NCBI GenBank assembly: GCA_022710975.1
Contig: JAKLGA010000008.1
Coordinates: 1 to 64,000, forward strand
Length of the DNA: 64,000 nt
Source: Myxococcota bacterium
GTDB taxonomy: Bacteria; Myxococcota; B64-G9
Direction of reading: 5' to 3'
Each line of letters begins with the position of its first letter. Positions within the stretch are counted from its first letter, which is position 1. Position numbers and translations under genes: made by a program. The notes beneath the pieces are model-generated. The model was not told where the DNA came from. It made no database searches and worked only from the letters and a program-made list of their open reading frames with translations. Below are positions 1 to 64,000 of this stretch, in pieces.

Positions 1-1
1 G

Positions 2-445
2 GCGCTGCGCTGGTTGGAGGCCTCCACGCAGCATTCCTCGGAGGTGCTGCCGTCGTTGCCTGCCAAGCCCGAGGAGGTCGTGCTCCAGCCCGGCATGGGG
101 TCCTGGGGCTCGGGTACCGAGACCTTGCTTTTCGCTTCCACGAGCCGGCTCCTGGTGGAGTTCTCGTACCACGGGAAGCGGCGCAGGGCCGAGCCATACA
201 ACCTCCATAGGGCGGGGAACGGGAACCTGCTGCTGTATGCCTGGGAGCTCGAAGCGGGCCAGATCAAGGCCTTCTCGGTGTCCGACATTCGCGACTTGCG
301 GGTGACCGACGAGTCCTTCATTCCCAGGTTCCAGACTCCGTTGAGACCCGTGGGCAGAAAGTCCACCGTGGCCGGCAAGCGGTCTGCATCCCGGCTTCCA
401 AAACCAGCCCGTGCACGACGTGTCAAGAAGCCCGGCAGCACCTAG
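2..445 (+). CDS. WYL-domain-like protein, 5' end outside window
   Basis: Only the C-terminal part is present. The frame is open to the left edge, and the first in-window start (TTG at 14) has no clear ribosome-binding site, so the true start is upstream. The visible segment LLVEFSYHGKRRRAEP, then GNLLLYAWE, then IKAFSVSDIRDLRVTD follows the beta-rich pattern of WYL ligand-sensing domains. The last 35 residues are basic and low in complexity. WYL proteins are commonly transcription factors found in defence or mobile regions, but no DNA-binding domain can be seen because the N-terminus is missing. The third codon positions are less G/C-rich than in genes after 4887, fitting the mobile-element context. 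Assignment rests on one short domain. Confidence 0.6.
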   Translation, partial: ALRWLEASTQHSSEVLPSLPAKPEEVVLQPGMGSWGSGTETLLFASTSRLLVEFSYHGKRRRAEPYNLHRAGNGNLLLYAWELEAGQIKAFSVSDIRDLRVTDESFIPRFQTPLRPVGRKSTVAGKRSASRLPKPARARRVKKPGST

Positions 446-480
446 ACCATTGGCCCCGCTGAAAGGCAGGCTTCAGGCAG

Positions 481-816
481 TCAAGGAGCCGTCTTCGGGC
501 GGCTGGTCCCCAGCATCTCCGCAGCCAGCTCCATCGCCTTCTGGCCCGCGTGGGGGATCACCGACCGGTGGGGATCGAGGCACCTGACCACCATCTGTTC
601 GGTCGCGAGGATGGCCACGATGAGCCGCTCCCACTTGACCGCGAGCTTCTGAAGATCGTCCATGGTGACGGGGTCGCCGCACCCTGGTCCGCGCTTGGCA
701 AGCGCCTCTTCGAGGAGCAATCGAACCGTTTCCGAGAGGCTCGTTCGGTCCTGGAACGAGGTCGCCTGGACGCGCGAGTGGAGCAGCTTGGACATCCGGA
801 TGGTCACACTTGGCAT
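481..816 (-). CDS. Ribbon-helix-helix (CopG/Arc-type) small protein
   Basis: 111 residues. The start is the ATG at 816 because AGGAGG lies 7 bases before it; upstream in-frame codons lack such a site. The N-terminus SVTIRMSKLLHSRVQ is a short beta strand followed by a helix, then SLSETVRLLLEEAL, the pattern of ribbon-helix-helix DNA-binding dimers used by antitoxins, plasmid partition or relaxosome accessory proteins and small repressors. The C-terminal 60 residues (DDLQKLAVKWERLIVAILATEQ) are helical and of unknown role, possibly for oligomerisation. No toxin gene is adjacent: the next gene on this strand to the left is beyond the window and the neighbouring TPR gene diverges. It could regulate itself and the divergent promoter region, which holds several palindromes. 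DNA binding is inferred. Confidence 0.7.
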   Translation of the reverse strand: MPSVTIRMSKLLHSRVQATSFQDRTSLSETVRLLLEEALAKRGPGCGDPVTMDDLQKLAVKWERLIVAILATEQMVVRCLDPHRSVIPHAGQKAMELAAEMLGTSRPKTAP

Positions 817-1403
817 GGTCTCCTCCTGAGTGGTTGGGGTCGTGCTCAGCAAGGAACGTGCCTCGCGATCGGGACCGGCCAAGTCCACGGATTTGGCCCA
901 CCGATGGACTCACATCGGACATCAGCGCGGCCGGAATTCCGGCCACGTGTCCGGAAATCCGGCCGGCCACCGGCCACAATTTTTGTCGCGCCCGTCGTAC
1001 CAAGTGTCCAACCCACAACTGGTGCACGCGGTTGACAAAAGGAGTTGCGCGGGCGCAATTTGTCCAACGTTTTGTAATCTACTGACGATCGCCCTTGTCC
1101 TACGCTTTTCCGTTTTCCGCCCCTGGACTTGGCCTGCAAACAACGGTTGCGTTGGGTGTGGACCGAATACAGGGGGCTGGGGGGACCCCAGGCCGAAACA
1201 GAAAAGCTGGGGCGCGCGATCATGCGAAGCGATCAAGATCCATTGAGCTTCGCCCCATCATCCGCGTGGCGCTCCATGCACCTGAACCATCCCGCGCGAA
1301 GTGGGTCCTGCAGTCCGCCGGGCAGTCCGCTGTGCTTGTCCTCCTGGCTCCCGTCAGCTACGCTCGGACCCAGGTTCCTGATGAGCGTTCGAGGAGGGCC
1401 GCC
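817..1403. promoter_or_regulatory. Divergent intergenic region with palindromes, no gene
   Basis: 587 bp between the divergent ribbon-helix-helix gene and the TPR lipoprotein gene. No reading frame here looks coding. It holds a perfect 16-bp palindrome GGCCGGAATTCCGGCC (929-944), a related copy CCGGAAATCCGGCC (951-964), a TTGACA hexamer at 1032-1037, a perfect 14-bp palindrome TTGCGCGGGCGCAA (1045-1058) and TGTAAT (1073-1078). These are candidate operators and promoter parts, but no -35/-10 pair has convincing spacing. Confidence 0.45.
929..968. repeat. GGCCGGAAWWCCGGCC-type palindromes, two copies
   Basis: GGCCGGAATTCCGGCC at 929-944 is perfectly self-complementary. Six bases later CCGGAAATCCGGCCGGCC repeats the core. 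A third copy with loop AAAA lies at 3209-3224, and the tRNA terminator at 4688-4721 contains the same GGCCGGTTT/AAACCGGCC arms. The motif was noticed only in the first 4.7 kb, so it may be an element-specific protein-binding site or hairpin. Confidence 0.5.
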
Positions 1404-3152
1404 ATGGGACGCGGGGCAGGGATGGTCGGCAAGCTCGTTGTGCTCGACCTGTGGATCTGTGTTGCGCTCGTCGTGGTGTCCTGCCAGGAGCGGACCGACG
1501 GCCCTCCACCCAACCAGGGAGCTGTCGCCGAGTGGGAAGCGCTCCAGATTGAGGCTGATTCCCTCTTGAAGGCTGCCCAGTACGACCAGGGGCTGGTCGC
1601 GGCGAACAAGGCGCTGCAGTTGGCCGAGCAGACCCATGGTCCCGATCATCCTGGCGTGGCCAGGTGCTTGAACACGCTCGCCAGGCTGCACCGCGCTCAG
1701 GCGCGCTTCTCGCAGGCCGAGGAGATCGCCAGGCGCGCCCTGGCGATCCAAGAGAAAGTCCTCGGTCCGGAGCACCCCGAGGTGGCCACGAGCCTGAACA
1801 CGCTGGCGGAGCTGCTTGGAGATCTGGGCCAGTACGCTCAGATGGAGCCGCTCCTCCTGCGCGCGCTGGCGATCCAGGAGAGGGCCCTCGGCCCGGAGCA
1901 CCTCGAGGTTTCCGAGAGCCTCAAGAACCTCGCGAGCCTGGCCTATGTCCAGGGCCAGTTCGTGCAAGCCGAGCAGTACATCGAACGTTCGCTTTCGATC
2001 AGGGAGAAATCGCTCGGCTCGGAGCATCCTGATGTGGCCGAGAGCCTGAACCTCGCCGGGTTCGCTGCATTTGCCCAGGGCCAGTACGCGAAGGCCGCGC
2101 CTCTCTTCAAGCGCGCGCTGGCGATCCGCGAGAAGGCGCTAGGACCTGAGCATCCTGACGTGGCCGAGAGCCTGACAAGCCTCGCGATGATCCACCGAAC
2201 GCAGGGCCTGTACTCGGCGGCCGAGCCGCTCCTGCTGCGCGCGCTGGCGGTTTTCGAGAAGTCGCTCGGCAAGGAGCATCCCCGCGTGGCCTCGTGCCTT
2301 CGCGGCATGGCATCACTGTACCTCGACCAGAACCTTTACGACCGGGCCGAACCACTCCTCCTGCGTGGGCTGGCGATCCGGGAGAAGGCGCTGGGACCGG
2401 AGCACCCCGAGGTGGCCGCGAGTCTGAACGGCCTTGCGGTGCTGTACGACGGCAGAGGTCAGTACGGACACGCCGAATCACTCTACAAACGTGCGCTGGA
2501 GATCAGTGAGAAGGTCCTCGGCCCCGAGCATCCCGGCGTCGCAGTGAGCCTTGGCAACCTCGCAGTGCATTACCGCGTCCAGAGTCTGTATGCTCAGGCA
2601 GAGCCGCTGTACATGCGCGCGCTGGCGATCGACGAAAAGGCGCTCGGCCCGGAGCATCCCGAGGTGGCGAGGATCCTGACTAGCCTCGCCATGTGCTTCC
2701 TAGATCAGGGCCAGCTCTTCAAGGCCGAGCCTCTTCTGGTACGCGCGTTGACCATCGCGGAAAAGGCCTTTGGCCCTGAGCATCCCAAGGTCGCAAGAGC
2801 GCTGAGCAGCCTCGCGTTGCTCTACACCAGCCTGGGCCAGTACAGCGTAGCCGAGCCCCTCCACCAGCGCGCACTGGCGATCCGCGAGAAGGCTTTCGGT
2901 CCGGAGAACTTCGAAGTGGCCAACAGCCTACACAACCTCGCTGCCCATTACCGCGACCAGGGCCAGTATGCTCAGGCCGAACCTCTTTTCCAGCGCGCGG
3001 CAGCCGTCACCGAGAAGGCCCTGGGCCCGGATCACCCCCATGTGGCCACATGCCTTGACAGCCTGGCCGGGCTCTACCGCAAGACCGGTCGGGACGCTGA
3101 GGCCGAACCCCTCGAGAAGCGCGCGGCCGCCATCCGGGCCATCAGGCGGTAG
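1404..3152 (+). CDS. Lipoprotein with 12 kinesin-light-chain-type TPR repeats
   Basis: 582 residues from the ATG at 1404, chosen because GAGGAGG sits 7 bases upstream and the protein then opens with a signal peptide: residues 8-27 are hydrophobic and end in VVVSC, a lipobox-like site with Cys27. Twelve 42-residue TPR units follow, each built on GPEHPEVAxSLNxLA, then a QGxYAQAEPLxxRALAIxEKAL helix. This is the TPR_10/kinesin-light-chain subfamily, which forms a protein-binding solenoid. Nothing enzymatic is fused, so it is a surface or periplasmic scaffold of unknown partner. It lies between a regulator-like gene and the recombinase and is probably cargo of the element. The repeats are nearly identical in framework but vary at helix surfaces. 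Family certain, role unknown. Confidence 0.85.
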   Translation: MGRGAGMVGKLVVLDLWICVALVVVSCQERTDGPPPNQGAVAEWEALQIEADSLLKAAQYDQGLVAANKALQLAEQTHGPDHPGVARCLNTLARLHRAQARFSQAEEIARRALAIQEKVLGPEHPEVATSLNTLAELLGDLGQYAQMEPLLLRALAIQERALGPEHLEVSESLKNLASLAYVQGQFVQAEQYIERSLSIREKSLGSEHPDVAESLNLAGFAAFAQGQYAKAAPLFKRALAIREKALGPEHPDVAESLTSLAMIHRTQGLYSAAEPLLLRALAVFEKSLGKEHPRVASCLRGMASLYLDQNLYDRAEPLLLRGLAIREKALGPEHPEVAASLNGLAVLYDGRGQYGHAESLYKRALEISEKVLGPEHPGVAVSLGNLAVHYRVQSLYAQAEPLYMRALAIDEKALGPEHPEVARILTSLAMCFLDQGQLFKAEPLLVRALTIAEKAFGPEHPKVARALSSLALLYTSLGQYSVAEPLHQRALAIREKAFGPENFEVANSLHNLAAHYRDQGQYAQAEPLFQRAAAVTEKALGPDHPHVATCLDSLAGLYRKTGRDAEAEPLEKRAAAIRAIRR

Positions 3153-3584
3153 GGGCAACCCGGTCTACGCAGCCATGCGGGTGGGTGGCCGGATGGCCGG
3201 CCACTCCCGGCCGGAAAACCGGCCACCCTTGGTGGCCGCCTCCATTCGCGATGTCTTACGAGCAGCCTGGATCGCGGGGGAGCGAACTCCAGAAACCAAA
3301 GCAGACACCATTTTCCGCGCCATGGCGTTGTCCTACGGTGCGCGCCTCGTCTTCGGATCGTCCGCTGGCACGACCCTTGCCAGTGTTCCGTACGTGATCG
3401 AACCCAATCCCAGACTCCTGCCGATGGTCGATGGGCCGACCTCCAACACGATCGCGATACGCGGTCTGGCCGACGCTGCCGAGAGCCTTGGGCTCCTCCT
3501 GGAGCTGCAGGCCGAGCTGTCCAGGCGTTGTGGTATTCTTCCTGGTGCTGCTGATCCGGAGCGCCAGGAGAGGAGGGATGAGAC
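3153..3584. other. 432-bp gap holding a hairpin and a doubtful ORF
   Basis: Between the TPR lipoprotein and the recombinase there is no clearly supported gene. The left part is rich in GGCC and contains the hairpin at 3209-3224. The right part is open in one forward frame (see 3175-3756). Purine-rich AGGAGAGGAGGG just before 3585 serves as the recombinase ribosome-binding site. Confidence 0.5.
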
Positions 3585-3756
3585 ATGGCGCGACGGAGCA
3601 AGGGCTACCGGGTCCTCGGACCCTACGCCCACCGAGCCCGATGGAGAATCGTTCTTTTCGGACCAGAAGGCGACCGAAGCGTGGAGACGTTTGGAACGGA
3701 AGCGGAGGCAAAGGCGGCAGCGCGGGTGCTCAGACGGCAAGCGCCAGGCCGGATGA
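3175..3756 (+). CDS. Possible small hypothetical gene overlapping integrase start
   Basis: An open frame from ATG 3175 (alternatives ATG 3193 and 3322) runs 172 bp into the recombinase gene in another frame. The middle part (residues about 22-110, e.g. IRDVLRAAW, YGARLVFGSSAGTTLASVPYV, IRGLADAAESLGLLLELQAEL) reads like ordinary protein with a helical end, while the last 60 residues are Arg-rich and look like a shadow of the recombinase. No ribosome-binding site precedes any of the starts and no family is recognised. It may be a decayed element gene. Listed only because nothing else explains 3240-3550. Confidence 0.22.
   Translation: MRVGGRMAGHSRPENRPPLVAASIRDVLRAAWIAGERTPETKADTIFRAMALSYGARLVFGSSAGTTLASVPYVIEPNPRLLPMVDGPTSNTIAIRGLADAAESLGLLLELQAELSRRCGILPGAADPERQERRDETWRDGARATGSSDPTPTEPDGESFFSDQKATEAWRRLERKRRQRRQRGCSDGKRQAG
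3209..3224. repeat. Hairpin GGCCGG-AAAA-CCGGCC
   Basis: A 6-bp perfect stem with an AAAA loop, 57 bp after the TPR lipoprotein stop codon. It could end that transcript, but no T-run follows. The same core motif occurs at 929-964 and in the tRNA terminator. Confidence 0.5.
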
Positions 3757-4622
3757 CGGTCGGGCGCGCGCTGGAGCGGTACGAGGAGCACCAGCGGCGC
3801 AAGGGCAACAAGGCGGGCAGCATCGCGCACAACCTGTGGCGCCTCCGAAAGTGGCTCGACGAGGACCAGGCCATCGCCGACGTGACCGAGGGACAGATGA
3901 AGAAGACGTACCAGGAGCGGGCCAGCCACCTTGCCGCGGATTCGCACCGCGGTGAGCTGGCCGTGGTCAAGACCTTCTTCAACTGGGCCGTGGCGCAGGA
4001 GCTCATCACCCGCTCGCCCGCGGAGAAGGTCGAGCCCGTGGGCCGAAGGCGACGTGGCAAGGCCCAGCTCAGGAAGGGCGAGGCCAAGGCCTTCGCCGCC
4101 AAGGCGCTCCTCATGGCCCAGGGTGGCGACGATGGCGCCCTGGCGGCCCTGGCCGCGTTGATCCTGGGCCTCCGCTCGAGCGAGCTACGGCTGCGGCAGG
4201 TGCGCGACGTGGACGAGTCGGACGAGGGCGTGCTCCTGTGGGTGGACGCCGGCAAGACGGAGGCGGCCAGGCGCTTCATGGAGGTGCCCGAGCCCCTGGC
4301 AGGGCTCTTCCTGGGGCTCGTCGGCACCCGGGCCAAGGAGGACTGGCTGTTCCCCTCGGCCGCGGCCGGCACGGGCCACCGGGAGGCCACCTGGCTCCGC
4401 AAGGCCGTCAGGCGGGTCTGCAAGGCCGCAGGGGTGCCCAGGGTCTGCCCGCACGGTCTGAGGGGCACCTGGGCCACGCTGACGACCGACGCGGGCGTTG
4501 CGGCGCACGTGGTCGCCAGGGAGCTGGGCCACACGAACCCGTCCGTGACCAAGGAGCACTACACCGAGCGCGGCGCCGACGACCGGGCCAGGACCCGCAA
4601 GCTGCACCTGGTGGCGGGCTGA
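3585..4622 (+). CDS. Tyrosine recombinase (integrase)
   Basis: 345 residues, start ATG 3585 preceded by GAGGAGGG. It catalyses site-specific strand exchange through a 3'-phosphotyrosine intermediate. Residues 1-55 resemble an arm-binding region; 57-150 form the core-binding SAM-like domain (MTVGRALERYEEH, then HRGELAVVKTFFNWAVAQELI). The catalytic domain keeps every expected residue: Arg197 (GLRSSEL), Lys224 (AGKTEAAR), His290 and Arg293 (PHGLRGTWA), His316 (ELGHTNPSVT) and the nucleophile Tyr326 (EHYTERG). Length and order fit phage/island integrases. It ends 102 bp before the 3' end of tRNA-Ala, the probable attachment site. No excisionase is visible unless the small 481-816 regulator has that role. 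The enzyme looks intact, so the element could still be mobile. Confidence 0.93.
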   Translation: MARRSKGYRVLGPYAHRARWRIVLFGPEGDRSVETFGTEAEAKAAARVLRRQAPGRMTVGRALERYEEHQRRKGNKAGSIAHNLWRLRKWLDEDQAIADVTEGQMKKTYQERASHLAADSHRGELAVVKTFFNWAVAQELITRSPAEKVEPVGRRRRGKAQLRKGEAKAFAAKALLMAQGGDDGALAALAALILGLRSSELRLRQVRDVDESDEGVLLWVDAGKTEAARRFMEVPEPLAGLFLGLVGTRAKEDWLFPSAAAGTGHREATWLRKAVRRVCKAAGVPRVCPHGLRGTWATLTTDAGVAAHVVARELGHTNPSVTKEHYTERGADDRARTRKLHLVAG

Positions 4623-4680
4623 AAAGTGGGGAATGAAATGAGTTCGAATCGTTCCCCAGGGTGTTTTTCGGGTGGTGGTA

Positions 4681-4721
4681 AAAAAAGTAAGGGCCGGTTT
4701 CCCTTAGAAAACCGGCCCTTA
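4681..4721 (-). terminator. Intrinsic terminator of tRNA-Ala
   Basis: On the minus strand a perfect 13-bp stem (arms 4709-4721 and 4688-4700) with an 8-nt loop is followed by C and six T residues. It begins 4 bases after the tRNA 3' end. The arms carry the GGCCGGTTT core seen in the palindromes at 929-964 and 3209-3224, so the terminator may have been supplied by the inserted element. Confidence 0.85.
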
Positions 4722-4724
4722 GAG

Positions 4725-4797
4725 TGGAGCTGATCGGGATCGAACCGACGGCCTCTTGAATGCCATTCAAGCGCTCTCCCAGCTGAGCTACAGCCCC
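4725..4797 (-). tRNA. tRNA-Ala (anticodon GGC)
   Basis: A 73-nt cloverleaf on the minus strand. The acceptor stem GGGGCTG pairs with CAGCTCC (one G-T pair), and discriminator A is at 4725. The D arm is AGCTCAGCTGGGAGAGC, the anticodon stem is CTTGA/TCAAG with loop ATGGCAT, and the T loop is GGTTCGATCC. Anticodon GGC reads Ala GCC/GCU codons. CCA is not encoded. Its 3' end faces the recombinase gene, making it the probable integration site. Confidence 0.95.
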
Positions 4798-4886
4798 ACA
4801 ATGGAAAAGAACAGGCCGGGTTCCCGGCGTCGCGAGGGCCCGTTCTAGCAAAGGCCCCCTCCCCTGTCAAGCACGAATTCGCCCGC

Positions 4887-5831
4887 TCACTTCCCCTTCT
4901 TTCCCCGCTTCTTGCCCTCCTTGGCCGCCTCCTTCTTGGCGGCCTTCTTGCCCTCGGAGAGCACGCCCTGCTCGAGCAGGCTCTGGCGCACCTCGTCCGC
5001 GCTCGCCCAGGGGGCCGGCGCCACGTGGACCTTCCAGCGCCAGATCATCAGCCCGATGGCCACGGGGATCAGCACCAGCCCGATGAACTGCGAGGTCGAG
5101 AGCGCTCCGAACACCGTGCCGCGGTCGTCGTCGTCGCGGATCAGCTCCAGCAGGAAACGCCCCACCGCGTACAGCGGGATCATGATCAGGAAGGCCTGGC
5201 CGGTGAAGCGCCGCTTCTTGAGCAGCAGCAGCGCGATGGGCACGAGCGCCCAGCCGAGCAGCGACTCGTAGAGCTGGGTCGGGTGCACGTGAGGGCTCCA
5301 GGCGTTGGCCCCGGCGGTGGAGCCCAGCAGCTCGCGCGCGGCCTGGCTGCCCGGGGGGAAGCTCACGGCCCAGGGCAGATCGGTCACCTGGCCGTAGCAG
5401 CAGCCGGCCAGGAAGCAGCCGATGCGGGTGAAGCCGAGCCCCATCACCAGGCTCGGGGAGGCGCAGTCGGCCATGTTCCAGAAGTCGAACTTCTTCAGCC
5501 AGGCGTACACCACCACAGCCAGCGTGCCGCCGATGTAGCCGCCGTAGGCCACCAGCCCCTCGCAGCGCCCGGCGAACAGCACGTTGACCAGCCCCTTCAT
5601 GCGCACCGTGTCCCAGGAGTTGTTGGAGATGATGTGGGCGATGCGCGCCCCGACCAGGGCGAAGATGATGGCCAGCACCAGCCCGGTGGTCACGAAGCGG
5701 TAGGGCAGCCGCTGGCGGTTGGTGAAGTGCAGGGTCAGGTACCAGCCGGAGATGAAGGCCAGCCCCAGCATCACGCCGTAGGCGTACACCGGCAACTCGA
5801 CCAGCGGGACGGTGAACAGGATCGGTTTCAT
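4887..5831 (-). CDS. lgt: Prolipoprotein diacylglyceryl transferase
   Basis: 314 residues. Moves diacylglyceryl from phosphatidylglycerol to the lipobox Cys of prolipoproteins in the inner membrane, the first step for the many lipoproteins in this window. About seven membrane segments; the signatures are LVAYGGYIGGTLA, RIGCFLAGCCYG, HPTQLYESLLG and GRFLLELIRDDDDRG. The GCFLAGCCYG version differs from the E. coli type (GNFINGELYG) but is common in related divergent Lgt proteins. The C-terminal 25 residues are a Lys-rich tail (KKAAKKEAAKEGKKRGKK), not usual in the family, probably cytoplasmic. The start at 5831 follows a promoter (5838-5866) so closely that the mRNA is likely leaderless; there is no ribosome-binding site. 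It diverges from the FHA gene at 5945. Confidence 0.9.
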   Translation of the reverse strand: MKPILFTVPLVELPVYAYGVMLGLAFISGWYLTLHFTNRQRLPYRFVTTGLVLAIIFALVGARIAHIISNNSWDTVRMKGLVNVLFAGRCEGLVAYGGYIGGTLAVVVYAWLKKFDFWNMADCASPSLVMGLGFTRIGCFLAGCCYGQVTDLPWAVSFPPGSQAARELLGSTAGANAWSPHVHPTQLYESLLGWALVPIALLLLKKRRFTGQAFLIMIPLYAVGRFLLELIRDDDDRGTVFGALSTSQFIGLVLIPVAIGLMIWRWKVHVAPAPWASADEVRQSLLEQGVLSEGKKAAKKEAAKEGKKRGKKGK

Positions 5832-5837
5832 GCCGGC

Positions 5838-5866
5838 TTTATCCGACAGGGCGCCGGAATTTGCAA
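5838..5866 (-). promoter_or_regulatory. lgt promoter
   Basis: Minus-strand TTGCAA (5866-5861), 17-bp spacer, GATAAA (5843-5838). The -10 ends 6 bp before the lgt ATG, so transcription should start at the initiation codon. No Shine-Dalgarno sequence is present. Confidence 0.55.
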
Positions 5867-5944
5867 GCGCGCCGGCGCGCGGAGTTGCGGACGGCGCGGG
5901 TTGCGGGTAAGCTCCGAGCCCGAGGACGGTCCGAGGAGGAGCGC

Positions 5945-7225
5945 ATGCCGAGTTGCCCGCAGTGCGGCGCCGAGAACAGGGAGGGGGCCCGCTTCTGCGT
6001 GGCCTGCGGCGCGCCGCAGGCCAGCGACGCCCCGCCCGACCTCGACTCCTTCCTCGACGCCGGCATCGTGTGCCCGAAGTGCGACACCTACAACGAGCCC
6101 AACCAGAAGAGCTGCACCGCCTGCGGCGAGAGCCTGAGCGGGCTGACCGGCCTGATCCGCTCCGTGGACGCCCCGGCCGCGGCCCAGGCTCCGGCCCCGA
6201 AGGATCCGGCCCCGGCCCCCCGGCCCGATCCGACCCCGGCTCCGAAGGATCCGACCCCGGCCCCGACCCCCGCCTCGCTGCCCCGCGCGGAGGCCAGGCC
6301 GAGCTCCCACCGGCAGCTCGAGATCGTCTCCGCCACACCGGCTCCCGTGCGCGCGGTGCCGCTCGAGGCGGCCAACCCCACGGGCACCATGCCGATCGAG
6401 CTGGTGCCCAAGCGCCCGACCGCGCCCATGGCCTCGGCCGTCCCGGCCTCGGCCTCCCTGTGCCCGGTGTGCCGGGCGGCCCTGCCGGCCGGCCAGAGCG
6501 TGTGCCTGGCCTGCGGCCAGCGCATCGCGCCGCCGCCGCCGCCGCTGAACGAGACGGCCTCCAACCTGAGCATCCGCCTGCGCCTGGTGCGCGGCTACGG
6601 GCGCGAGGACTCGACCTTCCCGGTGGGCCCCCAGGGCCTGACCATCGGCCGCCGGGGCGCCATGGTGAGCATCGCCGACGATCCCTTCCTGGCCCCCCGC
6701 CACCTGGCGCTGCGGCTGGACCAGGGCACGCTCGTGGCCGAGGATCAGGGCGGGCTGAACGGCACCTTCCTGCGCATCCGCGCGCTGACCGAGATCAAGC
6801 AGGGCGCCGAGTTCATCGCCGGCAACCAGCGCTTCATGCTGCTCGGGCTGGGCGGACCGACCACCGACGTGCGCATGCCCGTGTCCCAGGACACGCGCCC
6901 CTACGGCGGCCCGGTGCCCAAGCAGCTCTTCGTGGCCCTGCGGCTGCACCACGCCACGGCCTCCGGCCAGCCGGTGGGCGGCTCGGTGATCCTGCGCACC
7001 GGGCCCATCATCGCCATCGGCCAGCGGGGCTGCGATCTCAATTTCCCCACCGACCCGGCCCTGGCCCCGCACCACCTGGAGCTGCACCTGAAGCCCACCG
7101 GCATCGGGCTGGTGGAGATCGGCGCCACCAGCGGCGTGTTCCTGCGCCTGCAGCGGCCGACCGTGCTCAGGAACGGGGACGAGCTGCTGGCGGGCGACGA
7201 GATCTTCCGCGTCGAGATCGGCTAG
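5945..7225 (+). CDS. Zinc-ribbon protein with two FHA domains
   Basis: 426 residues from ATG 5945, with AGGAGGA 5 bases upstream. The N-terminus has two zinc-ribbon pairs (CPQC/CVAC at residues 4-22 and CPKC/CTAC at about 43-61), then a Pro/Ala linker of about 100 residues, a third CPVC/CLAC pair, and two forkhead-associated folds. FHA1 is around GLTIGRRGAMVSIADDPFLAPRH, FHA2 around IAIGQRGCDLNFPTDPALAPHH. FHA domains bind phosphothreonine; the GR...RH framework survives in FHA1, while FHA2 has GQ and HH in place of GR and RH, so its phosphopeptide binding may be lost. No signal peptide, so probably cytoplasmic. Faces the kinase gene at 7239-9032, a likely phosphorylation partner (inference). 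Confidence 0.85.
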   Translation: MPSCPQCGAENREGARFCVACGAPQASDAPPDLDSFLDAGIVCPKCDTYNEPNQKSCTACGESLSGLTGLIRSVDAPAAAQAPAPKDPAPAPRPDPTPAPKDPTPAPTPASLPRAEARPSSHRQLEIVSATPAPVRAVPLEAANPTGTMPIELVPKRPTAPMASAVPASASLCPVCRAALPAGQSVCLACGQRIAPPPPPLNETASNLSIRLRLVRGYGREDSTFPVGPQGLTIGRRGAMVSIADDPFLAPRHLALRLDQGTLVAEDQGGLNGTFLRIRALTEIKQGAEFIAGNQRFMLLGLGGPTTDVRMPVSQDTRPYGGPVPKQLFVALRLHHATASGQPVGGSVILRTGPIIAIGQRGCDLNFPTDPALAPHHLELHLKPTGIGLVEIGATSGVFLRLQRPTVLRNGDELLAGDEIFRVEIG

Positions 7226-7238
7226 GGGCGTACCCGGC

Positions 7239-9032
<1,794 letters not shown>

Positions 9033-9061
9033 CCAGACCCCCAACGCGTGGATCTGGCGGG

Positions 9062-9090
9062 TGTATATCCCAGGCCCGGGGCGGTTGCAA
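9062..9090 (-). promoter_or_regulatory. Promoter of the Ser/Thr kinase gene
   Basis: Minus strand: TTGCAA (9090-9085), 17-bp spacer, TATACA (9067-9062). Gives a predicted leader of about 23 nt before the ATG at 9032. Back to back with the plus-strand promoter at 9104-9133. Confidence 0.7.
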
Positions 9091-9103
9091 CCCCTGCGTC
9101 GGC

Positions 9104-9133
9104 TTGACACCCCGCGCGGGCGGGTGGTTCAAT
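9104..9133 (+). promoter_or_regulatory. Promoter of the double-FHA gene at 9165
   Basis: TTGACA (9104-9109), 18-bp spacer, TTCAAT (9128-9133). GAGAGGTGAT (9151-9160) is the ribosome-binding site. Only 13 bp separate it from the divergent kinase promoter, so the two could be co-regulated. Confidence 0.65.
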
Positions 9134-9164
9134 GGCCCCCACTCACGCGAGAGAGGTGATCCCC

Positions 9165-10253
9165 ATGATCAAGTGTTCCCAGTGCGGCCGGGAAAACGAC
9201 TCCTCGTTCAAGTTCTGCCTGGACTGCGGCAGCCCGCTGGCCCCGGCGGCGGCCGCCGCGGCCCCGGCTCCGGCCCCGGCCACGGTGCCCCAGGCCACGG
9301 CCGTGCCCGAGCCCCCCGCGGCCCGGGCCCCGGCGGCGCGCCCGCCCACCGCCCAGACGGCCCGGCCCGCCACCGGCCAGGTCAAGACCGGCGCCAGGCC
9401 GGCCGCGGCACCGGCCGCGCCCGCTCCCGCGCCCGCTCCCGCGCCCGCTGCCGCGGCCGCGGACCTGGTGGCGTGCCCGAAGTGCGACAACCGCATCCCG
9501 GCCACCATGGCCTTCTGCTCCTTCTGCGGCAACAACATGAAGGGCGCCGCGCCCGGGCGCGGGGCCACCATGTTCATGCACCAGGCGTCCCCCGAGGCGT
9601 CCAGCAAGCCGAAGGCGCGCATGGTGCTGATCAAGCCGGACGGCAGCGAGGGCACGGTGTTCACCCTGGCCGAGAAGACCGCCATCGGCCGCAGCCAGGG
9701 CGTGATCATGTTCCCGAAGGATCCGTACATCTCCCCCCGGCACGCCGAGATCCAGTTCAAGGACGGCCAGCTCAGCATCACCGATCTGGACTCGCTGAAC
9801 GGCGTGTACCGGCGCATGACCGCCGAGGAGCGCATCGTGCCGGGCACCTACTTCCGCATCGGGCGCCAGCTCCTCAGGCTGGAGGTGCCGGGCGAGTTCC
9901 AGGCGGTGTCCGCGCCCACGGCCCAGGGGGACGACAGCCAGTTCTGGGGCAGCCCCACGCCCCACGTGTGGGCGCGCCTGGTGCAGGTGCTCGAGGGCGG
10001 CAAGATCGGCGAGATCCACCTGCTCACCCAGGCCGAGGTCGTCATCGGCCGGGTGGACGGCGAGGTGCGCTTCCCCGAGGACGGCTTCATCTCCTCGCGC
10101 CACTGCCAGCTCATCAACCGCGAGGGCGACTGCTTCCTCCAGGACCTGGGCTCCTCCAACGGCACCTACCTGCGCATCCAGGGCAACGCCCCCCTGCTGG
10201 GGGGCGACAAGGTCCAGATCGGCAACCAGGTGCTGCGGCTCGACCTGCTGTGA
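9165..10253 (+). CDS. Zinc-ribbon protein with two FHA domains
   Basis: 362 residues. ATG 9165 is chosen over ATG 9132 because GAGAGGTGAT precedes it and the zinc ribbon CSQC/CLDC begins at residue 4. A Pro/Ala linker (about 30-105) leads to a second CPKC/CSFC ribbon, then two FHA domains. FHA1 is at about 158-250 with AIGRSQGVIMFPKDPYISPRHAE and DLDSLNGVYRR; FHA2 at about 265-355 with VIGRVDGEVRFPEDGFISSRHCQ and DLGSSNGTYLR. Both keep the GR, S-RH and NG residues needed to bind phosphothreonine, unlike FHA2 of the relative at 5945-7225. Probably cytoplasmic. Divergent from the kinase gene, so probably a substrate or reader of that kinase (inference). Confidence 0.88.
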   Translation: MIKCSQCGRENDSSFKFCLDCGSPLAPAAAAAAPAPAPATVPQATAVPEPPAARAPAARPPTAQTARPATGQVKTGARPAAAPAAPAPAPAPAPAAAAADLVACPKCDNRIPATMAFCSFCGNNMKGAAPGRGATMFMHQASPEASSKPKARMVLIKPDGSEGTVFTLAEKTAIGRSQGVIMFPKDPYISPRHAEIQFKDGQLSITDLDSLNGVYRRMTAEERIVPGTYFRIGRQLLRLEVPGEFQAVSAPTAQGDDSQFWGSPTPHVWARLVQVLEGGKIGEIHLLTQAEVVIGRVDGEVRFPEDGFISSRHCQLINREGDCFLQDLGSSNGTYLRIQGNAPLLGGDKVQIGNQVLRLDLL

Positions 10254-10257
10254 GCCT

Positions 10258-10289
10258 CCTCTCGCCTCGCTAGCCTCTCGCCTCGCTAG
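10258..10289. repeat. Two tandem copies of CCTCTCGCCTCGCTAG
   Basis: An exact 16-bp direct repeat just after the stop codon of the FHA gene at 9165, followed by a partial third copy. No function apparent. Confidence 0.7.
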
Positions 10290-10316
10290 CCCCTCGCCGC
10301 TTCGCGCCGAGGGACA

Positions 10317-10353
10317 AGCAATTCTTCGCCCTGGGCAGCGGGCTCGAATTGCT
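10317..10353. terminator. Inverted repeat between convergent FHA genes
   Basis: AGCAATTC (10317-10324) and GAATTGCT (10346-10353) form an 8-bp stem around a 21-nt loop that contains GCCC/GGGC. It lies between two converging genes and overlaps the stop of the minus gene by two bases. A bidirectional terminator is plausible; there is no clear T-run. Confidence 0.4.
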
Positions 10354-11161
10354 AGCCGCCCCACAGCGCCAGACCGGCCGAGCAGGCCGCGGCCGCGAGC
10401 AGCCACGGCAGGGCCGAGGCCCGCCCTGCCACGGCGCGCGGGGCGGGCCGCAGCGCGGACTCCAGGCAGGGCTCGGGCTCCGCGTCCAGCTCCAGCCGCA
10501 GGCGCGAGCCGCCCAGCACGAAGCACTCGCCCGGGCCGAGCTCCGCCTCGCCCCGCACCCGGTGGCCGGCCACGCGCAGCCCGTTGGCCGAGCCGAGATC
10601 GCGCACCCGCACCCGCGCCCCGCGGCGCAGGACGGCGGCGTGCCGCCGCGAGACGCGCGGGTCGGGCAGCCTCAGGCCGCAGCCCGCGGCCCGCCCCAGG
10701 CTGAGCTCGGCCCCGTCCGGGAGCGGCGCCTGATCACCCCGCCCGGGCCCGTCCACGACCACCAGCCGGCCAGGCGCGGCCGGGGGCGCGAGCAGCCGCC
10801 CGGCCAGCGCCCGGGCCGTGGCCCGCGCGTCCGGGAGCGCCAGCGGATCGCCCGCCCACAGCCGCACCCGGAAGGACCCCAGCTCGAGCTCGTCGCCGGG
10901 CCGCAGCGGCACCGCCTGGCCCGGCTCGAGCCGGCGGCCGTTGAGCCGGGTGCCGTTGCGGCTGGCCAGGTCCTCCACCGTCCAGCCGGCCGGGCCGGCC
11001 GGGGCCACGCGCGCGTGGCGCAGCGACACGCTCGGGTCGGGCAGGGCGAGCTCCAGGCCGTCCTCTCGCCCGAGCAGGGCGCCCGCGGACCCGAGCGGCA
11101 CCTCGCGCCGCAGGCCGGCCAGGCTGCCCTCGGGCGCCAGCGCCACCAGCCAGGCCTCCAC
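10352..11161 (-). CDS. Tail-anchored protein with two FHA domains
   Basis: 269 residues from GTG 11161. FHA1 at about 15-105 (LLGREDGLELALPDPSVSLRHA, DLASRNGTRLN) and FHA2 at about 130-225 (LSLGRAAGCGLRLPDPRVSRRHA, DLGSANGLRVAG) both keep the GR, S-RH and NG residues. A basic stretch and one C-terminal hydrophobic helix (about 250-267) anchor it to the membrane with the FHA part in the cytoplasm. It is the last cistron of the operon from 14633: its start lies 3 bp after the TPR lipoprotein stop. FHA-fold domains occur in SctD, an inner-ring protein of type III secretion, but SctD has a single N-terminal FHA and a large periplasmic part, so this is not SctD. More likely an adaptor linking kinase signalling to the export gate (inference). 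Confidence 0.82.
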   Translation of the reverse strand: MEAWLVALAPEGSLAGLRREVPLGSAGALLGREDGLELALPDPSVSLRHARVAPAGPAGWTVEDLASRNGTRLNGRRLEPGQAVPLRPGDELELGSFRVRLWAGDPLALPDARATARALAGRLLAPPAAPGRLVVVDGPGRGDQAPLPDGAELSLGRAAGCGLRLPDPRVSRRHAAVLRRGARVRVRDLGSANGLRVAGHRVRGEAELGPGECFVLGGSRLRLELDAEPEPCLESALRPAPRAVAGRASALPWLLAAAACSAGLALWGG

Positions 11162-11164
11162 GGC

Positions 11165-11710
11165 TCACCTCCCCGGCCCGGCCGCGCGGAGCTCGGCCAG
11201 CGCGGCGCGCAGGGGCTGCAGCCAGGCGTCGTCGGGCGCCAGGGCCGTGAGCCGGCGGAGCTGCTCCTCGGCCGCCCCGAGGTCGCCGCGCTCCAGCCCG
11301 AGCAGGACCAGGTTGCGGCGCGGGTCGAGGGCCCCGGGATCGAGGGCCAGGGCGTCCAGGTAGCGCGCCTCGGCCTCCTCGAGCCGGCCCTGGGCGCGGG
11401 CCACCGCCCCGCCCAGGTTGTGGGCCTGGACCAGATCCGGCCGGCAGTCGAGCGCCTGGACCACCAGCGCCTCGGCGCGCTCGAGCTGGCCGGCCCGGTA
11501 GGCCAGCAGCGCCAGGTTGGCGAGCGCGTCCGCGAAGCAGGGCTGGTACTCCAGGCTGACCTGCAGGGCGGCCCGGGCCCCCTCGGCGTCGCCCACCCGC
11601 AGGCGCTCGACCCCCAGGCGGTTCATGCGCACCGCCTCCGGGGGGACGGCCCCGCCGCCCAGGCAGCCCGACAGGCACGCGGCCAGCGCCAGGACGGACA
11701 CGCCTCTCAT
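11165..11710 (-). CDS. TPR lipoprotein in the export-gate operon
   Basis: 181 residues from ATG 11710, which overlaps the sctV/flhA-like stop by 4 bases (ATGA), so translation is coupled. A signal peptide ends in the lipobox LSGC (Cys16). The rest is about four TPR units (e.g. MNRLGVERLRVGDAEGARAA, ALANLALLAYRAGQLERAEAL, AHNLGGAVARAQGRLEEAEA). Small TPR lipoproteins of this type act as pilotins that help secretins assemble, for example PilF/PilW in type IV pili. A pilotin-like role next to export-gate genes is possible but not shown; no secretin gene lies in this operon. Confidence 0.8.
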   Translation of the reverse strand: MRGVSVLALAACLSGCLGGGAVPPEAVRMNRLGVERLRVGDAEGARAALQVSLEYQPCFADALANLALLAYRAGQLERAEALVVQALDCRPDLVQAHNLGGAVARAQGRLEEAEARYLDALALDPGALDPRRNLVLLGLERGDLGAAEEQLRRLTALAPDDAWLQPLRAALAELRAAGPGR

Positions 11711-13578
11711 CTCCCACCTCCCCGCGCCGGGGACGGCGCGCCCAGCCCCACCCGGCCCACGGGCTGGATGGCGACCTGGGGTTCGAGCTCCAGGAAACTC
11801 ACCACGCGCACGTCGGGGAACACCGCCCCGACCAGCCGCCAGAAGGGCCGGCGCACCTCGGGCCGGCACAGCACCACCGGTGCGCCCTCGGCCCGGGCCC
11901 CGCCCAGCGCGCGCTCCAGGCCCGCCAGCACCGCCTCGGCCTCGGCCGGCTCCATGACCAGGCTGGCCCCGGCGGCGCCCGGGACGACCGCGGCCGCCAC
12001 CCGGCGCTCGAGCTCCGGGTCCAGGAGCCAGGCCCGCAGCCGCCCCTCGGGCGCCAGCCGGTGCGAGATGAACGGCCGCAGCCCCTCGCGCACCCGCTCG
12101 GCCAGCACGGCCGGATCGGCCTCCTGCCGGGCGTGCTCGGCCAGGCTGGTGAGCACCGCCCGCAGGCAGGCGACCGGCACCTGCTCCTCCACCAGCCGGG
12201 TCAGCACCTCGGACAGGAGCACCGGCGGCACCAGCCGCGGCACCACCTCGCGCACCAGGGCCGGCTGATCGCGCTCCAGCGCGTCGAGCAGGTCCTGCGT
12301 CTCCTGCACCCCCACGCAGCGGGCCGCGGCCCGCCTCAGGCCCGCCTCCAGCCCGGCCGGCCCCGCGGCCAGCGCGCCGGCGGCCGCCGGGGCGCCGTCC
12401 AGGAGCAGCGTCCAGCGGCCGCCCTGGGCGCCCGGGCCGCGGACGAGCGGCGGGAGCGGCACGCCCAGCTCGTCGCCCACCGCCCGGCGCAGGGCCTCGG
12501 CCCCCTCCCAGAAGCCCGGCGCCGGGGGATCCGCGGGCAGCCGGAGCTCCAGGCACCCGCCCCGCCGGCCGCGGGCCGGGACCTCGGCCGCGGCCGCGCG
12601 GCGAGAGGCCCGCCGCCCCAGCCAGGCGCCCGCGCCGGCCAGGCAGGCGCCCAGCCCGCCGAAGGCCAGGCCAGGCATGCCCGGCACCAGCCCGATCAGC
12701 GCGAGCGCCCCGCCGGCCAGCACCAGCGCCTCGGGGTGGGCGCCGAGCTGGCTGCCGAGCTGGCGCCCCAGCCCCTGCTCAGCCCGCTCGGGCCGCACCC
12801 GGGTGACCAGGAGCCCGGCCGCGGTGGACACGAGCAGGGCCGGGATCTGGGTCACCAGCCCGTCGCCGATGGTCAGCACGCTGTAGGTGGAGGCCGCCTC
12901 GGCCGCGCCCAGCCCGCGCTGCAGGCAGCCGATCAGCAGGCCGCCCACCAGGTTGACCGCGGTGATCACCAGCCCGGCCACGGCGTCGCCCTTGATGAAC
13001 TTCATGGCCCCGTCCATGGCGCCGTGGAACTGGCTCTCGCGCTCGAGCTCGAGCCGCCGCCGCCCGGCTGCCTCGGCGTCCAGCAGGCCCGCGCGCAGAT
13101 CGGCGTCGATGCTCATCTGCTTGCCGGGCAGCCCGTCCAGGTGGAAGCGGGCGGTGACCTCGGCCACACGCTCGGCGCCCTTGGCGATCACGATGAACTG
13201 CACCACCGTCAGGATCAGGAACACCACCCCGCCCACCACCGGGTCGCCGGCGGTGGCGAACTCGCCGAAGGCCTGCACCACCCGGCCGGCGTCCGCCCGG
13301 CCCAGGATCAGCCGGGTGGTGGACACGTTGAGCGCCAGGCGGAAGAGGGTGGCCATCAGCAGCAGCGTGGGGAAGGCGGAGACCTGGAGCGCCGCCCCGG
13401 CCCGGGCGGCCAGCAGCAGCAGCACCAGCGACAGCGCCAGGTTGCAGCTCAACAGCGCGTCCATGGCCCAGGGGGGCAGCGGCAGGACCAGGATGGCGGC
13501 GATCCCCAGCAGGGCCCCGCCCACCGCCGCCTCGCTCCGCCCGGGCAGGCCCCAGCGGGTCGGCCAGCCGCTCCTCAT
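11707..13578 (-). CDS. Type III export-gate protein, SctV/FlhA family
   Basis: 623 residues, shorter than typical FlhA (about 690). Forms the nonameric gate of flagellar or injectisome type III export. The N-terminal half has about eight membrane segments and the FHIPEP signatures: RLALNVSTTRLIL, QFIVIAKGAERVAEVTARF, MSIDADLRAG, FHGAMDGAMKFIKGDAVAG and LTIGDGLVTQIPALL. The cytoplasmic C-terminal half has the expected four-subdomain outline (VQETQDLLDALERD, VPRLVPPVLLSEVLTRLVEE, VVLCRPEVRRPFWRL). Downstream of the sctU/flhB-like gene with a 4-base overlap. No flagellar or injectisome partner genes flank it, so flagellar versus secretion origin cannot be decided from this window. Confidence 0.92.
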   Translation of the reverse strand: MRSGWPTRWGLPGRSEAAVGGALLGIAAILVLPLPPWAMDALLSCNLALSLVLLLLAARAGAALQVSAFPTLLLMATLFRLALNVSTTRLILGRADAGRVVQAFGEFATAGDPVVGGVVFLILTVVQFIVIAKGAERVAEVTARFHLDGLPGKQMSIDADLRAGLLDAEAAGRRRLELERESQFHGAMDGAMKFIKGDAVAGLVITAVNLVGGLLIGCLQRGLGAAEAASTYSVLTIGDGLVTQIPALLVSTAAGLLVTRVRPERAEQGLGRQLGSQLGAHPEALVLAGGALALIGLVPGMPGLAFGGLGACLAGAGAWLGRRASRRAAAAEVPARGRRGGCLELRLPADPPAPGFWEGAEALRRAVGDELGVPLPPLVRGPGAQGGRWTLLLDGAPAAAGALAAGPAGLEAGLRRAAARCVGVQETQDLLDALERDQPALVREVVPRLVPPVLLSEVLTRLVEEQVPVACLRAVLTSLAEHARQEADPAVLAERVREGLRPFISHRLAPEGRLRAWLLDPELERRVAAAVVPGAAGASLVMEPAEAEAVLAGLERALGGARAEGAPVVLCRPEVRRPFWRLVGAVFPDVRVVSFLELEPQVAIQPVGRVGLGAPSPARGGGR

Positions 13579-14633
13579 GGAATCTCCTCCCGTCCGGCCG
13601 CGCGCGCCGCGCCGGCGGACGTCCCCAGGGCCGCGGCCACCACCCGCAGCACCTCGGCCGCGGCCGCGTACAGCCTCTCCGGGATCAGCTCGCCCGGCTC
13701 CAGCCGCTGGAGCGCGCGGGCCAGCTCCACGTGCCGCACGACCGGCAGGCCCAGGCGCGCGGCCTCAGCCCGCAGGCGCCTGGCGGCCTCCCCCACCCCG
13801 GCGGCCACCAGCACCGGGGCCGGGTCCTCGCCCGGCGCGTAGCGCAGCGCGGCCGCAGCGTGGGTGGGGTTGACCACCAGCACGCTGGCCCCGCGGAGCC
13901 CCGGCCCCTGGGCGGCCTGGCGGTGCCGGCGCCTGCGCTCGGCCCGCACCGCGGGATCGCCCTCCTCCTGCCGGTGCTCCTCACGCACCTCCTGGCGGGT
14001 CATGCGCTGGCGCCGCAGGAAGCGCAGGCGCTCGAGCCAGAGGTCGAGCAGCGCGAGCGCCAGGTGGGCCGCGATCAGCCCGGCCGCCCCGCGCGCGAGC
14101 AGCTCGAGCGCGGCCCGGGCCGCGCCGGCCGCGCCGCCCCGGGCGGCCGCCACCAGGCCCTGCCCGGATGCGCCGGCCAGGGCGGCCCAGCCGGCCAGGA
14201 CGAGGCAGGCCGCCCGCGCGAGCGTCCAGCCGAGCTCGAGCAGCCGCTCGCGGCCGAATAGCCGGCCGAGGCCCGCCAGGGGCGAGAGCCGCCCCAGCTC
14301 CAGCCGCAGGCGGAGGCGCAGCCCCTTCTGCAGCCCGCCCGCCAGGCAGGCGCCCGCCGCCGCGCCCAGGCCGACCGCGGCCGTGGCGCGGAGGAGCGCG
14401 AGGAGCGCGTCGCGCCAGGGCGGCTCGGGCCGCCCGGCCAGGGCGCACGCCAAAAGCGCCCGCAGCCCGAGCAGGGCGCCGGGCAGGGCGAGCAGGAGCC
14501 CTCCGAGCCCGCCCAGGGCCGAGGCCACCGCCAGCGCCTGCCTGGACACGGGCGCCTCGCCCCGCTCCCGGGCGCGCCGGAGCTTCCTCTGGCTGGGGGG
14601 CTCGGTGGCCCCCTCTCGTTTCTCGGCTCCCAT
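13575..14633 (-). CDS. Type III export switch protein, SctU/FlhB family
   Basis: 352 residues from ATG 14633 (GTG 14642 is an alternative; neither has a Shine-Dalgarno). The N-terminus EKREGATEPPSQRKLRRARERGE is the classic FlhB/SctU opening. Four hydrophobic segments follow, then the cytoplasmic domain with the self-cleaving NPTH motif (Asn255-Pro256), which switches export from early to late substrates. The C-terminal domain ends with LEPGELIPERLYAAAAEVLRVV, as in the family. The membrane part is unusually Ala/Leu/Arg-rich, and the usual Lys after the cleavage domain strand (AKG) is AAG here. First gene of the operon sctU-sctV-TPR lipoprotein-FHA; the genes overlap or nearly touch. Confidence 0.92.
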   Translation of the reverse strand: MGAEKREGATEPPSQRKLRRARERGEAPVSRQALAVASALGGLGGLLLALPGALLGLRALLACALAGRPEPPWRDALLALLRATAAVGLGAAAGACLAGGLQKGLRLRLRLELGRLSPLAGLGRLFGRERLLELGWTLARAACLVLAGWAALAGASGQGLVAAARGGAAGAARAALELLARGAAGLIAAHLALALLDLWLERLRFLRRQRMTRQEVREEHRQEEGDPAVRAERRRRHRQAAQGPGLRGASVLVVNPTHAAAALRYAPGEDPAPVLVAAGVGEAARRLRAEAARLGLPVVRHVELARALQRLEPGELIPERLYAAAAEVLRVVAAALGTSAGAARAAGREEIP

Positions 14634-14670
14634 CGCGGCCACGCCAATTCAAGCGGCGTGCCATCTTCGG

Positions 14671-14697
14671 AGAATAAAGAATGCCCTTCAATTACAA
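14671..14697 (-). promoter_or_regulatory. Possible promoter of the sctU/sctV operon
   Basis: An AT-rich patch with minus-strand TTGTAA (14697-14692), 15-bp spacer and TATTCT (14676-14671). Spacing is short, so this is weak, but it is the only promoter-like stretch upstream of the operon. Confidence 0.3.
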
Positions 14698-14800
14698 CCA
14701 GATGAATCGAACCCGGCTCCACGCCAGGCGCCGCTGGCGTGACCGGATTCCGGACACGTGACTGAAAAATCCAGGCACGCCCAGGGTCGAACTTTTACCG

Positions 14801-14830
14801 TTGACACCGAAATCAATTCCTACCTAGACT
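14801..14830 (+). promoter_or_regulatory. Promoter of the beta-oxidation operon
   Basis: TTGACA (14801-14806), 18-bp spacer, TAGACT (14825-14830). The same -10 TAGACT is used at 35049 and 56985. Confidence 0.7.
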
Positions 14831-14854
14831 CTCTGCGTCAATCTCGAGTCCGAT

Positions 14855-14868
14855 CGGATTTCAATCCG
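14855..14868. promoter_or_regulatory. Operator-like inverted repeat CGGATT-TC-AATCCG
   Basis: A perfect 6-bp inverted repeat about 20 bp downstream of the expected transcription start and 23 bp before the start codon. Suited to a dimeric repressor of fatty-acid genes (TetR or GntR type); no regulator gene is adjacent. Confidence 0.45.
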
Positions 14869-14891
14869 TTCCTACCTGAGGAGGATGGTCC

Positions 14892-17342
14892 ATGAAGAGG
14901 AAGATTCAGAAGGTGGCGGTGCTCGGCTCGGGCGTCATGGGCACCGGCATCGCCGCGCACCTGGCCAACTGCGGCATCCGGAGCGTGCTCCTGGACATCG
15001 TGCCGAAGTACACCCCGGAGGACGAGAAGGCCGGGCTCAAGAAGGAGTCGCCGGCCTTCCGCAACAAGCTGGCCCTGCAGGCCGTGCAGGCCGCCATCAA
15101 GAACCGCAAGCCGATCCCGGCCTTCTACCACGACAAGTTCGCCGAGCTGATCACCTGCGGCAACTTCGACGACAACATGGGCTGGCTGGCCGAGTGCGAC
15201 TGGGTGATCGAGGTGGTGGTCGAGAACGTCGACATCAAGCGCAAGGTGTTCGCCAACGTCGAGAAGCACATGAAGAAGGGGGCCATCGTCTCCTCGAACA
15301 CCTCGGGCCTGCAGATCACCGCCATGACCGAAGGGCGCGGGCAGGACTTCAAGAAGAGCTTCCTGGTCACCCACTTCTTCAACCCGGTGCGCTTCATGCG
15401 CCTGCTGGAGGTCATCCCCGGCCCCGAGACCGACCCCGAGATCGTCGAGTTCATGGCCGAGTTCGGCGCCAACGTGCTGGGCAAGGGCGTGGTCCACGGC
15501 AAGGACACCGTCAACTTCGTGGCCAACCGCGTGGGCGTCTACAGCATGCTGCGGGCCATCAAGGAGATGATGGACAAGGACTACACCATCGAGGAGGTGG
15601 ACGCGATCGTCGGCCAGCCCATGGGCCGGCCCAAGACCGCGCTGTTCGGCACCGCCGACCTGGTGGGCATGGACGTCATCGGGCACATCGTCAAGAACTG
15701 CTACGAGGCGCTGACCAAGGACGAGGAGCGCGAGGTGTTCTCCCTGCCGCCCTTCATCCAGAAGATGATCGAGCAGGGCCGGCTGGGCGCCAAGACCAAG
15801 GGCGGCTTCTGGAAGAAGGAGAAGAGCGAGGGCGGCAAGACCAAGCTGGTCATCGACAAGAAGACCGGCGAGTACCGCCCGGCCGAAAAGGTGCGCATCG
15901 ACTCCATCGGGGTGGCCAAGAACACCGAGGATCCCAGGCAGCGCCTGGCCGAGTTCGTGTTCGCCGACGATCGCGCCGGCCAGTTCGCCTGGAGCGTGTT
16001 CGCCGACGGGCTGATCTACGCCGGCAACCGCCTGGGCGAGATCGCCGACGACATCGTGCAGATCGACAACGGCATGCGCTGGGGCTTCAACTGGGACATG
16101 GGTCCGTTCCAGGCCTGGGACGCGGTCGGCTTCGGCAAGGTGTGCGAGCGGATGAAGAAGGACGGCAAGAAGCTGCCGCCCATCGCGCTGGCCATGCAGA
16201 AGGCCAAGGCCGAGTCCTTCTACAAGGAGAAGGACGGCGAGGTCCTGTTCTTCGACCTGAAGAAGAAGGGCTACAAGCCGGTGCCCAAGGACCCCATGCA
16301 CATCGACCTCGAGCTGCTCAAGCGCAACGGCAAGGAGGTGGCCGGCAACACGGCCGCCAGCCTGATCGATCTCGGCGACGGGGTGCTGTGCTGCGAGTTC
16401 CACAGCAAGATGAACTCCATCGACGGGGACATCATCAGCATCATGGGCAAGGGCCTGGACATGCTCGAGGCCGACGACCAGTGGAAGGGCATGGTGATCG
16501 GCAACCAGGGCGAGAACTTCTGCGTGGGCGCCAACGTGATGCTGGTCTACATGGCCATCCAGCAGGCCAAGAGCGCCGAGAAGCCCGAGGAGGCCGAGGC
16601 CATCTGGCAGCAGCTCGAGGGCACGGTCAAGGCGCTGCAGGACACGCTCATGCGCTGCAAGTACTCGCCCAAGCCCGTGGTGTCCGCGCCCTTCGGCATG
16701 ACGCTCGGCGGCGGGGCCGAGGTCAGCATGGGCGCCGACCGCATCTGCGCGCACGCCGATCTCTTCATGGGCCTGGTGGAGATGGGCGTGGGGCTCATCC
16801 CCGGCGGCGGCGGCAACAAGGAGCTGCTCATCCGCCACCTGGAGGGCATCCCCGAGCTGGCCCAGGGCGTCAACCTGACCCCCTACCTGCAGCTCGTCTT
16901 CCAGGACATCGGCACGGCCAAGGTCAGCATGAGCGCCCACGAGGCCGTGGCCAACGGCTTCCTGCGCTCGACCGACAAGATCGTCACCAACAAGGACCAC
17001 CTGATCGGCACCGCCAAGAACATGGTGCTGGCCATGGCCCTCGAGGGCTACAAGCAGCCCCTGGAGCGCAAGCTGTCGCTGCCGGGCGACATGGGCTACG
17101 CCACCTTCAAGATGGTCATCGACTCGATGGCCAAGCAGCACCAGATCACCGAGTACGAGCAGGTCATGGCCAACAAGCTGGCCTTCGTGCTCACCGGCGG
17201 CCGGACCTCGCCCGCCGTGCCGGTCAGCGAGCGCTACCTGCTCGACATCGAGCGCGAGGCCTTCATGTGGCTCTGCCGCCAGGAGAAGACCCAGGAGCGC
17301 ATGGGCTACTTCCTGACCAACAACAAGCCGCTGCGGAACTGA
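14892..17342 (+). CDS. 3-hydroxyacyl-CoA dehydrogenase / enoyl-CoA hydratase
   Basis: 816 residues from ATG 14892 with GAGGAGGA upstream. Two-activity beta-oxidation enzyme: hydrates enoyl-CoA, then oxidises 3-hydroxyacyl-CoA with NAD. Order is dehydrogenase first: Rossmann motif VLGSGVMGTGIAAHLA (9-24), VVENVDIKRKVF, SSNTSGLQI and HFFNPVRFMRLLEVI with the catalytic His; a second dehydrogenase C-terminal unit around 360-430 (NRLGEIADD, WDMGPFQAWDAVG); then a crotonase fold from about 495 with GGGAEVSMGADRI and VEMGVGLIPGGGGNKE, which hold the two active-site Glu residues. This order matches Bacillus FadN rather than E. coli FadB/FadJ. The thiolase follows 36 bp later in the same operon. Confidence 0.92.
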   Translation: MKRKIQKVAVLGSGVMGTGIAAHLANCGIRSVLLDIVPKYTPEDEKAGLKKESPAFRNKLALQAVQAAIKNRKPIPAFYHDKFAELITCGNFDDNMGWLAECDWVIEVVVENVDIKRKVFANVEKHMKKGAIVSSNTSGLQITAMTEGRGQDFKKSFLVTHFFNPVRFMRLLEVIPGPETDPEIVEFMAEFGANVLGKGVVHGKDTVNFVANRVGVYSMLRAIKEMMDKDYTIEEVDAIVGQPMGRPKTALFGTADLVGMDVIGHIVKNCYEALTKDEEREVFSLPPFIQKMIEQGRLGAKTKGGFWKKEKSEGGKTKLVIDKKTGEYRPAEKVRIDSIGVAKNTEDPRQRLAEFVFADDRAGQFAWSVFADGLIYAGNRLGEIADDIVQIDNGMRWGFNWDMGPFQAWDAVGFGKVCERMKKDGKKLPPIALAMQKAKAESFYKEKDGEVLFFDLKKKGYKPVPKDPMHIDLELLKRNGKEVAGNTAASLIDLGDGVLCCEFHSKMNSIDGDIISIMGKGLDMLEADDQWKGMVIGNQGENFCVGANVMLVYMAIQQAKSAEKPEEAEAIWQQLEGTVKALQDTLMRCKYSPKPVVSAPFGMTLGGGAEVSMGADRICAHADLFMGLVEMGVGLIPGGGGNKELLIRHLEGIPELAQGVNLTPYLQLVFQDIGTAKVSMSAHEAVANGFLRSTDKIVTNKDHLIGTAKNMVLAMALEGYKQPLERKLSLPGDMGYATFKMVIDSMAKQHQITEYEQVMANKLAFVLTGGRTSPAVPVSERYLLDIEREAFMWLCRQEKTQERMGYFLTNNKPLRN

Positions 17343-17378
17343 GCGCAGGCAGCCAGAGAGAAGAAGAGGAGACACGCC

Positions 17379-18566
17379 ATGACCAGAGAGGCTGTCATCG
17401 TCAGCGCGGTCCGGTCCGCCATCGCCCGCCGCGGGCGCGGCAACTTCCGCGAGACCCACCCGATCCACTACGGCGGGCTGGTGGTCAAGGAGGCCGTGGC
17501 CCGGGCCAAGGGCCTGGACCCCATGGACATCGACGATCTCATCATCGGCTGCGCCATGCCCGAGGGCGAGCTGGGCATGAACCTGGCCCGGCTGGTGGCC
17601 TTCGCCGCGGGCCTGCCCTACCAGTCCTCGGCCGTGACCGTGAACCGCTTCTGCGCCTCGGGCCTGCAGAGCATCAGCCAGGCGGCCGAGCGCATCATGC
17701 TGGGCGAGGCCGACGTGGTGGTGGCCGGCGGGGTCGAGGACATGACCCACGTGCCCATGGGCGGCAACAAGCCGGTGGCCTACCCGCAGCTGGTGGACAA
17801 GTGGGTCGAGGCCTACAGCCCCATGGGGCTGACCGCCGAGAACGTGGCCAGGCGGCACAACATCACCCGCGAGCGCCAGGACCAGTTCGCCCTGCGGAGC
17901 CACCAGCGGGCCCTCAAGGCCATCGACGAGGGGCGCTTCAAGAGCCAGATCCTGCCCATCGAGACCGAGGTGTTCTCGGCCGGCCCGGACGGCCGGCCCG
18001 TGGCCAAGAAGGTCGTCCTGGACACGGACGAGGGCCCGCGCCGGGAGACCACCCTGGAGGGCCTGGCCAAGCTGAAGCCGGCCTTCGACCCGACCGGCAC
18101 CGTGACCGCCGGCAACTCGTCCCAGATGAACGACGGCGCGGCGGCGGTGGTGGTGATGAGCGCCGAGAAGGCCAAGGCGCTGAAGCTCAAGCCGCTGGCC
18201 ATCTACCGCCACTACCAGGTGGCCGGGGTGCCGCCCGAGGTGATGGGCGAGGGTCCGGCCTTCGCCATCCCCAAGCTGCTGAAGCGCGCCGGGCTGAAGA
18301 CCTCCGACATCGACGTGTACGAGGTCAACGAGGCCTTCGCCTCCCAGGCCATCTACTGCTGCGAGGACGTGCTGCACCTGGACATGGACAAGGTGAACCC
18401 GAACGGCGGCGCCATCGCCCTGGGGCACCCGCTGGGCTGCACGGGCTCGTTCCTGACCAACAAGCTGCTGTACGAGCTCGAGCGCACCAACGGCCGCTAC
18501 GGCGTGGTCAGCATGTGCATCGGCGGCGGCATGGGCGCGGCCGGCCTGTTCGAGCGGGTGAAGTAG
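17379..18566 (+). CDS. Acetyl-CoA acyltransferase (3-ketoacyl-CoA thiolase)
   Basis: 395 residues, usual thiolase length; AAGAAGAGGAG precedes ATG 17379. Cleaves 3-ketoacyl-CoA with CoA to give acetyl-CoA, completing the cycle begun by the upstream enzyme. Catalytic residues are all present: nucleophile Cys92 (NRFCASGLQS), His350 (GHPLGCTGS) and Cys380 (CIGGGMGAA); NEAFA is at 317-321. The N-terminus EAVIVSAVRSAIARRGRG is typical. Likely forms a trifunctional complex with the hydratase/dehydrogenase, as in FadA or FadI systems. No acyl-CoA dehydrogenase gene is in the window. Confidence 0.95.
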   Translation: MTREAVIVSAVRSAIARRGRGNFRETHPIHYGGLVVKEAVARAKGLDPMDIDDLIIGCAMPEGELGMNLARLVAFAAGLPYQSSAVTVNRFCASGLQSISQAAERIMLGEADVVVAGGVEDMTHVPMGGNKPVAYPQLVDKWVEAYSPMGLTAENVARRHNITRERQDQFALRSHQRALKAIDEGRFKSQILPIETEVFSAGPDGRPVAKKVVLDTDEGPRRETTLEGLAKLKPAFDPTGTVTAGNSSQMNDGAAAVVVMSAEKAKALKLKPLAIYRHYQVAGVPPEVMGEGPAFAIPKLLKRAGLKTSDIDVYEVNEAFASQAIYCCEDVLHLDMDKVNPNGGAIALGHPLGCTGSFLTNKLLYELERTNGRYGVVSMCIGGGMGAAGLFERVK

Positions 18567-18633
18567 GCCCGCCCGCCCCCTCCCCGCCGCAGCGCGGTTG
18601 ATCCCTTCCCCAGCCCCTGGGATGATGCCCCCC

Positions 18634-20748
18634 ATGCCGCCGTTCGCCATCGCCATCTTCCTGGGTGCGCTGCTGCTGTTCCTGGTGCAGCCCATGCTGG
18701 GCAAGTTCATCCTGCCCTGGTTCGGCGGCACGCCCGCCACCTGGACCGCCTGCCTGCTGTTCTTCCAGCTCGTGCTGCTCGTGGCGTACGCCTACGCGCA
18801 CACCCTGCAGCGCGTGCGCTCGCTCGGGCGCCAGGTGGGGGTGCACCTGGCCCTGGCCGCCCTGGCCGGGGCGCAGCTCGCCTGGCAGGCGCTGGCCTGG
18901 CCGGCCCCGACCCTGCCCGGCGCGGGGCTCGCGCCGGCCGCGGGCGGCGCGCCCGCGCTGCACGTCCTGTGGCTGCTGACCGCGTCGGTGGGCCTGCCCT
19001 ACCTGGCGCTGGGCGCGACCAGCCCGCTGCTGCAGGCCTGGTTCCACCGGGCCGCGCCAGCGCGCTCGCCCTACCGGCTGTACGCGCTCTCCAACCTGGG
19101 CTCGCTGGCGGCCCTGGTGGCCTACCCCTTCCTGCTCGAGCCGGTCCTGGGGCTCAGGGCCCAGGGCTGGGCCTGGGCCGCGGGCTTCGGCCTGTACGCG
19201 CTGGCGGTGGTGGGCTGCGCCCTGGCGGCCCTGCGCGCGGCCCGGGCGCCCGCCGCGGCGGACGCCCCCGCGCCAGCCGCCCCCGCGCCGGCCCCGGCCG
19301 CCGAGCCCGCGCCAGGCCCCGGGCGGGTGCTGCTGTGGATCGGGCTGGCGGCCAGCGCCTCCCTGGTGCTGGCCGCGGCCACCAACCAGATGACCATGGA
19401 GGTCGCCTCCGGGCCGTTCCTGTGGGTGCTGCCGCTCGGGCTGTACCTGCTCACCTTCGTGCTGGCGTTCGCCGAGCCCAGCCGCTACCCGCGCCGCGCC
19501 CTGCTGCCCGTCCTGCCGGTGGTCCTGGGGCTGTGCGCCGCGGCGCTGTGGAAGGGCCCCTCGATCAGCATCGGCCTGCAGGTCGCGACCTGGTCGGCCT
19601 GCGTGTTCGTGTGCGCCCTGTGCTGCCACGGGGAGCTCCACCGCCTGCGCCCGGCGCCCCGGCACCTGACCGGCTTCTACCTGTCCCTGTCGCTCGGCGG
19701 CGCGCTGGGCGGCGCCTTCGCCAGCCTGGCGGCGCCGCTGCTGTTCTCCGGGCTGTTCGAGCTGCACCTGGGGCTGCTCGCCACCGCGGCCTGCGTGTGG
19801 CTGGCGCTGCTGGCCGATCGCGGCTCGGTCTTCCACGGCAGGAGCGGCGTCTTCGCGCGGGTGGGCGCGGCGCTGCTCACCCTGGCGCTGGCCGGCGTCC
19901 TGCTGGCGCACGCCTGGCGCTGGAGCGGCGAGGCGCAGGAGGCCAGCCGGGACTTCTACGGGCTGCTGCGGGTGCAGGAGTACGACGCCGACCAGCCCGC
20001 GCTGCACCGCAAGGATCTCTTCCACGGGCTGATCCGCCACGGCACGCAGCTCCAGTCCCCGGACAGGCGGCGCGAGCCCACCACCTACTACGGCCCCCGC
20101 AGCGGGGCCGGGCTGGCGCTCCAGTTCCACGCCAAACGCCTGCGCGGGGAGTCGCTGCGGGTGGGCCTGGTCGGGCTGGGGGTGGGCACCCTGGCCGCCT
20201 ACGGCCAGGCCGGGGACAGCTTCCGCTTCTACGAGCTCCAGCCCCGGGTGGCGGCGCTGGCCCAGGGCGCGGGCGGGCACTTCTCCTTCCTGCGCGACTG
20301 CCCGGCCGAGGTGAGCGTGGTGCTGGGGGACGCCCGGCTCGAGCTCGCGCGCGAGCTCGCCCAGGGGCGCCCCGGGCGCTTCGACGTGCTGCTGGTGGAC
20401 GCCTTCTCCTCGGACTCCATCCCGGTCCACCTGCTGACCGAGGAGGCGCTGCGCCTGTACGACGCCCACCTGGCGCCGGGCGGCATCCTGGGGCTGCACG
20501 TGACCAACCGCCACCTCGACCTCGATCCGGTCGTGCGGGCGGCGGCCAGGGAGCTGGGCTGGCCCGTGGCGCGCGTGGACGCCATCCGGGGCGAGGTCAC
20601 CAACTACTCGCGCTGGATGCTGCTCGGCCGCGAGCCGGCCCTGTTCGTCGGGCTGGACGCGGCCAGGCTGCTGTCCGTGGACGACGAGGCGCGCCGCGTG
20701 CGCCCCTGGACCGACGACTTCTCCAACCTGCTCGAGGTGCTCAAGTAG
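18634..20748 (+). CDS. Membrane-fused spermidine-synthase-like protein, copy 1
   Basis: 704 residues from ATG 18634, chosen because it aligns exactly with the start of the downstream paralogue (FxxxIFLGAxLxFxVQP). About ten membrane helices occupy residues 1-430, including a GALGGAF-type glycine-rich helix, then a Rossmann domain like spermidine synthase: GLVGLGVGTLAAYG (nucleotide-binding loop), FYELQPRV, VVLGDARLEL and VDAFSSDSIPVHLLTEEAL. The Asp pair needed for polyamine binding in true synthases is not obvious, so the substrate is uncertain; the family is often labelled fused MFS/spermidine synthase. Tandem copy at 20796. No decarboxylase for polyamine synthesis is nearby. Confidence 0.82.
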   Translation: MPPFAIAIFLGALLLFLVQPMLGKFILPWFGGTPATWTACLLFFQLVLLVAYAYAHTLQRVRSLGRQVGVHLALAALAGAQLAWQALAWPAPTLPGAGLAPAAGGAPALHVLWLLTASVGLPYLALGATSPLLQAWFHRAAPARSPYRLYALSNLGSLAALVAYPFLLEPVLGLRAQGWAWAAGFGLYALAVVGCALAALRAARAPAAADAPAPAAPAPAPAAEPAPGPGRVLLWIGLAASASLVLAAATNQMTMEVASGPFLWVLPLGLYLLTFVLAFAEPSRYPRRALLPVLPVVLGLCAAALWKGPSISIGLQVATWSACVFVCALCCHGELHRLRPAPRHLTGFYLSLSLGGALGGAFASLAAPLLFSGLFELHLGLLATAACVWLALLADRGSVFHGRSGVFARVGAALLTLALAGVLLAHAWRWSGEAQEASRDFYGLLRVQEYDADQPALHRKDLFHGLIRHGTQLQSPDRRREPTTYYGPRSGAGLALQFHAKRLRGESLRVGLVGLGVGTLAAYGQAGDSFRFYELQPRVAALAQGAGGHFSFLRDCPAEVSVVLGDARLELARELAQGRPGRFDVLLVDAFSSDSIPVHLLTEEALRLYDAHLAPGGILGLHVTNRHLDLDPVVRAAARELGWPVARVDAIRGEVTNYSRWMLLGREPALFVGLDAARLLSVDDEARRVRPWTDDFSNLLEVLK

Positions 20749-20759
20749 GCGTGGCGCGC

Positions 20760-20789
20760 TTGTCAGCGCCCTGGCGGGGGTGGTAAGCC
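20760..20789 (+). promoter_or_regulatory. Promoter of spermidine-synthase-like copy 2
   Basis: TTGTCA (20760-20765), 18-bp spacer, TAAGCC (20784-20789). The ATG follows 6 bp later, so the mRNA would be leaderless. It lies just after copy 1, so copy 2 may be transcribed on its own. Confidence 0.45.
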
Positions 20790-20795
20790 TCGCGC

Positions 20796-22922
20796 ATGCT
20801 GCGCTTCGGCGTGACCATCTTCCTGGGCGCCTTCCTGGTCTTCCAGGTCCAGCCCATCGTGGCCAAGTTCATCCTGCCCTGGTTCGGCGGGACGCCCGGC
20901 GTGTGGACCACCTGCATGCTGTTCTTCCAGGTGCTGCTGCTCGCGGGCTACGCCTGGGCGCACCTGCTGGTGAGCCGCCTGCGCCCGCGCGGCCAGGTCG
21001 GGCTCCACCTCGGGCTGGTCGCGCTGGCGCTCGGCCTGCTCGTGGTCCAGGCGCTGACCGGGCCGGGCCCGATCCTGCCGCCCGCGGTGCTGAAGCCCGA
21101 CGGGGCCGAGGCCCCCGTGCCGCTCATCCTGGCGCTGCTCGCGCTCGCCACCGGCCTGCCCTACCTGACGCTGGCGGCCAACAGCCCGCTCATGCAGGCC
21201 TGGTTCCACGCCAGCGCGCCCGAGCGCTCGCCCTACCGCCTGTTCGTGCTGTCGAACATCGGCTCCGGGCTGGCGCTGCTGTCCTACCCCTTCCTGGTGG
21301 AGCCGTTCCTGCCGCTGCCGGTGCAGGGGCTGGCCTGGGCCGGGCTGTTCAGCCTGTTCGCGCTCGGGGCCACGGCCTGCGGCGCGCGCGTGTGGGGCCG
21401 GGCGCCGGCCCTGGCCGACCACGGCCCCCGGCAAGCGGCCGAGCAGGGCGCTCCCCCGCGGCCCGGCCTGGGCCGGCACCTGCTGTGGATGGCCATGACG
21501 GCCTGCGCCTCGGCCATGCTGGTCGCCAGCACCAACCAGATCTGCCAGGAGGTGGCGGTCATCCCCTTCCTGTGGATCGCGCCGCTCGCGCTCTACCTGC
21601 TGTCCTTCGTGCTGACCTTCGACTCCGAGCGCTGGTACTCGCGCAGGGTGTTCGGCCCGGGGCTGATCGCCTCCTCGGGCCTGCTCCTGTGGGCGCTGTT
21701 CGAGGGGCCCACCGCCGGCGTGCTGGTGCAGATCGGCATCTTCTGCCTGGCCATGTTCACCGTGTGCATGATCTGCCACGGCGAGCTGGTGCGGCTGAAG
21801 CCCCACCCGCGCCACCTGACCTCGTTCTACCTGATGGTGTCCCTGGGCGGGGCGGCGGGCGGGCTGTTCGTCGGGCTGCTGGCGCCGCTCGTGTTCGTCG
21901 GCTTCTGGGAGCTGCACGTGTGCGTGTTCGTCGGCGCGGTGCTGCTGTGGCTGCTCCAGGCCGCCGAGCCGGGCTCCTGGTTGCGGCGCGGGCGGGCGCC
22001 GCGGCTGCGCCGGGCCCTGGCCTGCCTGGGGGTGGTGGTGCTCGGGGCGGGGCTGGTCCTGCACACCCAGTGGGCCCAGCGCAAGGCGGTCTGGACCTCG
22101 CGCTCCTTCTACGGGCTGCTGTGGGTCGAGTCCGTGCACCCCGAGGACCCGGCCCGCGCGCGCCTGGACCTCGTGCACGGGCAGATCCGGCACGGCTCCC
22201 AGTTCACCGCCCCGCGCGACCGCGCCATCCCCACGGCCTACTACGGCCGGGACACGGGCGTGGGCCTGGCCCTCACCCAGCACCCCCGGCGCGCGGATCC
22301 GCTCACCGGCGGGGCGCTGGAGGTCGGCGTGGTCGGCCTGGGGGTGGGCACGCTGGCGGCCTACGGCCTGCCCGGCGACCGGCTGCGCTTCTACGAGATC
22401 AACCCGCACGTGCTCGCGCTGGCGCGCGGCCAGGGCGGCTTCTTCAGCTACCTGGCGGACTGCCCGGCCGAGGTCGAGCTGGTGCTGGGCGACGCCCGGC
22501 TGCAGCTCGAGGCCGAGCTGGCCCGCGGCGAGCCGCAGCAGTTCGACGTGCTGGTGGTGGACGCCTTCTCCTCCGACTCCATCCCCGCGCACCTGCTGAC
22601 CGTGGAGGCCTTCGACGTGTACCTGCGGCACCTGAAGCCGGACGGGGTGCTGGCCTTCCACGTGAGCAACAACCACCTGAACCTGGTGGTGGCGGTGGCG
22701 CGCCTGGCCGACCACTTCCTGCTGCCCGCGGCCCTGGTGACCAACCCGGGCGACGGCCGCTACAGCCTGGAGTCCGACTGGGTGCTGGTGACCCAGGACG
22801 AGTGCCTGCTCGCGCTGCCCGAGCTGCAGCGGGAGCTCATGCGGCCGGACCAGGCCCGCACGCGCTACCCCGTGAGCCTGTGGACCGACACCTTCAGCAA
22901 CCTGGCCGAGGTGCTCGAGTAG
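20796..22922 (+). CDS. Membrane-fused spermidine-synthase-like protein, copy 2
   Basis: 708 residues from ATG 20796. Same architecture as copy 1, 47 bp upstream: about ten membrane helices (opening IFLGAFLVFQVQPIVAKF), then the aminopropyltransferase-like domain with GVVGLGVGTLAAYG, FYEINPHV, VLGDARLQLE and VDAFSSDSIPAHLLTVEAF. Conservation between copies is strong through both halves, including CHGELxRLxPxPRHLTxFYL in the membrane part and TDxFSNLxEVL at the C-terminus, showing an old tandem duplication under selection. Both should sit in the inner membrane with the catalytic domain on one face. Stop codons of this gene and the converging Tim44-like gene are 2 bp apart. Reaction unknown. Confidence 0.82.
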   Translation: MLRFGVTIFLGAFLVFQVQPIVAKFILPWFGGTPGVWTTCMLFFQVLLLAGYAWAHLLVSRLRPRGQVGLHLGLVALALGLLVVQALTGPGPILPPAVLKPDGAEAPVPLILALLALATGLPYLTLAANSPLMQAWFHASAPERSPYRLFVLSNIGSGLALLSYPFLVEPFLPLPVQGLAWAGLFSLFALGATACGARVWGRAPALADHGPRQAAEQGAPPRPGLGRHLLWMAMTACASAMLVASTNQICQEVAVIPFLWIAPLALYLLSFVLTFDSERWYSRRVFGPGLIASSGLLLWALFEGPTAGVLVQIGIFCLAMFTVCMICHGELVRLKPHPRHLTSFYLMVSLGGAAGGLFVGLLAPLVFVGFWELHVCVFVGAVLLWLLQAAEPGSWLRRGRAPRLRRALACLGVVVLGAGLVLHTQWAQRKAVWTSRSFYGLLWVESVHPEDPARARLDLVHGQIRHGSQFTAPRDRAIPTAYYGRDTGVGLALTQHPRRADPLTGGALEVGVVGLGVGTLAAYGLPGDRLRFYEINPHVLALARGQGGFFSYLADCPAEVELVLGDARLQLEAELARGEPQQFDVLVVDAFSSDSIPAHLLTVEAFDVYLRHLKPDGVLAFHVSNNHLNLVVAVARLADHFLLPAALVTNPGDGRYSLESDWVLVTQDECLLALPELQRELMRPDQARTRYPVSLWTDTFSNLAEVLE

Positions 22923-22924
22923 GC

Positions 22925-24457
22925 TCAGCCGCCGTAGGCCTCGTCCTGCTCGATGAGCGCCAGCGTCCAGTCGAACTGGCCCGCGCTCAGGTTGGCGTCG
23001 CAGTGCTCGCAGCGCCCGTGCATGCCCACCTGGATGGGCGCGCCGCAGCTCGGGCAGGAGCGCGTGCCACCGTCCTCGCCCTCGCGCGGGGTGAAGCCGG
23101 CCCGGCGCATGAAGGTCCAGTACTCGCTGAAGGTCCGGGGCGGATCCTTGCGGCCGGCCACCACCCGGCCGGAGGCGTCCAGCGTGTAGTCGCGCATGCG
23201 GGCCTGGATGCGCAGCGTCGCCAGCTCGAAGAAGGCGTCCCGCTCGAGCTTCACCAGGGTGAGCTCCTGCACCTCGACGTCCTCGAGCAGGTTCCGCAGG
23301 CCGCGGGCCTTGTAGCGATCCATCCAGAACAGGTGCGCCTGGAACAGGCGGTCGGTCTCGAAGCCCCGCGCCTGCTCCCAGGTGCCCGCGCTCCAGGCGG
23401 CCTGCAGCGTCAGGAAGATCTCGCGGGCGCGCGTGGTGAGCCGGGTGAGGCTCTCCCCGGGGTAGCGCAGCAGGAAGGCCTTCTGCTGGAGGTCGAGATC
23501 CGGGGCGAACACCGTGGGCAGGCGGGTGCCCACCTCCTCGCCGCCCGCGGGCAGGGGCGCCTCCTCGCGGCGCATGCGCAGGAGCTCCTCGACGTCGGCC
23601 AGCTCCCAGTGGAACAGGCCCGGCTCGGCCGCCCGGCCACAGTACGCGCACAGGTTCTCGGCGTCCAGCTTGACCGGGCTGCCGCAGCCCGGGCAGCCCA
23701 GCGTGCGCAGCTCGTCCGGCGCCTTGGACAGCACCCCCGCCCGGCGGCGGAAGGCGAGCCGGGTGCGGCTGTAGTAGGTCTGGGTGCGCTCCTGGCTGCG
23801 CTCGGTGTAGTTGGACTCCAGCTCGCAGGACAGCTGCCAGAAGTCGCCCACCCGCCCGACGCCGTCCAGCCGGATCGCGCCCACCACCACGGCCTCGACC
23901 CCGAGCCCGCCCGGGCCCACCTGCCGCCCCACCCGGGCCAGGCGCTCGAGCAGCTCCTCCGCCAGGTAGGGCCGCAGCCCCTCGGCCTCCGGCGCACCGC
24001 GGGCCTCCTGGAAGCGGGTGTAGATCATGTGCGCGAAGTCCAGGAACAGCAGCTCGGAGAAGTTGGGGTCGTCCGCCAGCAGCGGCTCGAGCTGGGTCTT
24101 GAGGATCGCGCGCCGCCTGGCCAGCGCGCCGGCCCGCGCGCGCATGAGCAGCGCGCCCTGCGACGGGGTTGGCCCGCCCTTCCTCCGCCCGCGCATCAGG
24201 TACCAGCCCACGCCCGCGGCCCCGAGCAGCGGCACGCCCACGTAGGGGTGGCGCACGGCCAGGTACAGCAGCCAGGCGAACAGCTCCCCCGCCCCGTCTC
24301 CGCCCCCGCCCCCGTCCCCGCCCCAGTCCCCGCCCCCGTCCCCGCCGCCGAACGAGTCGCCGCCGCCCACGCGGGCCAGGGCGGGCACGGACAGGAGCAG
24401 CCCGAGCGCCAGGCACAGCGCCGCGAGCCGGCGGGCGAGGTGACCGAGCGTCCTCAT
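22925..24457 (-). CDS. Tim44-like membrane protein with embedded zinc ribbons
   Basis: 510 residues from ATG 24457, overlapping the TPM gene stop by 4 bases. Signal-peptide-like helix (1-28), then a Gly/Asp repeat (GGGDSFGGGDGGGDW) and a membrane helix (about 62-85) followed by RGRRKGG. The soluble part contains a Tim44/MRPL45-type fold in two halves (SELLFLDFAHMIYTRFQEA, then YPGESLTRLTTRAREIFLTLQAAW and LFQAHLFWMDRYKARGLRN) with one zinc ribbon between them (CPGC/CAYC) and another at the C-terminus (CPSC/CEHC). Bacterial Tim44-like proteins occur near TPM-domain proteins and may bind lipids or membrane proteins; activity unknown. Second gene of a TPM-Tim44 pair. Confidence 0.75.
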   Translation of the reverse strand: MRTLGHLARRLAALCLALGLLLSVPALARVGGGDSFGGGDGGGDWGGDGGGGGDGAGELFAWLLYLAVRHPYVGVPLLGAAGVGWYLMRGRRKGGPTPSQGALLMRARAGALARRRAILKTQLEPLLADDPNFSELLFLDFAHMIYTRFQEARGAPEAEGLRPYLAEELLERLARVGRQVGPGGLGVEAVVVGAIRLDGVGRVGDFWQLSCELESNYTERSQERTQTYYSRTRLAFRRRAGVLSKAPDELRTLGCPGCGSPVKLDAENLCAYCGRAAEPGLFHWELADVEELLRMRREEAPLPAGGEEVGTRLPTVFAPDLDLQQKAFLLRYPGESLTRLTTRAREIFLTLQAAWSAGTWEQARGFETDRLFQAHLFWMDRYKARGLRNLLEDVEVQELTLVKLERDAFFELATLRIQARMRDYTLDASGRVVAGRKDPPRTFSEYWTFMRRAGFTPREGEDGGTRSCPSCGAPIQVGMHGRCEHCDANLSAGQFDWTLALIEQDEAYGG

Positions 24458-25074
24458 CCGATCACCACCGGGCGGTTGGGCAGCTCGTCCCGGTCGTCGG
24501 CCTGGCGCGGCAGGTGCTCCGCCAGCAGGCGCCCGAGCGGCTCGAGCCCCCGCCCCAGGCCCGCGGGGTAGTCGCGGAACACGGCCGGCTGCTGGAGCGC
24601 ACGGCGCGCCTCGGCCCAGGCCGCGCGCGGCACCTGCCGATCGACCCCCACGTCCCACAGGAGCTCCACCCGCCGCTCGAGCCAGGCCACCACCACCAGC
24701 ACCCCGGTGCGCTCCCGCGTCAGGCCCGCCCCGCGCGCCGTCCACTGTTCCCGCGCCGCGCGCGCCACCGCCGCCTCGCGCCGCCGCGGGCCGGTCAGCA
24801 GCCGGCGCGACCAGCCCGCCCGGCCGAGCAGCCAGCCCAGGCCGAAGGCCAGCGCGGTGTCGAGCAGCAGCCACTCCGCCCGGAAGCTCCAGGGCAGGAA
24901 GATCAGCGCGGCCAGGGCAGCGAGCGCAACGAGCGCCCCGGCCTTCCAGGGGGCGTCCGGGTAGGCCTCGGCCCGGCGGGCGAGCACCAGCACCACCTCG
25001 GCCGAGGTCCGCCCCTCGACCTCGGCCACCACCTTCTCGAGGGTCTCGAGCGCGCGGGGGTCGTCTTGCGCCAT
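24454..25074 (-). CDS. TPM-domain membrane protein
   Basis: 206 residues from ATG 25074. N-terminus ALETLEKVVAEVEGRTSAEVVLVLA and the later block TRERTGVLVVVAWLERRVELLWDVGVD match the TPM (TLP18.3/Psb32/MOLO-1) fold, here split by two membrane helices (about 45-60 and 68-85). TPM proteins are membrane-associated and some have acid phosphatase activity or assist photosystem or protein repair; role in this organism unknown. Overlaps the Tim44-like gene (ATGA), the usual companion, and lies 8 bp after the VWA lipoprotein gene, so these three form one minus-strand operon. Confidence 0.75.
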   Translation of the reverse strand: MAQDDPRALETLEKVVAEVEGRTSAEVVLVLARRAEAYPDAPWKAGALVALAALAALIFLPWSFRAEWLLLDTALAFGLGWLLGRAGWSRRLLTGPRRREAAVARAAREQWTARGAGLTRERTGVLVVVAWLERRVELLWDVGVDRQVPRAAWAEARRALQQPAVFRDYPAGLGRGLEPLGRLLAEHLPRQADDRDELPNRPVVIG

Positions 25075-25082
25075 GGGCCGGC

Positions 25083-26168
25083 TCAGTCGGGTGGACGGCA
25101 ACCCATCAGCACGTCGACCTTGCCCACCGTGCCCCCGCGCAGCTGCTCGCAGTAGGCGCCGGTGAACTCGATGGTGTTGTTCGCGGCGTTGTAGGTCCAG
25201 TTGCCGTCCCGCGGCACGGCCACCCCGTCGAAGAACACGAACAGGTAGTTCGGGTACTCGGGCACCTGGTTCAGCGCCAGGTTGCAGCCGATCACCTGGC
25301 CGCCGATCTGGGTCAGCACCGCGTTGAGCTGGTCCAGGCTGTTGGCCTGGAAGTACTTGACCGCGCCGGCCTGGGGCCAGCCGCCGGCCTCGGCCATGTC
25401 GTTGAGCAGATCCGGGTTGGTGTCGTTCAGGTTCGAGCCCAGGCCGATGACGAAGGTGTCGAAGCCGTGCCCGCGCAGCGAGGTGACCGCGTCCAGCGCG
25501 AGCTGGTTGTCCTGGTCGTTGGGCCGGCTGCCGTCTCCGTTCGGGCAGGTCGGCATGCCGTCGGTGATCAGCACCACGAACGAGCGGTGCATGGCGTCGG
25601 CCAGCCCCACCAGGTAGTCGTCGGCCACCTCCAGGCTGGTCCCGGTGGGGGTGCCGCCGTTGGCGTTCAGCCAGTCCAGGCGATTCTGGATGGTGCCGAC
25701 CGTGTCGTCGCCGATCTGCACGCTGACCCGCCCCGGTTCGCACTCGCTGTCGTTGGGGTAGGCCATCCAGCCGAAGCGGATCTGGCCGTCGCCCTGGGTG
25801 AGCAGGGCGTTCACCGCGTCCTTGAGATCGTCCATCTTGGAGCGGTTCGAGCCGGCCGAGGTCAGGTCGTCCATGCTGCCGCTCTTGTCCACCACCAGCA
25901 GCATGTTGGGCGGCACCGAGGAGGCCTCCAGCGCGAAGGTGCCGCAGATGGGGAAGCCGTCGCTCATCTGCCCGTCGCCGCCCGAGCCGTCCCCGCCCTG
26001 GTTGTCGCCGCCGCTGTTGCCGTCCTGGCCGTCGGCGTGGGTGGTGCCATCAGGGTCATCCCCGCCGTCGCCGTGGCCGTTCGAGTCGCTGTCGCAGGCC
26101 GCCGCCCCCAGCCACAGGGCCAGCGACAACAGCGCGAGCAACCAGGGCAATGCGTGCGTTCTGCGCAT
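25083..26168 (-). CDS. VWA-domain lipoprotein
   Basis: 361 residues from ATG 26168, with GAGGAG 9 bases before. Signal peptide with lipobox GAAAC (Cys25), then a 45-residue Gly/Asp/Asn-rich spacer, then a von Willebrand A domain: MIDAS motif DKSGS, the Thr in GTPTGTS and LITDGMP with a second Asp. A C-terminal domain of about 100 residues follows with two or three Cys pairs (e.g. VIGCNLALNQVPEYPNY). VWA lipoproteins of this kind sit on the outer surface and bind metal-dependent protein partners. Preceded by a strong hairpin in its leader (26188-26219). Confidence 0.85.
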   Translation of the reverse strand: MRRTHALPWLLALLSLALWLGAAACDSDSNGHGDGGDDPDGTTHADGQDGNSGGDNQGGDGSGGDGQMSDGFPICGTFALEASSVPPNMLLVVDKSGSMDDLTSAGSNRSKMDDLKDAVNALLTQGDGQIRFGWMAYPNDSECEPGRVSVQIGDDTVGTIQNRLDWLNANGGTPTGTSLEVADDYLVGLADAMHRSFVVLITDGMPTCPNGDGSRPNDQDNQLALDAVTSLRGHGFDTFVIGLGSNLNDTNPDLLNDMAEAGGWPQAGAVKYFQANSLDQLNAVLTQIGGQVIGCNLALNQVPEYPNYLFVFFDGVAVPRDGNWTYNAANNTIEFTGAYCEQLRGGTVGKVDVLMGCRPPD

Positions 26169-26187
26169 GGCTTCCGCTCCTCGTCGT

Positions 26188-26219
26188 GGGGGTAGCAGAC
26201 CTGAGCAGATGCTACCCCC
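26188..26219. repeat. 10-bp inverted repeat upstream of the VWA gene
   Basis: GGGGGTAGCA (26188-26197) and TGCTACCCCC (26210-26219) make a perfect 10-bp stem with a 12-nt loop, about 20 bp before the VWA start codon and 87 bp after the stop of the gene at 26307-27338. It could be a terminator for the upstream gene, without a T-run, or a leader hairpin that controls VWA translation. Confidence 0.5.
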
Positions 26220-26306
26220 CCCCGGCGCGGATCGTCAAGGCGCGGCGGGTCGGGGCTTCAGGCCCGCGCAAGGTGGTGCGTGGCCCGGCAGCGGCCTGGG
26301 GACCGC

Positions 26307-27338
26307 TCAGGCCGGCCTTCTGAGGAGCGGCAGGAGCACGCGCTGGGTGAAGCCCATGAACCAGGCCGCGGCCACCACCATGAGCGCGTACAGGCCGGCC
26401 ACGAAGGCCGCCAGGCGCAGGAAGATCAGGAAGAACCACAGGTCCTCCTCGGCCACGCTGAGGGTCAGGCCGTGCAGGACGAGCATGATCGGCAGGTACA
26501 CCAGCAGCCCCAGGCCCACCACCTTGGCCCAGCCCCGGGCCGGATCGCGCTCGCCCGACGGCATGCGGAAGCCCACCGTGGCCACCAGCATGACGAACAG
26601 CGGCAGCAGCATGAGCACCCGGCTGACCACCTGGGCGGCGGTCGAGTCCTTCAGGTGGTAGAGCAGCGCGGTGACCAGCGTGTCTTCGCCCTCGGCCGGG
26701 CTCAGGTAGGCCACCAGGCCGAGCAGCAGCCCCAGGGCGATGACCACCCGCGCGGTGATGGAGGCCGGCGCGCGCACCCGCAGCAGCAGGCCCGCGCCCA
26801 GCACCACGAACATGAAGGCCCAGGGCAGCCCGGCCATGAACACGAAGGCGAGATCCGGCGCCACCGGGCCCTGGTTCACCTCGGTGCCGGCCACGACCGC
26901 GGCGGTCGCCAGGCCGCCCAGCAGGCCCACCCCGTGCCGCAGCCAGGCGGGCAGCGGGCTGACGATGCCCAGCACCAGGAACACCAGCGACATGACCAGC
27001 GGCCAGGAGACGAGGTGGGCCATGGAGTGGCGGCTGGCCAGCAGATCCCAGCTCCACACCAGCCCCCGGCCGCCCTCGCCCCAGGGCACGAAGAAGAAGG
27101 CCAGCCACAGCCCGCCGAACACGATCATCAGCAGGCGCAGCAGCCGGTCGAGGCGCTGGTCGAGCGGCGACTCGGGGGCGAACGGCGCGCGCGCCGGCGC
27201 GGCGGCCGCCTGCGTGGGCGCCGCGGCCACCTCGGTCGGCTCCGCGGCCACCGGCTCGCCGCAGGCCAGGCAGAACTTGGGCGCGGTGCCCTCCGCGATG
27301 TCCACGGCTTCACCACAGTGCGGGCAGGTCCAGGTCAT
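26307..27338 (-). CDS. Zinc-ribbon polytopic membrane protein, unknown function
   Basis: 343 residues from ATG 27338 with GGAGGTGA upstream. The N-terminus is a zinc ribbon (CPHC at 5-8, CLAC at 23-26), followed by an Ala/Pro linker and about nine membrane helices (e.g. LLRLLMIVFGGLWLAFFFVPW, LGIVSPLPAWLRHGVGLLGGL). No transporter or enzyme motif is recognised. The zinc ribbon resembles those on the kinase and FHA proteins at 5945-10253, a recurring module in this genome. Alone in its transcription unit, upstream of the VWA/TPM/Tim44 operon. Confidence 0.7.
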   Translation of the reverse strand: MTWTCPHCGEAVDIAEGTAPKFCLACGEPVAAEPTEVAAAPTQAAAAPARAPFAPESPLDQRLDRLLRLLMIVFGGLWLAFFFVPWGEGGRGLVWSWDLLASRHSMAHLVSWPLVMSLVFLVLGIVSPLPAWLRHGVGLLGGLATAAVVAGTEVNQGPVAPDLAFVFMAGLPWAFMFVVLGAGLLLRVRAPASITARVVIALGLLLGLVAYLSPAEGEDTLVTALLYHLKDSTAAQVVSRVLMLLPLFVMLVATVGFRMPSGERDPARGWAKVVGLGLLVYLPIMLVLHGLTLSVAEEDLWFFLIFLRLAAFVAGLYALMVVAAAWFMGFTQRVLLPLLRRPA

Positions 27339-27443
27339 GGCTCACCTCCACGGTCGCCGGCCCCCGGGGCCTGGCGTCACTCCCATGATACCCCTACCGA
27401 CGCCCCGGTTCCGCGAAAGGTCTAGGCATCCTCCAGGGATACG

Positions 27444-30400
27444 TCACTTGACCGATCCCCGGGCGGGCCCGGACCCGACGCCCAGTCGCGCCTCGTCCAG
27501 GGCCGCGGGCGGGAAGAGCACCAGGCGCGTGCTCAGCCGGGCCTCCAGGACCAGGCCGAAGGGGCCGGCCGGGTCCGGCTCGGCCGAGAGCTGCAGCTGC
27601 ACCCAGGGGGCCAGCAGCGCCCGCCGATCCAGCGCCAGGAAGGGCGCCCGCCCCCGCGCGCGCTCCTCCTGGTAGATTCCGGCCGCCCGCTCGCGCTCGG
27701 CCGTGGCCCGGGCGGAGTCGCCGCCGGCCTCGGCGGTCAGGGCCAGCCAGGCGTGGGCCTGGAGCATGGCCTGCCGGCTCCCCAGGCCGGGCGCCACCTG
27801 GGCCAGCAGCCCGGCCGGGTCCGGCGCGCCCTGCTCCGGCTCGGCCCCGCGCGCCAGCTCCGCGATCAACAGCACCGCCAGGGCCTCAGGCTCCTGGTGG
27901 CAGGCCGTCGTGCGGGCCAGGAGCTCGCGCGCCCCGTCCGGGAGCCCCTGCTCGAGCACCAGGCTGGCCAGCGAGGTCGCCGCGTCACAGCGCGTGGCCG
28001 CCTCCGGCTCGGGCGCCTGGAGCACCCGCGTGTACGAGTCCACGGCCGCCTGCAGGTGCGGAGCGCCCTCCCCCTGCCCGGCCGCGGCCAGCCCCAGGGC
28101 CGCGTGCAGGTGCGCGAGCCACAGCTCGAGCTCGGGCGCCACGACGGCGCCGGGCGCCGGCCTCAGCAGCTCGAGCGCCTCGAGCGGAGCGCCCGCGCCA
28201 CCCTCCAGCAGCTCCCGCACGGCCGAGGCGGCCACCAGCGGCCAGACCCCGGGCGGCAGGGGCGCCGGGAAGAGGGCCTTGCGCAGCCGCCGCACGAGCT
28301 CCCAGGGCCGCTCGCCCTCTCCGGTGGCCGCGCGCAGCAGGAAGGCCACCTTGAGCCCGGCCGGATCCGCGGGGTGCGCGCGCAGGTGGGCCTGGGCGGC
28401 CTCCCTGAGCGCCGGCACCCCGAGCTGCCCGCCGAGCAGGGCGGCCACCAGCTCGAGCTCGAGCAGGGTGGCGTCGGCCCGCTCCGCGTCCAGCGCGCGG
28501 TAGGCCGCGAGATCCCGGCGCAGCGCGGCCAGGGTGTCCGCCGCGGGTGGACCGGATCCGCCCGCGAGCACGCTCCGGAGCCCCAGCCCGACCCGCCGGG
28601 CCAGGAAGGCCGGGCCCGGCGGGCGCCCACGCGCCGCCACGGCGAAGGCCCAGCGCTCCGCGAGCGGCCGCCCCTCGGCCCCGAGCGCCGTCAGGTAGAG
28701 CTCGTCCAGCGCCGGGTTCGCCAGCGCCCGGACCCGGCCCGCGTCCAGGCGCGCGAGCAGGCGCCACGGCTCCCCCAGGGCGAGCAGCCACCGGGCCAGC
28801 TCGGCCTCGGCCGCCCCCGAGGGCTTGCGCCGCGCCACGGCCCGGGCCGGGGCCAGCGCCCGGCGCGCCTCGGCCCGGGCGAGCTCGGCCGGCGAGGCGC
28901 CGGCGGCGCGGGCGCGGGCCAGGGCGGCCTCCGCCTCGCGCGGCCGGTCGAGCTCGAAGAGGGCCTCGGCCTCGCACACGGCCCCGGCGGGGTCCGGCGC
29001 GAGCGCGCGACCCCTCGCGAGCAGCCCGGTCCAGTCGCCTTCGCGCCGGACCGCCTCGGCCAGGCCGAGCCCCAGCTCCCGGGCGAGCTCGGTGGGCTCC
29101 TGCTCCGCCGGGCGATGGGCGTCCAGCCAGCGCAGCCCCCCCCGGGCGTGCGCCGAGAGCGCCAGGAGCGCCGCGGCGTACCCGTCGAGCGCCGCCCCTC
29201 CCTCGCCCTGGAGTGCGCCCAGCCCGGCCAGCTCCTCGGCCCGGGCGCGCAGGCGAGGCTCCTGGGTGAGCAACGCCCGGTAGCGCCCGGCCAGCTCGAG
29301 GCACCAGGCCCCCGGCGGCGCGCGGCCGGCGGCCACCTCGTCGGCCGCGGCGCCCTCGACGAGCGCGAGCGCGCCCAGCCAGCGTACGAGCGCCTCGCTG
29401 TCCGCGAGCGGATCGAGGGCCGCGAGGGGGGGGAGCCCCTGGGCCAGCGCCTGCGCGCGCCGCCAGCGGTCCTGCGGCTGGCCAGCCGACAGCAGCGACA
29501 GATCGAGCTCCTGCTCGAGCAGCGGCAAGGCCCGGGCGAGATCCGGCGCCGGGGGCTCGTCCGCGCGGGCCGCCGCTGCGGACAGGAGCGTGGCCAGCAG
29601 GAGCCCCAGGCAGGCTCCGCCGCGCCCCCCCCGGCGCGGGGACCGTCGCAGGCCCAGCCAGGCCAGCCAGCCGAGCGCGCCCAGCGCGCACAGCCCTCCC
29701 GGCCGGCCCCGGCCGGAGGCCCCGCAGCCGCCCCCGCCCTGGTCGGGCGGCGGGGACACGCAGGCCCCGTCCTGGCACTGCCGCCCCTGCCCGCACTCCT
29801 CCCCGTCGGGCCGCGTCCGGTGCACGCAGCCCAGGCCGTGATCGCAAACGTCGGCGGTGCAGGGGTCGCCGTCGTCCGGGCACTCGAGCGTGGCGCCCGG
29901 CGTGCACTCGCCCCGCAGGCACAGGTCCTCCTCGCCGTTGCAGACGTCCCCGTCCGAGCAGGGCGCGCCGTTCTCCAGCGTGCTGCACTGGCCCTCGCGC
30001 CCGGGCAAGGCGCAAGAGCGGCACGGCCCGTCGCAGACCGCGTTGCAGCACAGACCGGCCAGGCACTCCCCCGACAGGCACTCGCCATCCGCCGCGCAGC
30101 TCGCACCTGCCGCGCCGCCGACCGCGACCTCGAGGAAGGCGTAGTGGCGGTCCACGCGGGTCGAGCAGCCGAAGGTCAGGCAGGTGTCGTCGATGCCGTA
30201 GGCGGTCACCCCGGCCACGTACGTCCGGCCCTCCCGCGCCATGAGGCCCGGACCGCCGCTGTCGCCCGAGCACGGCCCGCCGGGCTGCTGGTCGGTGCAC
30301 AGGGTGTCCTGCATGGCCACCCGGCCCTGGCCGTAGTCGCACCAGGGCGCCTGGCACAGCCAGTCGAGCGTGCCCACGACGCGCAGCTTGCGCCCCACGC

Positions 30401-30884
30401 TGCCCGCCTCGGTGGTGCCGAAACCGACGAACTCGATGGGCTGGCCGAGATCGGCGTCGTCGAGCCCCAGGTACGCGGGCAGGGCGGGGATGGGCACGGC
30501 GTCCTCGGGCGGCGCCCCGTCCAGCAGCAGCACGCCGATGTCGTGCAACGCGCGCTCGGCGTCGTAGTCCGGGTGGGCCGCGCTCGCGCGCACCCCGACC
30601 CGCTCGCTGGAGCGGAAGGTGTCGCCAAAGACCACCTCGAGCTCGCCCGCTGGGGCGCCCAGGCAGTGGGCCGCGGTCAGCACCGCCCCCTGCGTGATCA
30701 GCGTCCCGGAGCACAGGCCCCGCGGGCTCAGCACGGCCACCACCGCCCGGTGGGCCGGGTCGGTGTCGGGGCTGCCGTAGATGATGGCCTGCCCGAGCCG
30801 CCCGGATCCGGTGAGCTCCGGCGGCTCACCACAACCCACGCCCACGAGACACAGCGGCGCGATCCACGTCCCGAGCCTGCGCAC
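27444..30884 (-). CDS. Trypsin-like surface protease fused to a helical-repeat protein
   Basis: 1146 residues from GTG 30884 (GGGAGG 5 bases upstream). Residues 1-18 are a signal peptide ending in GVGC. The trypsin domain has IIYGS after the activation site, His73 (LTAAHC), Asp115 (HDIG) and Ser209 (GDSGGP). Cys-rich repeats follow (about 255-380), then a GCGASGRGRPGG-hydrophobic-RRSPRR segment ending near 417, the C-terminal sorting tail in the sister proteases. Here the frame continues through a signal-peptide-like stretch (LGLLLATLLSAAAARA) into about 700 residues of Ala/Leu-rich helical repeats. No stop and no ATG/GTG/TTG lies between the two parts, so it reads as one protein; an assembly error or a missing stop is possible. 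A run of eight C (29625-29632) is at the junction. Confidence 0.75.
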   Translation of the reverse strand: MRRLGTWIAPLCLVGVGCGEPPELTGSGRLGQAIIYGSPDTDPAHRAVVAVLSPRGLCSGTLITQGAVLTAAHCLGAPAGELEVVFGDTFRSSERVGVRASAAHPDYDAERALHDIGVLLLDGAPPEDAVPIPALPAYLGLDDADLGQPIEFVGFGTTEAGSVGRKLRVVGTLDWLCQAPWCDYGQGRVAMQDTLCTDQQPGGPCSGDSGGPGLMAREGRTYVAGVTAYGIDDTCLTFGCSTRVDRHYAFLEVAVGGAAGASCAADGECLSGECLAGLCCNAVCDGPCRSCALPGREGQCSTLENGAPCSDGDVCNGEEDLCLRGECTPGATLECPDDGDPCTADVCDHGLGCVHRTRPDGEECGQGRQCQDGACVSPPPDQGGGGCGASGRGRPGGLCALGALGWLAWLGLRRSPRRGGRGGACLGLLLATLLSAAAARADEPPAPDLARALPLLEQELDLSLLSAGQPQDRWRRAQALAQGLPPLAALDPLADSEALVRWLGALALVEGAAADEVAAGRAPPGAWCLELAGRYRALLTQEPRLRARAEELAGLGALQGEGGAALDGYAAALLALSAHARGGLRWLDAHRPAEQEPTELARELGLGLAEAVRREGDWTGLLARGRALAPDPAGAVCEAEALFELDRPREAEAALARARAAGASPAELARAEARRALAPARAVARRKPSGAAEAELARWLLALGEPWRLLARLDAGRVRALANPALDELYLTALGAEGRPLAERWAFAVAARGRPPGPAFLARRVGLGLRSVLAGGSGPPAADTLAALRRDLAAYRALDAERADATLLELELVAALLGGQLGVPALREAAQAHLRAHPADPAGLKVAFLLRAATGEGERPWELVRRLRKALFPAPLPPGVWPLVAASAVRELLEGGAGAPLEALELLRPAPGAVVAPELELWLAHLHAALGLAAAGQGEGAPHLQAAVDSYTRVLQAPEPEAATRCDAATSLASLVLEQGLPDGARELLARTTACHQEPEALAVLLIAELARGAEPEQGAPDPAGLLAQVAPGLGSRQAMLQAHAWLALTAEAGGDSARATAERERAAGIYQEERARGRAPFLALDRRALLAPWVQLQLSAEPDPAGPFGLVLEARLSTRLVLFPPAALDEARLGVGSGPARGSVK

Positions 30885-30952
30885 CCGGACCTCCCGACCC
30901 ACCCCCGGCCTGTCCGGATTCCTACCAGAGGACGGCCCCGCCCGCCACCGGC

Positions 30953-30981
30953 TTGCGCGCGCCAGGCCGCTCGGGTAAACA
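30953..30981 (+). promoter_or_regulatory. Weak promoter of the DUF2179-type gene
   Basis: TTGCGC (30953-30958), 17-bp spacer, TAAACA (30976-30981), with ribosome-binding site GGGAGG just before the ATG at 31008. Confidence 0.35.
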
Positions 30982-31007
30982 CCACCCGGGGTCCCTGGGA
31001 GGTGCGC

Positions 31008-31556
31008 ATGATCGAGGCCGCGTGGTTCCAGCTCCTGGCGATGCCGGCGCTCATCTTCCTGGCGCGGGTGACGGACGTGTCCCTGGGCACCATCCGCATC
31101 ATCTTCGTCTCGCGCCACCAGGGGCTGCTGGCCGCCTGCGTGGGGTTCTTCGAGGTGCTCATCTGGCTGGTGGTCATCAGCCAGATCCTGGGCCGGCTGG
31201 GGGCCTGGTACCACTTCGTGGCCTACGCCGCGGGCTTCGCCACCGGCAACTACGTGGGCATCCTGATCGAGGAGCGGCTCGCCATGGGCACAGCGCTGCT
31301 GCGGCTGGTCACCCGCGAGGACCCCGCCGCGCTGCTCGAGCAGCTCAACCAGCACGACATCGGCGCCACCGTGATGCTCGCCCAGGGGGCGACCGGGCCG
31401 GTGCGCGTCCTGCTGGCGGTCCTGCGCCGCCGCGATCTCGGCGATGTGCTGGGGCAGATCCGCCAGCGCTGGCCCGACACCTTCTACACCATCGAGGACG
31501 TCCGCTCGGTCAGCCGCGGCATCTTCCCCCACCACCCGGGCCGCAAGGGGAAGTAG
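31008..31556 (+). CDS. UPF0316/DUF2179-type membrane protein
   Basis: 182 residues from ATG 31008 (GGGAGG upstream). Three membrane helices in the first 90 residues, with the family signature ARVTDVSLGTIRIIFVSRH and FFEVLIWLVVISQIL, GFATGNYVGILIEE; the soluble C-terminal part is the DUF2179-like domain (VTREDPAALLEQLNQHDIGATVM, VLLAVLRRRDLGDVL, DTFYTIEDVRSVSRG). Members are inner-membrane proteins of unknown function; the C-terminal domain resembles small ligand-binding domains. It lies between two protease genes on the other strand. Its last base is immediately followed by the stop codon of the converging protease gene, with no spacer. Confidence 0.85.
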   Translation: MIEAAWFQLLAMPALIFLARVTDVSLGTIRIIFVSRHQGLLAACVGFFEVLIWLVVISQILGRLGAWYHFVAYAAGFATGNYVGILIEERLAMGTALLRLVTREDPAALLEQLNQHDIGATVMLAQGATGPVRVLLAVLRRRDLGDVLGQIRQRWPDTFYTIEDVRSVSRGIFPHHPGRKGK

Positions 31557-33137
31557 TCAGCGCCGGGTCCTGCGCGACCGCAGCCACAGCCCGAGTGCCA
31601 GGCAGACGCCCAGGCCGCCCGGCCCCGCGCCGGGCGCGCCGCAGCCGCAGCCCGTCTCGAGCGTGCAGCCCTCCTCCGCCACGCACAGCGAGCCCTGGCA
31701 GAGCATGCACGGGCCGCAGGGCGTCCCGTCCGCCAACGCCTCGAACACGCAGCCCTGGTCGGGCTCGCAGTGGCCGGGGGCGCACGGCCCGCCCTGATCG
31801 CAGGCCGGCGGCTCCGTCGGCGCGCACACCCCGGCCTGGCAGGTGCCCGGCCCGCACCGCGCGCTCTCGCAGGCCGCGCCGTCCTCGGCCAGCGGGTGCT
31901 GGCAGCCCGCGACCGGATCGCACAGGTCGAGCGTGCAGGGGTCGGCGTCCTGGCATACCAGCGGGGCGTCGGCCAGGCACACGCCGCCCCGGCAGGTCTC
32001 GGCGCCGTTGCACACGTCGTCGTCCCCGCACGCCTCTCCCTCGGTCATGGGCTGGTGCTCGCAGCCGAACATGGCCCGGCAGCTGTCCCGGGTGCAGGCC
32101 AGGCCGTCGTCGCAGGCGGGCGGGCCGCTCTCCAGACAGACGCCGGCCAGGCAGCTCTCCTCGCCGGTGCAGGGGTCCCCATCCCCGCAGGCGGCCCCGT
32201 CCGGGAGCCTCCGGCAGCTCCCGGCGTAGCCAGGCACGCCGCAGGAGGAGCACGCCCCGGGACAGGCCTCCGCGCAGCACACGCCGCGGGCGCACACCCC
32301 GCCCAGGCAGTCGCCGTCCGCGGCGCAGGCCGCGCCCAGGCTGCCGGCCGCGAACTCGTCGATCCAGGCCTGGAACGCGTCCACCTTGGTGCTGCAGCCG
32401 TAGTAGCGGCAGCTCTCGTCGCCGAACGAGGTGGCCCCGGCCACGAACTCGAGGTTGCCGCGCATCAGCAGCGCGGGCCCGCCGCTGTCGCCCGAGCACG
32501 GCCCGGCCGGCCGCTCGTCGTAGCACAGGCTGTTGGGCGGGGCCGTGGCGCCCAGCACGATGGTGCAGCCGTGCGGCTCCACGCACAGCCATTGCAGGCT
32601 GTTCACCCCGCTCAGCTTCAGCCCGGTGACCCCGAACTCGTCCTCGCCGAAGCCGACGAACTCGAGCGCGACCCCCAGATCCGGCTCGGTCAGGCCCATG
32701 TGGCCAGGCAGGTTGGGGATGGGCACCACCCCCTCGGGCGGGGGGCCGGCCAGCCGCAGCAGGGCCAGGTCGTTCTGCGAGGGATCCTGCCCGCTCAGCG
32801 GGACGTAGGCGGGGTGGACCAGCAAGGCCTCCACGTCCACGGCCGTGGCCGTGCGCAGGTTGTTGCCGAAGTGGATCTGCATGTCGGCCGCCTGCATGCC
32901 CTCGGCGCAGTGCGCCGCGGTGAGCACCACGCGCGGGGCGATCAGCGTGCCGGAGCACAGCGAACTCGCGGAGGTCACGGCCACCACCGCGGCGTGGGCC
33001 GGGTCGGTGTCCAGCGAGCCGTAGATGATGCGCCCCTCGTGGGGGGCCAGGCGCGGATCCGCCGGGCCGCAGCCGGCGCAGGCCAACGCCAGCGCCAGGG
33101 CGGCCGGGAGGAGGTCTAGCGCGCGCCCCGACGGCAC
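31557..33137 (-). CDS. Trypsin-like surface protease with Cys-rich repeats (MYXO-CTERM type)
   Basis: 526 residues from GTG 33137. No ATG exists in frame near the signal peptide, and this start overlaps the upstream protease gene by 22 bases, so translation is probably coupled. Signal peptide ends in CAGC (Cys23). The S1 protease domain has IIYGS, His76 (LTAAHC), Asp123 (NDLALL) and Ser218 (GDSGGP). About 270 residues of Cys-rich repeats follow, based on CxxGVCLxxxPxxCDDxxxCTxDxC, then the C-terminal tail TGCGCGAPG, a hydrophobic segment and RSRRTRR, which in Myxococcota marks proteins for surface sorting. Related to proteases at 27444 and 33116. Confidence 0.87.
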   Translation of the reverse strand: MPSGRALDLLPAALALALACAGCGPADPRLAPHEGRIIYGSLDTDPAHAAVVAVTSASSLCSGTLIAPRVVLTAAHCAEGMQAADMQIHFGNNLRTATAVDVEALLVHPAYVPLSGQDPSQNDLALLRLAGPPPEGVVPIPNLPGHMGLTEPDLGVALEFVGFGEDEFGVTGLKLSGVNSLQWLCVEPHGCTIVLGATAPPNSLCYDERPAGPCSGDSGGPALLMRGNLEFVAGATSFGDESCRYYGCSTKVDAFQAWIDEFAAGSLGAACAADGDCLGGVCARGVCCAEACPGACSSCGVPGYAGSCRRLPDGAACGDGDPCTGEESCLAGVCLESGPPACDDGLACTRDSCRAMFGCEHQPMTEGEACGDDDVCNGAETCRGGVCLADAPLVCQDADPCTLDLCDPVAGCQHPLAEDGAACESARCGPGTCQAGVCAPTEPPACDQGGPCAPGHCEPDQGCVFEALADGTPCGPCMLCQGSLCVAEEGCTLETGCGCGAPGAGPGGLGVCLALGLWLRSRRTRR

Positions 33138-34966
33138 CGCCGCCACCCGAGCGCCAGGCCCAGCGCCAGCCAGGGCAGCCCGGCGCCGGCCGGGCCCGAG
33201 CCGCAGCCGCAGCCGCCCTCGGGCTCCAGGCTGCAGTCGAGGTCGGGGGAGCACAGGTGGTCCTGGCACTGCATGCACCGGCCGCAGGGCGCGCCGTCCT
33301 GCTGGTACCGGGCCCGGCAGCCCACGGCCGGATCGCAGAAGTCCAGGGTGCAGGGATCCAGATCGTCGCACACCGGCACCCCCGCGCCGCCGCACACGCC
33401 CGCCATGCAGGCGCCCTGCCCGCAGAAGCCGCCGCCGCACGCCTGGCCGTCGTTGGTGGGCAGGTTCATGCAGCCGATGCCCACCTGGCAGGAGTCGCTG
33501 GTGCACTCGTTGTGGTCGTCGCAGTCCATGGGCGGGGCCAGGCAACCGCGGATCGGGTCGCAGTACTCGGCGGTGCAAGGATCGGCGTCGGTGCACACCA
33601 GCGGCTGGGCGCTGGTGCACACGCCGCCCTGGCAGGAGGCCGCCCCCAGGCACACGTTGCCCTGGCCGCAGGCCTGGCCGTTGGGCAGCGGCTCGTGCAG
33701 GCAGCCCAGGCCCGGGTCGCAGCGATCGGTCGTGCAGGGCTCGTCGTCGTCGCAGGCCAGGGTGATGCCCGGCTGGCAGGTCCCGCCGCCGCACACCTCA
33801 TCGCCGTTGCACACGTTCCCGTCCAGGCAGGCCGTCCCGTCGGCCACGGCCGTGTTCCGGCAGCCCACGTTGGCGACGCAGGAGTCGGTGGTGCACACGC
33901 TGCCGTCGTCGCAGTCCAGCGGCCCCATGTTGGTGCAGGTGCCGCTCATGCAGGCCTGGGCGCCGACGCACGGGTCGGTCGCTCCGCAGCTCGTGCCGTT
34001 GGGGACCGGCATGCACCAGCCCGGGGAGGCGGCCGTGTCGCAGGCCCGGCAGGGGCTGGCGTCGCAGGCCGACTCGCAGCACAGCCCGTCCACGCAGTAG
34101 CCCGAGGTGCACTGGGCGGCGCCGGTGCAGCTCGAGCCGTTCGAGCCGCTGACGTACTGGGAGATGAAGCTCTCGAAGGCGTCCACCTTGGTGCTGCAGC
34201 CATAGTAGTCGCAGTTCTGGTCGCCGTAGGAGGTCACCCCGGCCACGTACTCGGTGCCCGAGCGGGTGAGGAAGGCCGGCCCGCCGCTGTCGCCGGAGCA
34301 GGGCCCGCCCGGGGACTCGTCGTAGCAGATGGTGTTGCGGGCCATGTAGGCCTGGGCGCCGCCCAGGGTGCCGTAGCAGCCGCCCGCGGTGGTGCACACC
34401 CGCTCGACGGCGTTGGTGACCTTGAGCTTGGTGCCCGAGGGCCAGCCGCTCTCCGTCACCCCGTAGCCCACGAACACCACGTTCGTGCCCTGGTCGGCGC
34501 TGGTCATGCCGAGCGCGGACGGCAGGAAGGGGGTCGGGGTGACCGTGCCCGGCGCGTCGCTGGACAGGCGCAGCACGGCGATGTCGTTGACGATGTTCTC
34601 GGGATCGTAGCTCGGGTGGGGGTGCACCTCGGACACCGAGCGGCTGGCGAGCTGGGTGTCGGAGTCGCTGAAGAAGACGATGGTGAAGGTGTTGGCCGGG
34701 TAGGTCGCGTTGGTGTTCTGGTTCTTGGTGCAGTGGGCCGCGGTCAGCACGACGCGCGGGGCGATCAGCGTGCCGGTGCAGGCGAAACCGGCGCTGTTCT
34801 CCATGTAGATCACCGAGCGGTGGGCCGTGGCGTTGTCCGGATCGCCGTTGATGATGGGCCGCCCGAAGGTGCCCCAGACCACCTCGTCCTCCGGAGCGCA
34901 GGCGGCCAGGGTGAGGGACGCGAACCAACCGAGGCACCACAGGGTTCGTCGCAGCAAGGCTCCCAC
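33116..34966 (-). CDS. Trypsin-like surface protease with Cys-rich repeats (MYXO-CTERM type)
   Basis: 616 residues from GTG 34966; TTG 34957 is a good alternative because GGAGGAGG is 8 bases before it, while the GTG sits on the purine run. Signal peptide with lipobox LAAC (Cys23). Catalytic triad His78 (LTAAHC), Asp128 (VNDIAVL) and Ser227 (GDSGGP), with IINGD at the mature domain start. About 330 residues of Cys-rich repeats (NVCNGDEVC, DDDEPCTTDRCDPGLGC and similar) follow, and the tail ends GCGCGSG, hydrophobic helix, RRCRRGAR. First of three related minus-strand proteases and the longest in repeats. Divergent from the glycosyltransferase at 35082. Confidence 0.9.
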   Translation of the reverse strand: MGALLRRTLWCLGWFASLTLAACAPEDEVVWGTFGRPIINGDPDNATAHRSVIYMENSAGFACTGTLIAPRVVLTAAHCTKNQNTNATYPANTFTIVFFSDSDTQLASRSVSEVHPHPSYDPENIVNDIAVLRLSSDAPGTVTPTPFLPSALGMTSADQGTNVVFVGYGVTESGWPSGTKLKVTNAVERVCTTAGGCYGTLGGAQAYMARNTICYDESPGGPCSGDSGGPAFLTRSGTEYVAGVTSYGDQNCDYYGCSTKVDAFESFISQYVSGSNGSSCTGAAQCTSGYCVDGLCCESACDASPCRACDTAASPGWCMPVPNGTSCGATDPCVGAQACMSGTCTNMGPLDCDDGSVCTTDSCVANVGCRNTAVADGTACLDGNVCNGDEVCGGGTCQPGITLACDDDEPCTTDRCDPGLGCLHEPLPNGQACGQGNVCLGAASCQGGVCTSAQPLVCTDADPCTAEYCDPIRGCLAPPMDCDDHNECTSDSCQVGIGCMNLPTNDGQACGGGFCGQGACMAGVCGGAGVPVCDDLDPCTLDFCDPAVGCRARYQQDGAPCGRCMQCQDHLCSPDLDCSLEPEGGCGCGSGPAGAGLPWLALGLALGWRRCRRGAR

Positions 34967-35025
34967 CTCCTCCCACCCGGACCACGAAATACGCTAGCAG
35001 ATGCAGCCGGTCAGGGGAAGAGCGG

Positions 35026-35054
35026 TTGAACCGCGCCCGACGGCCGGGTAGACT
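35026..35054 (+). promoter_or_regulatory. Promoter of the GT83-type gene
   Basis: TTGAAC (35026-35031), 17-bp spacer, TAGACT (35049-35054), leader of about 20 nt containing AAGGAGG before GTG 35082. Confidence 0.7.
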
Positions 35055-35081
35055 GCCGCGCGTCCCTCCAAGGAGGCGCGC

Positions 35082-37322
35082 GTGAACTCGTCCCCGCTCC
35101 CGTCCGGCGTGCAGCCGCCGAGCCTGGTCCAGCGCGGCGCGGATGCCCTGCGCGGCCTGCTGCGCTCGCCCGGTTTCTGGGTGGTGGCGCTGGGGGCGCT
35201 CCTGTTCCTGCCCTTCCTGGGCTCGGCCGGGCTGTGGGACCCCTGGGAGACGCACTACGCCGAGGTGGCCCGCCGCATGGTGGCGGACGGGGACTGGATC
35301 ACCCCGCGCTGGCGCCACGAGCTGTTCTTCTCGAAGCCCGTGCTGATCTTCTGGATGATGGCGGGGAGCTTCCAGCTCTTCGGCATCTCGGCCTGGGCCG
35401 CCCGGCTGCCCTTCGCGCTGCTGGCCATCCTGGGGCTGTACCTGGCGTACCGCTTCATGGCCAGGCTGCACAGCCCGCGGGCCGGCCTGGCCGGGGCGGC
35501 AGTGCTGGCCACCTCGCCCTTCTACTTCTTCATCGCCCGCCAGGCCATCACCGACATGCCCTTCGCCGTGTTCCTGCTCGGGGTGCTGAGCTGCTTCGCC
35601 CTGGTGGCCATGGAGGAGCGCCCGCGCACCCGCGATCTGATCGGCCTGTACGTGTTCGCCGGGCTGGCCGCCCTGGGCAAGACGCCCATGGGCCTGGCCA
35701 TCCCCGTGGCGGTCGCGCTGGCCTACCTGCTGCTCACCGGCGACTGGCACGTGCTGAAGAAGCTCCGCCTGCACTGGGGCGCGCTGATCTTCCTGCTCAT
35801 CGCCGGCCCCTGGTACGTCACCATGCTGCTCATGCACCAGGGCACCTTCTTCCAGGAGTTCTTCCTGCGCCACAACCTGGAGCGGGCCTTCTCCGGGGTG
35901 CACGGCGAGCGCGGCGGGTTCACCTACTTCATCGAGCAGATGGGCTACGGCTTCTTCCCCTGGGTGGCGCTCCTGCCGCTGGCCCTCGGCCGGCTGGCGG
36001 CCGTGCTGCTCAGGCCCGAGACGGCCGCGGCCGTGCGCCTGGCGGCCCCGGACGCGGTCGGCGCGGCCCGGGCGCGGACCGCGCGCCTGGAGCTCTTCCT
36101 GGCCCTGTGGCTCACGGTGACCTTCGCCACCTTCACGCTCATCATCACCAAGTTCCACCACTACGTGTTTCCGGCCCTGCCGCCGCTGGCGCTGCTGGTG
36201 GGCCTGGTGCTGACCGAGGACGAGGAGCGCGCCGGCTGGCGCTTCCTGGCGCCGCTGGGGGTGCTGCTCCTGGCCATGGTGGCCAACGATTTGGTGGCCA
36301 GCCCCAAGCACCTCTCGAACCTGTGCACCTACGCCTACGACCGCCCGCTGCCGGAGGCGCTCTACCCGCGCGGGCTGCTGCTCGGGCTCGCCCTGGCCGC
36401 GGGCGGGCTGCTGCTCGGCGCGCGCTGGGCGCCCAGCCGCTGGCTCCGGCGCGGGCTGGTCCTGTTCGCGGGCCTGGGCGCGCTGTGGCTGAGCTGGTTC
36501 TACGTGGCGCCGCTCGGCGACACCCTGTCCCAGGAGGCCCTCTTCCGCACCTACGAGGCGGCGGTCCAGCGGGACGACCAGGGCCGCCCCCTGGACAAGC
36601 TCTACCAGTACCAGATGAACTGGCGCGGCGAGGTGTTCTACTCGGCCGACACCATCGTCAAGCTGTCCAGCGAGGCCCAGGTGAAGGACGCCTTCCGCGG
36701 TCCGGGGCGGGTGTTCATCGTCAGCGTGGCCGACGCCTTCTCGGGCATCGACCGCATCGTGCGCCAGGAGACCGGCCGCCACCTGCACATGCTACCCGGC
36801 AGCAACGCGCGCTACGCGCTGGCCTCGAACCGGCTCGACCCGGGCATGCAGGATCTCAGCCCGCTGGCCCAGGACGTGCTCACCCAGGCGCCGGCGGACC
36901 TGCCGCACCCGGTCAGCGCGACCTGGGCCGAGGGGATCGAGTTCCTGGGCTACGCGCTGGCGCCGGAGACGCCCGCGACCGGCGACACCCTGGAGATCAG
37001 CCTGTACTACCGCTGCACCCGCGCGGTGGGGCGCGACTGGAAGATCTTCGTGCACCTGGATCTCCAGGGCAACGAGCTCAACCGGCTCAACGGCGACCAC
37101 AAACCGCTCGGGGGCATGTTCCCGACCCAGCACTGGATGCCCGGGGACGTGATCCGCGACCGGGTGCGCATCAAGCTGCCGCGCTCCCACCCGGCGGGCC
37201 GCCACCTGCTGTACCTCGGCTTCTACAGCGAGACCAACGACGACGAGCGCATGCGGCTCCAGCCCCCCGCGCCCTCCGACGGCTCGAACCGCCTGCGGGC
37301 CGGGTTGATCGACATCCGCTAG
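35082..37322 (+). CDS. ArnT/PMT-type membrane glycosyltransferase (GT83-like)
   Basis: 746 residues from GTG 35082 (AAGGAGG upstream). GT-C fold membrane enzyme that takes sugar from a polyprenyl-phosphate donor. After the first helix it shows LWDPWETHYAEVARRMVADGDWITPRW, the family's first outside loop with the catalytic acidic residue (DPWE), and about eleven helices to residue 480. The C-terminal 250 residues form an outside domain, including ATWAEGIEFLGYAL and GRDWKIFVHLDLQG. ArnT adds aminoarabinose to lipid A; the acceptor here is unknown. It stands alone, flanked by the secreted proteases and a lipoprotein hydrolase; converges with the latter, stops 1 bp apart. Confidence 0.85.
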   Translation: MNSSPLPSGVQPPSLVQRGADALRGLLRSPGFWVVALGALLFLPFLGSAGLWDPWETHYAEVARRMVADGDWITPRWRHELFFSKPVLIFWMMAGSFQLFGISAWAARLPFALLAILGLYLAYRFMARLHSPRAGLAGAAVLATSPFYFFIARQAITDMPFAVFLLGVLSCFALVAMEERPRTRDLIGLYVFAGLAALGKTPMGLAIPVAVALAYLLLTGDWHVLKKLRLHWGALIFLLIAGPWYVTMLLMHQGTFFQEFFLRHNLERAFSGVHGERGGFTYFIEQMGYGFFPWVALLPLALGRLAAVLLRPETAAAVRLAAPDAVGAARARTARLELFLALWLTVTFATFTLIITKFHHYVFPALPPLALLVGLVLTEDEERAGWRFLAPLGVLLLAMVANDLVASPKHLSNLCTYAYDRPLPEALYPRGLLLGLALAAGGLLLGARWAPSRWLRRGLVLFAGLGALWLSWFYVAPLGDTLSQEALFRTYEAAVQRDDQGRPLDKLYQYQMNWRGEVFYSADTIVKLSSEAQVKDAFRGPGRVFIVSVADAFSGIDRIVRQETGRHLHMLPGSNARYALASNRLDPGMQDLSPLAQDVLTQAPADLPHPVSATWAEGIEFLGYALAPETPATGDTLEISLYYRCTRAVGRDWKIFVHLDLQGNELNRLNGDHKPLGGMFPTQHWMPGDVIRDRVRIKLPRSHPAGRHLLYLGFYSETNDDERMRLQPPAPSDGSNRLRAGLIDIR

Positions 37323-37323
37323 G

Positions 37324-38097
37324 CTACCGGTCCGCGGCCGGGGGCGGCCTCCTCCGCAGCAACTCGTAGAGCCTCGCGTGCACGGCCGGCGCGATGGCGT
37401 GCGGCACCTCGGGGAAGGCCTCCAGGCTCGCATCCAGCCCGAGCGCGCGCAGCCGCTCCACCGTGCGCAGATCGGCGGCGAAGGGCACCACGCCGTCGGC
37501 CTGGCCATGCAGCGCGCGGATGGGCGGCCGGGCCTGGCCCGCGGGCGCGGGCCCGGGTGGCCACAGCCCCTCGGGCAGGAAGCCCGCCACCGGCACCACC
37601 CGGTCCCAGCGCTCGGGCACCACCCAGGCCAGCAGCAGCGCCAGCAGCGCGCCCTGGGAGAAACCGCACAGGCGCGGCTTGCCCTCGGTGGGCAGCTCCC
37701 GGGACAGGCGCTCCACCAGCGCGGCCACCCGCTCGGCCGCCTGGCGCGCCTGGGCCTCGCGCACCCCGGGCGCCCCCCCGTCGCCGAAGCGCAGGCCGAA
37801 CCACGAGCGGCCGCCGTTCCGGGCGCGGCGGGGCGCCTCGGGCAGCACCACCCGGGCGGGCTCGGGGAAGCCGGCGAACAGGGCGGCGAACCGCGCGGGC
37901 GTGTCGCCCAGCCCGTGCAGCGCGACGATCATCGGCAGGCGCTGGGACGGCTCGGCGCCCGCGGTGTACACGACCTGGAAGGCGAGCGGGTAGGCGGCCG
38001 GCTCGGCCGGCTGGCGCGGGCAGCCCGCGGCCAGGAGCCCCAGCGCGGCCAGGCTGAGCAGCCAGCGGGCGCGCGCGGCGGGGGCGGAGCTCGTCAT
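37324..38097 (-). CDS. Lipoprotein carboxylesterase/phospholipase-type hydrolase
   Basis: 257 residues from ATG 38097. Signal peptide with lipobox LAAGC (Cys26). Alpha/beta hydrolase of the carboxylesterase/phospholipase (LysoPL/YpfH-like) type: oxyanion loop LHGLGDTPARF, nucleophile elbow GFSQG, Asp in GQADGVVPF, and His in VPHAI. Being a lipoprotein, it likely acts on lipids or esters at the cell surface. Substrate unknown. Its start lies 7 bp after a promoter -10 (38105-38110) with no Shine-Dalgarno, so the mRNA is probably leaderless. Confidence 0.87.
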   Translation of the reverse strand: MTSSAPAARARWLLSLAALGLLAAGCPRQPAEPAAYPLAFQVVYTAGAEPSQRLPMIVALHGLGDTPARFAALFAGFPEPARVVLPEAPRRARNGGRSWFGLRFGDGGAPGVREAQARQAAERVAALVERLSRELPTEGKPRLCGFSQGALLALLLAWVVPERWDRVVPVAGFLPEGLWPPGPAPAGQARPPIRALHGQADGVVPFAADLRTVERLRALGLDASLEAFPEVPHAIAPAVHARLYELLRRRPPPAADR

Positions 38098-38104
38098 GGG
38101 CGCG

Positions 38105-38134
38105 AGCTTGCCACGCGCCCCGCGGCAGGGTCAA
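38105..38134 (-). promoter_or_regulatory. Promoter of the lipoprotein hydrolase gene
   Basis: Minus strand: TTGACC (38134-38129), 18-bp spacer, CAAGCT (38110-38105). Start codon follows 7 bp later. Confidence 0.5.
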
Positions 38135-38146
38135 CCGCCCGGAGCC

Positions 38147-39028
38147 TCAGTCCCGGGGGGCGTGGACGTCGATCAGCGCGCCCACGATGGGGCCGTAGAT
38201 CACGTCGTGCTCGTAGAGCGGCAGCGGCTCGAAGAGCTGGGCGAGGACGCTCACGTAGGGGCCGATCTCGGCCTCCACCCCCAGCCCCAGCACCGCGTAC
38301 AGCGGGCCGAACTCCACGTCGCCGTCCTCGGCCGAGGGCACGTAGGTCACCGTATGGGTCACCTGCACGTTGGTGGGGTGGTTGCGCAGGTAGAAGCCGG
38401 CGAAGATGCGGAACACCCACAGCTCCACCCCGCCCGCCAGGCCCAGGCGCAGCACGGGCACCACGCTGGTGTCCTCCTCGTCGGTCTCGGCCGGCAGGAA
38501 GGGATCGCAGTTGGCCACGCAGGTGGTGTGGACGTGCGAGGGCACGAAGAACAGCATGGTCTCCAGGCTCATGCCCAGGTACCAGTGCTCGTCGAAGATC
38601 TGGGTGTAGGCCACGCCGACGCCGGCGGTGGTCACGCCGCCGGAGGGCGTGTCCACCAGGCAGGGGGCCGCGGCGAAGGCGCGCTCGCTCAGGCCGTAGG
38701 ACAGGGGCACCCACAGCGCCAGCCGGCCGCTCGGGCCGAGATCGAAGTGCAGGTTGCCGTCGAACTGGATGCCCGAGACGTACAGCCCCGAGCGGGATCC
38801 GGCGTCCCGGCGCGGCGGGTCCTTCCACACCACGCTGGAGTTGCCCGCCCCGAAGCCGATGGGCTGGGTGCGCCCGCTCCACAGGGGCGGCGCGGGCGGG
38901 GGCACCAGGGCCGCGCGCTCGACCCGGTAGACAGGCGGGACCCCGCAGCCGGTCGCCCAGACGCTCCCACAGGCGACCCCCAGGGCAAGGAAGAGGCTCT
39001 TCGAGGTGAAGCAGGGAAGGCGCAGCAT
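38147..39028 (-). CDS. Hypothetical lipoprotein, possible outer-membrane barrel
   Basis: 293 residues from ATG 39028 (GGAGGAG 4 bases upstream). The ORF could extend to 39166, but that extension lacks a ribosome-binding site and would bury the signal peptide. Signal peptide ends in ATGC (Cys28). The mature part has many alternating-hydrophobic strands (LYVSGIQFDGNLHFDLG, LALWVPLSYGLS, VGVAYTQIFDEHWYLGMS, VELWVFRIFAGFYLRNH), the pattern of beta-barrel outer-membrane proteins, and ends in YGPIVGALIDVHAPRD. Four Cys in the middle (CLVDT, TTCVANC) may pair. No family recognised. Single gene. Confidence 0.7.
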   Translation of the reverse strand: MLRLPCFTSKSLFLALGVACGSVWATGCGVPPVYRVERAALVPPPAPPLWSGRTQPIGFGAGNSSVVWKDPPRRDAGSRSGLYVSGIQFDGNLHFDLGPSGRLALWVPLSYGLSERAFAAAPCLVDTPSGGVTTAGVGVAYTQIFDEHWYLGMSLETMLFFVPSHVHTTCVANCDPFLPAETDEEDTSVVPVLRLGLAGGVELWVFRIFAGFYLRNHPTNVQVTHTVTYVPSAEDGDVEFGPLYAVLGLGVEAEIGPYVSVLAQLFEPLPLYEHDVIYGPIVGALIDVHAPRD

Positions 39029-39186
39029 GGCTCCTCCGCGAAAAAGAAACCGATGCCGGCAGCCTCTGCAAGCACTGCGCCAGACCGACCTCGGCTCCGG
39101 GATCGGACCAGCCCAACCCCTTGAAGAGGTTCCTATTTGTCTGTCCTGTTGGGGCTCCCCCGACACGGGCCAAACGCGGGATGTGG

Positions 39187-39210
39187 GGCACGGCTGTCAG
39201 GGGCCGTGCC
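39187..39210. terminator. Hairpin after the DUF2804 gene
   Basis: GGCACGGC (39187-39194) and GCCGTGCC (39203-39210) form a perfect 8-bp stem with an 8-nt loop, 6 bp after the DUF2804 stop. No T-run follows on the minus strand, so termination is uncertain. Confidence 0.5.
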
Positions 39211-39216
39211 GCAGGC

Positions 39217-40266
39217 TCACCAGCGCGAGTCGTGCTCCTCGGTCACCCCGGGCAGGTCGCGCACCTGGATCTTGCGGCCGCGCTCGCCCCTCAGCGTGCC
39301 GGAGAACACCCCCACGGGCTGCACGTAGTGGCTGGCCACCGGCCCCACGTCGCGGTCGTCCTGGCGCACGCCCTCGGGCTGGAAGGTGAGCTGCACCCGG
39401 CCGTCGTCCGACTCGATCTCCCAGGGCGCCAGCGGGCCGTCCGTCCCGCGGCGGAAGTGGACCTCGCCCACCGGCAGCGGGCGCTCGCCGAGCCAGATGG
39501 CGTTCTCCAGCCCCTGGTTGAAACCGGCCACCAGGTTCAGCCCCAGGGGCTGGCCGCGCCCGTCGCGCATGCCGCCGCAGGCCCACATCCAGCGGGTCTG
39601 CCGGTCGAGGTAGCCGTGGCTGTAGTCGAGCATGCCCATGGGTCCGGGCCCCAGCTCCGCGGGCTGGCCGTCGACCAGCAACCGGCCCGTGACCGGCAGG
39701 GCCACCTGCTTCACCGTCAGGTGCACCGAGCCGCGCCCGCGCACCGGGCAGATGGCGCTGACCGCCTCGGGCGCCGCCCCGCGCTCGAGCTCCAGGGCGA
39801 GGTCGATCGGGGGCCTCCGTTCGCCGCTCAGCCGCGCGCGCACGTGGTACTGGCCGGTCCCCGGGGGCGCCACGATGGACAGGTGCATGCCCGGCATGCG
39901 GAAGACGGACTCGGCCCCGTCGCCCGGCCGATCGGCCACCCGGGCCGACAGCAGGGGCGGCCCGAGCATGCTCACGTCGGCCAGGAACTTCCGGGCCTGG
40001 CGATCGAACAGGTAGAAGAAGCCGGTGGCCGCGTAGCCGAGCCGCACGATGGCCAGGCCGGACACCCAGCGTGCGGAGGTGAACGCGGCGAAGTGCCAGG
40101 CCTTCTCCTGCAGCACCCGATCCAGGCCCGTCCGGTCCAGCTCGGGCACCAGCCCGGTCAGGGAGCTGTCCTCCAGGAGCCCCAGGTAGGCCCCGAAGCG
40201 AGGTCGCCCCTCCTCGTCCACCGCCCGCGCCGGCACCGCCTCCAGGATCCGCTTGGTCGTCTTCAT
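39217..40266 (-). CDS. DUF2804 family protein
   Basis: 349 residues from ATG 40266. Resembles the DUF2804 family: FGAYLGLLED near the N-terminus, WHFAAFTSARW (the family's WxxF/W-rich segment), LGYAATGFFYLFD, MGMLDYSHGYLDRQTRWMWA and GFNQGLENAIWLG. The family has a beta-rich fold and no known reaction; the conserved Trp/His/Asp residues suggest a hydroxyl-ester or lipid-related ligand, but this is a guess. No signal peptide. The start lies 6 bp after TACCAT on the minus strand and has no Shine-Dalgarno, another possible leaderless start, though no -35 is evident. Confidence 0.75.
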   Translation of the reverse strand: MKTTKRILEAVPARAVDEEGRPRFGAYLGLLEDSSLTGLVPELDRTGLDRVLQEKAWHFAAFTSARWVSGLAIVRLGYAATGFFYLFDRQARKFLADVSMLGPPLLSARVADRPGDGAESVFRMPGMHLSIVAPPGTGQYHVRARLSGERRPPIDLALELERGAAPEAVSAICPVRGRGSVHLTVKQVALPVTGRLLVDGQPAELGPGPMGMLDYSHGYLDRQTRWMWACGGMRDGRGQPLGLNLVAGFNQGLENAIWLGERPLPVGEVHFRRGTDGPLAPWEIESDDGRVQLTFQPEGVRQDDRDVGPVASHYVQPVGVFSGTLRGERGRKIQVRDLPGVTEEHDSRW

Positions 40267-40338
40267 GCCGCGATGGTAGCAGAACCGGCGGCCGACGCCA
40301 GCCCCCGCGTGCCGGTCCCCTGCCGCGGGGTGCCCGCC

Positions 40339-40367
40339 TTGACTTCCCTCCCCCGGCGGGATTTCAT
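40339..40367 (+). promoter_or_regulatory. Promoter of the PPC lipoprotein gene
   Basis: TTGACT (40339-40344), 17-bp spacer, TTTCAT (40362-40367), then a leader of about 40 nt with GGAGGAGG before ATG 40414. Confidence 0.6.
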
Positions 40368-40413
40368 GGGCCCGACCCCGAAGCTGCAAACCCACTCCGG
40401 AGGAGGTTGCTGG

Positions 40414-42186
40414 ATGCACCGCCGAACGCTTGGTTCCTGGACGATCGTGGCCGCTGGGCTGGCGCTCTGCCTGGGCGGGTGCCCCGCGGATCAGGGCCAG
40501 CCGCCCGACCAGCCCGCCAGCGAGGACGCCGGCGCGGCGGTGGTCGCGCCCCCGACCGAGCCGGTCGTGGCCCCGCCGCCCACCGGCGTGGCCGCCCCGG
40601 CCGTCCCCTCCAAGGTGATCCAGGAAGTGGAGCCCAACGAAGCGACCAAGCAGGCCATGGAGCTCAAGGAGCCCTGCGTCGTCGAGGCCGCCCTGGAGGC
40701 GGCTCCGGATCCCAAGAAGCCGGCCATCGACTGGTACCGCATCGCGCTGGGCGCCCGCAAGGCGGTGTCCCTCGAGCTCTCGGGCGTGCCCGAGCAGAAC
40801 CTCAAGCTGTCCTTCCTGGACCGCGATCTCAACGCCATGTTCGAGGTCGACGACAAGGGCCCGGGCGAGGGCGAGCGCTTTCCCAACCTGACCGTGGAGC
40901 AGGCCGTGTACGTCAAGGTGTCCGGGGACAAGGGCGGCGCCGGCGGGGCCTACAAGCTCAGCGTGGCGGCCCGCGACCTGGGCACCGACGAGGAGCTCGA
41001 GCACAACGGCCGTTACTCGTACGCCACCCCGCTGAAGCTCGGCCAGGGCATGCAGGGCTTCCTGGGCTGCATGGCCGACGAGGACTGGTACTTGCTCGAT
41101 CTGCAAGAGCTGCCGGTGGGCAGCGTGCTGCGCATCGAGCTGACCGGGGTGGAGGGCGTGCGGCCCCAGCTCACCGTGGCCGACAAGGAGGAGCGCCGCC
41201 CCCTGCTGGAGGTCAAGGCCAGCGAGGCGGGCGGCGGGCTGACCGTGCGCAACCTGGGCCTGCCCCCCAACCCCGTGTCGGTCTACCTGCAGCTCAAGTC
41301 GGCCTGGGTGCCCGGCCCGCAGCCGAAGAAGTTCGTGCGCACCGCCAACCCGACCGCGGCCTACAAGCTGACGGTGTCCTCCGAGGCGGGCGGCGACGAT
41401 CTGGAAAAGGAGCCCGACGACACCGCCGCCCAGGCCATGCCGCTCCTGGACGGGCAGAAGATGCGCGGCTACCTGTCCGCGCCAAACGACATCGACTACT
41501 ACAAGCTCGAGGTGGAGAAGCCCAGCCTGCTGTCCGCGGAGCTGGTGGCCCCGGCCCGGGTGGACCTGCGCCTGAGCGTGGTTGATCCGGCCAAGAAGGA
41601 CAAGGACGAAGACTTCCAGCTGCTCAGGGTGGACGACGGCAAGGTGGCCGAGCCCGAGACCATCGTCAACTGCGCCCTGCAGCCCGGCACCAACTGGCTG
41701 CGGATCGAGGGCAGCTGGAAGAAGGTGGACGGCAAGTGGGTGCGCGACTTCTTCAACCTGGACGAGACCTACAGCCTGAGCGTCAGCCTGCGCGCGGACG
41801 AGGGGCGCGAGGAGCGCGAGCCCAACGACGCCGCGGCCAAGGCCACGGCCATCAAGGTCGGCGAGAGCATGCGCGGCAACCTGCACCCCAGGGGCGACGT
41901 GGACGCCTACCTGCTCGACCTCTCGGGCCAGGACGGGCCGCGCAACACCGTGGTCGAGTGCACCGGCATCCCCAAGCTGGACATCTCCCTGAAGCTGCTC
42001 GGGCCGGAGAAGGACGAGAAGGGCAACGCCAAGGCGATCGCCACGAGTGCCAAGGGCAAGGGCGAGGAGAAGGAGGAGCTCTCCAAGGAGCTCATGCCGG
42101 GCGAGTACGTGATCCTGGTCGGCGGCTCTCCGAGCAGCGAGAGCAACGCCAAGGATCAGTACGTGCTCACCGTCACCCAGCCCTGA
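40414..42186 (+). CDS. Lipoprotein with four PPC-like beta-sandwich repeats
   Basis: 590 residues from ATG 40414 (GGAGGAGG upstream); the ORF's much longer upstream part is a shadow of the antisense DUF2804 gene. Lipobox LGGC (Cys23), then a Pro/Ala-rich spacer to about 66. Four units begin with EPNE/EHNG/EPDD/EPND motifs (about residues 73, 196, 332, 468) and run into GQxMxGxLxxxxDxDxYxLD and later V-rich strands. These resemble bacterial pre-peptidase C-terminal (PPC) domains: jelly-roll modules, often on secreted enzymes, that bind surfaces or polysaccharide. No enzyme domain is fused here, so it is an envelope binding protein of unknown target. Confidence 0.78.
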   Translation: MHRRTLGSWTIVAAGLALCLGGCPADQGQPPDQPASEDAGAAVVAPPTEPVVAPPPTGVAAPAVPSKVIQEVEPNEATKQAMELKEPCVVEAALEAAPDPKKPAIDWYRIALGARKAVSLELSGVPEQNLKLSFLDRDLNAMFEVDDKGPGEGERFPNLTVEQAVYVKVSGDKGGAGGAYKLSVAARDLGTDEELEHNGRYSYATPLKLGQGMQGFLGCMADEDWYLLDLQELPVGSVLRIELTGVEGVRPQLTVADKEERRPLLEVKASEAGGGLTVRNLGLPPNPVSVYLQLKSAWVPGPQPKKFVRTANPTAAYKLTVSSEAGGDDLEKEPDDTAAQAMPLLDGQKMRGYLSAPNDIDYYKLEVEKPSLLSAELVAPARVDLRLSVVDPAKKDKDEDFQLLRVDDGKVAEPETIVNCALQPGTNWLRIEGSWKKVDGKWVRDFFNLDETYSLSVSLRADEGREEREPNDAAAKATAIKVGESMRGNLHPRGDVDAYLLDLSGQDGPRNTVVECTGIPKLDISLKLLGPEKDEKGNAKAIATSAKGKGEEKEELSKELMPGEYVILVGGSPSSESNAKDQYVLTVTQP

Positions 42187-42440
42187 TCCTCCGCCCGCCC
42201 CGAGCTCAGAAAAACCTCCTCGAGGTGTCGTGACCGGAGGCGCGCAGGGCCTCCGGCGAGCAGGCCTGCAAGGCGTGGCCGGCCAGCCTATCCAGGCCAG
42301 GCGCGAGGCCGCACGCACAGGCTGGATCCGGCCGGCTCCGTCGCGGCGGCCACGCAGGGACACTCTGGCCTGCCTAGCCTACCCCTCGAGGAGATCCCTC
42401 ATCCTGATCCCCAGGATCGCGGCCTGGCCGGTTGAGCAGC

Positions 42441-43721
42441 TCAGCGCGGGCGGCGGCGGATGCGGGCGGCGACCTCCGGGGCCTCCTTCAGCGTGGTGCC
42501 CAGGATGCGCGCGGCCATGCCGAGCAGCCGCGGGGTGCTCTTCACCGGTCCGGCCGGCGCCGGGCCCACGTCGGGGAAGCCCCGCTCGTCGGGCACCAAC
42601 CGCTCCCAGTTGTGGAACAGGCGACCCCACTCGCTCTGCAGGGCCTCCAGCACCTGGCGGTTGCCGTGGGCCGGGTACCAGAAGGCGTCGTGGTACAGCA
42701 CCGAGGCCACGTAGGCCGCGGGCGCCAGCCAGGTCTTCAGCGACCACTCGACCAGCGGCTTGAGATCGCCCCAGTAGATGCGGTGCTGCATCCTGGCCGC
42801 CCAGGTCATCTCGGCGAAGGGCCCCACGAACCCCCAGCGCTCCTCGGCCGCGGCCCGGTCGCCCACCAGCTCGATGCCCGCCGGATCGGCGCAGCCCAGC
42901 CCCTGCTCGTGGGCCAGGCGCAGGTAGCGGATCGACATGGGGTCGAAGCCCATCAGGCGCGCCGCCGTGGCGTCGATGGCCACCTGGTCGCTGGAGGCCA
43001 GCAGCACGTTCTTCACCTGCGGCAGCATGCAGCGCGGCCCGGGCCCGTCACCGGCGAAGGTGCCGTCCATGACCGCGAACAGGCCGCGGTGGATGCGCTG
43101 CTGGAGGCGCAGCAGGTCGACCAGGGTCTCGTGGATGACCGGGTGGGTCCAGTGGCGCCGCTCGTTCAGCAGCCCCCCGAAGGCGTTCTTCATCGCCCCG
43201 GTGGTGGTGGTGAAGACGTGCGTCTTGACGGTCGGCAGGTGGATGATGTTCTCACCCAGGAACCTCCGGGGGATGGAGAACCCCTCCGGGAACACCTGGT
43301 TGAGCACCAGGAACTCGTCCACGAGGTCCCCCACCACCTCGCGCACGTCGATCCACTCCTCGCCCTCGTACAGGTGGATGTTCCGCAGGCCGTGCGCCTC
43401 GACCACCGGCAGCTGCTTGTTCTCCCGCTCTCCCAGGTGGGCGTCGATCACCACCGTGCGGTTGTGGCAGGCGTGCAGGCGCTCCGGCGCGTAGCCGTCG
43501 CGCAGCACGGCGCGGATCACGCCGTCGAGCTGCCAGGGGGTGGTGGAGGCGGCCGGATAGAAGTGGTGCCAGGAGATGTTCACCTTGAGCGCGGTGTCCA
43601 CGGCCGGATCGATCACCTCGCGGTAGCCGGCCAGGTTCATCAGCGCGTGGGTGTCCTCGAACACGGTGCGGGGGCTGGTGCGCAGGACCGCGACCCGGGA
43701 GCGCGGGCGCTTGGCGGCCAT
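42441..43721 (-). CDS. DUF362 domain protein
   Basis: 426 residues from ATG 43721 (GAGGAGG upstream). It contains the DUF362 pattern: VDTALKVNISWHHFYPAASTTPWQLDGVIRAVL, then IIHLPTVKTHVFTTTTGAMKNAFGGLL, and VLLASSDQVAIDATAARLMGFDP. The family often has attached 4Fe-4S ferredoxin domains, absent here. Function unknown; related proteins occur in metabolic and maturation contexts. No signal peptide or clear membrane helix, though LAPAAYVASVLYHDAFW is hydrophobic. It lies 72 bp downstream of the dprA-pgeF operon, on the same strand, and may be its last gene. Confidence 0.78.
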   Translation of the reverse strand: MAAKRPRSRVAVLRTSPRTVFEDTHALMNLAGYREVIDPAVDTALKVNISWHHFYPAASTTPWQLDGVIRAVLRDGYAPERLHACHNRTVVIDAHLGERENKQLPVVEAHGLRNIHLYEGEEWIDVREVVGDLVDEFLVLNQVFPEGFSIPRRFLGENIIHLPTVKTHVFTTTTGAMKNAFGGLLNERRHWTHPVIHETLVDLLRLQQRIHRGLFAVMDGTFAGDGPGPRCMLPQVKNVLLASSDQVAIDATAARLMGFDPMSIRYLRLAHEQGLGCADPAGIELVGDRAAAEERWGFVGPFAEMTWAARMQHRIYWGDLKPLVEWSLKTWLAPAAYVASVLYHDAFWYPAHGNRQVLEALQSEWGRLFHNWERLVPDERGFPDVGPAPAGPVKSTPRLLGMAARILGTTLKEAPEVAARIRRRPR

Positions 43722-43793
43722 GGGGATCCTCCTCGCGGGGCGCCGGCCCCGCGGGCCCACTCTGCCAGAGGGTCGACTGCCCAGCAAGCTCGC

Positions 43794-44561
43794 TTACGAA
43801 CGCAGCGCGATGTAGGCCAGGTGCCGGCCGGTCAGCCCGCGGTCCCGGCGGTGGGAGAAGAACGCGGCTGGCTCGGAGAAGGTGCAGCGCGGCAGCACCT
43901 GGATGTGCCCGGCCGCCAGCCCGGCCTCGAGCAGCAGGCGGCGGTTGGCGGCCGCGAGATCCACCCGCAGCCCCTGACCGCCGGGCGGCGCCGCCTCCGG
44001 CCCGAAGCGGGCCAGGAAGGGGGCGTGCACCTCGGGTCCCACGCCGTAGGCCGCGACCTGGATGCAGGGCCCCAGCGCCGCGCGCACGTCGCCCGGGCGG
44101 CAGCCCAGCCCGACCAGCGCCTCGAGCGCCGCCGTGGCCACGCCGGCCAGGGTGCCGCGCCAGCCGGCGTGGGCCACGCCCACCGCCCGCCGCACAGGAT
44201 CGTACAGCAGGATGGGCACGCAGTCGGCGGTGCGCACGGCCAGCACCACGTCCGCGCGCAGGCTGACGCAGGCGTCGTGGCGGCGGGCGTCCTCCGGCGG
44301 CAGCTCCACGGCCGGCCGCTCCACCACCAGCACCGCGCGCCCGTGCACCTGGTTCAGGCACACCACCTGGCTCCAGTCGCGCCCGCTCAGCACCTCGAAG
44401 CGCCGGCGGTTCTCGGCCACGGCCGCGGGCTCGTCGCCGACCCGGTGGGACAGGTTGAGCGAGCCCCAGGGCCCGGACGAGGCCCCGCCCAGCCGGGTGG
44501 TGAAGCCGTGCTGCAGGCCAGGCAGCGCCAGGACGTCCGCCTCGAGGATGGAGTCGCTCAC
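43794..44561 (-). CDS. pgeF: Purine nucleoside phosphorylase/laccase-domain protein (PgeF/YfiH)
   Basis: 255 residues from GTG 44561, which overlaps the rlmI stop (GTGA); an upstream GTG at 44582 is less likely. Multicopper-polyphenol-oxidase-like fold family, shown for YfiH and relatives to be peptidoglycan editing enzymes or purine nucleoside phosphorylase-type enzymes. Key metal residues: His73 (NQVHG), Cys114 (TADCVP) and His131 (AHAGWRG). The signature GFTTRLGGASSGPWGSLNLSHRVGDEP is near the N-terminus. Last clear member of the operon dprA-topA-trmFO-rlmI-pgeF. Confidence 0.88.
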   Translation of the reverse strand: MSDSILEADVLALPGLQHGFTTRLGGASSGPWGSLNLSHRVGDEPAAVAENRRRFEVLSGRDWSQVVCLNQVHGRAVLVVERPAVELPPEDARRHDACVSLRADVVLAVRTADCVPILLYDPVRRAVGVAHAGWRGTLAGVATAALEALVGLGCRPGDVRAALGPCIQVAAYGVGPEVHAPFLARFGPEAAPPGGQGLRVDLAAANRRLLLEAGLAAGHIQVLPRCTFSEPAAFFSHRRDRGLTGRHLAYIALRS

Positions 44562-45739
44562 GGCAGCCTCAGCACGAAGCACTTGAGGTAGCGGCCCTCG
44601 GGGAAGCCCAGGCGCTCCGGGTGGTCGCGGGCCGGTCCCCGCCGCTCGAGCAGCTGGACGCCCCGGCCGACGTCGCGCGCCGCCTCGGTCAGCATGGCCT
44701 CGAAGCGGTCCTCCAGCATGTGGTAGGAGCAGCTCGAGGTGATCAGCACACCGCCGGGCGCGAGCAGCTTCATGGCCCGCAGGTTGATCTCCTTGTAGCC
44801 GCGCGCCGCGCCCTCCAGCGACTGGCGGTTCCGGGCGAAGGCCGGCGGATCGAGCACCACGACCTCGTAGCGCTCCCCGGCCGCGTGCGCGTCCCGCAGG
44901 AAGTCGAAGGCGTTGGCCGCGCGGGTCAGCACCTCGAGCCCGTTGCGGCGCGCGTCCGCCAGGCCGGCCTGCAGGGCCCGCTCGGACTGGTCCACCAGGG
45001 TGACCTCGGCCGCCCCGCCCCGCTTGAGCTGCAACCCGAACCCGCCCTGGTAGGAGAAGACATCCAGGCAGCGCCCGCGGGCGTAGGCCGCGGCCCGCAC
45101 CCGGTTCTCGCGCTGGTCGAGGTAGTGCCCGGTCTTCTGGCCGGCCAGGGGGTCGACCTCCACCCGCAGGCCGCCCTCCAGGATCTCGACCGGGCCGGAC
45201 AGCGCCCCGGCCAGCAGCCCGGTCTGCTCCGGCAGGCCCTCCAGCCGCCGGGCCGTGGAGTCGTTGCGCTCGACCACCGCCCGCGGCGCGAGCCGCGCGG
45301 ACAGGAGCTCCACGAACAGCCCCTTGAGCCGCTCGGCCCCGGCGCTGAGCGTCTGCAGCACCAGCACGTCGGCGTAGCGGTCGACGATCAGGCCGGGCAG
45401 GCCGTCCGCCTCGGAGAACACCAGCCGGCCGGCGCTGTCCCCGCCGCCCAGCCGCTGGCGCAGCTCCAGGGCCGCCTCCAGCCGGGCCGCCCAGAAGTCC
45501 CGCCCGGGCGGCGTCTCCTCGCGCCCCAGCATGCGCAGCACGATCTGCGAGCGGGGGTTGAAGAAGGCCAGCCCCAGGCCGTTCCGCCCGCCGGCCCGGT
45601 GCCGGACGACCACCCGCACCACCTCCCCGGGCTGTGCGCCGCCGTCCTGGCGCAGGTCGGAGCGGAAGGCCCAGGGGTGGCCGTCGCGCAGGCGCCGGGC
45701 CGCCCGCTCGTTCACCTCGACCCGCGGCAGCTCAGGCAT
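44558..45739 (-). CDS. rlmI: 23S rRNA (cytosine-C5)-methyltransferase, RlmI-like
   Basis: 393 residues from ATG 45739, overlapping trmFO by 8 bases. N-terminal PUA domain (RVEVNERAARRLRDGHPWAFRSDL), then a methyltransferase domain with FSEADGLPGLIVDRY, LDQRENR, DVFSYQGGFGLQL (SAM loop), VVLDPPAF (297-301) and the catalytic Cys337 in SSCSYHM. RlmI methylates C1962 of 23S rRNA in E. coli; the same target is likely here but not certain. Cotranscribed with trmFO and topA. Confidence 0.9.
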   Translation of the reverse strand: MPELPRVEVNERAARRLRDGHPWAFRSDLRQDGGAQPGEVVRVVVRHRAGGRNGLGLAFFNPRSQIVLRMLGREETPPGRDFWAARLEAALELRQRLGGGDSAGRLVFSEADGLPGLIVDRYADVLVLQTLSAGAERLKGLFVELLSARLAPRAVVERNDSTARRLEGLPEQTGLLAGALSGPVEILEGGLRVEVDPLAGQKTGHYLDQRENRVRAAAYARGRCLDVFSYQGGFGLQLKRGGAAEVTLVDQSERALQAGLADARRNGLEVLTRAANAFDFLRDAHAAGERYEVVVLDPPAFARNRQSLEGAARGYKEINLRAMKLLAPGGVLITSSCSYHMLEDRFEAMLTEAARDVGRGVQLLERRGPARDHPERLGFPEGRYLKCFVLRLP

Positions 45740-47056
45740 GGCCGACCCCCGGGAGGGGCTGGCCGGCCAGCCAGCCGGCGAACGCCTGGCGCGCGCGGAG
45801 CAGGGCGGCGGCCTGCCGGGCGCGCTTGCCGCGGCCCGGCGCGTGGGGCAGCAGGCCGAAGTGGATGTTCATCGGCTCGAACACCTGGGCGCCCGTGCGG
45901 CCGCGCAGGTGGGCGTACAGCGCGCCCAGGGCGGTCTCCGCGGGCGGCGGCTCGAACCGGCGCCCGGCGCGCTCGGCGGCCAGCAGGTGACCGACCAGCA
46001 AGCCGACCGCGGCGCTCTCCACGTAACCCTCCGCCCCGGTGATCTGCCCCGCCAGGCGCACCCGGGGCTCCGCGCGCAGGCGGAGCCCGTCGTCCAGCAC
46101 CTCCGGGGACCGCACGTACAGGTTGCGGTGCACCGCCCCGAAACGCAAGAACTCGGCCCGCTCCAGGCCGGGCAGCAGGCGGAAGACCTCGCGCTGGGCG
46201 GGCTGGGTGAGCTTGGTCTGGAAGCCCACCAGGTTGAAGGCGGTCCGGGCGAGGTTCTCGGCCCGGAGCTGCACCACGGCGAAGGGCCGGCGGCCGTCCA
46301 CCTCCAGGCCCACCGGGCGCATGGGCCCGAAGGCCAGGGTGTCCGGGCCCCGCTCGGCCATCACCTCGACGGGCAGGCAGCCCTCGTAGTAGCGCGCGGC
46401 CTCGAAGGCGTGCAGCGGCGTCCGCGGCGCGGCCAGCAGGGCCTCCACGAAGCGCCGGTAGGCCGGCTCGTCCAGGGGGGAGTTGAGGTAGTCCCCCTGC
46501 CCGCCCTGGCCCCAGCGCGAGCCGGCGAACAGGCGCGCGAGGTCCAGGCCGTCGGCCGACACGATCGGCGCCAGGGCGTCGTAGAAGTAGAGCGGCCCGT
46601 CCCCCACCCGGGCCCGCAGCCACCCGGCCAGGGCGCCGTCGGTCAGCGGTCCGGTGGCCAGCACCACCTCGCCCGCGGGCGGCGCCTCCAGCGCCTCCCC
46701 GGCGCGCAGCTCGAGCCCCGGCAGGCCGGCCAGCCGTCGCGCCACGCCCTGGCTGAGGCCCGCGCGGTCCACCGCCAGGGCGGTGCCGGCCGGCACGCGG
46801 GCCTCGTCGGCCGCCGCCAGCACGATCGAGCCCAGCGCCCGGAGCTCCGCCTTGAGCAGCCCGTGGGCGCTGTCCGGGTCGTCCGACTTCAGCGAGTTCG
46901 AGCAGACCAGCTCGGCCGGACCGGGCAAGCGGTGGGCGGGCGAGCTCGTGCGCGGCTTCTGCTCCCACAGGCTGACCGGCAGGCCGGCGCGGGCCAGGGC
47001 CCAGGCCGCCTCGCAGCCGGCCAGCCCCGCCCCGACCACGTGCACCGGGTCGGAGC

Positions 47057-47060
<4 letters not shown>
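45732..47060 (-). CDS. trmFO: Folate-dependent tRNA (m5U54) methyltransferase
   Basis: 442 residues from TTG 47060, which overlaps the topA stop (TTGA). An in-frame GTG at 47045 is the alternative, but the longer form gives the usual short lead into VHVVGAGLAGCEAAWALA, the FAD-binding loop. Uses methylenetetrahydrofolate and FADH2 to methylate U54 in the T loop of tRNA. Signatures: ELVCSNSLKSDDPDSAHGLLKAE, RRLPG/LPGLE, QGDYLNSPL, FEGCLPVEVMAERG-type block (YYEGCLPVEVMAERGPDTL), GFQTKLTQPAQREVFR, and ITGAEGYVESAA. Length equals the family norm. Confidence 0.93.
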
Positions 47061-49296
<2,236 letters not shown>

Positions 49297-49300
<4 letters not shown>

Positions 49301-50226
49301 GCCTGGGATGCTCCCTGCCCCGCCCCTGACGCGGCCCGCGGGGCGCCGCGGCAGTACCTCATGCCCGGCCGGTGCTCCACGAGGCCCTTGCACTCCATCT
49401 GCAACAGCAGCGCCGCCACGCGGGCGCTGCCCCACCCGGTCCGATCCACCAGCGTGTCCACCGGGCACGCCTCGGCGCCCAGCGCCTCCCACAGCTCGCG
49501 CTCGTCCGGCTCCAGCGCCGGCCCGGGCGGGGCGCCCGCCGGCCGGGCGCTGGCGGCGGCGCGCCGGCCGTCCAGCCCCAGGGCCCCCAGCACGTCCGCC
49601 GGGCCCTCCACGAGCTGCGCGCCCTGGCGCAGCAGGGCGTGGCAGCCGGCGCTCAGCTCCTCGCCGGCCGGGCCCGGCACGGCCAGCACCGGCCGCCCCT
49701 GGGCCCGCGCCAGGCGGGCGGTGATCAGGCTGCCCGAGCGCGGCGCGGCCCTCACCACCACCACCGCGGCCGCCAGGGCCGCCACCAGCCGGTTGCGCTC
49801 GGGGAAGTGGTGCCGCAGGCCCTGGCTGCCCGGGGGGTACTCGCTGAGCAGCGCCCCCTCGGCTGCCAGGCGCGCGAACAGCGCCTGGTTGCCGGTCGGG
49901 TAGGCCACGTCCACCCCGGTCCCCAGCACGGCCACGGGGCGGCCGCCAGCCTGCAGGCAGGCCTCCAGCGCGGCCGTGTCCACGCCCGCGGCCCCGCCGC
50001 TGACCACCGGCACGCCGGCCCGGGCCAGGCCGGCGCCGAGCTCCGCGGCCGCCTGCAGGCCGTAGGCGTCCGCGCGCCGCGCCCCCACCACCGCCACGCG
50101 CGGCCCGGGCGGCAGCTCGCCCCGCAGCCACAGGCACGCGGGGGCGTCGCGGAGCGCCGCCAGCTCGGGGGGGAAGCCCGGCTGGCCGGGCGTCAGCACG
50201 CGCGGCGTGTCTGCGGCGGCCTTCAT
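49297..50226 (-). CDS. dprA: DNA-processing protein A
   Basis: 309 residues from ATG 50226. An in-frame ATG at 50235 overlaps the likely -10 (50235-50240), and transcription should begin near 50228, so 50226 is the more likely, leaderless start. DprA loads RecA on incoming single-stranded DNA during natural transformation. Rossmann-type core with VAVVGARRADAYG, PVVSGGAAGVDTAA, the segment GTGVDVAYPTGNQ, LLSEYPPG and FPERNRLVAALA; a C-terminal winged-helix region (CPVDTLVDRTGWGSARVAALLLQMECKG). First gene of the operon with topA. Confidence 0.9.
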
Positions 50227-50234
50227 GGGCGCCA

Positions 50235-50264
50235 TGACTAGTCGGTTATCAGGCCCGGAGTCAA
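50235..50264 (-). promoter_or_regulatory. Promoter of the dprA operon
   Basis: Minus strand: TTGACT (50264-50259), 18-bp spacer, TAGTCA (50240-50235). The ATG at 50226 is 8 bp after the -10; no Shine-Dalgarno sequence is present. Confidence 0.5.
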
Positions 50265-50304
50265 GTCCCCTCTTGCAGGGGGAGGTTCGCGGAGGGCTGG
50301 GGGC

Positions 50305-51477
50305 TCACTGCACCGACATGAGCACGCGATCGCCGGGGCGCAGCTCCCGCAGGCTGGCGATCACCACCGCGGTGGAGACGGTCTTGCGGGCGTCGACGAC
50401 CATCACCCGGCCCCAGATCTCGGCCGGCATCGCCTTGTCCCACTTGTTCTCTTCCTTGCCCGTGCCCGGCATGAACAGGCCGTCCTCGCGGCGGATCACG
50501 TCGAACACGTTGCCCTCCTGGACGCCCTGCTCGCTGCCCTGGTCGATGAACACCAGGTGGTTCTCGCCCAGCATGGTGAGCTGCTCCACCTCGCCGGCCA
50601 GGATGTAGCCGCGCAGCTCGACCCCGTTGGGCTTGGGGTTCACCTCGGTGCTGAGCTCCTTCATCAGCGGCGCCACCTTGTCGCCGCGGACCACGGGGTC
50701 GATCGTCTTCAGGATCACCGCGGAGACCAGGTTCTCGGAGATGTTGGTGACCTCGCAGGTGCCCACCACCTGGGTCTGGAAGCCGACCACGTCCTCGGTC
50801 ACCGGGTGCTCGATCTCCCGCGTGGTGCGGAAGATGGAGAACTGCTCGCCGACCTTGGCCTGGCCGGGATCCTTGAGCTCGAGGTAGATGATGTCCGTGT
50901 TGGACAGGTACTCGACCTCCTCGCGCGCGGCCCGGACCACGCCCACGTCCTCGTACTCCTCCTTGGTGACGAAGCCCGAGCGCAGGATGCGGATGGTGGT
51001 CATGGCCCTGCCCTGCACGTGCCCCTGCCCGACGACCCTCACCAGGCCCTCCGGGACCTCCTCGCCCATGTCGTCCTCGACCGGCTCGGGCACCTCGATG
51101 TCGCGGCTGGCGACGATGTCCATCTCCGAGGGCAGCTCGCCGCTGGGGAAGAAGCGCACCACCTGGCCGGGGTAGATCCAGTGCGGGTTGGTGATCTCCG
51201 GGTTGTAGGACCACACCCGCGGCCAGTACCACGGGTTGCTCAGGTAGCGCGAGCAAAGGTCCCACAGGTTGTCGCCCGGGGTGACCGTGTGCTCCTCCTG
51301 CGCCTGGGTCTTGTCCGCCTTCTCCTTGGGCTTGTCGGCGGGCTGGTCCGCCCCCTCGCCCTCGGGCTGGATGGTGTCCATGTCCTCGGGCTCGGGCACC
51401 TCCGCCTCCTGCCCCAGGGCGGCGGTCGCGACCAGCAGCGAGAGGCCGGCCAGCAGATACGGCAGCTTGGACAGCAT
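50305..51477 (-). CDS. LysM-domain envelope protein
   Basis: 390 residues from ATG 51477 (GAGGAGG 8 bases before; an upstream TTG at 51483 is less likely). Signal peptide ends near ALGQ (residue 23). Acidic linker, then a LysM domain at about 61-109 (HTVTPGDNLWDLCSRYLSNPWYWPRVWSYNP, IYPGQVVRF), which binds peptidoglycan. The remaining 270 residues hold a repeated beta-domain with no family recognised (e.g. VGFQTQVVGTCEVTNISENLVSAVI, GLRPGDRVLM-type end). Resembles Myxococcota LysM proteins linked to cell-wall or export tasks. It follows a CpoB-like gene in the same operon. Confidence 0.82.
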   Translation of the reverse strand: MLSKLPYLLAGLSLLVATAALGQEAEVPEPEDMDTIQPEGEGADQPADKPKEKADKTQAQEEHTVTPGDNLWDLCSRYLSNPWYWPRVWSYNPEITNPHWIYPGQVVRFFPSGELPSEMDIVASRDIEVPEPVEDDMGEEVPEGLVRVVGQGHVQGRAMTTIRILRSGFVTKEEYEDVGVVRAAREEVEYLSNTDIIYLELKDPGQAKVGEQFSIFRTTREIEHPVTEDVVGFQTQVVGTCEVTNISENLVSAVILKTIDPVVRGDKVAPLMKELSTEVNPKPNGVELRGYILAGEVEQLTMLGENHLVFIDQGSEQGVQEGNVFDVIRREDGLFMPGTGKEENKWDKAMPAEIWGRVMVVDARKTVSTAVVIASLRELRPGDRVLMSVQ

Positions 51478-51490
51478 GGTCAAGACCTCC

Positions 51491-52285
51491 TCAACGGATC
51501 ATGGAGAGCCTCCGGTTGGCTTCCGACGCCTCCGCGCTCAACGGGTAGGCGTCCACCAGCTGGAGGTAGGTGCTCCGGGCTCGTTCGGCCTGGCCGAGTC
51601 GCTCCTGGCAGCGGGCCAGCATCAGCAACGCCTCGGCGGCGCGACTGCTCTTGGGGAAGCGAGAGGCCACCTCGCCGAAACGCCGGGTGGCCTCCGCGGT
51701 GTCGCCCAGCTGCAGGCGCGCCTGGGCCCCGAAGAAGACGGCCTCGGGGGTCAGCTCGTGCTCGGGGAAACGCCGGGCGAAGGTCTCGAGGGCGTCGCGG
51801 GCGCGGTCGAGCTGGTTGCCGCGGTACAGCCCCAGCCCTTCCTGGAACTGGGCCACGATGGCCTGGGCGTCCAGCCCGATCTCCACGGTCCCGCCCTGGT
51901 CGGGGGCCGACACCTCGGGCTCGAGGCGCAGGCTGCCCTCGCCGGACTTGGGCTCGCGCCCGCTGAGCTTCAGCACCACGGGCTTCTCGTCCGCGGGTGC
52001 CGGCGCGGGGCGCGCGCTCGCCGCGGCTGGCCGGGCCGGGCTGGCCGTCGCCACGGGCCTGGCCGCCGGACCCGCCTCGGACAGCCGCGCCTGGAGGGTC
52101 GTCAGGGCGATCTGGATCTCGTCCAGGCGGCTGTCCAGCCGCTGCTGGGCCTGGTGGAGGTCGGCGATCTCCTGCTCCAGCCGGTCCGTGCGGACCGCGA
52201 GCCGGTCGAGCGCGCCGCACCCGGCCAGGGCGACGCAGCCCGTGGCGAAGAGAAGAACCGGCGTATTTCTGAGGAGATGGCTCAT
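51491..52285 (-). CDS. CpoB/YbgF-like lipoprotein with coiled coil and TPRs
   Basis: 264 residues from ATG 52285. Lipobox LAGC (Cys23). A coiled coil follows (DRLAVRTDRLEQEIADLHQAQQRLDSRLDEIQ, about 28-65), an Ala/Pro linker, and three C-terminal TPR units (GLGLYRGNQLDRARDALETFARRFPEHE, AQARLQLGDTAEATRRFG, ARCQERLGQAERARS), the layout of CpoB (YbgF), which links peptidoglycan synthesis to outer-membrane constriction through the Tol system. CpoB itself is usually not a lipoprotein, and no tol/pal genes are near, so this is family resemblance only. Promoter at 52310-52337 is unusually strong for this genome. LysM gene follows 13 bp later. Confidence 0.78.
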   Translation of the reverse strand: MSHLLRNTPVLLFATGCVALAGCGALDRLAVRTDRLEQEIADLHQAQQRLDSRLDEIQIALTTLQARLSEAGPAARPVATASPARPAAASARPAPAPADEKPVVLKLSGREPKSGEGSLRLEPEVSAPDQGGTVEIGLDAQAIVAQFQEGLGLYRGNQLDRARDALETFARRFPEHELTPEAVFFGAQARLQLGDTAEATRRFGEVASRFPKSSRAAEALLMLARCQERLGQAERARSTYLQLVDAYPLSAEASEANRRLSMIR

Positions 52286-52309
52286 AAAATTTATTATAAC
52301 TTCACCTAA

Positions 52310-52337
52310 ATTTTATAAACTATGCCCATCCTGTCAA
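52310..52337 (-). promoter_or_regulatory. Strong AT-rich promoter of the CpoB-like/LysM operon
   Basis: Minus strand: TTGACA (52337-52332), 16-bp spacer, TAAAAT (52315-52310). The surrounding 60 bp are AT-rich, striking against the background. AGGTGA lies 16 bases before the start codon. Confidence 0.75.
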
Positions 52338-52359
52338 GAAAGCGGCCGGAGCCTCCGGC
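52336..52359 (-). terminator. Terminator-like hairpin after the histidine kinase gene
   Basis: Minus strand: GCCGG (52359-52355) pairs with CCGGC (52349-52345) over a 5-nt loop, followed by CGCTTTCTT. A short stem and broken T-run, so weak. Confidence 0.4.
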
Positions 52360-52421
52360 GGAGGGGGATGTTACCAGGCCCTCCGGGGCGAGGCAAGAAA
52401 CCCACCCGGGGGCGCGGAGAC

Positions 52422-54197
52422 TCAGGCCTGACCCGTCCTCAGCTCCAGCCGCTTGGGCAGCCAGATTGCGAAGCGGGTGCCTCCCCCCTCGGGCTGCTCG
52501 ACCCAGATCCGGCCGCCGTGCTCGTCCACGATGCGCTTCACGACCGCCAGGCCGAGGCCGGTGCCGTCCTTCTTGCCGGAGGTGACGAAGGACTGGAACA
52601 GCCGATCGCGGATCTCCTCGGGGATGCCCACCCCGCTGTCGGTGAAGTCCCAGCGCACCCCATCTCCCTCCTCCTGGACGCGGATGGAGAACTCGCCGCC
52701 GTGCGGCATCGCCTGGCAGGCGTTGCGGGTGATGTTGAAGATGAGCCGCCGGAGCTTGTTCTCGTCCACGCGCAGGGTGCCCGCGAAGCGGTCCTCGAGG
52801 TGCAGGCGCACCCGGCTCGCCTCGAGCTCGCGCCGCAGGAGCTCCTCCATCTCCTGGAGCAGCTTGTGGGTGTATACCTTGTGCAGCAGCAGCTGGCTCT
52901 CGCCGCGGGCGAAGGCCAGCAACTCCTTGGTCATCTCGTTGATGAAGTCGAACTGCTTCAGCACGGTCTCGGCGTAGCCCGCGCGGGCGTCCTTGGCGTC
53001 CTCGAGCGCCATGAGCTGGACATAGCCGGAGATGATGGTCATCGGGGTGCGGAAGTCGTGGACCACGCCCGACAGGGCCTGGCCGATCGAGGCCAGCCGG
53101 CCCTCCTTCTCCTGGGACTCGCGCGCCCGCCCGAGCTGCACCGCGGCCACGGCCCGCCCGGCGATGAGCGTCGCCAGGCGCTCGTCCTCCGGGCCGAAGA
53201 CGCCGCCGCGCTTGTTGAGCAGCTCGAAGGCGCCGATGCGCTCGCCGCCCAGCGACAGCGGCACCGCCAGCAGGCTGCGCACCGGGAACTCGAGCTTGTG
53301 CTCCAGCTCCTTCAAGTGGCGCGGCTCGTGCGCGGGGTCGTTGACCACCAGCGGCTGGCCGTGCTCGGCCACCCAGCCGGCCACCCCGGCGCCCCGGGGC
53401 AGCTTGAGGTGCCGCACCTGCTGGGCCGCGCTGCCGACCGCGTTGGTGAAGATGAGATCGCCCGACTCCTGGGCGCTGAGCAGGATGGAGCCGGCCTCGC
53501 AGCCCACGGCCTCCACCGCCTGGCGCAGCAGCCGGCCGAGGATCTCGTCCGCCCGCAGGCTGGCGGCCACCTCCTGCTCCAGGCTGTAGAGCACGTCCAG
53601 CTCTCGCAGCCGGCTGGCCAGGGCCTCCTGGGCCTCGAGCAGCTCGAGGTTCTTGGACATCAGGCGCAGCACGAGCTGGGTGTTCTCGATGGCCACGCTC
53701 ACCTGGGAGGCCATGGCCTCCAGCAGCGCCTCGTCCTCCACCTGGAAGTGCCCGCCGCGCTTGTTCAGCACCTGCACGGCGCCCAGCACCTCGCCGAGCT
53801 TGCCACGCAGCGGCACGCACAGCATGCTGCGGGTGCGGTAGCCGCTCTCGCGGTCGACCTCCGGGTTGAAGCGCGGGTCCTGGTAGGCGTCCTTCAGGTT
53901 CAGGCGCTGGCCGTGGGCGATCACCCAGCCAGCCACGCCCTGCCCGAGCGGCATGCGGATCTCCTGCATGGCCTCGCCCTGCAGCACCTTGGACCAGATC
54001 TGGCCCCGCTCGCGGTCGGCCAGGAAGATGGTCGAGCGGTCGGCCTCCATCAGCGCGGTGACCCGCTCGGCCACCCGGCGCAGCAGCTCGTCGAGATCCT
54101 GGACGGCGGTGAGGCTGCGGCCCACGTCGACCATGGCGGCCACGCGGCCCTCGCTGCGCGCGAGCGCAGCCTGGAGCTGATCGACCTGCGCTGCCAT
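52422..54197 (-). CDS. Soluble sensor histidine kinase with two GAF domains
   Basis: 591 residues from ATG 54197. Order: short coiled coil; GAF1 (about 35-180; DRSTIFLADRERGQIW, MPLGQGVAGWV); GAF2 (about 205-365; AGSILLSAQESGDLIFTNA, LPRGAGVAGWV); HisKA with the phospho-acceptor His380 in VVHDFRTPM; and an HATPase domain (NITRNACQA, DSGVGIP, GTGLGLAVVKRI). No membrane helix, so a cytoplasmic sensor; GAF domains often bind cyclic nucleotides or chromophores. No response regulator gene is adjacent, so the partner is elsewhere. Lies 17 bp after polA on the same strand and is probably cotranscribed with it. Confidence 0.92.
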   Translation of the reverse strand: MAAQVDQLQAALARSEGRVAAMVDVGRSLTAVQDLDELLRRVAERVTALMEADRSTIFLADRERGQIWSKVLQGEAMQEIRMPLGQGVAGWVIAHGQRLNLKDAYQDPRFNPEVDRESGYRTRSMLCVPLRGKLGEVLGAVQVLNKRGGHFQVEDEALLEAMASQVSVAIENTQLVLRLMSKNLELLEAQEALASRLRELDVLYSLEQEVAASLRADEILGRLLRQAVEAVGCEAGSILLSAQESGDLIFTNAVGSAAQQVRHLKLPRGAGVAGWVAEHGQPLVVNDPAHEPRHLKELEHKLEFPVRSLLAVPLSLGGERIGAFELLNKRGGVFGPEDERLATLIAGRAVAAVQLGRARESQEKEGRLASIGQALSGVVHDFRTPMTIISGYVQLMALEDAKDARAGYAETVLKQFDFINEMTKELLAFARGESQLLLHKVYTHKLLQEMEELLRRELEASRVRLHLEDRFAGTLRVDENKLRRLIFNITRNACQAMPHGGEFSIRVQEEGDGVRWDFTDSGVGIPEEIRDRLFQSFVTSGKKDGTGLGLAVVKRIVDEHGGRIWVEQPEGGGTRFAIWLPKRLELRTGQA

Positions 54198-54214
54198 GGC
54201 TCTGTCCCCCGGGG

Positions 54215-56890
54215 TCAGTGCGCCTCGGCCCAGTTCGGCCCCACGGACACGTCCACGCTCAGGGGCACGCTCAACCGGGCGGCGCCCTCCATCTTCTCTC
54301 GGACCAGCGCCTCGAGCAAGGGCAGCTCGTCCTCGGGGGCCTCGAACAGCAGCTCGTCGTGCACCTGCAGCAGCATGCGCGCGCGCAGCGTCCGCCGGCC
54401 GAGCTCCCGGTGCACGTCGAGCATGGCGCGCTTGATCACGTCCGCGGCGGTGCCCTGGATGGGAGTGTTCTGGGCCATGCGCTCGGCGTTCTTGCGGGCG
54501 TTGTGGTTGGGGCTGGAGATGTCGGGCAGGTAGCGCCGGCGGCCGGACAGCGTGGTCACGTAACCCCGCTCGCGGGCCGCCTGCTGCACGCCCTCCACCC
54601 AGGCGGCCACGCGCGGGTAGCGGGCCCGGTGCCCGTCGATGATGTCGCGCGCCTCGGCCTGCGAGACGCCGAGCTGGCGCGCCAGGTTGTAGGCGCCCTG
54701 GCCGTACACGATGCCGAAGTTGACCGCCTTGGCCCGCCGGCGCATGTCGCTCGAGACCTGCTCGATGGGCACGTCGAACAGGAGCGCGGCCGTGCGGGCG
54801 TGCACGTCCTCGCCCCCGCGGAAGGCCGCCAGCAGCGCCTCGTCACCCGACAGGTGGGCCAGCAGCCGGAGCTCGACCTGGTTGTAGTCGGCGCTCAGCA
54901 GCGCCCAGCCCGGCGGGGCCACGAAGGCCTCGCGGATGCGCCTGCCGGCCTCGCTGCGCACCGGGATGTTCTGGAGATTGGGGTCGGAGGAGGACAGCCG
55001 GCCGGTGGCCGCCACCGCCTGGTTGAAGCGCGTGTGCACCCGGCCGGTCTCCGGGTTGCGCAGGCCGGGCAGCACGTCCACGTAGGTGGACTTCAACTTG
55101 GCCAGCGAGCGGTAGGCCAGCACCTCGGCGGGCAGCGGGTGCAGCGGGGCCAGCTCCTCCAGCACGCTCTGGTCGGTGGAGGCCCCCGACTTGGTCTTCT
55201 TGGACGGCTCGAGCCCCAGCTCCTCGAACAGCACCACCCGCAGCTGGGAGGGGGAGTTGACGTTGAACTCGTGCTTGGCCAGCTCGTGGCAGCGCCGCTC
55301 GGCGCGCTCGAGCTCCCCGGCCAGCTCGGCCGACAGCCGCTCGAGCAGCGGCACGTCGAGCAGCAGCCCGGTGCGCTCGAGGTCGATGAGCACGTCGATG
55401 AGCGGCAGCTCCAGCCCCTCCAGCAGCTCCGTCAGGCCGGCCTCCGCCACCTTGGCGCGCAGCAGCTTGCCCAGGCGCAGGGTGAGATCGGCGTCCTCGC
55501 CCGAGTAGGCCGTGGCCGCCTCCACGCGCACCTCGGCGAACCCCAGCGCCCCACCCTGGGTGACGGTCTTGTAGGGGATGGGCTCGTGCCCGAGCAGCTC
55601 GCGGGCCAGGCTGTCGAGGGCGTGGCTGGTGCGGCCCGGGTCGAGCACGTAGGAGGCCAGCATGGCGTCGCAGTGCACCGGCCGCAGGCGCCAGCCGAGC
55701 TCGTGCAGCAGCACCTCGGCGTCGTACTTGATGTTCTGGCCGTAGAGCTTCACGGCCGGATCGTCCAGGACCGGCCGCGCGAGCTCCACCACCCGGGCCA
55801 GCGTGAGCTGGGCCGGGGCGTCCGGGTAGGCGTGGCCCACCGGCACGTAGACCGCCTCCCCCGGGGCCGCGCACAGGCTCAGGCCCACGATGCGCGCCTG
55901 CAGCGGGTCGAGGGAGGTGGTCTCCAGATCGAGGGCGCACTCGCCGGTCTGGCGCGCGCGGGCCAGCACGGCCTCGAGGCCGGCCTCGTCGAGCACGGTC
56001 CGGTAGCCGCTGGTGTCCAGGCTGCGCTTCCCCACCAGCTCCTTGCGCAGCCCGGAGAAGTCCATCTCCGCCAGGAAGTCGTCCAGCGTCTGCGGGTCGG
56101 GCGGGCGCGGCCGGAGCTCCTCCAGCCCGACCTCCAGCGGCACGTCCAGGCGCAGGCAGGCCAGCTCCCGCGACAGGCGGGCGTTGCCGGCCTGGCCGAG
56201 CAGCCGCTCCCGGAGCTTGCCAGGCTTCATGCCCGGGGCCGCGCGCAGCACGCCCTCGAGGTCGCCGTGCTCCCCGAGCAGCTTCACCGCCGTCTTGGGC
56301 CCCACCCCCTCCACCCCGGGCAGGTTGTCGGCGCTGTCGCCCATCAGCCCCAGGAGATCGACCACCCGCTCGGGCGGCACGCCCAGCTTCTCGATCACCC
56401 CGTCGCGGTCGTAGCGCCCCTTGCCCATGGGGTCGACCACCGTGACCCCCTCCCCCACCAGCTGCAGCAGATCCTTGTCTCCGCTGACCACCACCACCGG
56501 CAGCCCAGCGGCCCGCGCCCGGGCCGTCAGGGTGGCGATCACGTCGTCGGCCTCGAAGCCGGCCCGCTCCACCACCGGCAGCGCCAGCGCCGCCACGGCC
56601 CGGCGCACCAGCGGGATCTGCACCCGGAAGTCGTCCGGGAGCGGCGGCCGGTTGGCCTTGTACTCGCCGAAGCGCTCGTGGCGGAAGGTGGGCCCGCCCA
56701 CGTCGAACACCACCGCCAGGCGCTCGGGCCGCTCGTCCTCGAGGAGCCGCAGCAGCATGCGGGTCACGCCGTACACGGCGTTGGTGGGGGTGCCCTGCCG
56801 GTTGGACAGGTGCTGGATGGCGTGGAAGGCGCGGAAGATGTAGGCCGTGCCGTCCACCAGGTAGAGCGGGGATGTGGGCGCTGGGCTCAT
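54215..56890 (-). CDS. polA: DNA polymerase I
   Basis: 891 residues from ATG 56890; the ORF's longer start at 56932 overlaps the promoter. 5'-nuclease domain first (YLVDGTAYIFRAFHAI, GGPTFRHERFGEYKANRP, GDKDLLQLV, GVEGVGPKTAVKLL), then a 3'-5' exonuclease domain with the DLE acid pair in ALDLETTSLDP and a later GEDADLTLRL, so proofreading seems intact. The polymerase domain has ATGRLSSSDPNLQNIPVR, SADYNQVELRLLAHLS, RRRAKAVNFGIVYGQG and LQVHDELLFEA. Start codon 6 bp after a -10, without Shine-Dalgarno. The GAF histidine kinase follows. Confidence 0.97.
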   Translation of the reverse strand: MSPAPTSPLYLVDGTAYIFRAFHAIQHLSNRQGTPTNAVYGVTRMLLRLLEDERPERLAVVFDVGGPTFRHERFGEYKANRPPLPDDFRVQIPLVRRAVAALALPVVERAGFEADDVIATLTARARAAGLPVVVVSGDKDLLQLVGEGVTVVDPMGKGRYDRDGVIEKLGVPPERVVDLLGLMGDSADNLPGVEGVGPKTAVKLLGEHGDLEGVLRAAPGMKPGKLRERLLGQAGNARLSRELACLRLDVPLEVGLEELRPRPPDPQTLDDFLAEMDFSGLRKELVGKRSLDTSGYRTVLDEAGLEAVLARARQTGECALDLETTSLDPLQARIVGLSLCAAPGEAVYVPVGHAYPDAPAQLTLARVVELARPVLDDPAVKLYGQNIKYDAEVLLHELGWRLRPVHCDAMLASYVLDPGRTSHALDSLARELLGHEPIPYKTVTQGGALGFAEVRVEAATAYSGEDADLTLRLGKLLRAKVAEAGLTELLEGLELPLIDVLIDLERTGLLLDVPLLERLSAELAGELERAERRCHELAKHEFNVNSPSQLRVVLFEELGLEPSKKTKSGASTDQSVLEELAPLHPLPAEVLAYRSLAKLKSTYVDVLPGLRNPETGRVHTRFNQAVAATGRLSSSDPNLQNIPVRSEAGRRIREAFVAPPGWALLSADYNQVELRLLAHLSGDEALLAAFRGGEDVHARTAALLFDVPIEQVSSDMRRRAKAVNFGIVYGQGAYNLARQLGVSQAEARDIIDGHRARYPRVAAWVEGVQQAARERGYVTTLSGRRRYLPDISSPNHNARKNAERMAQNTPIQGTAADVIKRAMLDVHRELGRRTLRARMLLQVHDELLFEAPEDELPLLEALVREKMEGAARLSVPLSVDVSVGPNWAEAH

Positions 56891-56896
56891 GCGGGC

Positions 56897-56926
56897 ACCG
56901 TACCCAAGGGCCCGCGGCGAAGTCAA
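56897..56926 (-). promoter_or_regulatory. Promoter of polA
   Basis: Minus strand: TTGACT (56926-56921), 18-bp spacer, TACGGT (56902-56897). The ATG is 6 bp after the -10, so the transcript should be leaderless. Confidence 0.55.
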
Positions 56927-56961
56927 TCGCACCTGCCGCCGGACGGCCGCTGGACGCCGAC

Positions 56962-56990
56962 TTGTCGGGCCCGGGACGAACGGCTAGACT
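56962..56990 (+). promoter_or_regulatory. Promoter of the Cys-rich lipoprotein gene
   Basis: TTGTCG (56962-56967), 17-bp spacer, TAGACT (56985-56990), leader of about 30 nt containing AGAGGAG. Confidence 0.65.
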
Positions 56991-57026
56991 CAGGGAAGCC
57001 GCCGGGCCGGGGCAGAGGAGCACGCC

Positions 57027-59252
57027 ATGAGCAAGAGATGGTCGCAGTGCACGCTGATGGGGTCGATCCTGGGGCTGCTGGCCGCGGGCTGCGGGGCGAG
57101 CGACCTGTGGAGCCCGGGCTGCAGGAGCGACGACGACTGCAAGCTCGACCGGGTGTGCGTGCAGGGCGTGTGCCAGGACCCGGCCGCGGCCTGCGACAGC
57201 GACGCGGACTGCCCCGAGGGGCAGGCGTGCCTGGGCGGGACCTGCGTGGAGTGCGACCGGGATCGAGACGGGGCCGAGGCGCTCGCCTGCGGCGGCGCGG
57301 ACTGCGACGACCAGAACGCGGGGGTGCGCCCCGGCGCCGACGAGCTGTGCGGCGACGGGCTGGACAACGACTGCGACGGGACGACCGATCCCGCGGCGCT
57401 GTGCGGCGAGAAGTGCGCCGGGGTGCGCTGCGCCGAGGGTTTCGCCTGCGATCCGGACACGGGCACGTGCGTGCCCGTCTGCAGCCCGGACTGCGCCGAC
57501 CGCGCCTGCGGCCCGGACGGCTGCGACGGGAGCTGCGGCGGCTGCGCCCAGGGCGAGCGCTGCAGCGACGCGGGCCAGTGCGTGCAGGACTGCCGCAACG
57601 AGTGCGCGGCCACCACCCGGCGCTGCGCCCAGGACGGCTCCGGGGGGTTCCAGAGCTGCATGAACTGGGACGCGGATCCCTGCCTGGAGTGGAGCCCGGT
57701 CCAGCCCTGCCCGGACGGCCTGGCCTGCGAGCCCCTCACCGGCCAGTGCGGCGGGTGCGTACCGGACTGCGCCGGCCTCGAGTGCGGCCCGGACCGGGCC
57801 TGCGGGCTGAGCTGCGGCGTCTGTCCGCCGGACTCCTGGTGCAGCGCGGACGGGCTGTGCGTCGGTCCGTGCCAGCCGGAGTGCGATTTCTGGGGGCAGA
57901 CCACCTGCCTGGACGACCGCCGCGCCGCGGAGTGCGGGGACTGGGATGGCGACAACTGCCTGGAGTGGAGCCCGGGCGAGTACTGCCCGGAGGGCAGCTG
58001 GTGCGATCGCTGGACCGGCGCCTGCGTGGGCGCCTGCTCGGACGAGTGCACCTGGGGCCAGATCACCTGCTGGGACGAGATGAGCGAGGCGAGCTGCGAG
58101 GACTGGGACGGGGACGGCTGCTCCGAGTGGGGCCAGATGGCGTGGTGTCCGGAGGGCTACTGCGACTGGTCCACCGGGCGGTGCGCCGGCGGCTGCTGGG
58201 ACGAGTGCGACTTCTGGGACCAGCGGACCTGCCTCGACGACTGGTCCTACCTCGAGTGCGGGCAGTGGGACAACGACTACTGCCTGGAGTGGAGCGAGGG
58301 CACCCCCTGCCCGAACGGGGGGCTCTGCTGGTCCCCCAGCGGGGAGGTGTGCGGCGGCGGCTGCGAGGCCGAGTGCGAGTGGGGCCAGCAGAGCTGCTGG
58401 GACGACTACACCGAGGCGCTCTGCGACGACTGGGACGGGGACGGCTGCACCGAGTGGGCACCGACCGAGCGCTGCCCCGAGGGCTCGTTCTGCGCCTGGG
58501 ACCTGGGCGGCTGCGCCCAGACCTGCACGGACGACTGCGCCCGGGGCGAGGTGCGCTGCATGAGCCTGCGGCGCTACCTGGTGTGCGGCGACTACGACGA
58601 CGACCCCTGCGCCGAGTGGTCGCCCGAGCCGGTGCGCTGCCCCACGGGCACGACCTGCTCGCAGCAGGCCGGCGGCTGCGTGGGCGCCTGCCAGGACGAG
58701 TGCGCGGACGGCGAGCGCCAGTGCCTGGACAGCTGGACCTGGCTCGACTGCGGCGACTTCGACGGGGACGGGTGCCTGGAGTTCAGCCCGCCCATGCCCT
58801 GCCCCGCCGACCAGCCCTGCGACTGGAACACCGGCACCTGCGGCGGCTGCCAGCCGCTGTCCTGCCAGGAGCTGGGGCTGGAGTGCGGCCAGGCCGACGA
58901 CGGCTGCGGGACCTGGATCGACTGCGGCGCGTGCGCCGACGGGGAGACCTGCCTGGACGGCGCCTGCGCGGCGGGCGGCGCCTTCGGCTCGCCCTGCGAG
59001 GAGCAGACGGGCTGCGTGGACGGGCTCACCTGCACGCGCGTCGACGACGCCCACCTGGGCTACTGCAACCGGGCCTGCTCGGCCGCCGACCCCTGCCCCT
59101 CGCCCTTCCAGTGCTTCGCCGTCGCCGGCCAGAACTGGTGCGTGTCCCTGTGCGGGGCCGAGGACGACTGCGCCGCGCTGGGCGCCTGGGAGTGCGTCTG
59201 GTTCGCCGGCCTGCCTACCGGCGTGTGCCTGCCGAGCCTGCCCGCCCCCTGA
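57027..59252 (+). CDS. Cys-rich lipoprotein with seven Trp/Asp repeat units
   Basis: 741 residues from ATG 57027 (AGAGGAG upstream). Lipobox LAAGC (Cys22). Residues 30-75 carry Cys-pair motifs; 88-125 is a MopE-like metal-binding motif (CDDQNAGVRPGADELCGDGLDNDCDG). From about 189 to 610 there are seven units of about 50-60 residues: DEC-WGQxTCxDD, then CxDWDGDxCLEWSP, then CPEGxxCDWxTGxC. Each has about eight Cys, conserved Trp and an acidic WDGD motif that could bind Ca or Cu. A final Cys-rich region has no repeat. This unit does not match a repeat family I recognise. Likely an outer-surface protein held together by disulfides. Its 3' end overlaps the converging VWA gene by 38 bp. Confidence 0.85.
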   Translation: MSKRWSQCTLMGSILGLLAAGCGASDLWSPGCRSDDDCKLDRVCVQGVCQDPAAACDSDADCPEGQACLGGTCVECDRDRDGAEALACGGADCDDQNAGVRPGADELCGDGLDNDCDGTTDPAALCGEKCAGVRCAEGFACDPDTGTCVPVCSPDCADRACGPDGCDGSCGGCAQGERCSDAGQCVQDCRNECAATTRRCAQDGSGGFQSCMNWDADPCLEWSPVQPCPDGLACEPLTGQCGGCVPDCAGLECGPDRACGLSCGVCPPDSWCSADGLCVGPCQPECDFWGQTTCLDDRRAAECGDWDGDNCLEWSPGEYCPEGSWCDRWTGACVGACSDECTWGQITCWDEMSEASCEDWDGDGCSEWGQMAWCPEGYCDWSTGRCAGGCWDECDFWDQRTCLDDWSYLECGQWDNDYCLEWSEGTPCPNGGLCWSPSGEVCGGGCEAECEWGQQSCWDDYTEALCDDWDGDGCTEWAPTERCPEGSFCAWDLGGCAQTCTDDCARGEVRCMSLRRYLVCGDYDDDPCAEWSPEPVRCPTGTTCSQQAGGCVGACQDECADGERQCLDSWTWLDCGDFDGDGCLEFSPPMPCPADQPCDWNTGTCGGCQPLSCQELGLECGQADDGCGTWIDCGACADGETCLDGACAAGGAFGSPCEEQTGCVDGLTCTRVDDAHLGYCNRACSAADPCPSPFQCFAVAGQNWCVSLCGAEDDCAALGAWECVWFAGLPTGVCLPSLPAP

Positions 59253-60456
59253 CGGGCGACCCGCGCGGCGCCTTGCGCGCCAGCTCCTCGGCCAGCTCCG
59301 CCACCCCGGCCACGCTCAGCGGGTACATGGGGAAGACGCTCCGCACCAGGGTCACCGAGGGCGCCTCCCACAGGTGCCCGCGCATGGGGTTGAGCCAGGC
59401 GGCGTGGTGGAAGTGGGCGGCCAGGCGGCGCAGGGTGACGAGGCCGGGCTCCTCGTTGCGCTCGTCCCACTGGATGGCGCCGTGGCGATCCAGCAGCTCG
59501 CCCGGGTACATGTGCGCGTCGCCCACCAGCACCAGGCGGGTGTCCGCCGGGAAGCGCCGCAGGAGCTCGGCGAGCGGGATGGGCTCGCTGAAGGCCGCGT
59601 CCGCGTACACCTGCGCGTACACGCAGTTGTGGAAGTAGACGTGGGCGAAGCGCTTGAAGTGCCGGGCGCCGTGGGCCGCGGAGAACAGCACGTCCACCAG
59701 GCGCCGGTAGGGCTCCATGCTGCCGCCCACGTCCATGGCCAGCAGCAGCCCGAGCTGGTTCTGGCGCGGCGGGCGGAAGAGCAGCGCGAGCTCCCCCGCC
59801 TCGCGGGCGGTGCGGTCGATGGTCCCGTCCACGTCCAGCTCCTCGGCCGGGCCCACCCGGGTGAGCGCGCGCAGCTTCTTCAGCGCCACCGCGAGCTGGC
59901 GGGTGTCCAGCAGCAGATCGCGCCGATGTTCGCGGAAGCGCCGCTGCCCGGCCACCTGCACGGCCGAGCCGAAGCGGCCCTGGCCGCCGATGCGGATCCC
60001 CCCCGGGTGGTAGCCGGAGTGCCCGAAGGCCGAGGTGCCGCCCGTGCCGACCCAGTAGTCGCCGCCGTCGTGGCGCTCCTGCTGCTCGCGCAGCCGCCGC
60101 TCGAGCTCCGCGCGCAGGGCCTCCACGTCCACCTGGTCGAGCACCCGCCGCAGCTCGGGATCGATCTGGTAGGGCGGGATGGGGCTCTCGAGCCAGGCCA
60201 GGACCTCGGCCTCGAGCCCGGGCAGCGCCTCGGGCGCGCCCTGGAAGTGCTCGGCGAAGGCCTGGTCGAAGTCGTCGAGCTCGCCCTCGTCCTTGACCAG
60301 CAGGCAGCGCGCGAGCGAGTAGAAGCCCATGAGCGAGGAGCCGTGCAGCCCGCGGGCCAGGCCCTCGACCAGCGCCAGCCACTGGTGGGGCGTGACCTTC
60401 AGGCCGCGCGCGCGCAGCCGGTAGAAGAACCCGAGCAGCAGCCCGCCGGGCTTCAC
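59215..60456 (-). CDS. VWA (CoxE-type) protein partner of MoxR ATPase
   Basis: 413 residues from GTG 60456, which overlaps the MoxR stop (GTGA). N-terminal helical half ([31 protein letters not shown]), then a His/Gly-rich linker ([23 protein letters not shown]), then a VWA-like domain with DVGGSM in place of the usual DxSxS MIDAS, as in CoxE-type proteins, and [18 protein letters not shown]. MoxR-VWA pairs act as chaperone systems that insert metals or mature large complexes. Substrate gene not evident. Its 3' end overlaps the Cys-rich lipoprotein gene. Confidence 0.85.
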
Positions 60457-61298
60457 CGGTACCCGCCCCCCCGCGCCCGGCCGCTGGCCTGCGCCACCGC
60501 CTCCACGTCCTCGGGCTTCTTCACCAGGGTGCCCAGGAAGGGCAGCTCCCCGGCCACCTCCCCGGGCGACAGCCCGGCGGCCACCAGGGCGCCGATCCAG
60601 TCGATGAGCTCCGAGGTCGAGGGGCGCTTCCTGAGCCCGGGCACCTCCCGCAGCCAGTAGAACCGCTCCAGGCACTGCTTGAGCATCTTCTTGGGGAGCT
60701 CCGGGTGGTGCACCCCCACGATCTCGGCCATCTGGGCCTCGTCCGGGAAACGGATGAAGTGGAACACGCAGCGGCGCAGGAAGGGGTCGGGCAGCTCCTT
60801 CTCGGCGTTCGAGGTGATCACCACCACGGGCCGCTGGCGGGCCCGGTGCCGCTCGGAGGTCTCCAGCACCTCGAACTCCATGGCGTCCAGCTCGTGCAGC
60901 AGGTCGTTGGGGAACTCGAGGTCGGCCTTGTCGATCTCGTCGATCAGCAGCACCACCAGCCGCTCGGCCACGAGCGCCCGGCCGAGCGGGCCCAGGCGGA
61001 TGTACTGGCGGATGTCGGACACGTCCTTGTCGCCGAAGCGGCTGTCCTGCAGCCGCCGCACGGTGTCGTACACGTACAGGCCGTCGGCCGCCTTGGAGGT
61101 GGACTTCACGTTCCAGGTGATCAGCTCCAGGCCCAGGTCCTCGGCCACGGCGTGGGCCAGCAGCGTCTTGCCGGTGCCGGGCTCGCCCTTGACCAGCAGC
61201 GGCCGGCCGAGCGCCACGGCCACGTTGACCGCGTGCCTGAGCTCGGGCGAGGTGATGTAGCTCCGGGTGCCGGCGAACCTGTCGAAGCCGTCTCTCAT
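60453..61298 (-). CDS. MoxR-family AAA+ ATPase
   Basis: 281 residues from ATG 61298, chosen because GGAGG is 5 bases upstream; ATG 61316 is an alternative. Walker A GEPGTGKT (38-45), Walker B VLLIDEIDKAD (116-126), sensor 1 VVITSNAEKELPDPFLRR, and a sensor-2 region. The N-terminus FAGTRSYITSPELRHAVNVA is typical of this MoxR subgroup. Forms hexameric rings that, with the VWA protein encoded next, activate enzymes or remodel complexes. Divergent from the gene at 61415. Confidence 0.93.
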   Translation of the reverse strand: MRDGFDRFAGTRSYITSPELRHAVNVAVALGRPLLVKGEPGTGKTLLAHAVAEDLGLELITWNVKSTSKAADGLYVYDTVRRLQDSRFGDKDVSDIRQYIRLGPLGRALVAERLVVLLIDEIDKADLEFPNDLLHELDAMEFEVLETSERHRARQRPVVVITSNAEKELPDPFLRRCVFHFIRFPDEAQMAEIVGVHHPELPKKMLKQCLERFYWLREVPGLRKRPSTSELIDWIGALVAAGLSPGEVAGELPFLGTLVKKPEDVEAVAQASGRARGGGYR

Positions 61299-61414
61299 GG
61301 CTGCCTCCGCGCCCATTCTGCCCCGGAGGGCGCCCTCACCTCCAGCGGAAAACGCACGCGCCGCGGCCGGGATGAGGTATACTGCCCGCGACCCGGGGGG
61401 AGGAGGACGACCCG

Positions 61415-61915
61415 TTGGCAAAGAAGGACATCAAGCAGGAGAAGATCCACCGGCCCCAGGACGCGCCCAAGCCGTCCGCGGACAGCTTCATCAAGGAGCT
61501 GGCCGAGACCGAGGGGGTGGTGATCCAGGTGACCCAGGCCTTCTGCCCCAAGGGCCACAACCTGGTGCGCAACCGCGAGCAGCTCTTCGACGGCGAGCCT
61601 GGCATCAGCCTGTGGGTGTCCGACGGCAAGCGCAGCGGCGAGGTGATCCTCAGCCCGTTCCACGGCGACCACACCCGGCGCGGGCTCGAGGGCATCGCCG
61701 AGGGCACGCTGGTCCAGGTGTCCTGCCCGGAGTGCAAGACCCCGCTGCCCAGGCTGTCGAAGTGCTCCTGCTGCCAGGGCGCCGAGCTGGTGGGCATCTA
61801 CCTGACCCCGGCGCTGTCCAAGGGCCAGATGGCGGCCATCTGCACCGCCTGGGGCTGCCACCGCTCCAAGGTGTTCGACCAGGCCCAGCTCCTGGCGGCC
61901 TACATGCAGGAGTGA
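61415..61915 (+). CDS. Cys-rich hypothetical protein, TTG start
   Basis: 166 residues from TTG 61415, the only start with a good ribosome-binding site (GGGGAGGAGGA). Short Lys-rich N-terminus (AKKDIKQEKIHRPQD), then several Cys/His motifs: CPKGHNLV, CPECKTPLPRL, CSCCQG and CTAWGCHRS. These could bind zinc or an iron-sulfur cluster. No family recognised. TATACT at 61378 is a possible -10. Followed 13 bp later by the PHP gene, with which it is probably cotranscribed; divergent from the MoxR gene. Confidence 0.7.
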   Translation: MAKKDIKQEKIHRPQDAPKPSADSFIKELAETEGVVIQVTQAFCPKGHNLVRNREQLFDGEPGISLWVSDGKRSGEVILSPFHGDHTRRGLEGIAEGTLVQVSCPECKTPLPRLSKCSCCQGAELVGIYLTPALSKGQMAAICTAWGCHRSKVFDQAQLLAAYMQE

Positions 61916-61928
61916 ACCGGCCGGATCC

Positions 61929-62690
61929 ATGCTGGCAGCCGATCTCCACGTCCACAGCCTGGCCTCGCGCTGCGGCCTGCACACGGTGCTGGAGCTGCTC
62001 GCCGAGGCCCGCCGGCTGGGGCTCGAGGTGCTGGCCATCACCGACCACGACGAGGGGCCCGGGACCGCCACCCGGGTGCTGTCCTACCGTTTCCCGCGCG
62101 AGTGGCAGGGGGTGCGCCTGCTGGTCGGCCTGGAGCTGTGCATCCGGGCCGGCGGCGCGCTCAAGCTGCCGAGCGCGGTGAAGCTCGCGGACCTCGATGT
62201 GTGCCTGGCGGGCTTCCACCCCACCGGCCGCGCCCGCGGGGACGGGCCCGAGCGCCTGGCGGCGGATCTGGCCGCCGCGCTGGCCGGTCACCCCTACCTG
62301 GACGTGATCACCCACCCGACCATCCGGCCGTTCCCCCTGCGGCCGGAGGACGCGGCCCGCCTGGCCGCGCAGGCCGGGGTGGCGCTGGAGGTCAACAACT
62401 GCGCCCTGCGTTACGGCAAGGAGCGGCGGGAGGACGTGCTGGCGATGCTGCGCGCCTGCCAGCGCCACGGCACCCAGGTGGTGGTCTCCTCCGACACCCA
62501 CGCGCTGCCCGAGCTGGGCCAGGACGAGCTGGCCCGGCCGCTGCTGGCCGAGGCCGGCCTGGATCCGGCCCTGTGGGTGAACTCGACCGCCGAGCGCGCG
62601 CTCGCGTTCGTCGAGGCGCGGCGGGCGGCCAAGCGCGCCGCGGACCAGGCCGCGGAGCCCGCGGGAGCTCCCCTCACAGGCAGGCGATGA
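61929..62690 (+). CDS. PHP-domain phosphoesterase
   Basis: 253 residues from ATG 61929. PHP metal-binding motifs: DLHVHS (His7, His9), TDHDEG (Asp39, His40), GLELC with Glu69, HPT, and SSDTHALPELG near the C-terminus, giving the usual trinuclear metal site of YcdX-like and polymerase-associated PHP hydrolases that cleave phosphate monoesters. The lack of polymerase domains makes it a stand-alone phosphatase, possibly on nucleoside or small phosphates. Its 3' end overlaps the converging membrane-protein gene by 17 bp. Confidence 0.88.
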   Translation: MLAADLHVHSLASRCGLHTVLELLAEARRLGLEVLAITDHDEGPGTATRVLSYRFPREWQGVRLLVGLELCIRAGGALKLPSAVKLADLDVCLAGFHPTGRARGDGPERLAADLAAALAGHPYLDVITHPTIRPFPLRPEDAARLAAQAGVALEVNNCALRYGKERREDVLAMLRACQRHGTQVVVSSDTHALPELGQDELARPLLAEAGLDPALWVNSTAERALAFVEARRAAKRAADQAAEPAGAPLTGRR

Positions 62691-63468
62691 GCAGCGCCGC
62701 CGCCAGGGCGGCGCCCAGACCCGCCAGGCCGAGCACCCTGGCCGCGCGGCCGCGCCAGCAGCCCAGCGCCGTGGCCGCCGCGGGCAGCGCCAGGCCGCGC
62801 AGCGCCAGCAGCGCCCCCAGCAGGCCGAAGGCCCCGAGCCCGGCCCGGGCCAGGCCAGCGCCCGGCGCGATCCCCAGCACCTCCGCCAGGCCGTGCAGCA
62901 GCAGCAGCGCCGCGGCCAGGCCGAGCAGCAGCGCGTCCACGACCCGCCACAGGCCCGCGCCCGCCGGCTCGGGCCCGCCGACCGGGCGCTCGCCCTCCAC
63001 GGCCACCCGCGCGGCGAGCAGCGCCACCAGCTCCTCGGGCGTCAGGCGACCCTCCCCGGCCTCGTCCTGGCGGCGCATCCAGGCGGCCAGCGGGAAGCAG
63101 CGCGGCGCGCCCGCGCGCGGGCGGAGCTCCAGCCGGCTGCCCAGCCGCACCACCTCCACCGCGGCCAGCTCGTCCCAGGCCAGCCGGGTGACGCCCTCGG
63201 TCCCGCCCACGCTCAGGCCCAGGTCGTCGAGGTTCAGGTAGGCCGACTCGTAGCGCCGCTGCAGCCGGTGCACGTACACCAGGGTGGCGAGCACCAGCCC
63301 CTCGCCCGCCAGCGCGGCCAGCAGCGGCCAGACCGACTCCTCGAGCGAGCCCACCCCGCCCAGCAGCCCCAGCAGCCCGAGCGCCAGGAGGCCGGTCAGC
63401 GCCCGCCGCAGGTGCTTGTACAGGGCGGGCCGGCGAGGGTGATCGACGCGCAGGGTCACGGCCGCCAT
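62674..63468 (-). CDS. Hypothetical membrane protein
   Basis: 264 residues from ATG 63468. Two membrane helices near the N-terminus (LTGLLALGLLGLLGG, WPLLAALAGEGLVLATLVYVH), a soluble middle with a PH-like beta pattern (YLNLDDLGLSVGG, LAWDELAAVEVVRLGSRLELRPR), then three or four C-terminal helices (LLLGLAAALLLLHGL, LGLAGLGAALAAALLIACL). Resembles bPH/YdbT-like membrane proteins in outline; function unknown. No operon partner. Diverges from the secretin-type gene at 63524, 55 bp apart. Confidence 0.6.
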   Translation of the reverse strand: MAAVTLRVDHPRRPALYKHLRRALTGLLALGLLGLLGGVGSLEESVWPLLAALAGEGLVLATLVYVHRLQRRYESAYLNLDDLGLSVGGTEGVTRLAWDELAAVEVVRLGSRLELRPRAGAPRCFPLAAWMRRQDEAGEGRLTPEELVALLAARVAVEGERPVGGPEPAGAGLWRVVDALLLGLAAALLLLHGLAEVLGIAPGAGLARAGLGAFGLLGALLALRGLALPAAATALGCWRGRAARVLGLAGLGAALAAALLIACL

Positions 63469-63523
63469 GCTAGCCGATTCGGCCGCCCGGGATCCAGCCG
63501 CGCCGGCGTGCTAGCCTGGGGGC

Positions 63524-64000
63524 ATGGGACCCCGGGCGCTCACCCGCCTCGCCTGGCCGCTCGTCTGGCTGCTGATGGGGGCGGCCTGCGCCGCTCCCCG
63601 GGCCGTCGACCGCTCGCCCGCGCCGGCGCACGCGGCGCGCGGGGGCCGCGCGGCGCCTGCCCCCGCGGTCTCCCCCTCGAGGGATCTCTTCCTGGAGGGC
63701 GACCCGCCCGGACCCCGGGCCGGCCCCGCGGGGCAGCGCCTGCTCGGCGAGTGGCCGGCGCAGGCCGCGCGCGTGCGGCTGTCGGGGCACAAGGAGCCCG
63801 TCCGCGCGGTGCTCGCGCGCCTGGCGGCCGCCTCGCGCCTGAACTTCGTGCTGGCCGACGAGGTCCAGGGCGAGCTCACCACCTCCCTCGAGGAGGTCCC
63901 CTGGACGGAGGCGCTGGGCGCGCTGCTGGCGGCCAAGGACCTGGTGGCCGTGCGCGAGGGCAACGTGGTGTGGGTGCTGCGGCGCGAGGACCACGCCCGC
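63524..64000 (+). CDS. Secretin/TonB short N-terminal (STN) domain lipoprotein, 3' end off window
   Basis: At least 159 residues from ATG 63524; the frame is open to the window end. Signal peptide ends in the lipobox GAAC (Cys22). After a low-complexity Ala/Pro/Arg linker (about 25-80), residues 84-159 form an STN-like domain: VRLSGHKEPVRAVLARLAAASRLNFVLADEVQGELTTSLEEVPWTEALGALLAAKDLVAV, the N-terminal module of secretins such as PilQ and GspD and of some TonB receptors. It may be a full secretin continuing right, or a pilus or type III secretin-associated protein. TAGCCT lies 6 bp before the start, a possible leaderless promoter. Confidence 0.72.
   Translation, partial: MGPRALTRLAWPLVWLLMGAACAAPRAVDRSPAPAHAARGGRAAPAPAVSPSRDLFLEGDPPGPRAGPAGQRLLGEWPAQAARVRLSGHKEPVRAVLARLAAASRLNFVLADEVQGELTTSLEEVPWTEALGALLAAKDLVAVREGNVVWVLRREDHAR

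Follow-up and report, generated by a model that had tools for sequence, protein, structure and literature searches.

The minus strand of the window (the whole stretch of DNA that we analysed, 64,000 nucleotides of a Myxococcota genome) carries an operon that encodes the type III export-gate proteins SctU and SctV together with a TPR lipoprotein and a tail-anchored protein containing two FHA domains. The question that this locus raises is whether such a gate stands alone, as was proposed in a preliminary description that called it an orphan, or is part of a type III secretion system (T3SS) whose remaining genes lie elsewhere. Open reading frames and Pfam searches bear out the four-gene operon of that description, with ATGA overlaps at 13575-13578 and 11707-11710 and a 3-bp gap at 11162-11164. 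Its genes, and the neighbour that meets it tail-to-tail, are as follows.

13575-14642, minus strand: sctU (FlhB/YscU family); start GTG at 14642 or ATG at 14633; NPTH autocleavage motif intact.
11707-13578, minus strand: sctV (FlhA/YscV family), 623 aa; cytosolic subdomain SD2 missing; PF00771 at 3.4e-175 (Pfam).
11165-11710, minus strand: TPR lipoprotein; ATG at 11710 overlaps the sctV stop; lipobox LSGC; TPR_19 at 8.5e-11 (Pfam).
10352-11161, minus strand: double-FHA protein; single C-terminal membrane helix, periplasmic domain absent; FHA at 7.3e-31 and YscD_cpl at 4.8e-25 (Pfam).
9132-10253, plus strand: zinc-ribbon double-FHA cytoplasmic protein, tail-to-tail with the gate operon; Pfam DZR and FHA.

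The window SctU matches PF01312 at 1.6e-67 (Pfam) and has as its top NCBIfam model TIGR01404 (SctU), with 198.7 bits, a score under the model cutoff of 358; NPTH was also read in four orthologues from f1, the uncultured family of the source genome, of which we compared eight other genomes. We note that in a Myxococcaceae T3SS* locus (L045:1476-2883) SctU has NPDH at the NPTH site, and behind it lies a second gene, which encodes a soluble SctU C-domain of 94 aa. When gene order was compared among the f1 relatives, a check that had been suggested at the outset, SctV, TPR lipoprotein, and double-FHA protein followed one another in all six that have SctV, with SctU ahead in the four that are readable (the G005 contig with the gate operon is only 4.5 kb), and the lipobox Cys of the TPR lipoprotein is invariant in 6/6 orthologues. 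Because it is conserved in the f1 relatives, the four-gene order is not a matter of chance. The zinc-ribbon FHA neighbour at 9132-10253 is present in G007, G004, G001, G008, and G006, which are the f1 loci reaching that side. Beyond it lies a zinc-ribbon Ser/Thr kinase with TPR (7239-9110, minus strand), flanked by zinc-ribbon double-FHA proteins at 5861-7225 (plus strand) and 9132-10253; this kinase gene adjoins the gate operon only in the source genome and G006. On the opposite side, and divergent from the gate operon, is a probably unrelated fatty-acid oxidation pair (FadB-like and thiolase, 14892-18566, plus strand), of which the FadB neighbour is kept in G004, G006, and G007.

The source genome (G000) is a 7.13 Mb draft in 29 contigs, 98.6% complete, and the window is part of its contig C28. 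A genome-wide search for partner genes, likewise suggested in the preliminary description, revealed on contig C12 (~298.8-307.1 kb) a tight 13-gene T3SS operon that lacks SctU and SctV. Its order, as assigned with Pfam and NCBIfam, is SctF-like (149 aa), SctI-like (117 aa), SctJ, SctK, SctL, SctN, SctO, SctP, SctQ, FliO-like, SctR, SctS, SctT, where SctK, SctO, and SctP are named from gene position only and the SctF-like and SctI-like names reflect sub-threshold matches. The genome has one SctS, one SctJ/FliF, one type III SctN, and one SctV, the first three of which were found on C12 only, in agreement with the absence of SctR/S/T/N/J from the window that had been pointed out before. The core set of SctR, SctS, SctT, SctU, and SctV with SctN and SctJ is present within this one genome, spread over the C12 operon and the window operon. 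Three secretin genes occur in the genome, in T4P-like, Tad-like, and T2SS-like neighbourhoods (for T4P-like and T2SS-like, the assignment comes from inspection of the adjacent proteins), and no dedicated secretin for the T3SS was found there; in this the system matches the Myxo/T3SS* systems and differs from a canonical injectisome, which has its own SctC. Because the C12 operon has no SctU/V, the genes are single copies, and the secretins sit in other contexts, we conclude that a single secretin-less T3SS, divided in two, is encoded in this genome.

This arrangement recurs across the family. An SctV orthologue is found in 6/8 other f1 genomes, with 54-61% identity over the whole length between genera; gate operon neighbourhoods were seen in G001 and G004-G008, and a C12-type operon, again without SctU/V, was seen in G005, G006, G007, and G008. 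A search of the family genomes found neither SctV nor type III SctN in G002 and G003. The split into two operons is old and conserved in the family, because five family genomes carry both operons apart. The four window genes are thus not orphans: the missing partners form the operon on C12, and the four genes encode part of one divided secretin-less T3SS. The expectation that known type III loci keep their gate genes with their partners fails in Myxococcota, in which scattered gate genes are common and SctV often lies apart from SctR/S/T/U. At nine further loci (L113, L115, L118, L119, L121, L122, and L124-L126) SctV is ~60% identical to Myxococcaceae T3SS* SctV, and no SctR/S/T/U is present in the fetched flanks. 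At its sctT end, the second operon is flanked in G006 (L095:14823-16811) and G007 (L093:935-3334) by a further FHA protein with TPR, one of the two also with a thioredoxin-like domain. Taken together, we consider it probable, at roughly 0.7, that the window operon contributes the export gate, with two envelope partners, to one divided secretin-less T3SS of the Myxococcus T3SS* kind.

The two envelope partners are not confined to f1. The 'long' T3SS* locus of eight Myxococcaceae genomes has, next to SctV, a TPR lipoprotein and a convergently encoded, tail-anchored double-FHA protein, and genome-wide best hits indicate that this pair is orthologous to the f1 pair. Specifically, when f1-only FHA and TPR profiles were run against whole genomes, the best of ~35-38 FHA matches in G049, G053, and G015 was the SctV-adjacent double-FHA protein, at 2.3e-41 against 1.5e-22 for the next match in G053 and 6.0e-40 against 4.7e-23 in G015; in G049, where the match is split into two parts, the lead over the next is narrow (2.6e-25 against 4.4e-23). 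The best TPR-profile match in each of the three genomes is the neighbour of that FHA protein. The top FHA and TPR matches in G010 adjoin each other but lie away from SctV, and in G038, which has only a short locus and a flagellum-type locus, the FHA profile gives background matches only. The second FHA domain keeps the phosphothreonine-pocket residues G-R, S, H, and N in 13/13 proteins; in the first, the Asn is lost in all 13 but the window protein, and only there is the pocket complete. This pattern supports one structural and one phosphothreonine-reading FHA domain in each protein, and on these comparisons the FHA/TPR pair is a genuine part of the machine. The idea that the FHA/TPR linkage is meaningful has therefore held up. 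Through the pair, two components of the Myxococcus predation T3SS* can be named, and it points to control of that system by phosphothreonine.

Whether the double-FHA protein takes the place of SctD bears on its role. SctD has an N-terminal FHA domain, a helix, and a periplasmic ring-building domain, whereas in the double-FHA protein the helix lies at the very C terminus, and the SctD model TIGR02500 gives 20 bits with a cutoff of 86. A search with PF16693 (SctD periplasmic) gave no match, and the control genomes gave none either. The SctD of the published T3SS* inventory may, by elimination, be the double-FHA protein. The same divided T3SS could instead use this protein as a regulatory signalling scaffold and not as an SctD-like structural part, an alternative that we find conceivable but somewhat unlikely. 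It draws on the dozens of FHA proteins in each genome, on the TIGR02500 score, and on the absence of a periplasmic domain, owing to which the protein cannot form an SctD ring; against it stand the retention of the orthologous FHA/TPR pair in f1, Myxococcaceae, and G010 (there unlinked from SctV) and the fact that no other SctD candidate was seen in either operon. As for the TPR lipoprotein, which had been called pilotin-like, the lipobox and TPR are present as described, but a T3SS pilotin is an outer-membrane lipoprotein that serves the secretin of its system, and this T3SS lacks a dedicated one.

The gate itself is unusual in its cytosolic domain. SctV/FlhA proteins are described as sharing a family-wide conserved SD1-SD4 plan (PMC8223533), in which SD2 (YscV 439-492) is an insertion in SD1 (PMC9163089) and forms with SD4 the cleft in which complexes of chaperone and substrate dock (PMC9163089, PMC8223533). 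The alignment of the window SctV with Yersinia YscV (7alw) skips chain residues 444-504. Between fixed SD1 anchors there are 14-20 residues in 7/7 f1 gates (14 in the window SctV) versus 67-69 in 12 comparison SctV/FlhA proteins, which include the Myxococcus long and short gates. SD2 is thus absent from all seven f1 SctV proteins, with the boundary of the loss the same in each, and this is what is new here. In an AlphaFold2 model (pLDDT 82.9, pTM 0.51) the SD1 strand 396-402 runs directly into helix 403-420, and the top Foldseek matches of the model are SctV/FlhA cytosolic domains. Among 195 genomes of the phylum only eight gates gave an unbroken full-length SctV match, the seven of f1 and one from G020, which belongs to another family of the phylum. 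The G020 SctV (L043:7547-9454) has 21 residues between the SD1 anchors and no SD2, and it stands alone, its surroundings yielding no FHA protein, TPR lipoprotein, or further T3SS gene. An NCBIfam model that is itself short, NF004571 (584 positions), likewise aligns with the window SctV without a break, and the loss of SD2 may, given this match, have precedent elsewhere. No secretion-type TPR chaperone gene is present in either operon, whereas the Myxococcus T3SS* cluster has several (PMC10433427); their absence fits the loss of SD2. The preliminary description was right to suggest a remodelled export system, although the remodelling comes through SctV and its lost SD2, a reason it had not seen. 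A lineage of intact gates without SD2 amounts to a natural deletion experiment on what the chaperone cleft serves.

The split and the loss of SD2 could also be read as steps in the degeneration of a decaying T3SS, and neither a secretin nor a translocon was recognised and the system is missing from 2/9 family genomes. We consider decay improbable: all of the open reading frames are intact, SctV is conserved full-length between genera at the identities given above, the SD2 boundary is the same in 7/7 gates, and key motifs are kept. Decay was rejected on the same grounds for related Myxo systems by Abby and Rocha (PMC3459982).

More improbable still is a true orphan gate, that is, SctU/SctV with FHA and TPR partners in a new job that is unrelated to type III export and independent of C12. 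The two operons do lie on different contigs of a draft assembly, and the loss of SD2 could reflect lost substrate handling. Yet the C12 operon lacks exactly SctU and SctV, of which the genome has no other copy, five genomes have both operons and G002 and G003 have neither, and NPTH is intact.

A tree of SctV, the third check suggested at the outset, has a fully supported branch that sets the non-flagellar proteins, f1 included, apart; f1 forms its own clade (support 100), distinct from the flagellar-type FlhA of sister genomes. The f1 clade lies outside the one that joins the Myxococcus long locus, Chlamydiota, and Pseudomonadota (support 97). A branch with f1 and short Myxo SctV already on one side has support of just 27, and the deep order of the tree is unsure owing to long branches and composition bias. 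The f1 SctV does not group with the Myxococcus long (T3SS*) clade and, being in its own clade, is not a simple orthologue of the T3SS* gate. SctV scores 585.7 bits with the non-flagellar model versus 505.1 with the flagellar one, and SctU 198.7 versus 174.4; no FliF or FliQ homologue beyond the T3SS ones on C12 was found in the genome. We rejected a flagellar origin on the tree and the lack of other FliF/FliQ homologues. A relict or modified flagellar export gate is barely credible, since its support, namely that FlhA/FlhB models also match and that the C12 operon has a FliO-like gene, is outweighed by the model scores, the tree, the lack of any other FliF/FliQ homologue, and the occurrence of FliO in Myxococcota non-flagellar T3SS (PMC12248157).

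The Myxo systems are said to have no SctF (Abby and Rocha, PMC3459982; later review, PMC10433427). Homologues of the gene that opens the C12 operon occupy the corresponding position in short and long Myxo loci, and the long loci additionally carry 72-78-aa genes that share its C terminus, as many as four of them in tandem. These tandem SctF-like genes of Myxococcaceae T3SS* loci are located as follows.

L108:5595-7190: tandem SctF-like genes, 72-78 aa.
L120:11181-11865: tandem SctF-like genes, 72-78 aa.
L112:64-713: tandem SctF-like genes, 72-78 aa.

Pfam T3SS_needle_F matches several of the SctF-like proteins at 0.0018-0.085, below its cutoff, and a profile of the 72-74-aa proteins has as its best PDB match a needle C terminus (7y6c chain F, E 1.3e-4), a fragment that itself matches T3SS_needle_F at 1.9e-14. 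When 2,400 small ORFs taken from a further 27 SctV loci were searched with the needle-like profiles, none matched; sctF may sit outside the stretches covered. These similarities are suggestive of SctF-like genes in 'needleless' Myxo systems, and they make that published label directly testable.

At contacts with prey, the T3SS* of M. xanthus assembles together with the Kil Tad-like pilus, and prey lysis depends on this T3SS*, a requirement known only for this species (PMC12075869, PMC10433427); the KilF ATPase of M. xanthus has an N-terminal FHA domain (PMC8460266). The source genome has a Kil-like Tad locus 5-11 kb beyond the right end of the window, ~55 kb from the gate operon.

G000:C28:68588-75096 (L052:4588-11096): Kil-like Tad locus with double-FHA protein, FHA-CpaF ATPase, secretin, prepilin peptidase, and Flp-like pilin.

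Its FHA-CpaF ATPase is 72% identical to the Myxococcaceae homologue (G049), and this ATPase is found in 9/9 family genomes, including the two without a T3SS.

How might a divided T3SS of this composition work? We suggest that the tail-anchored double-FHA protein would replace the cytosolic part of SctD, with its degenerate first FHA domain serving as a structural, SctD-like module and its second, after a signal from a Ser/Thr kinase, anchoring the sorting platform (SctK/Q/L/N) at the gate, and that the TPR lipoprotein would tie the complex to the envelope. Since SD2 and a dedicated secretin are missing and neither operon holds a secretion-type TPR chaperone gene, the gate would probably export early substrates only (SctF-like, SctI-like, and SctP), building a periplasmic rod that could work beside the Kil-like Tad pilus of the same genome. 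In its fullest form this becomes a tentative proposal, which we think could be right but would not bet on: a gate without SD2, held by a phosphothreonine-reading double-FHA protein and not by an SctD ring, would build an SctF-like rod in the periplasm, making this a living secretin-less, chaperone-poor T3SS near the injectisome root, probably for contact-dependent predation, with the corollary that 'needleless' Myxo systems have needle-like subunits.

Set beside known systems, the f1 gate has the membrane domain, SD1, SD3, and SD4 of the canonical injectisome gate SctV/YscV but lacks SD2, one wall of the chaperone-docking cleft. The double-FHA protein shares with the SctD ring protein an FHA-type cytosolic domain (the YscD_cpl match) and one membrane helix, and differs in having two FHA domains, the second with a full phosphothreonine pocket, a helix at the C terminus, and no periplasmic ring domains. 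The 'needleless' T3SS* of Myxococcus xanthus (MXAN_2434-2464, the 'long' Myxo NF-T3SS) is likewise a secretin-less system of the Myxococcota with SctJ/L/N/Q/R/S/T/U/V and a FliO-like protein, has the orthologous double-FHA tail-anchored protein and TPR lipoprotein next to SctV (as read in the related genome G049), and finds a counterpart to its Kil partner in the Kil-like Tad locus of the f1 source genome. The f1 system differs from it in being encoded in two separate operons and not in one cluster, in an SctV that lacks SD2 and belongs to a different clade, and in operons that hold none of the secretion-type TPR chaperone genes, of which the Myxococcus cluster has several. With the Myxo 'short' NF-T3SS of Cystobacterineae (Abby and Rocha 2012) it shares a deep-branching position, and the SctF-like (149-aa) and SctI-like (117-aa) genes before sctJ match the short loci best among the Myxococcus loci; in the short loci, however, SctU/V remain within the cluster, SD2 is present, and no FHA/TPR pair adjoins SctV. 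On these resemblances the f1 system looks to be a mosaic, with needle- and rod-like genes most like those of the short locus and an FHA/TPR pair like that of the long locus.
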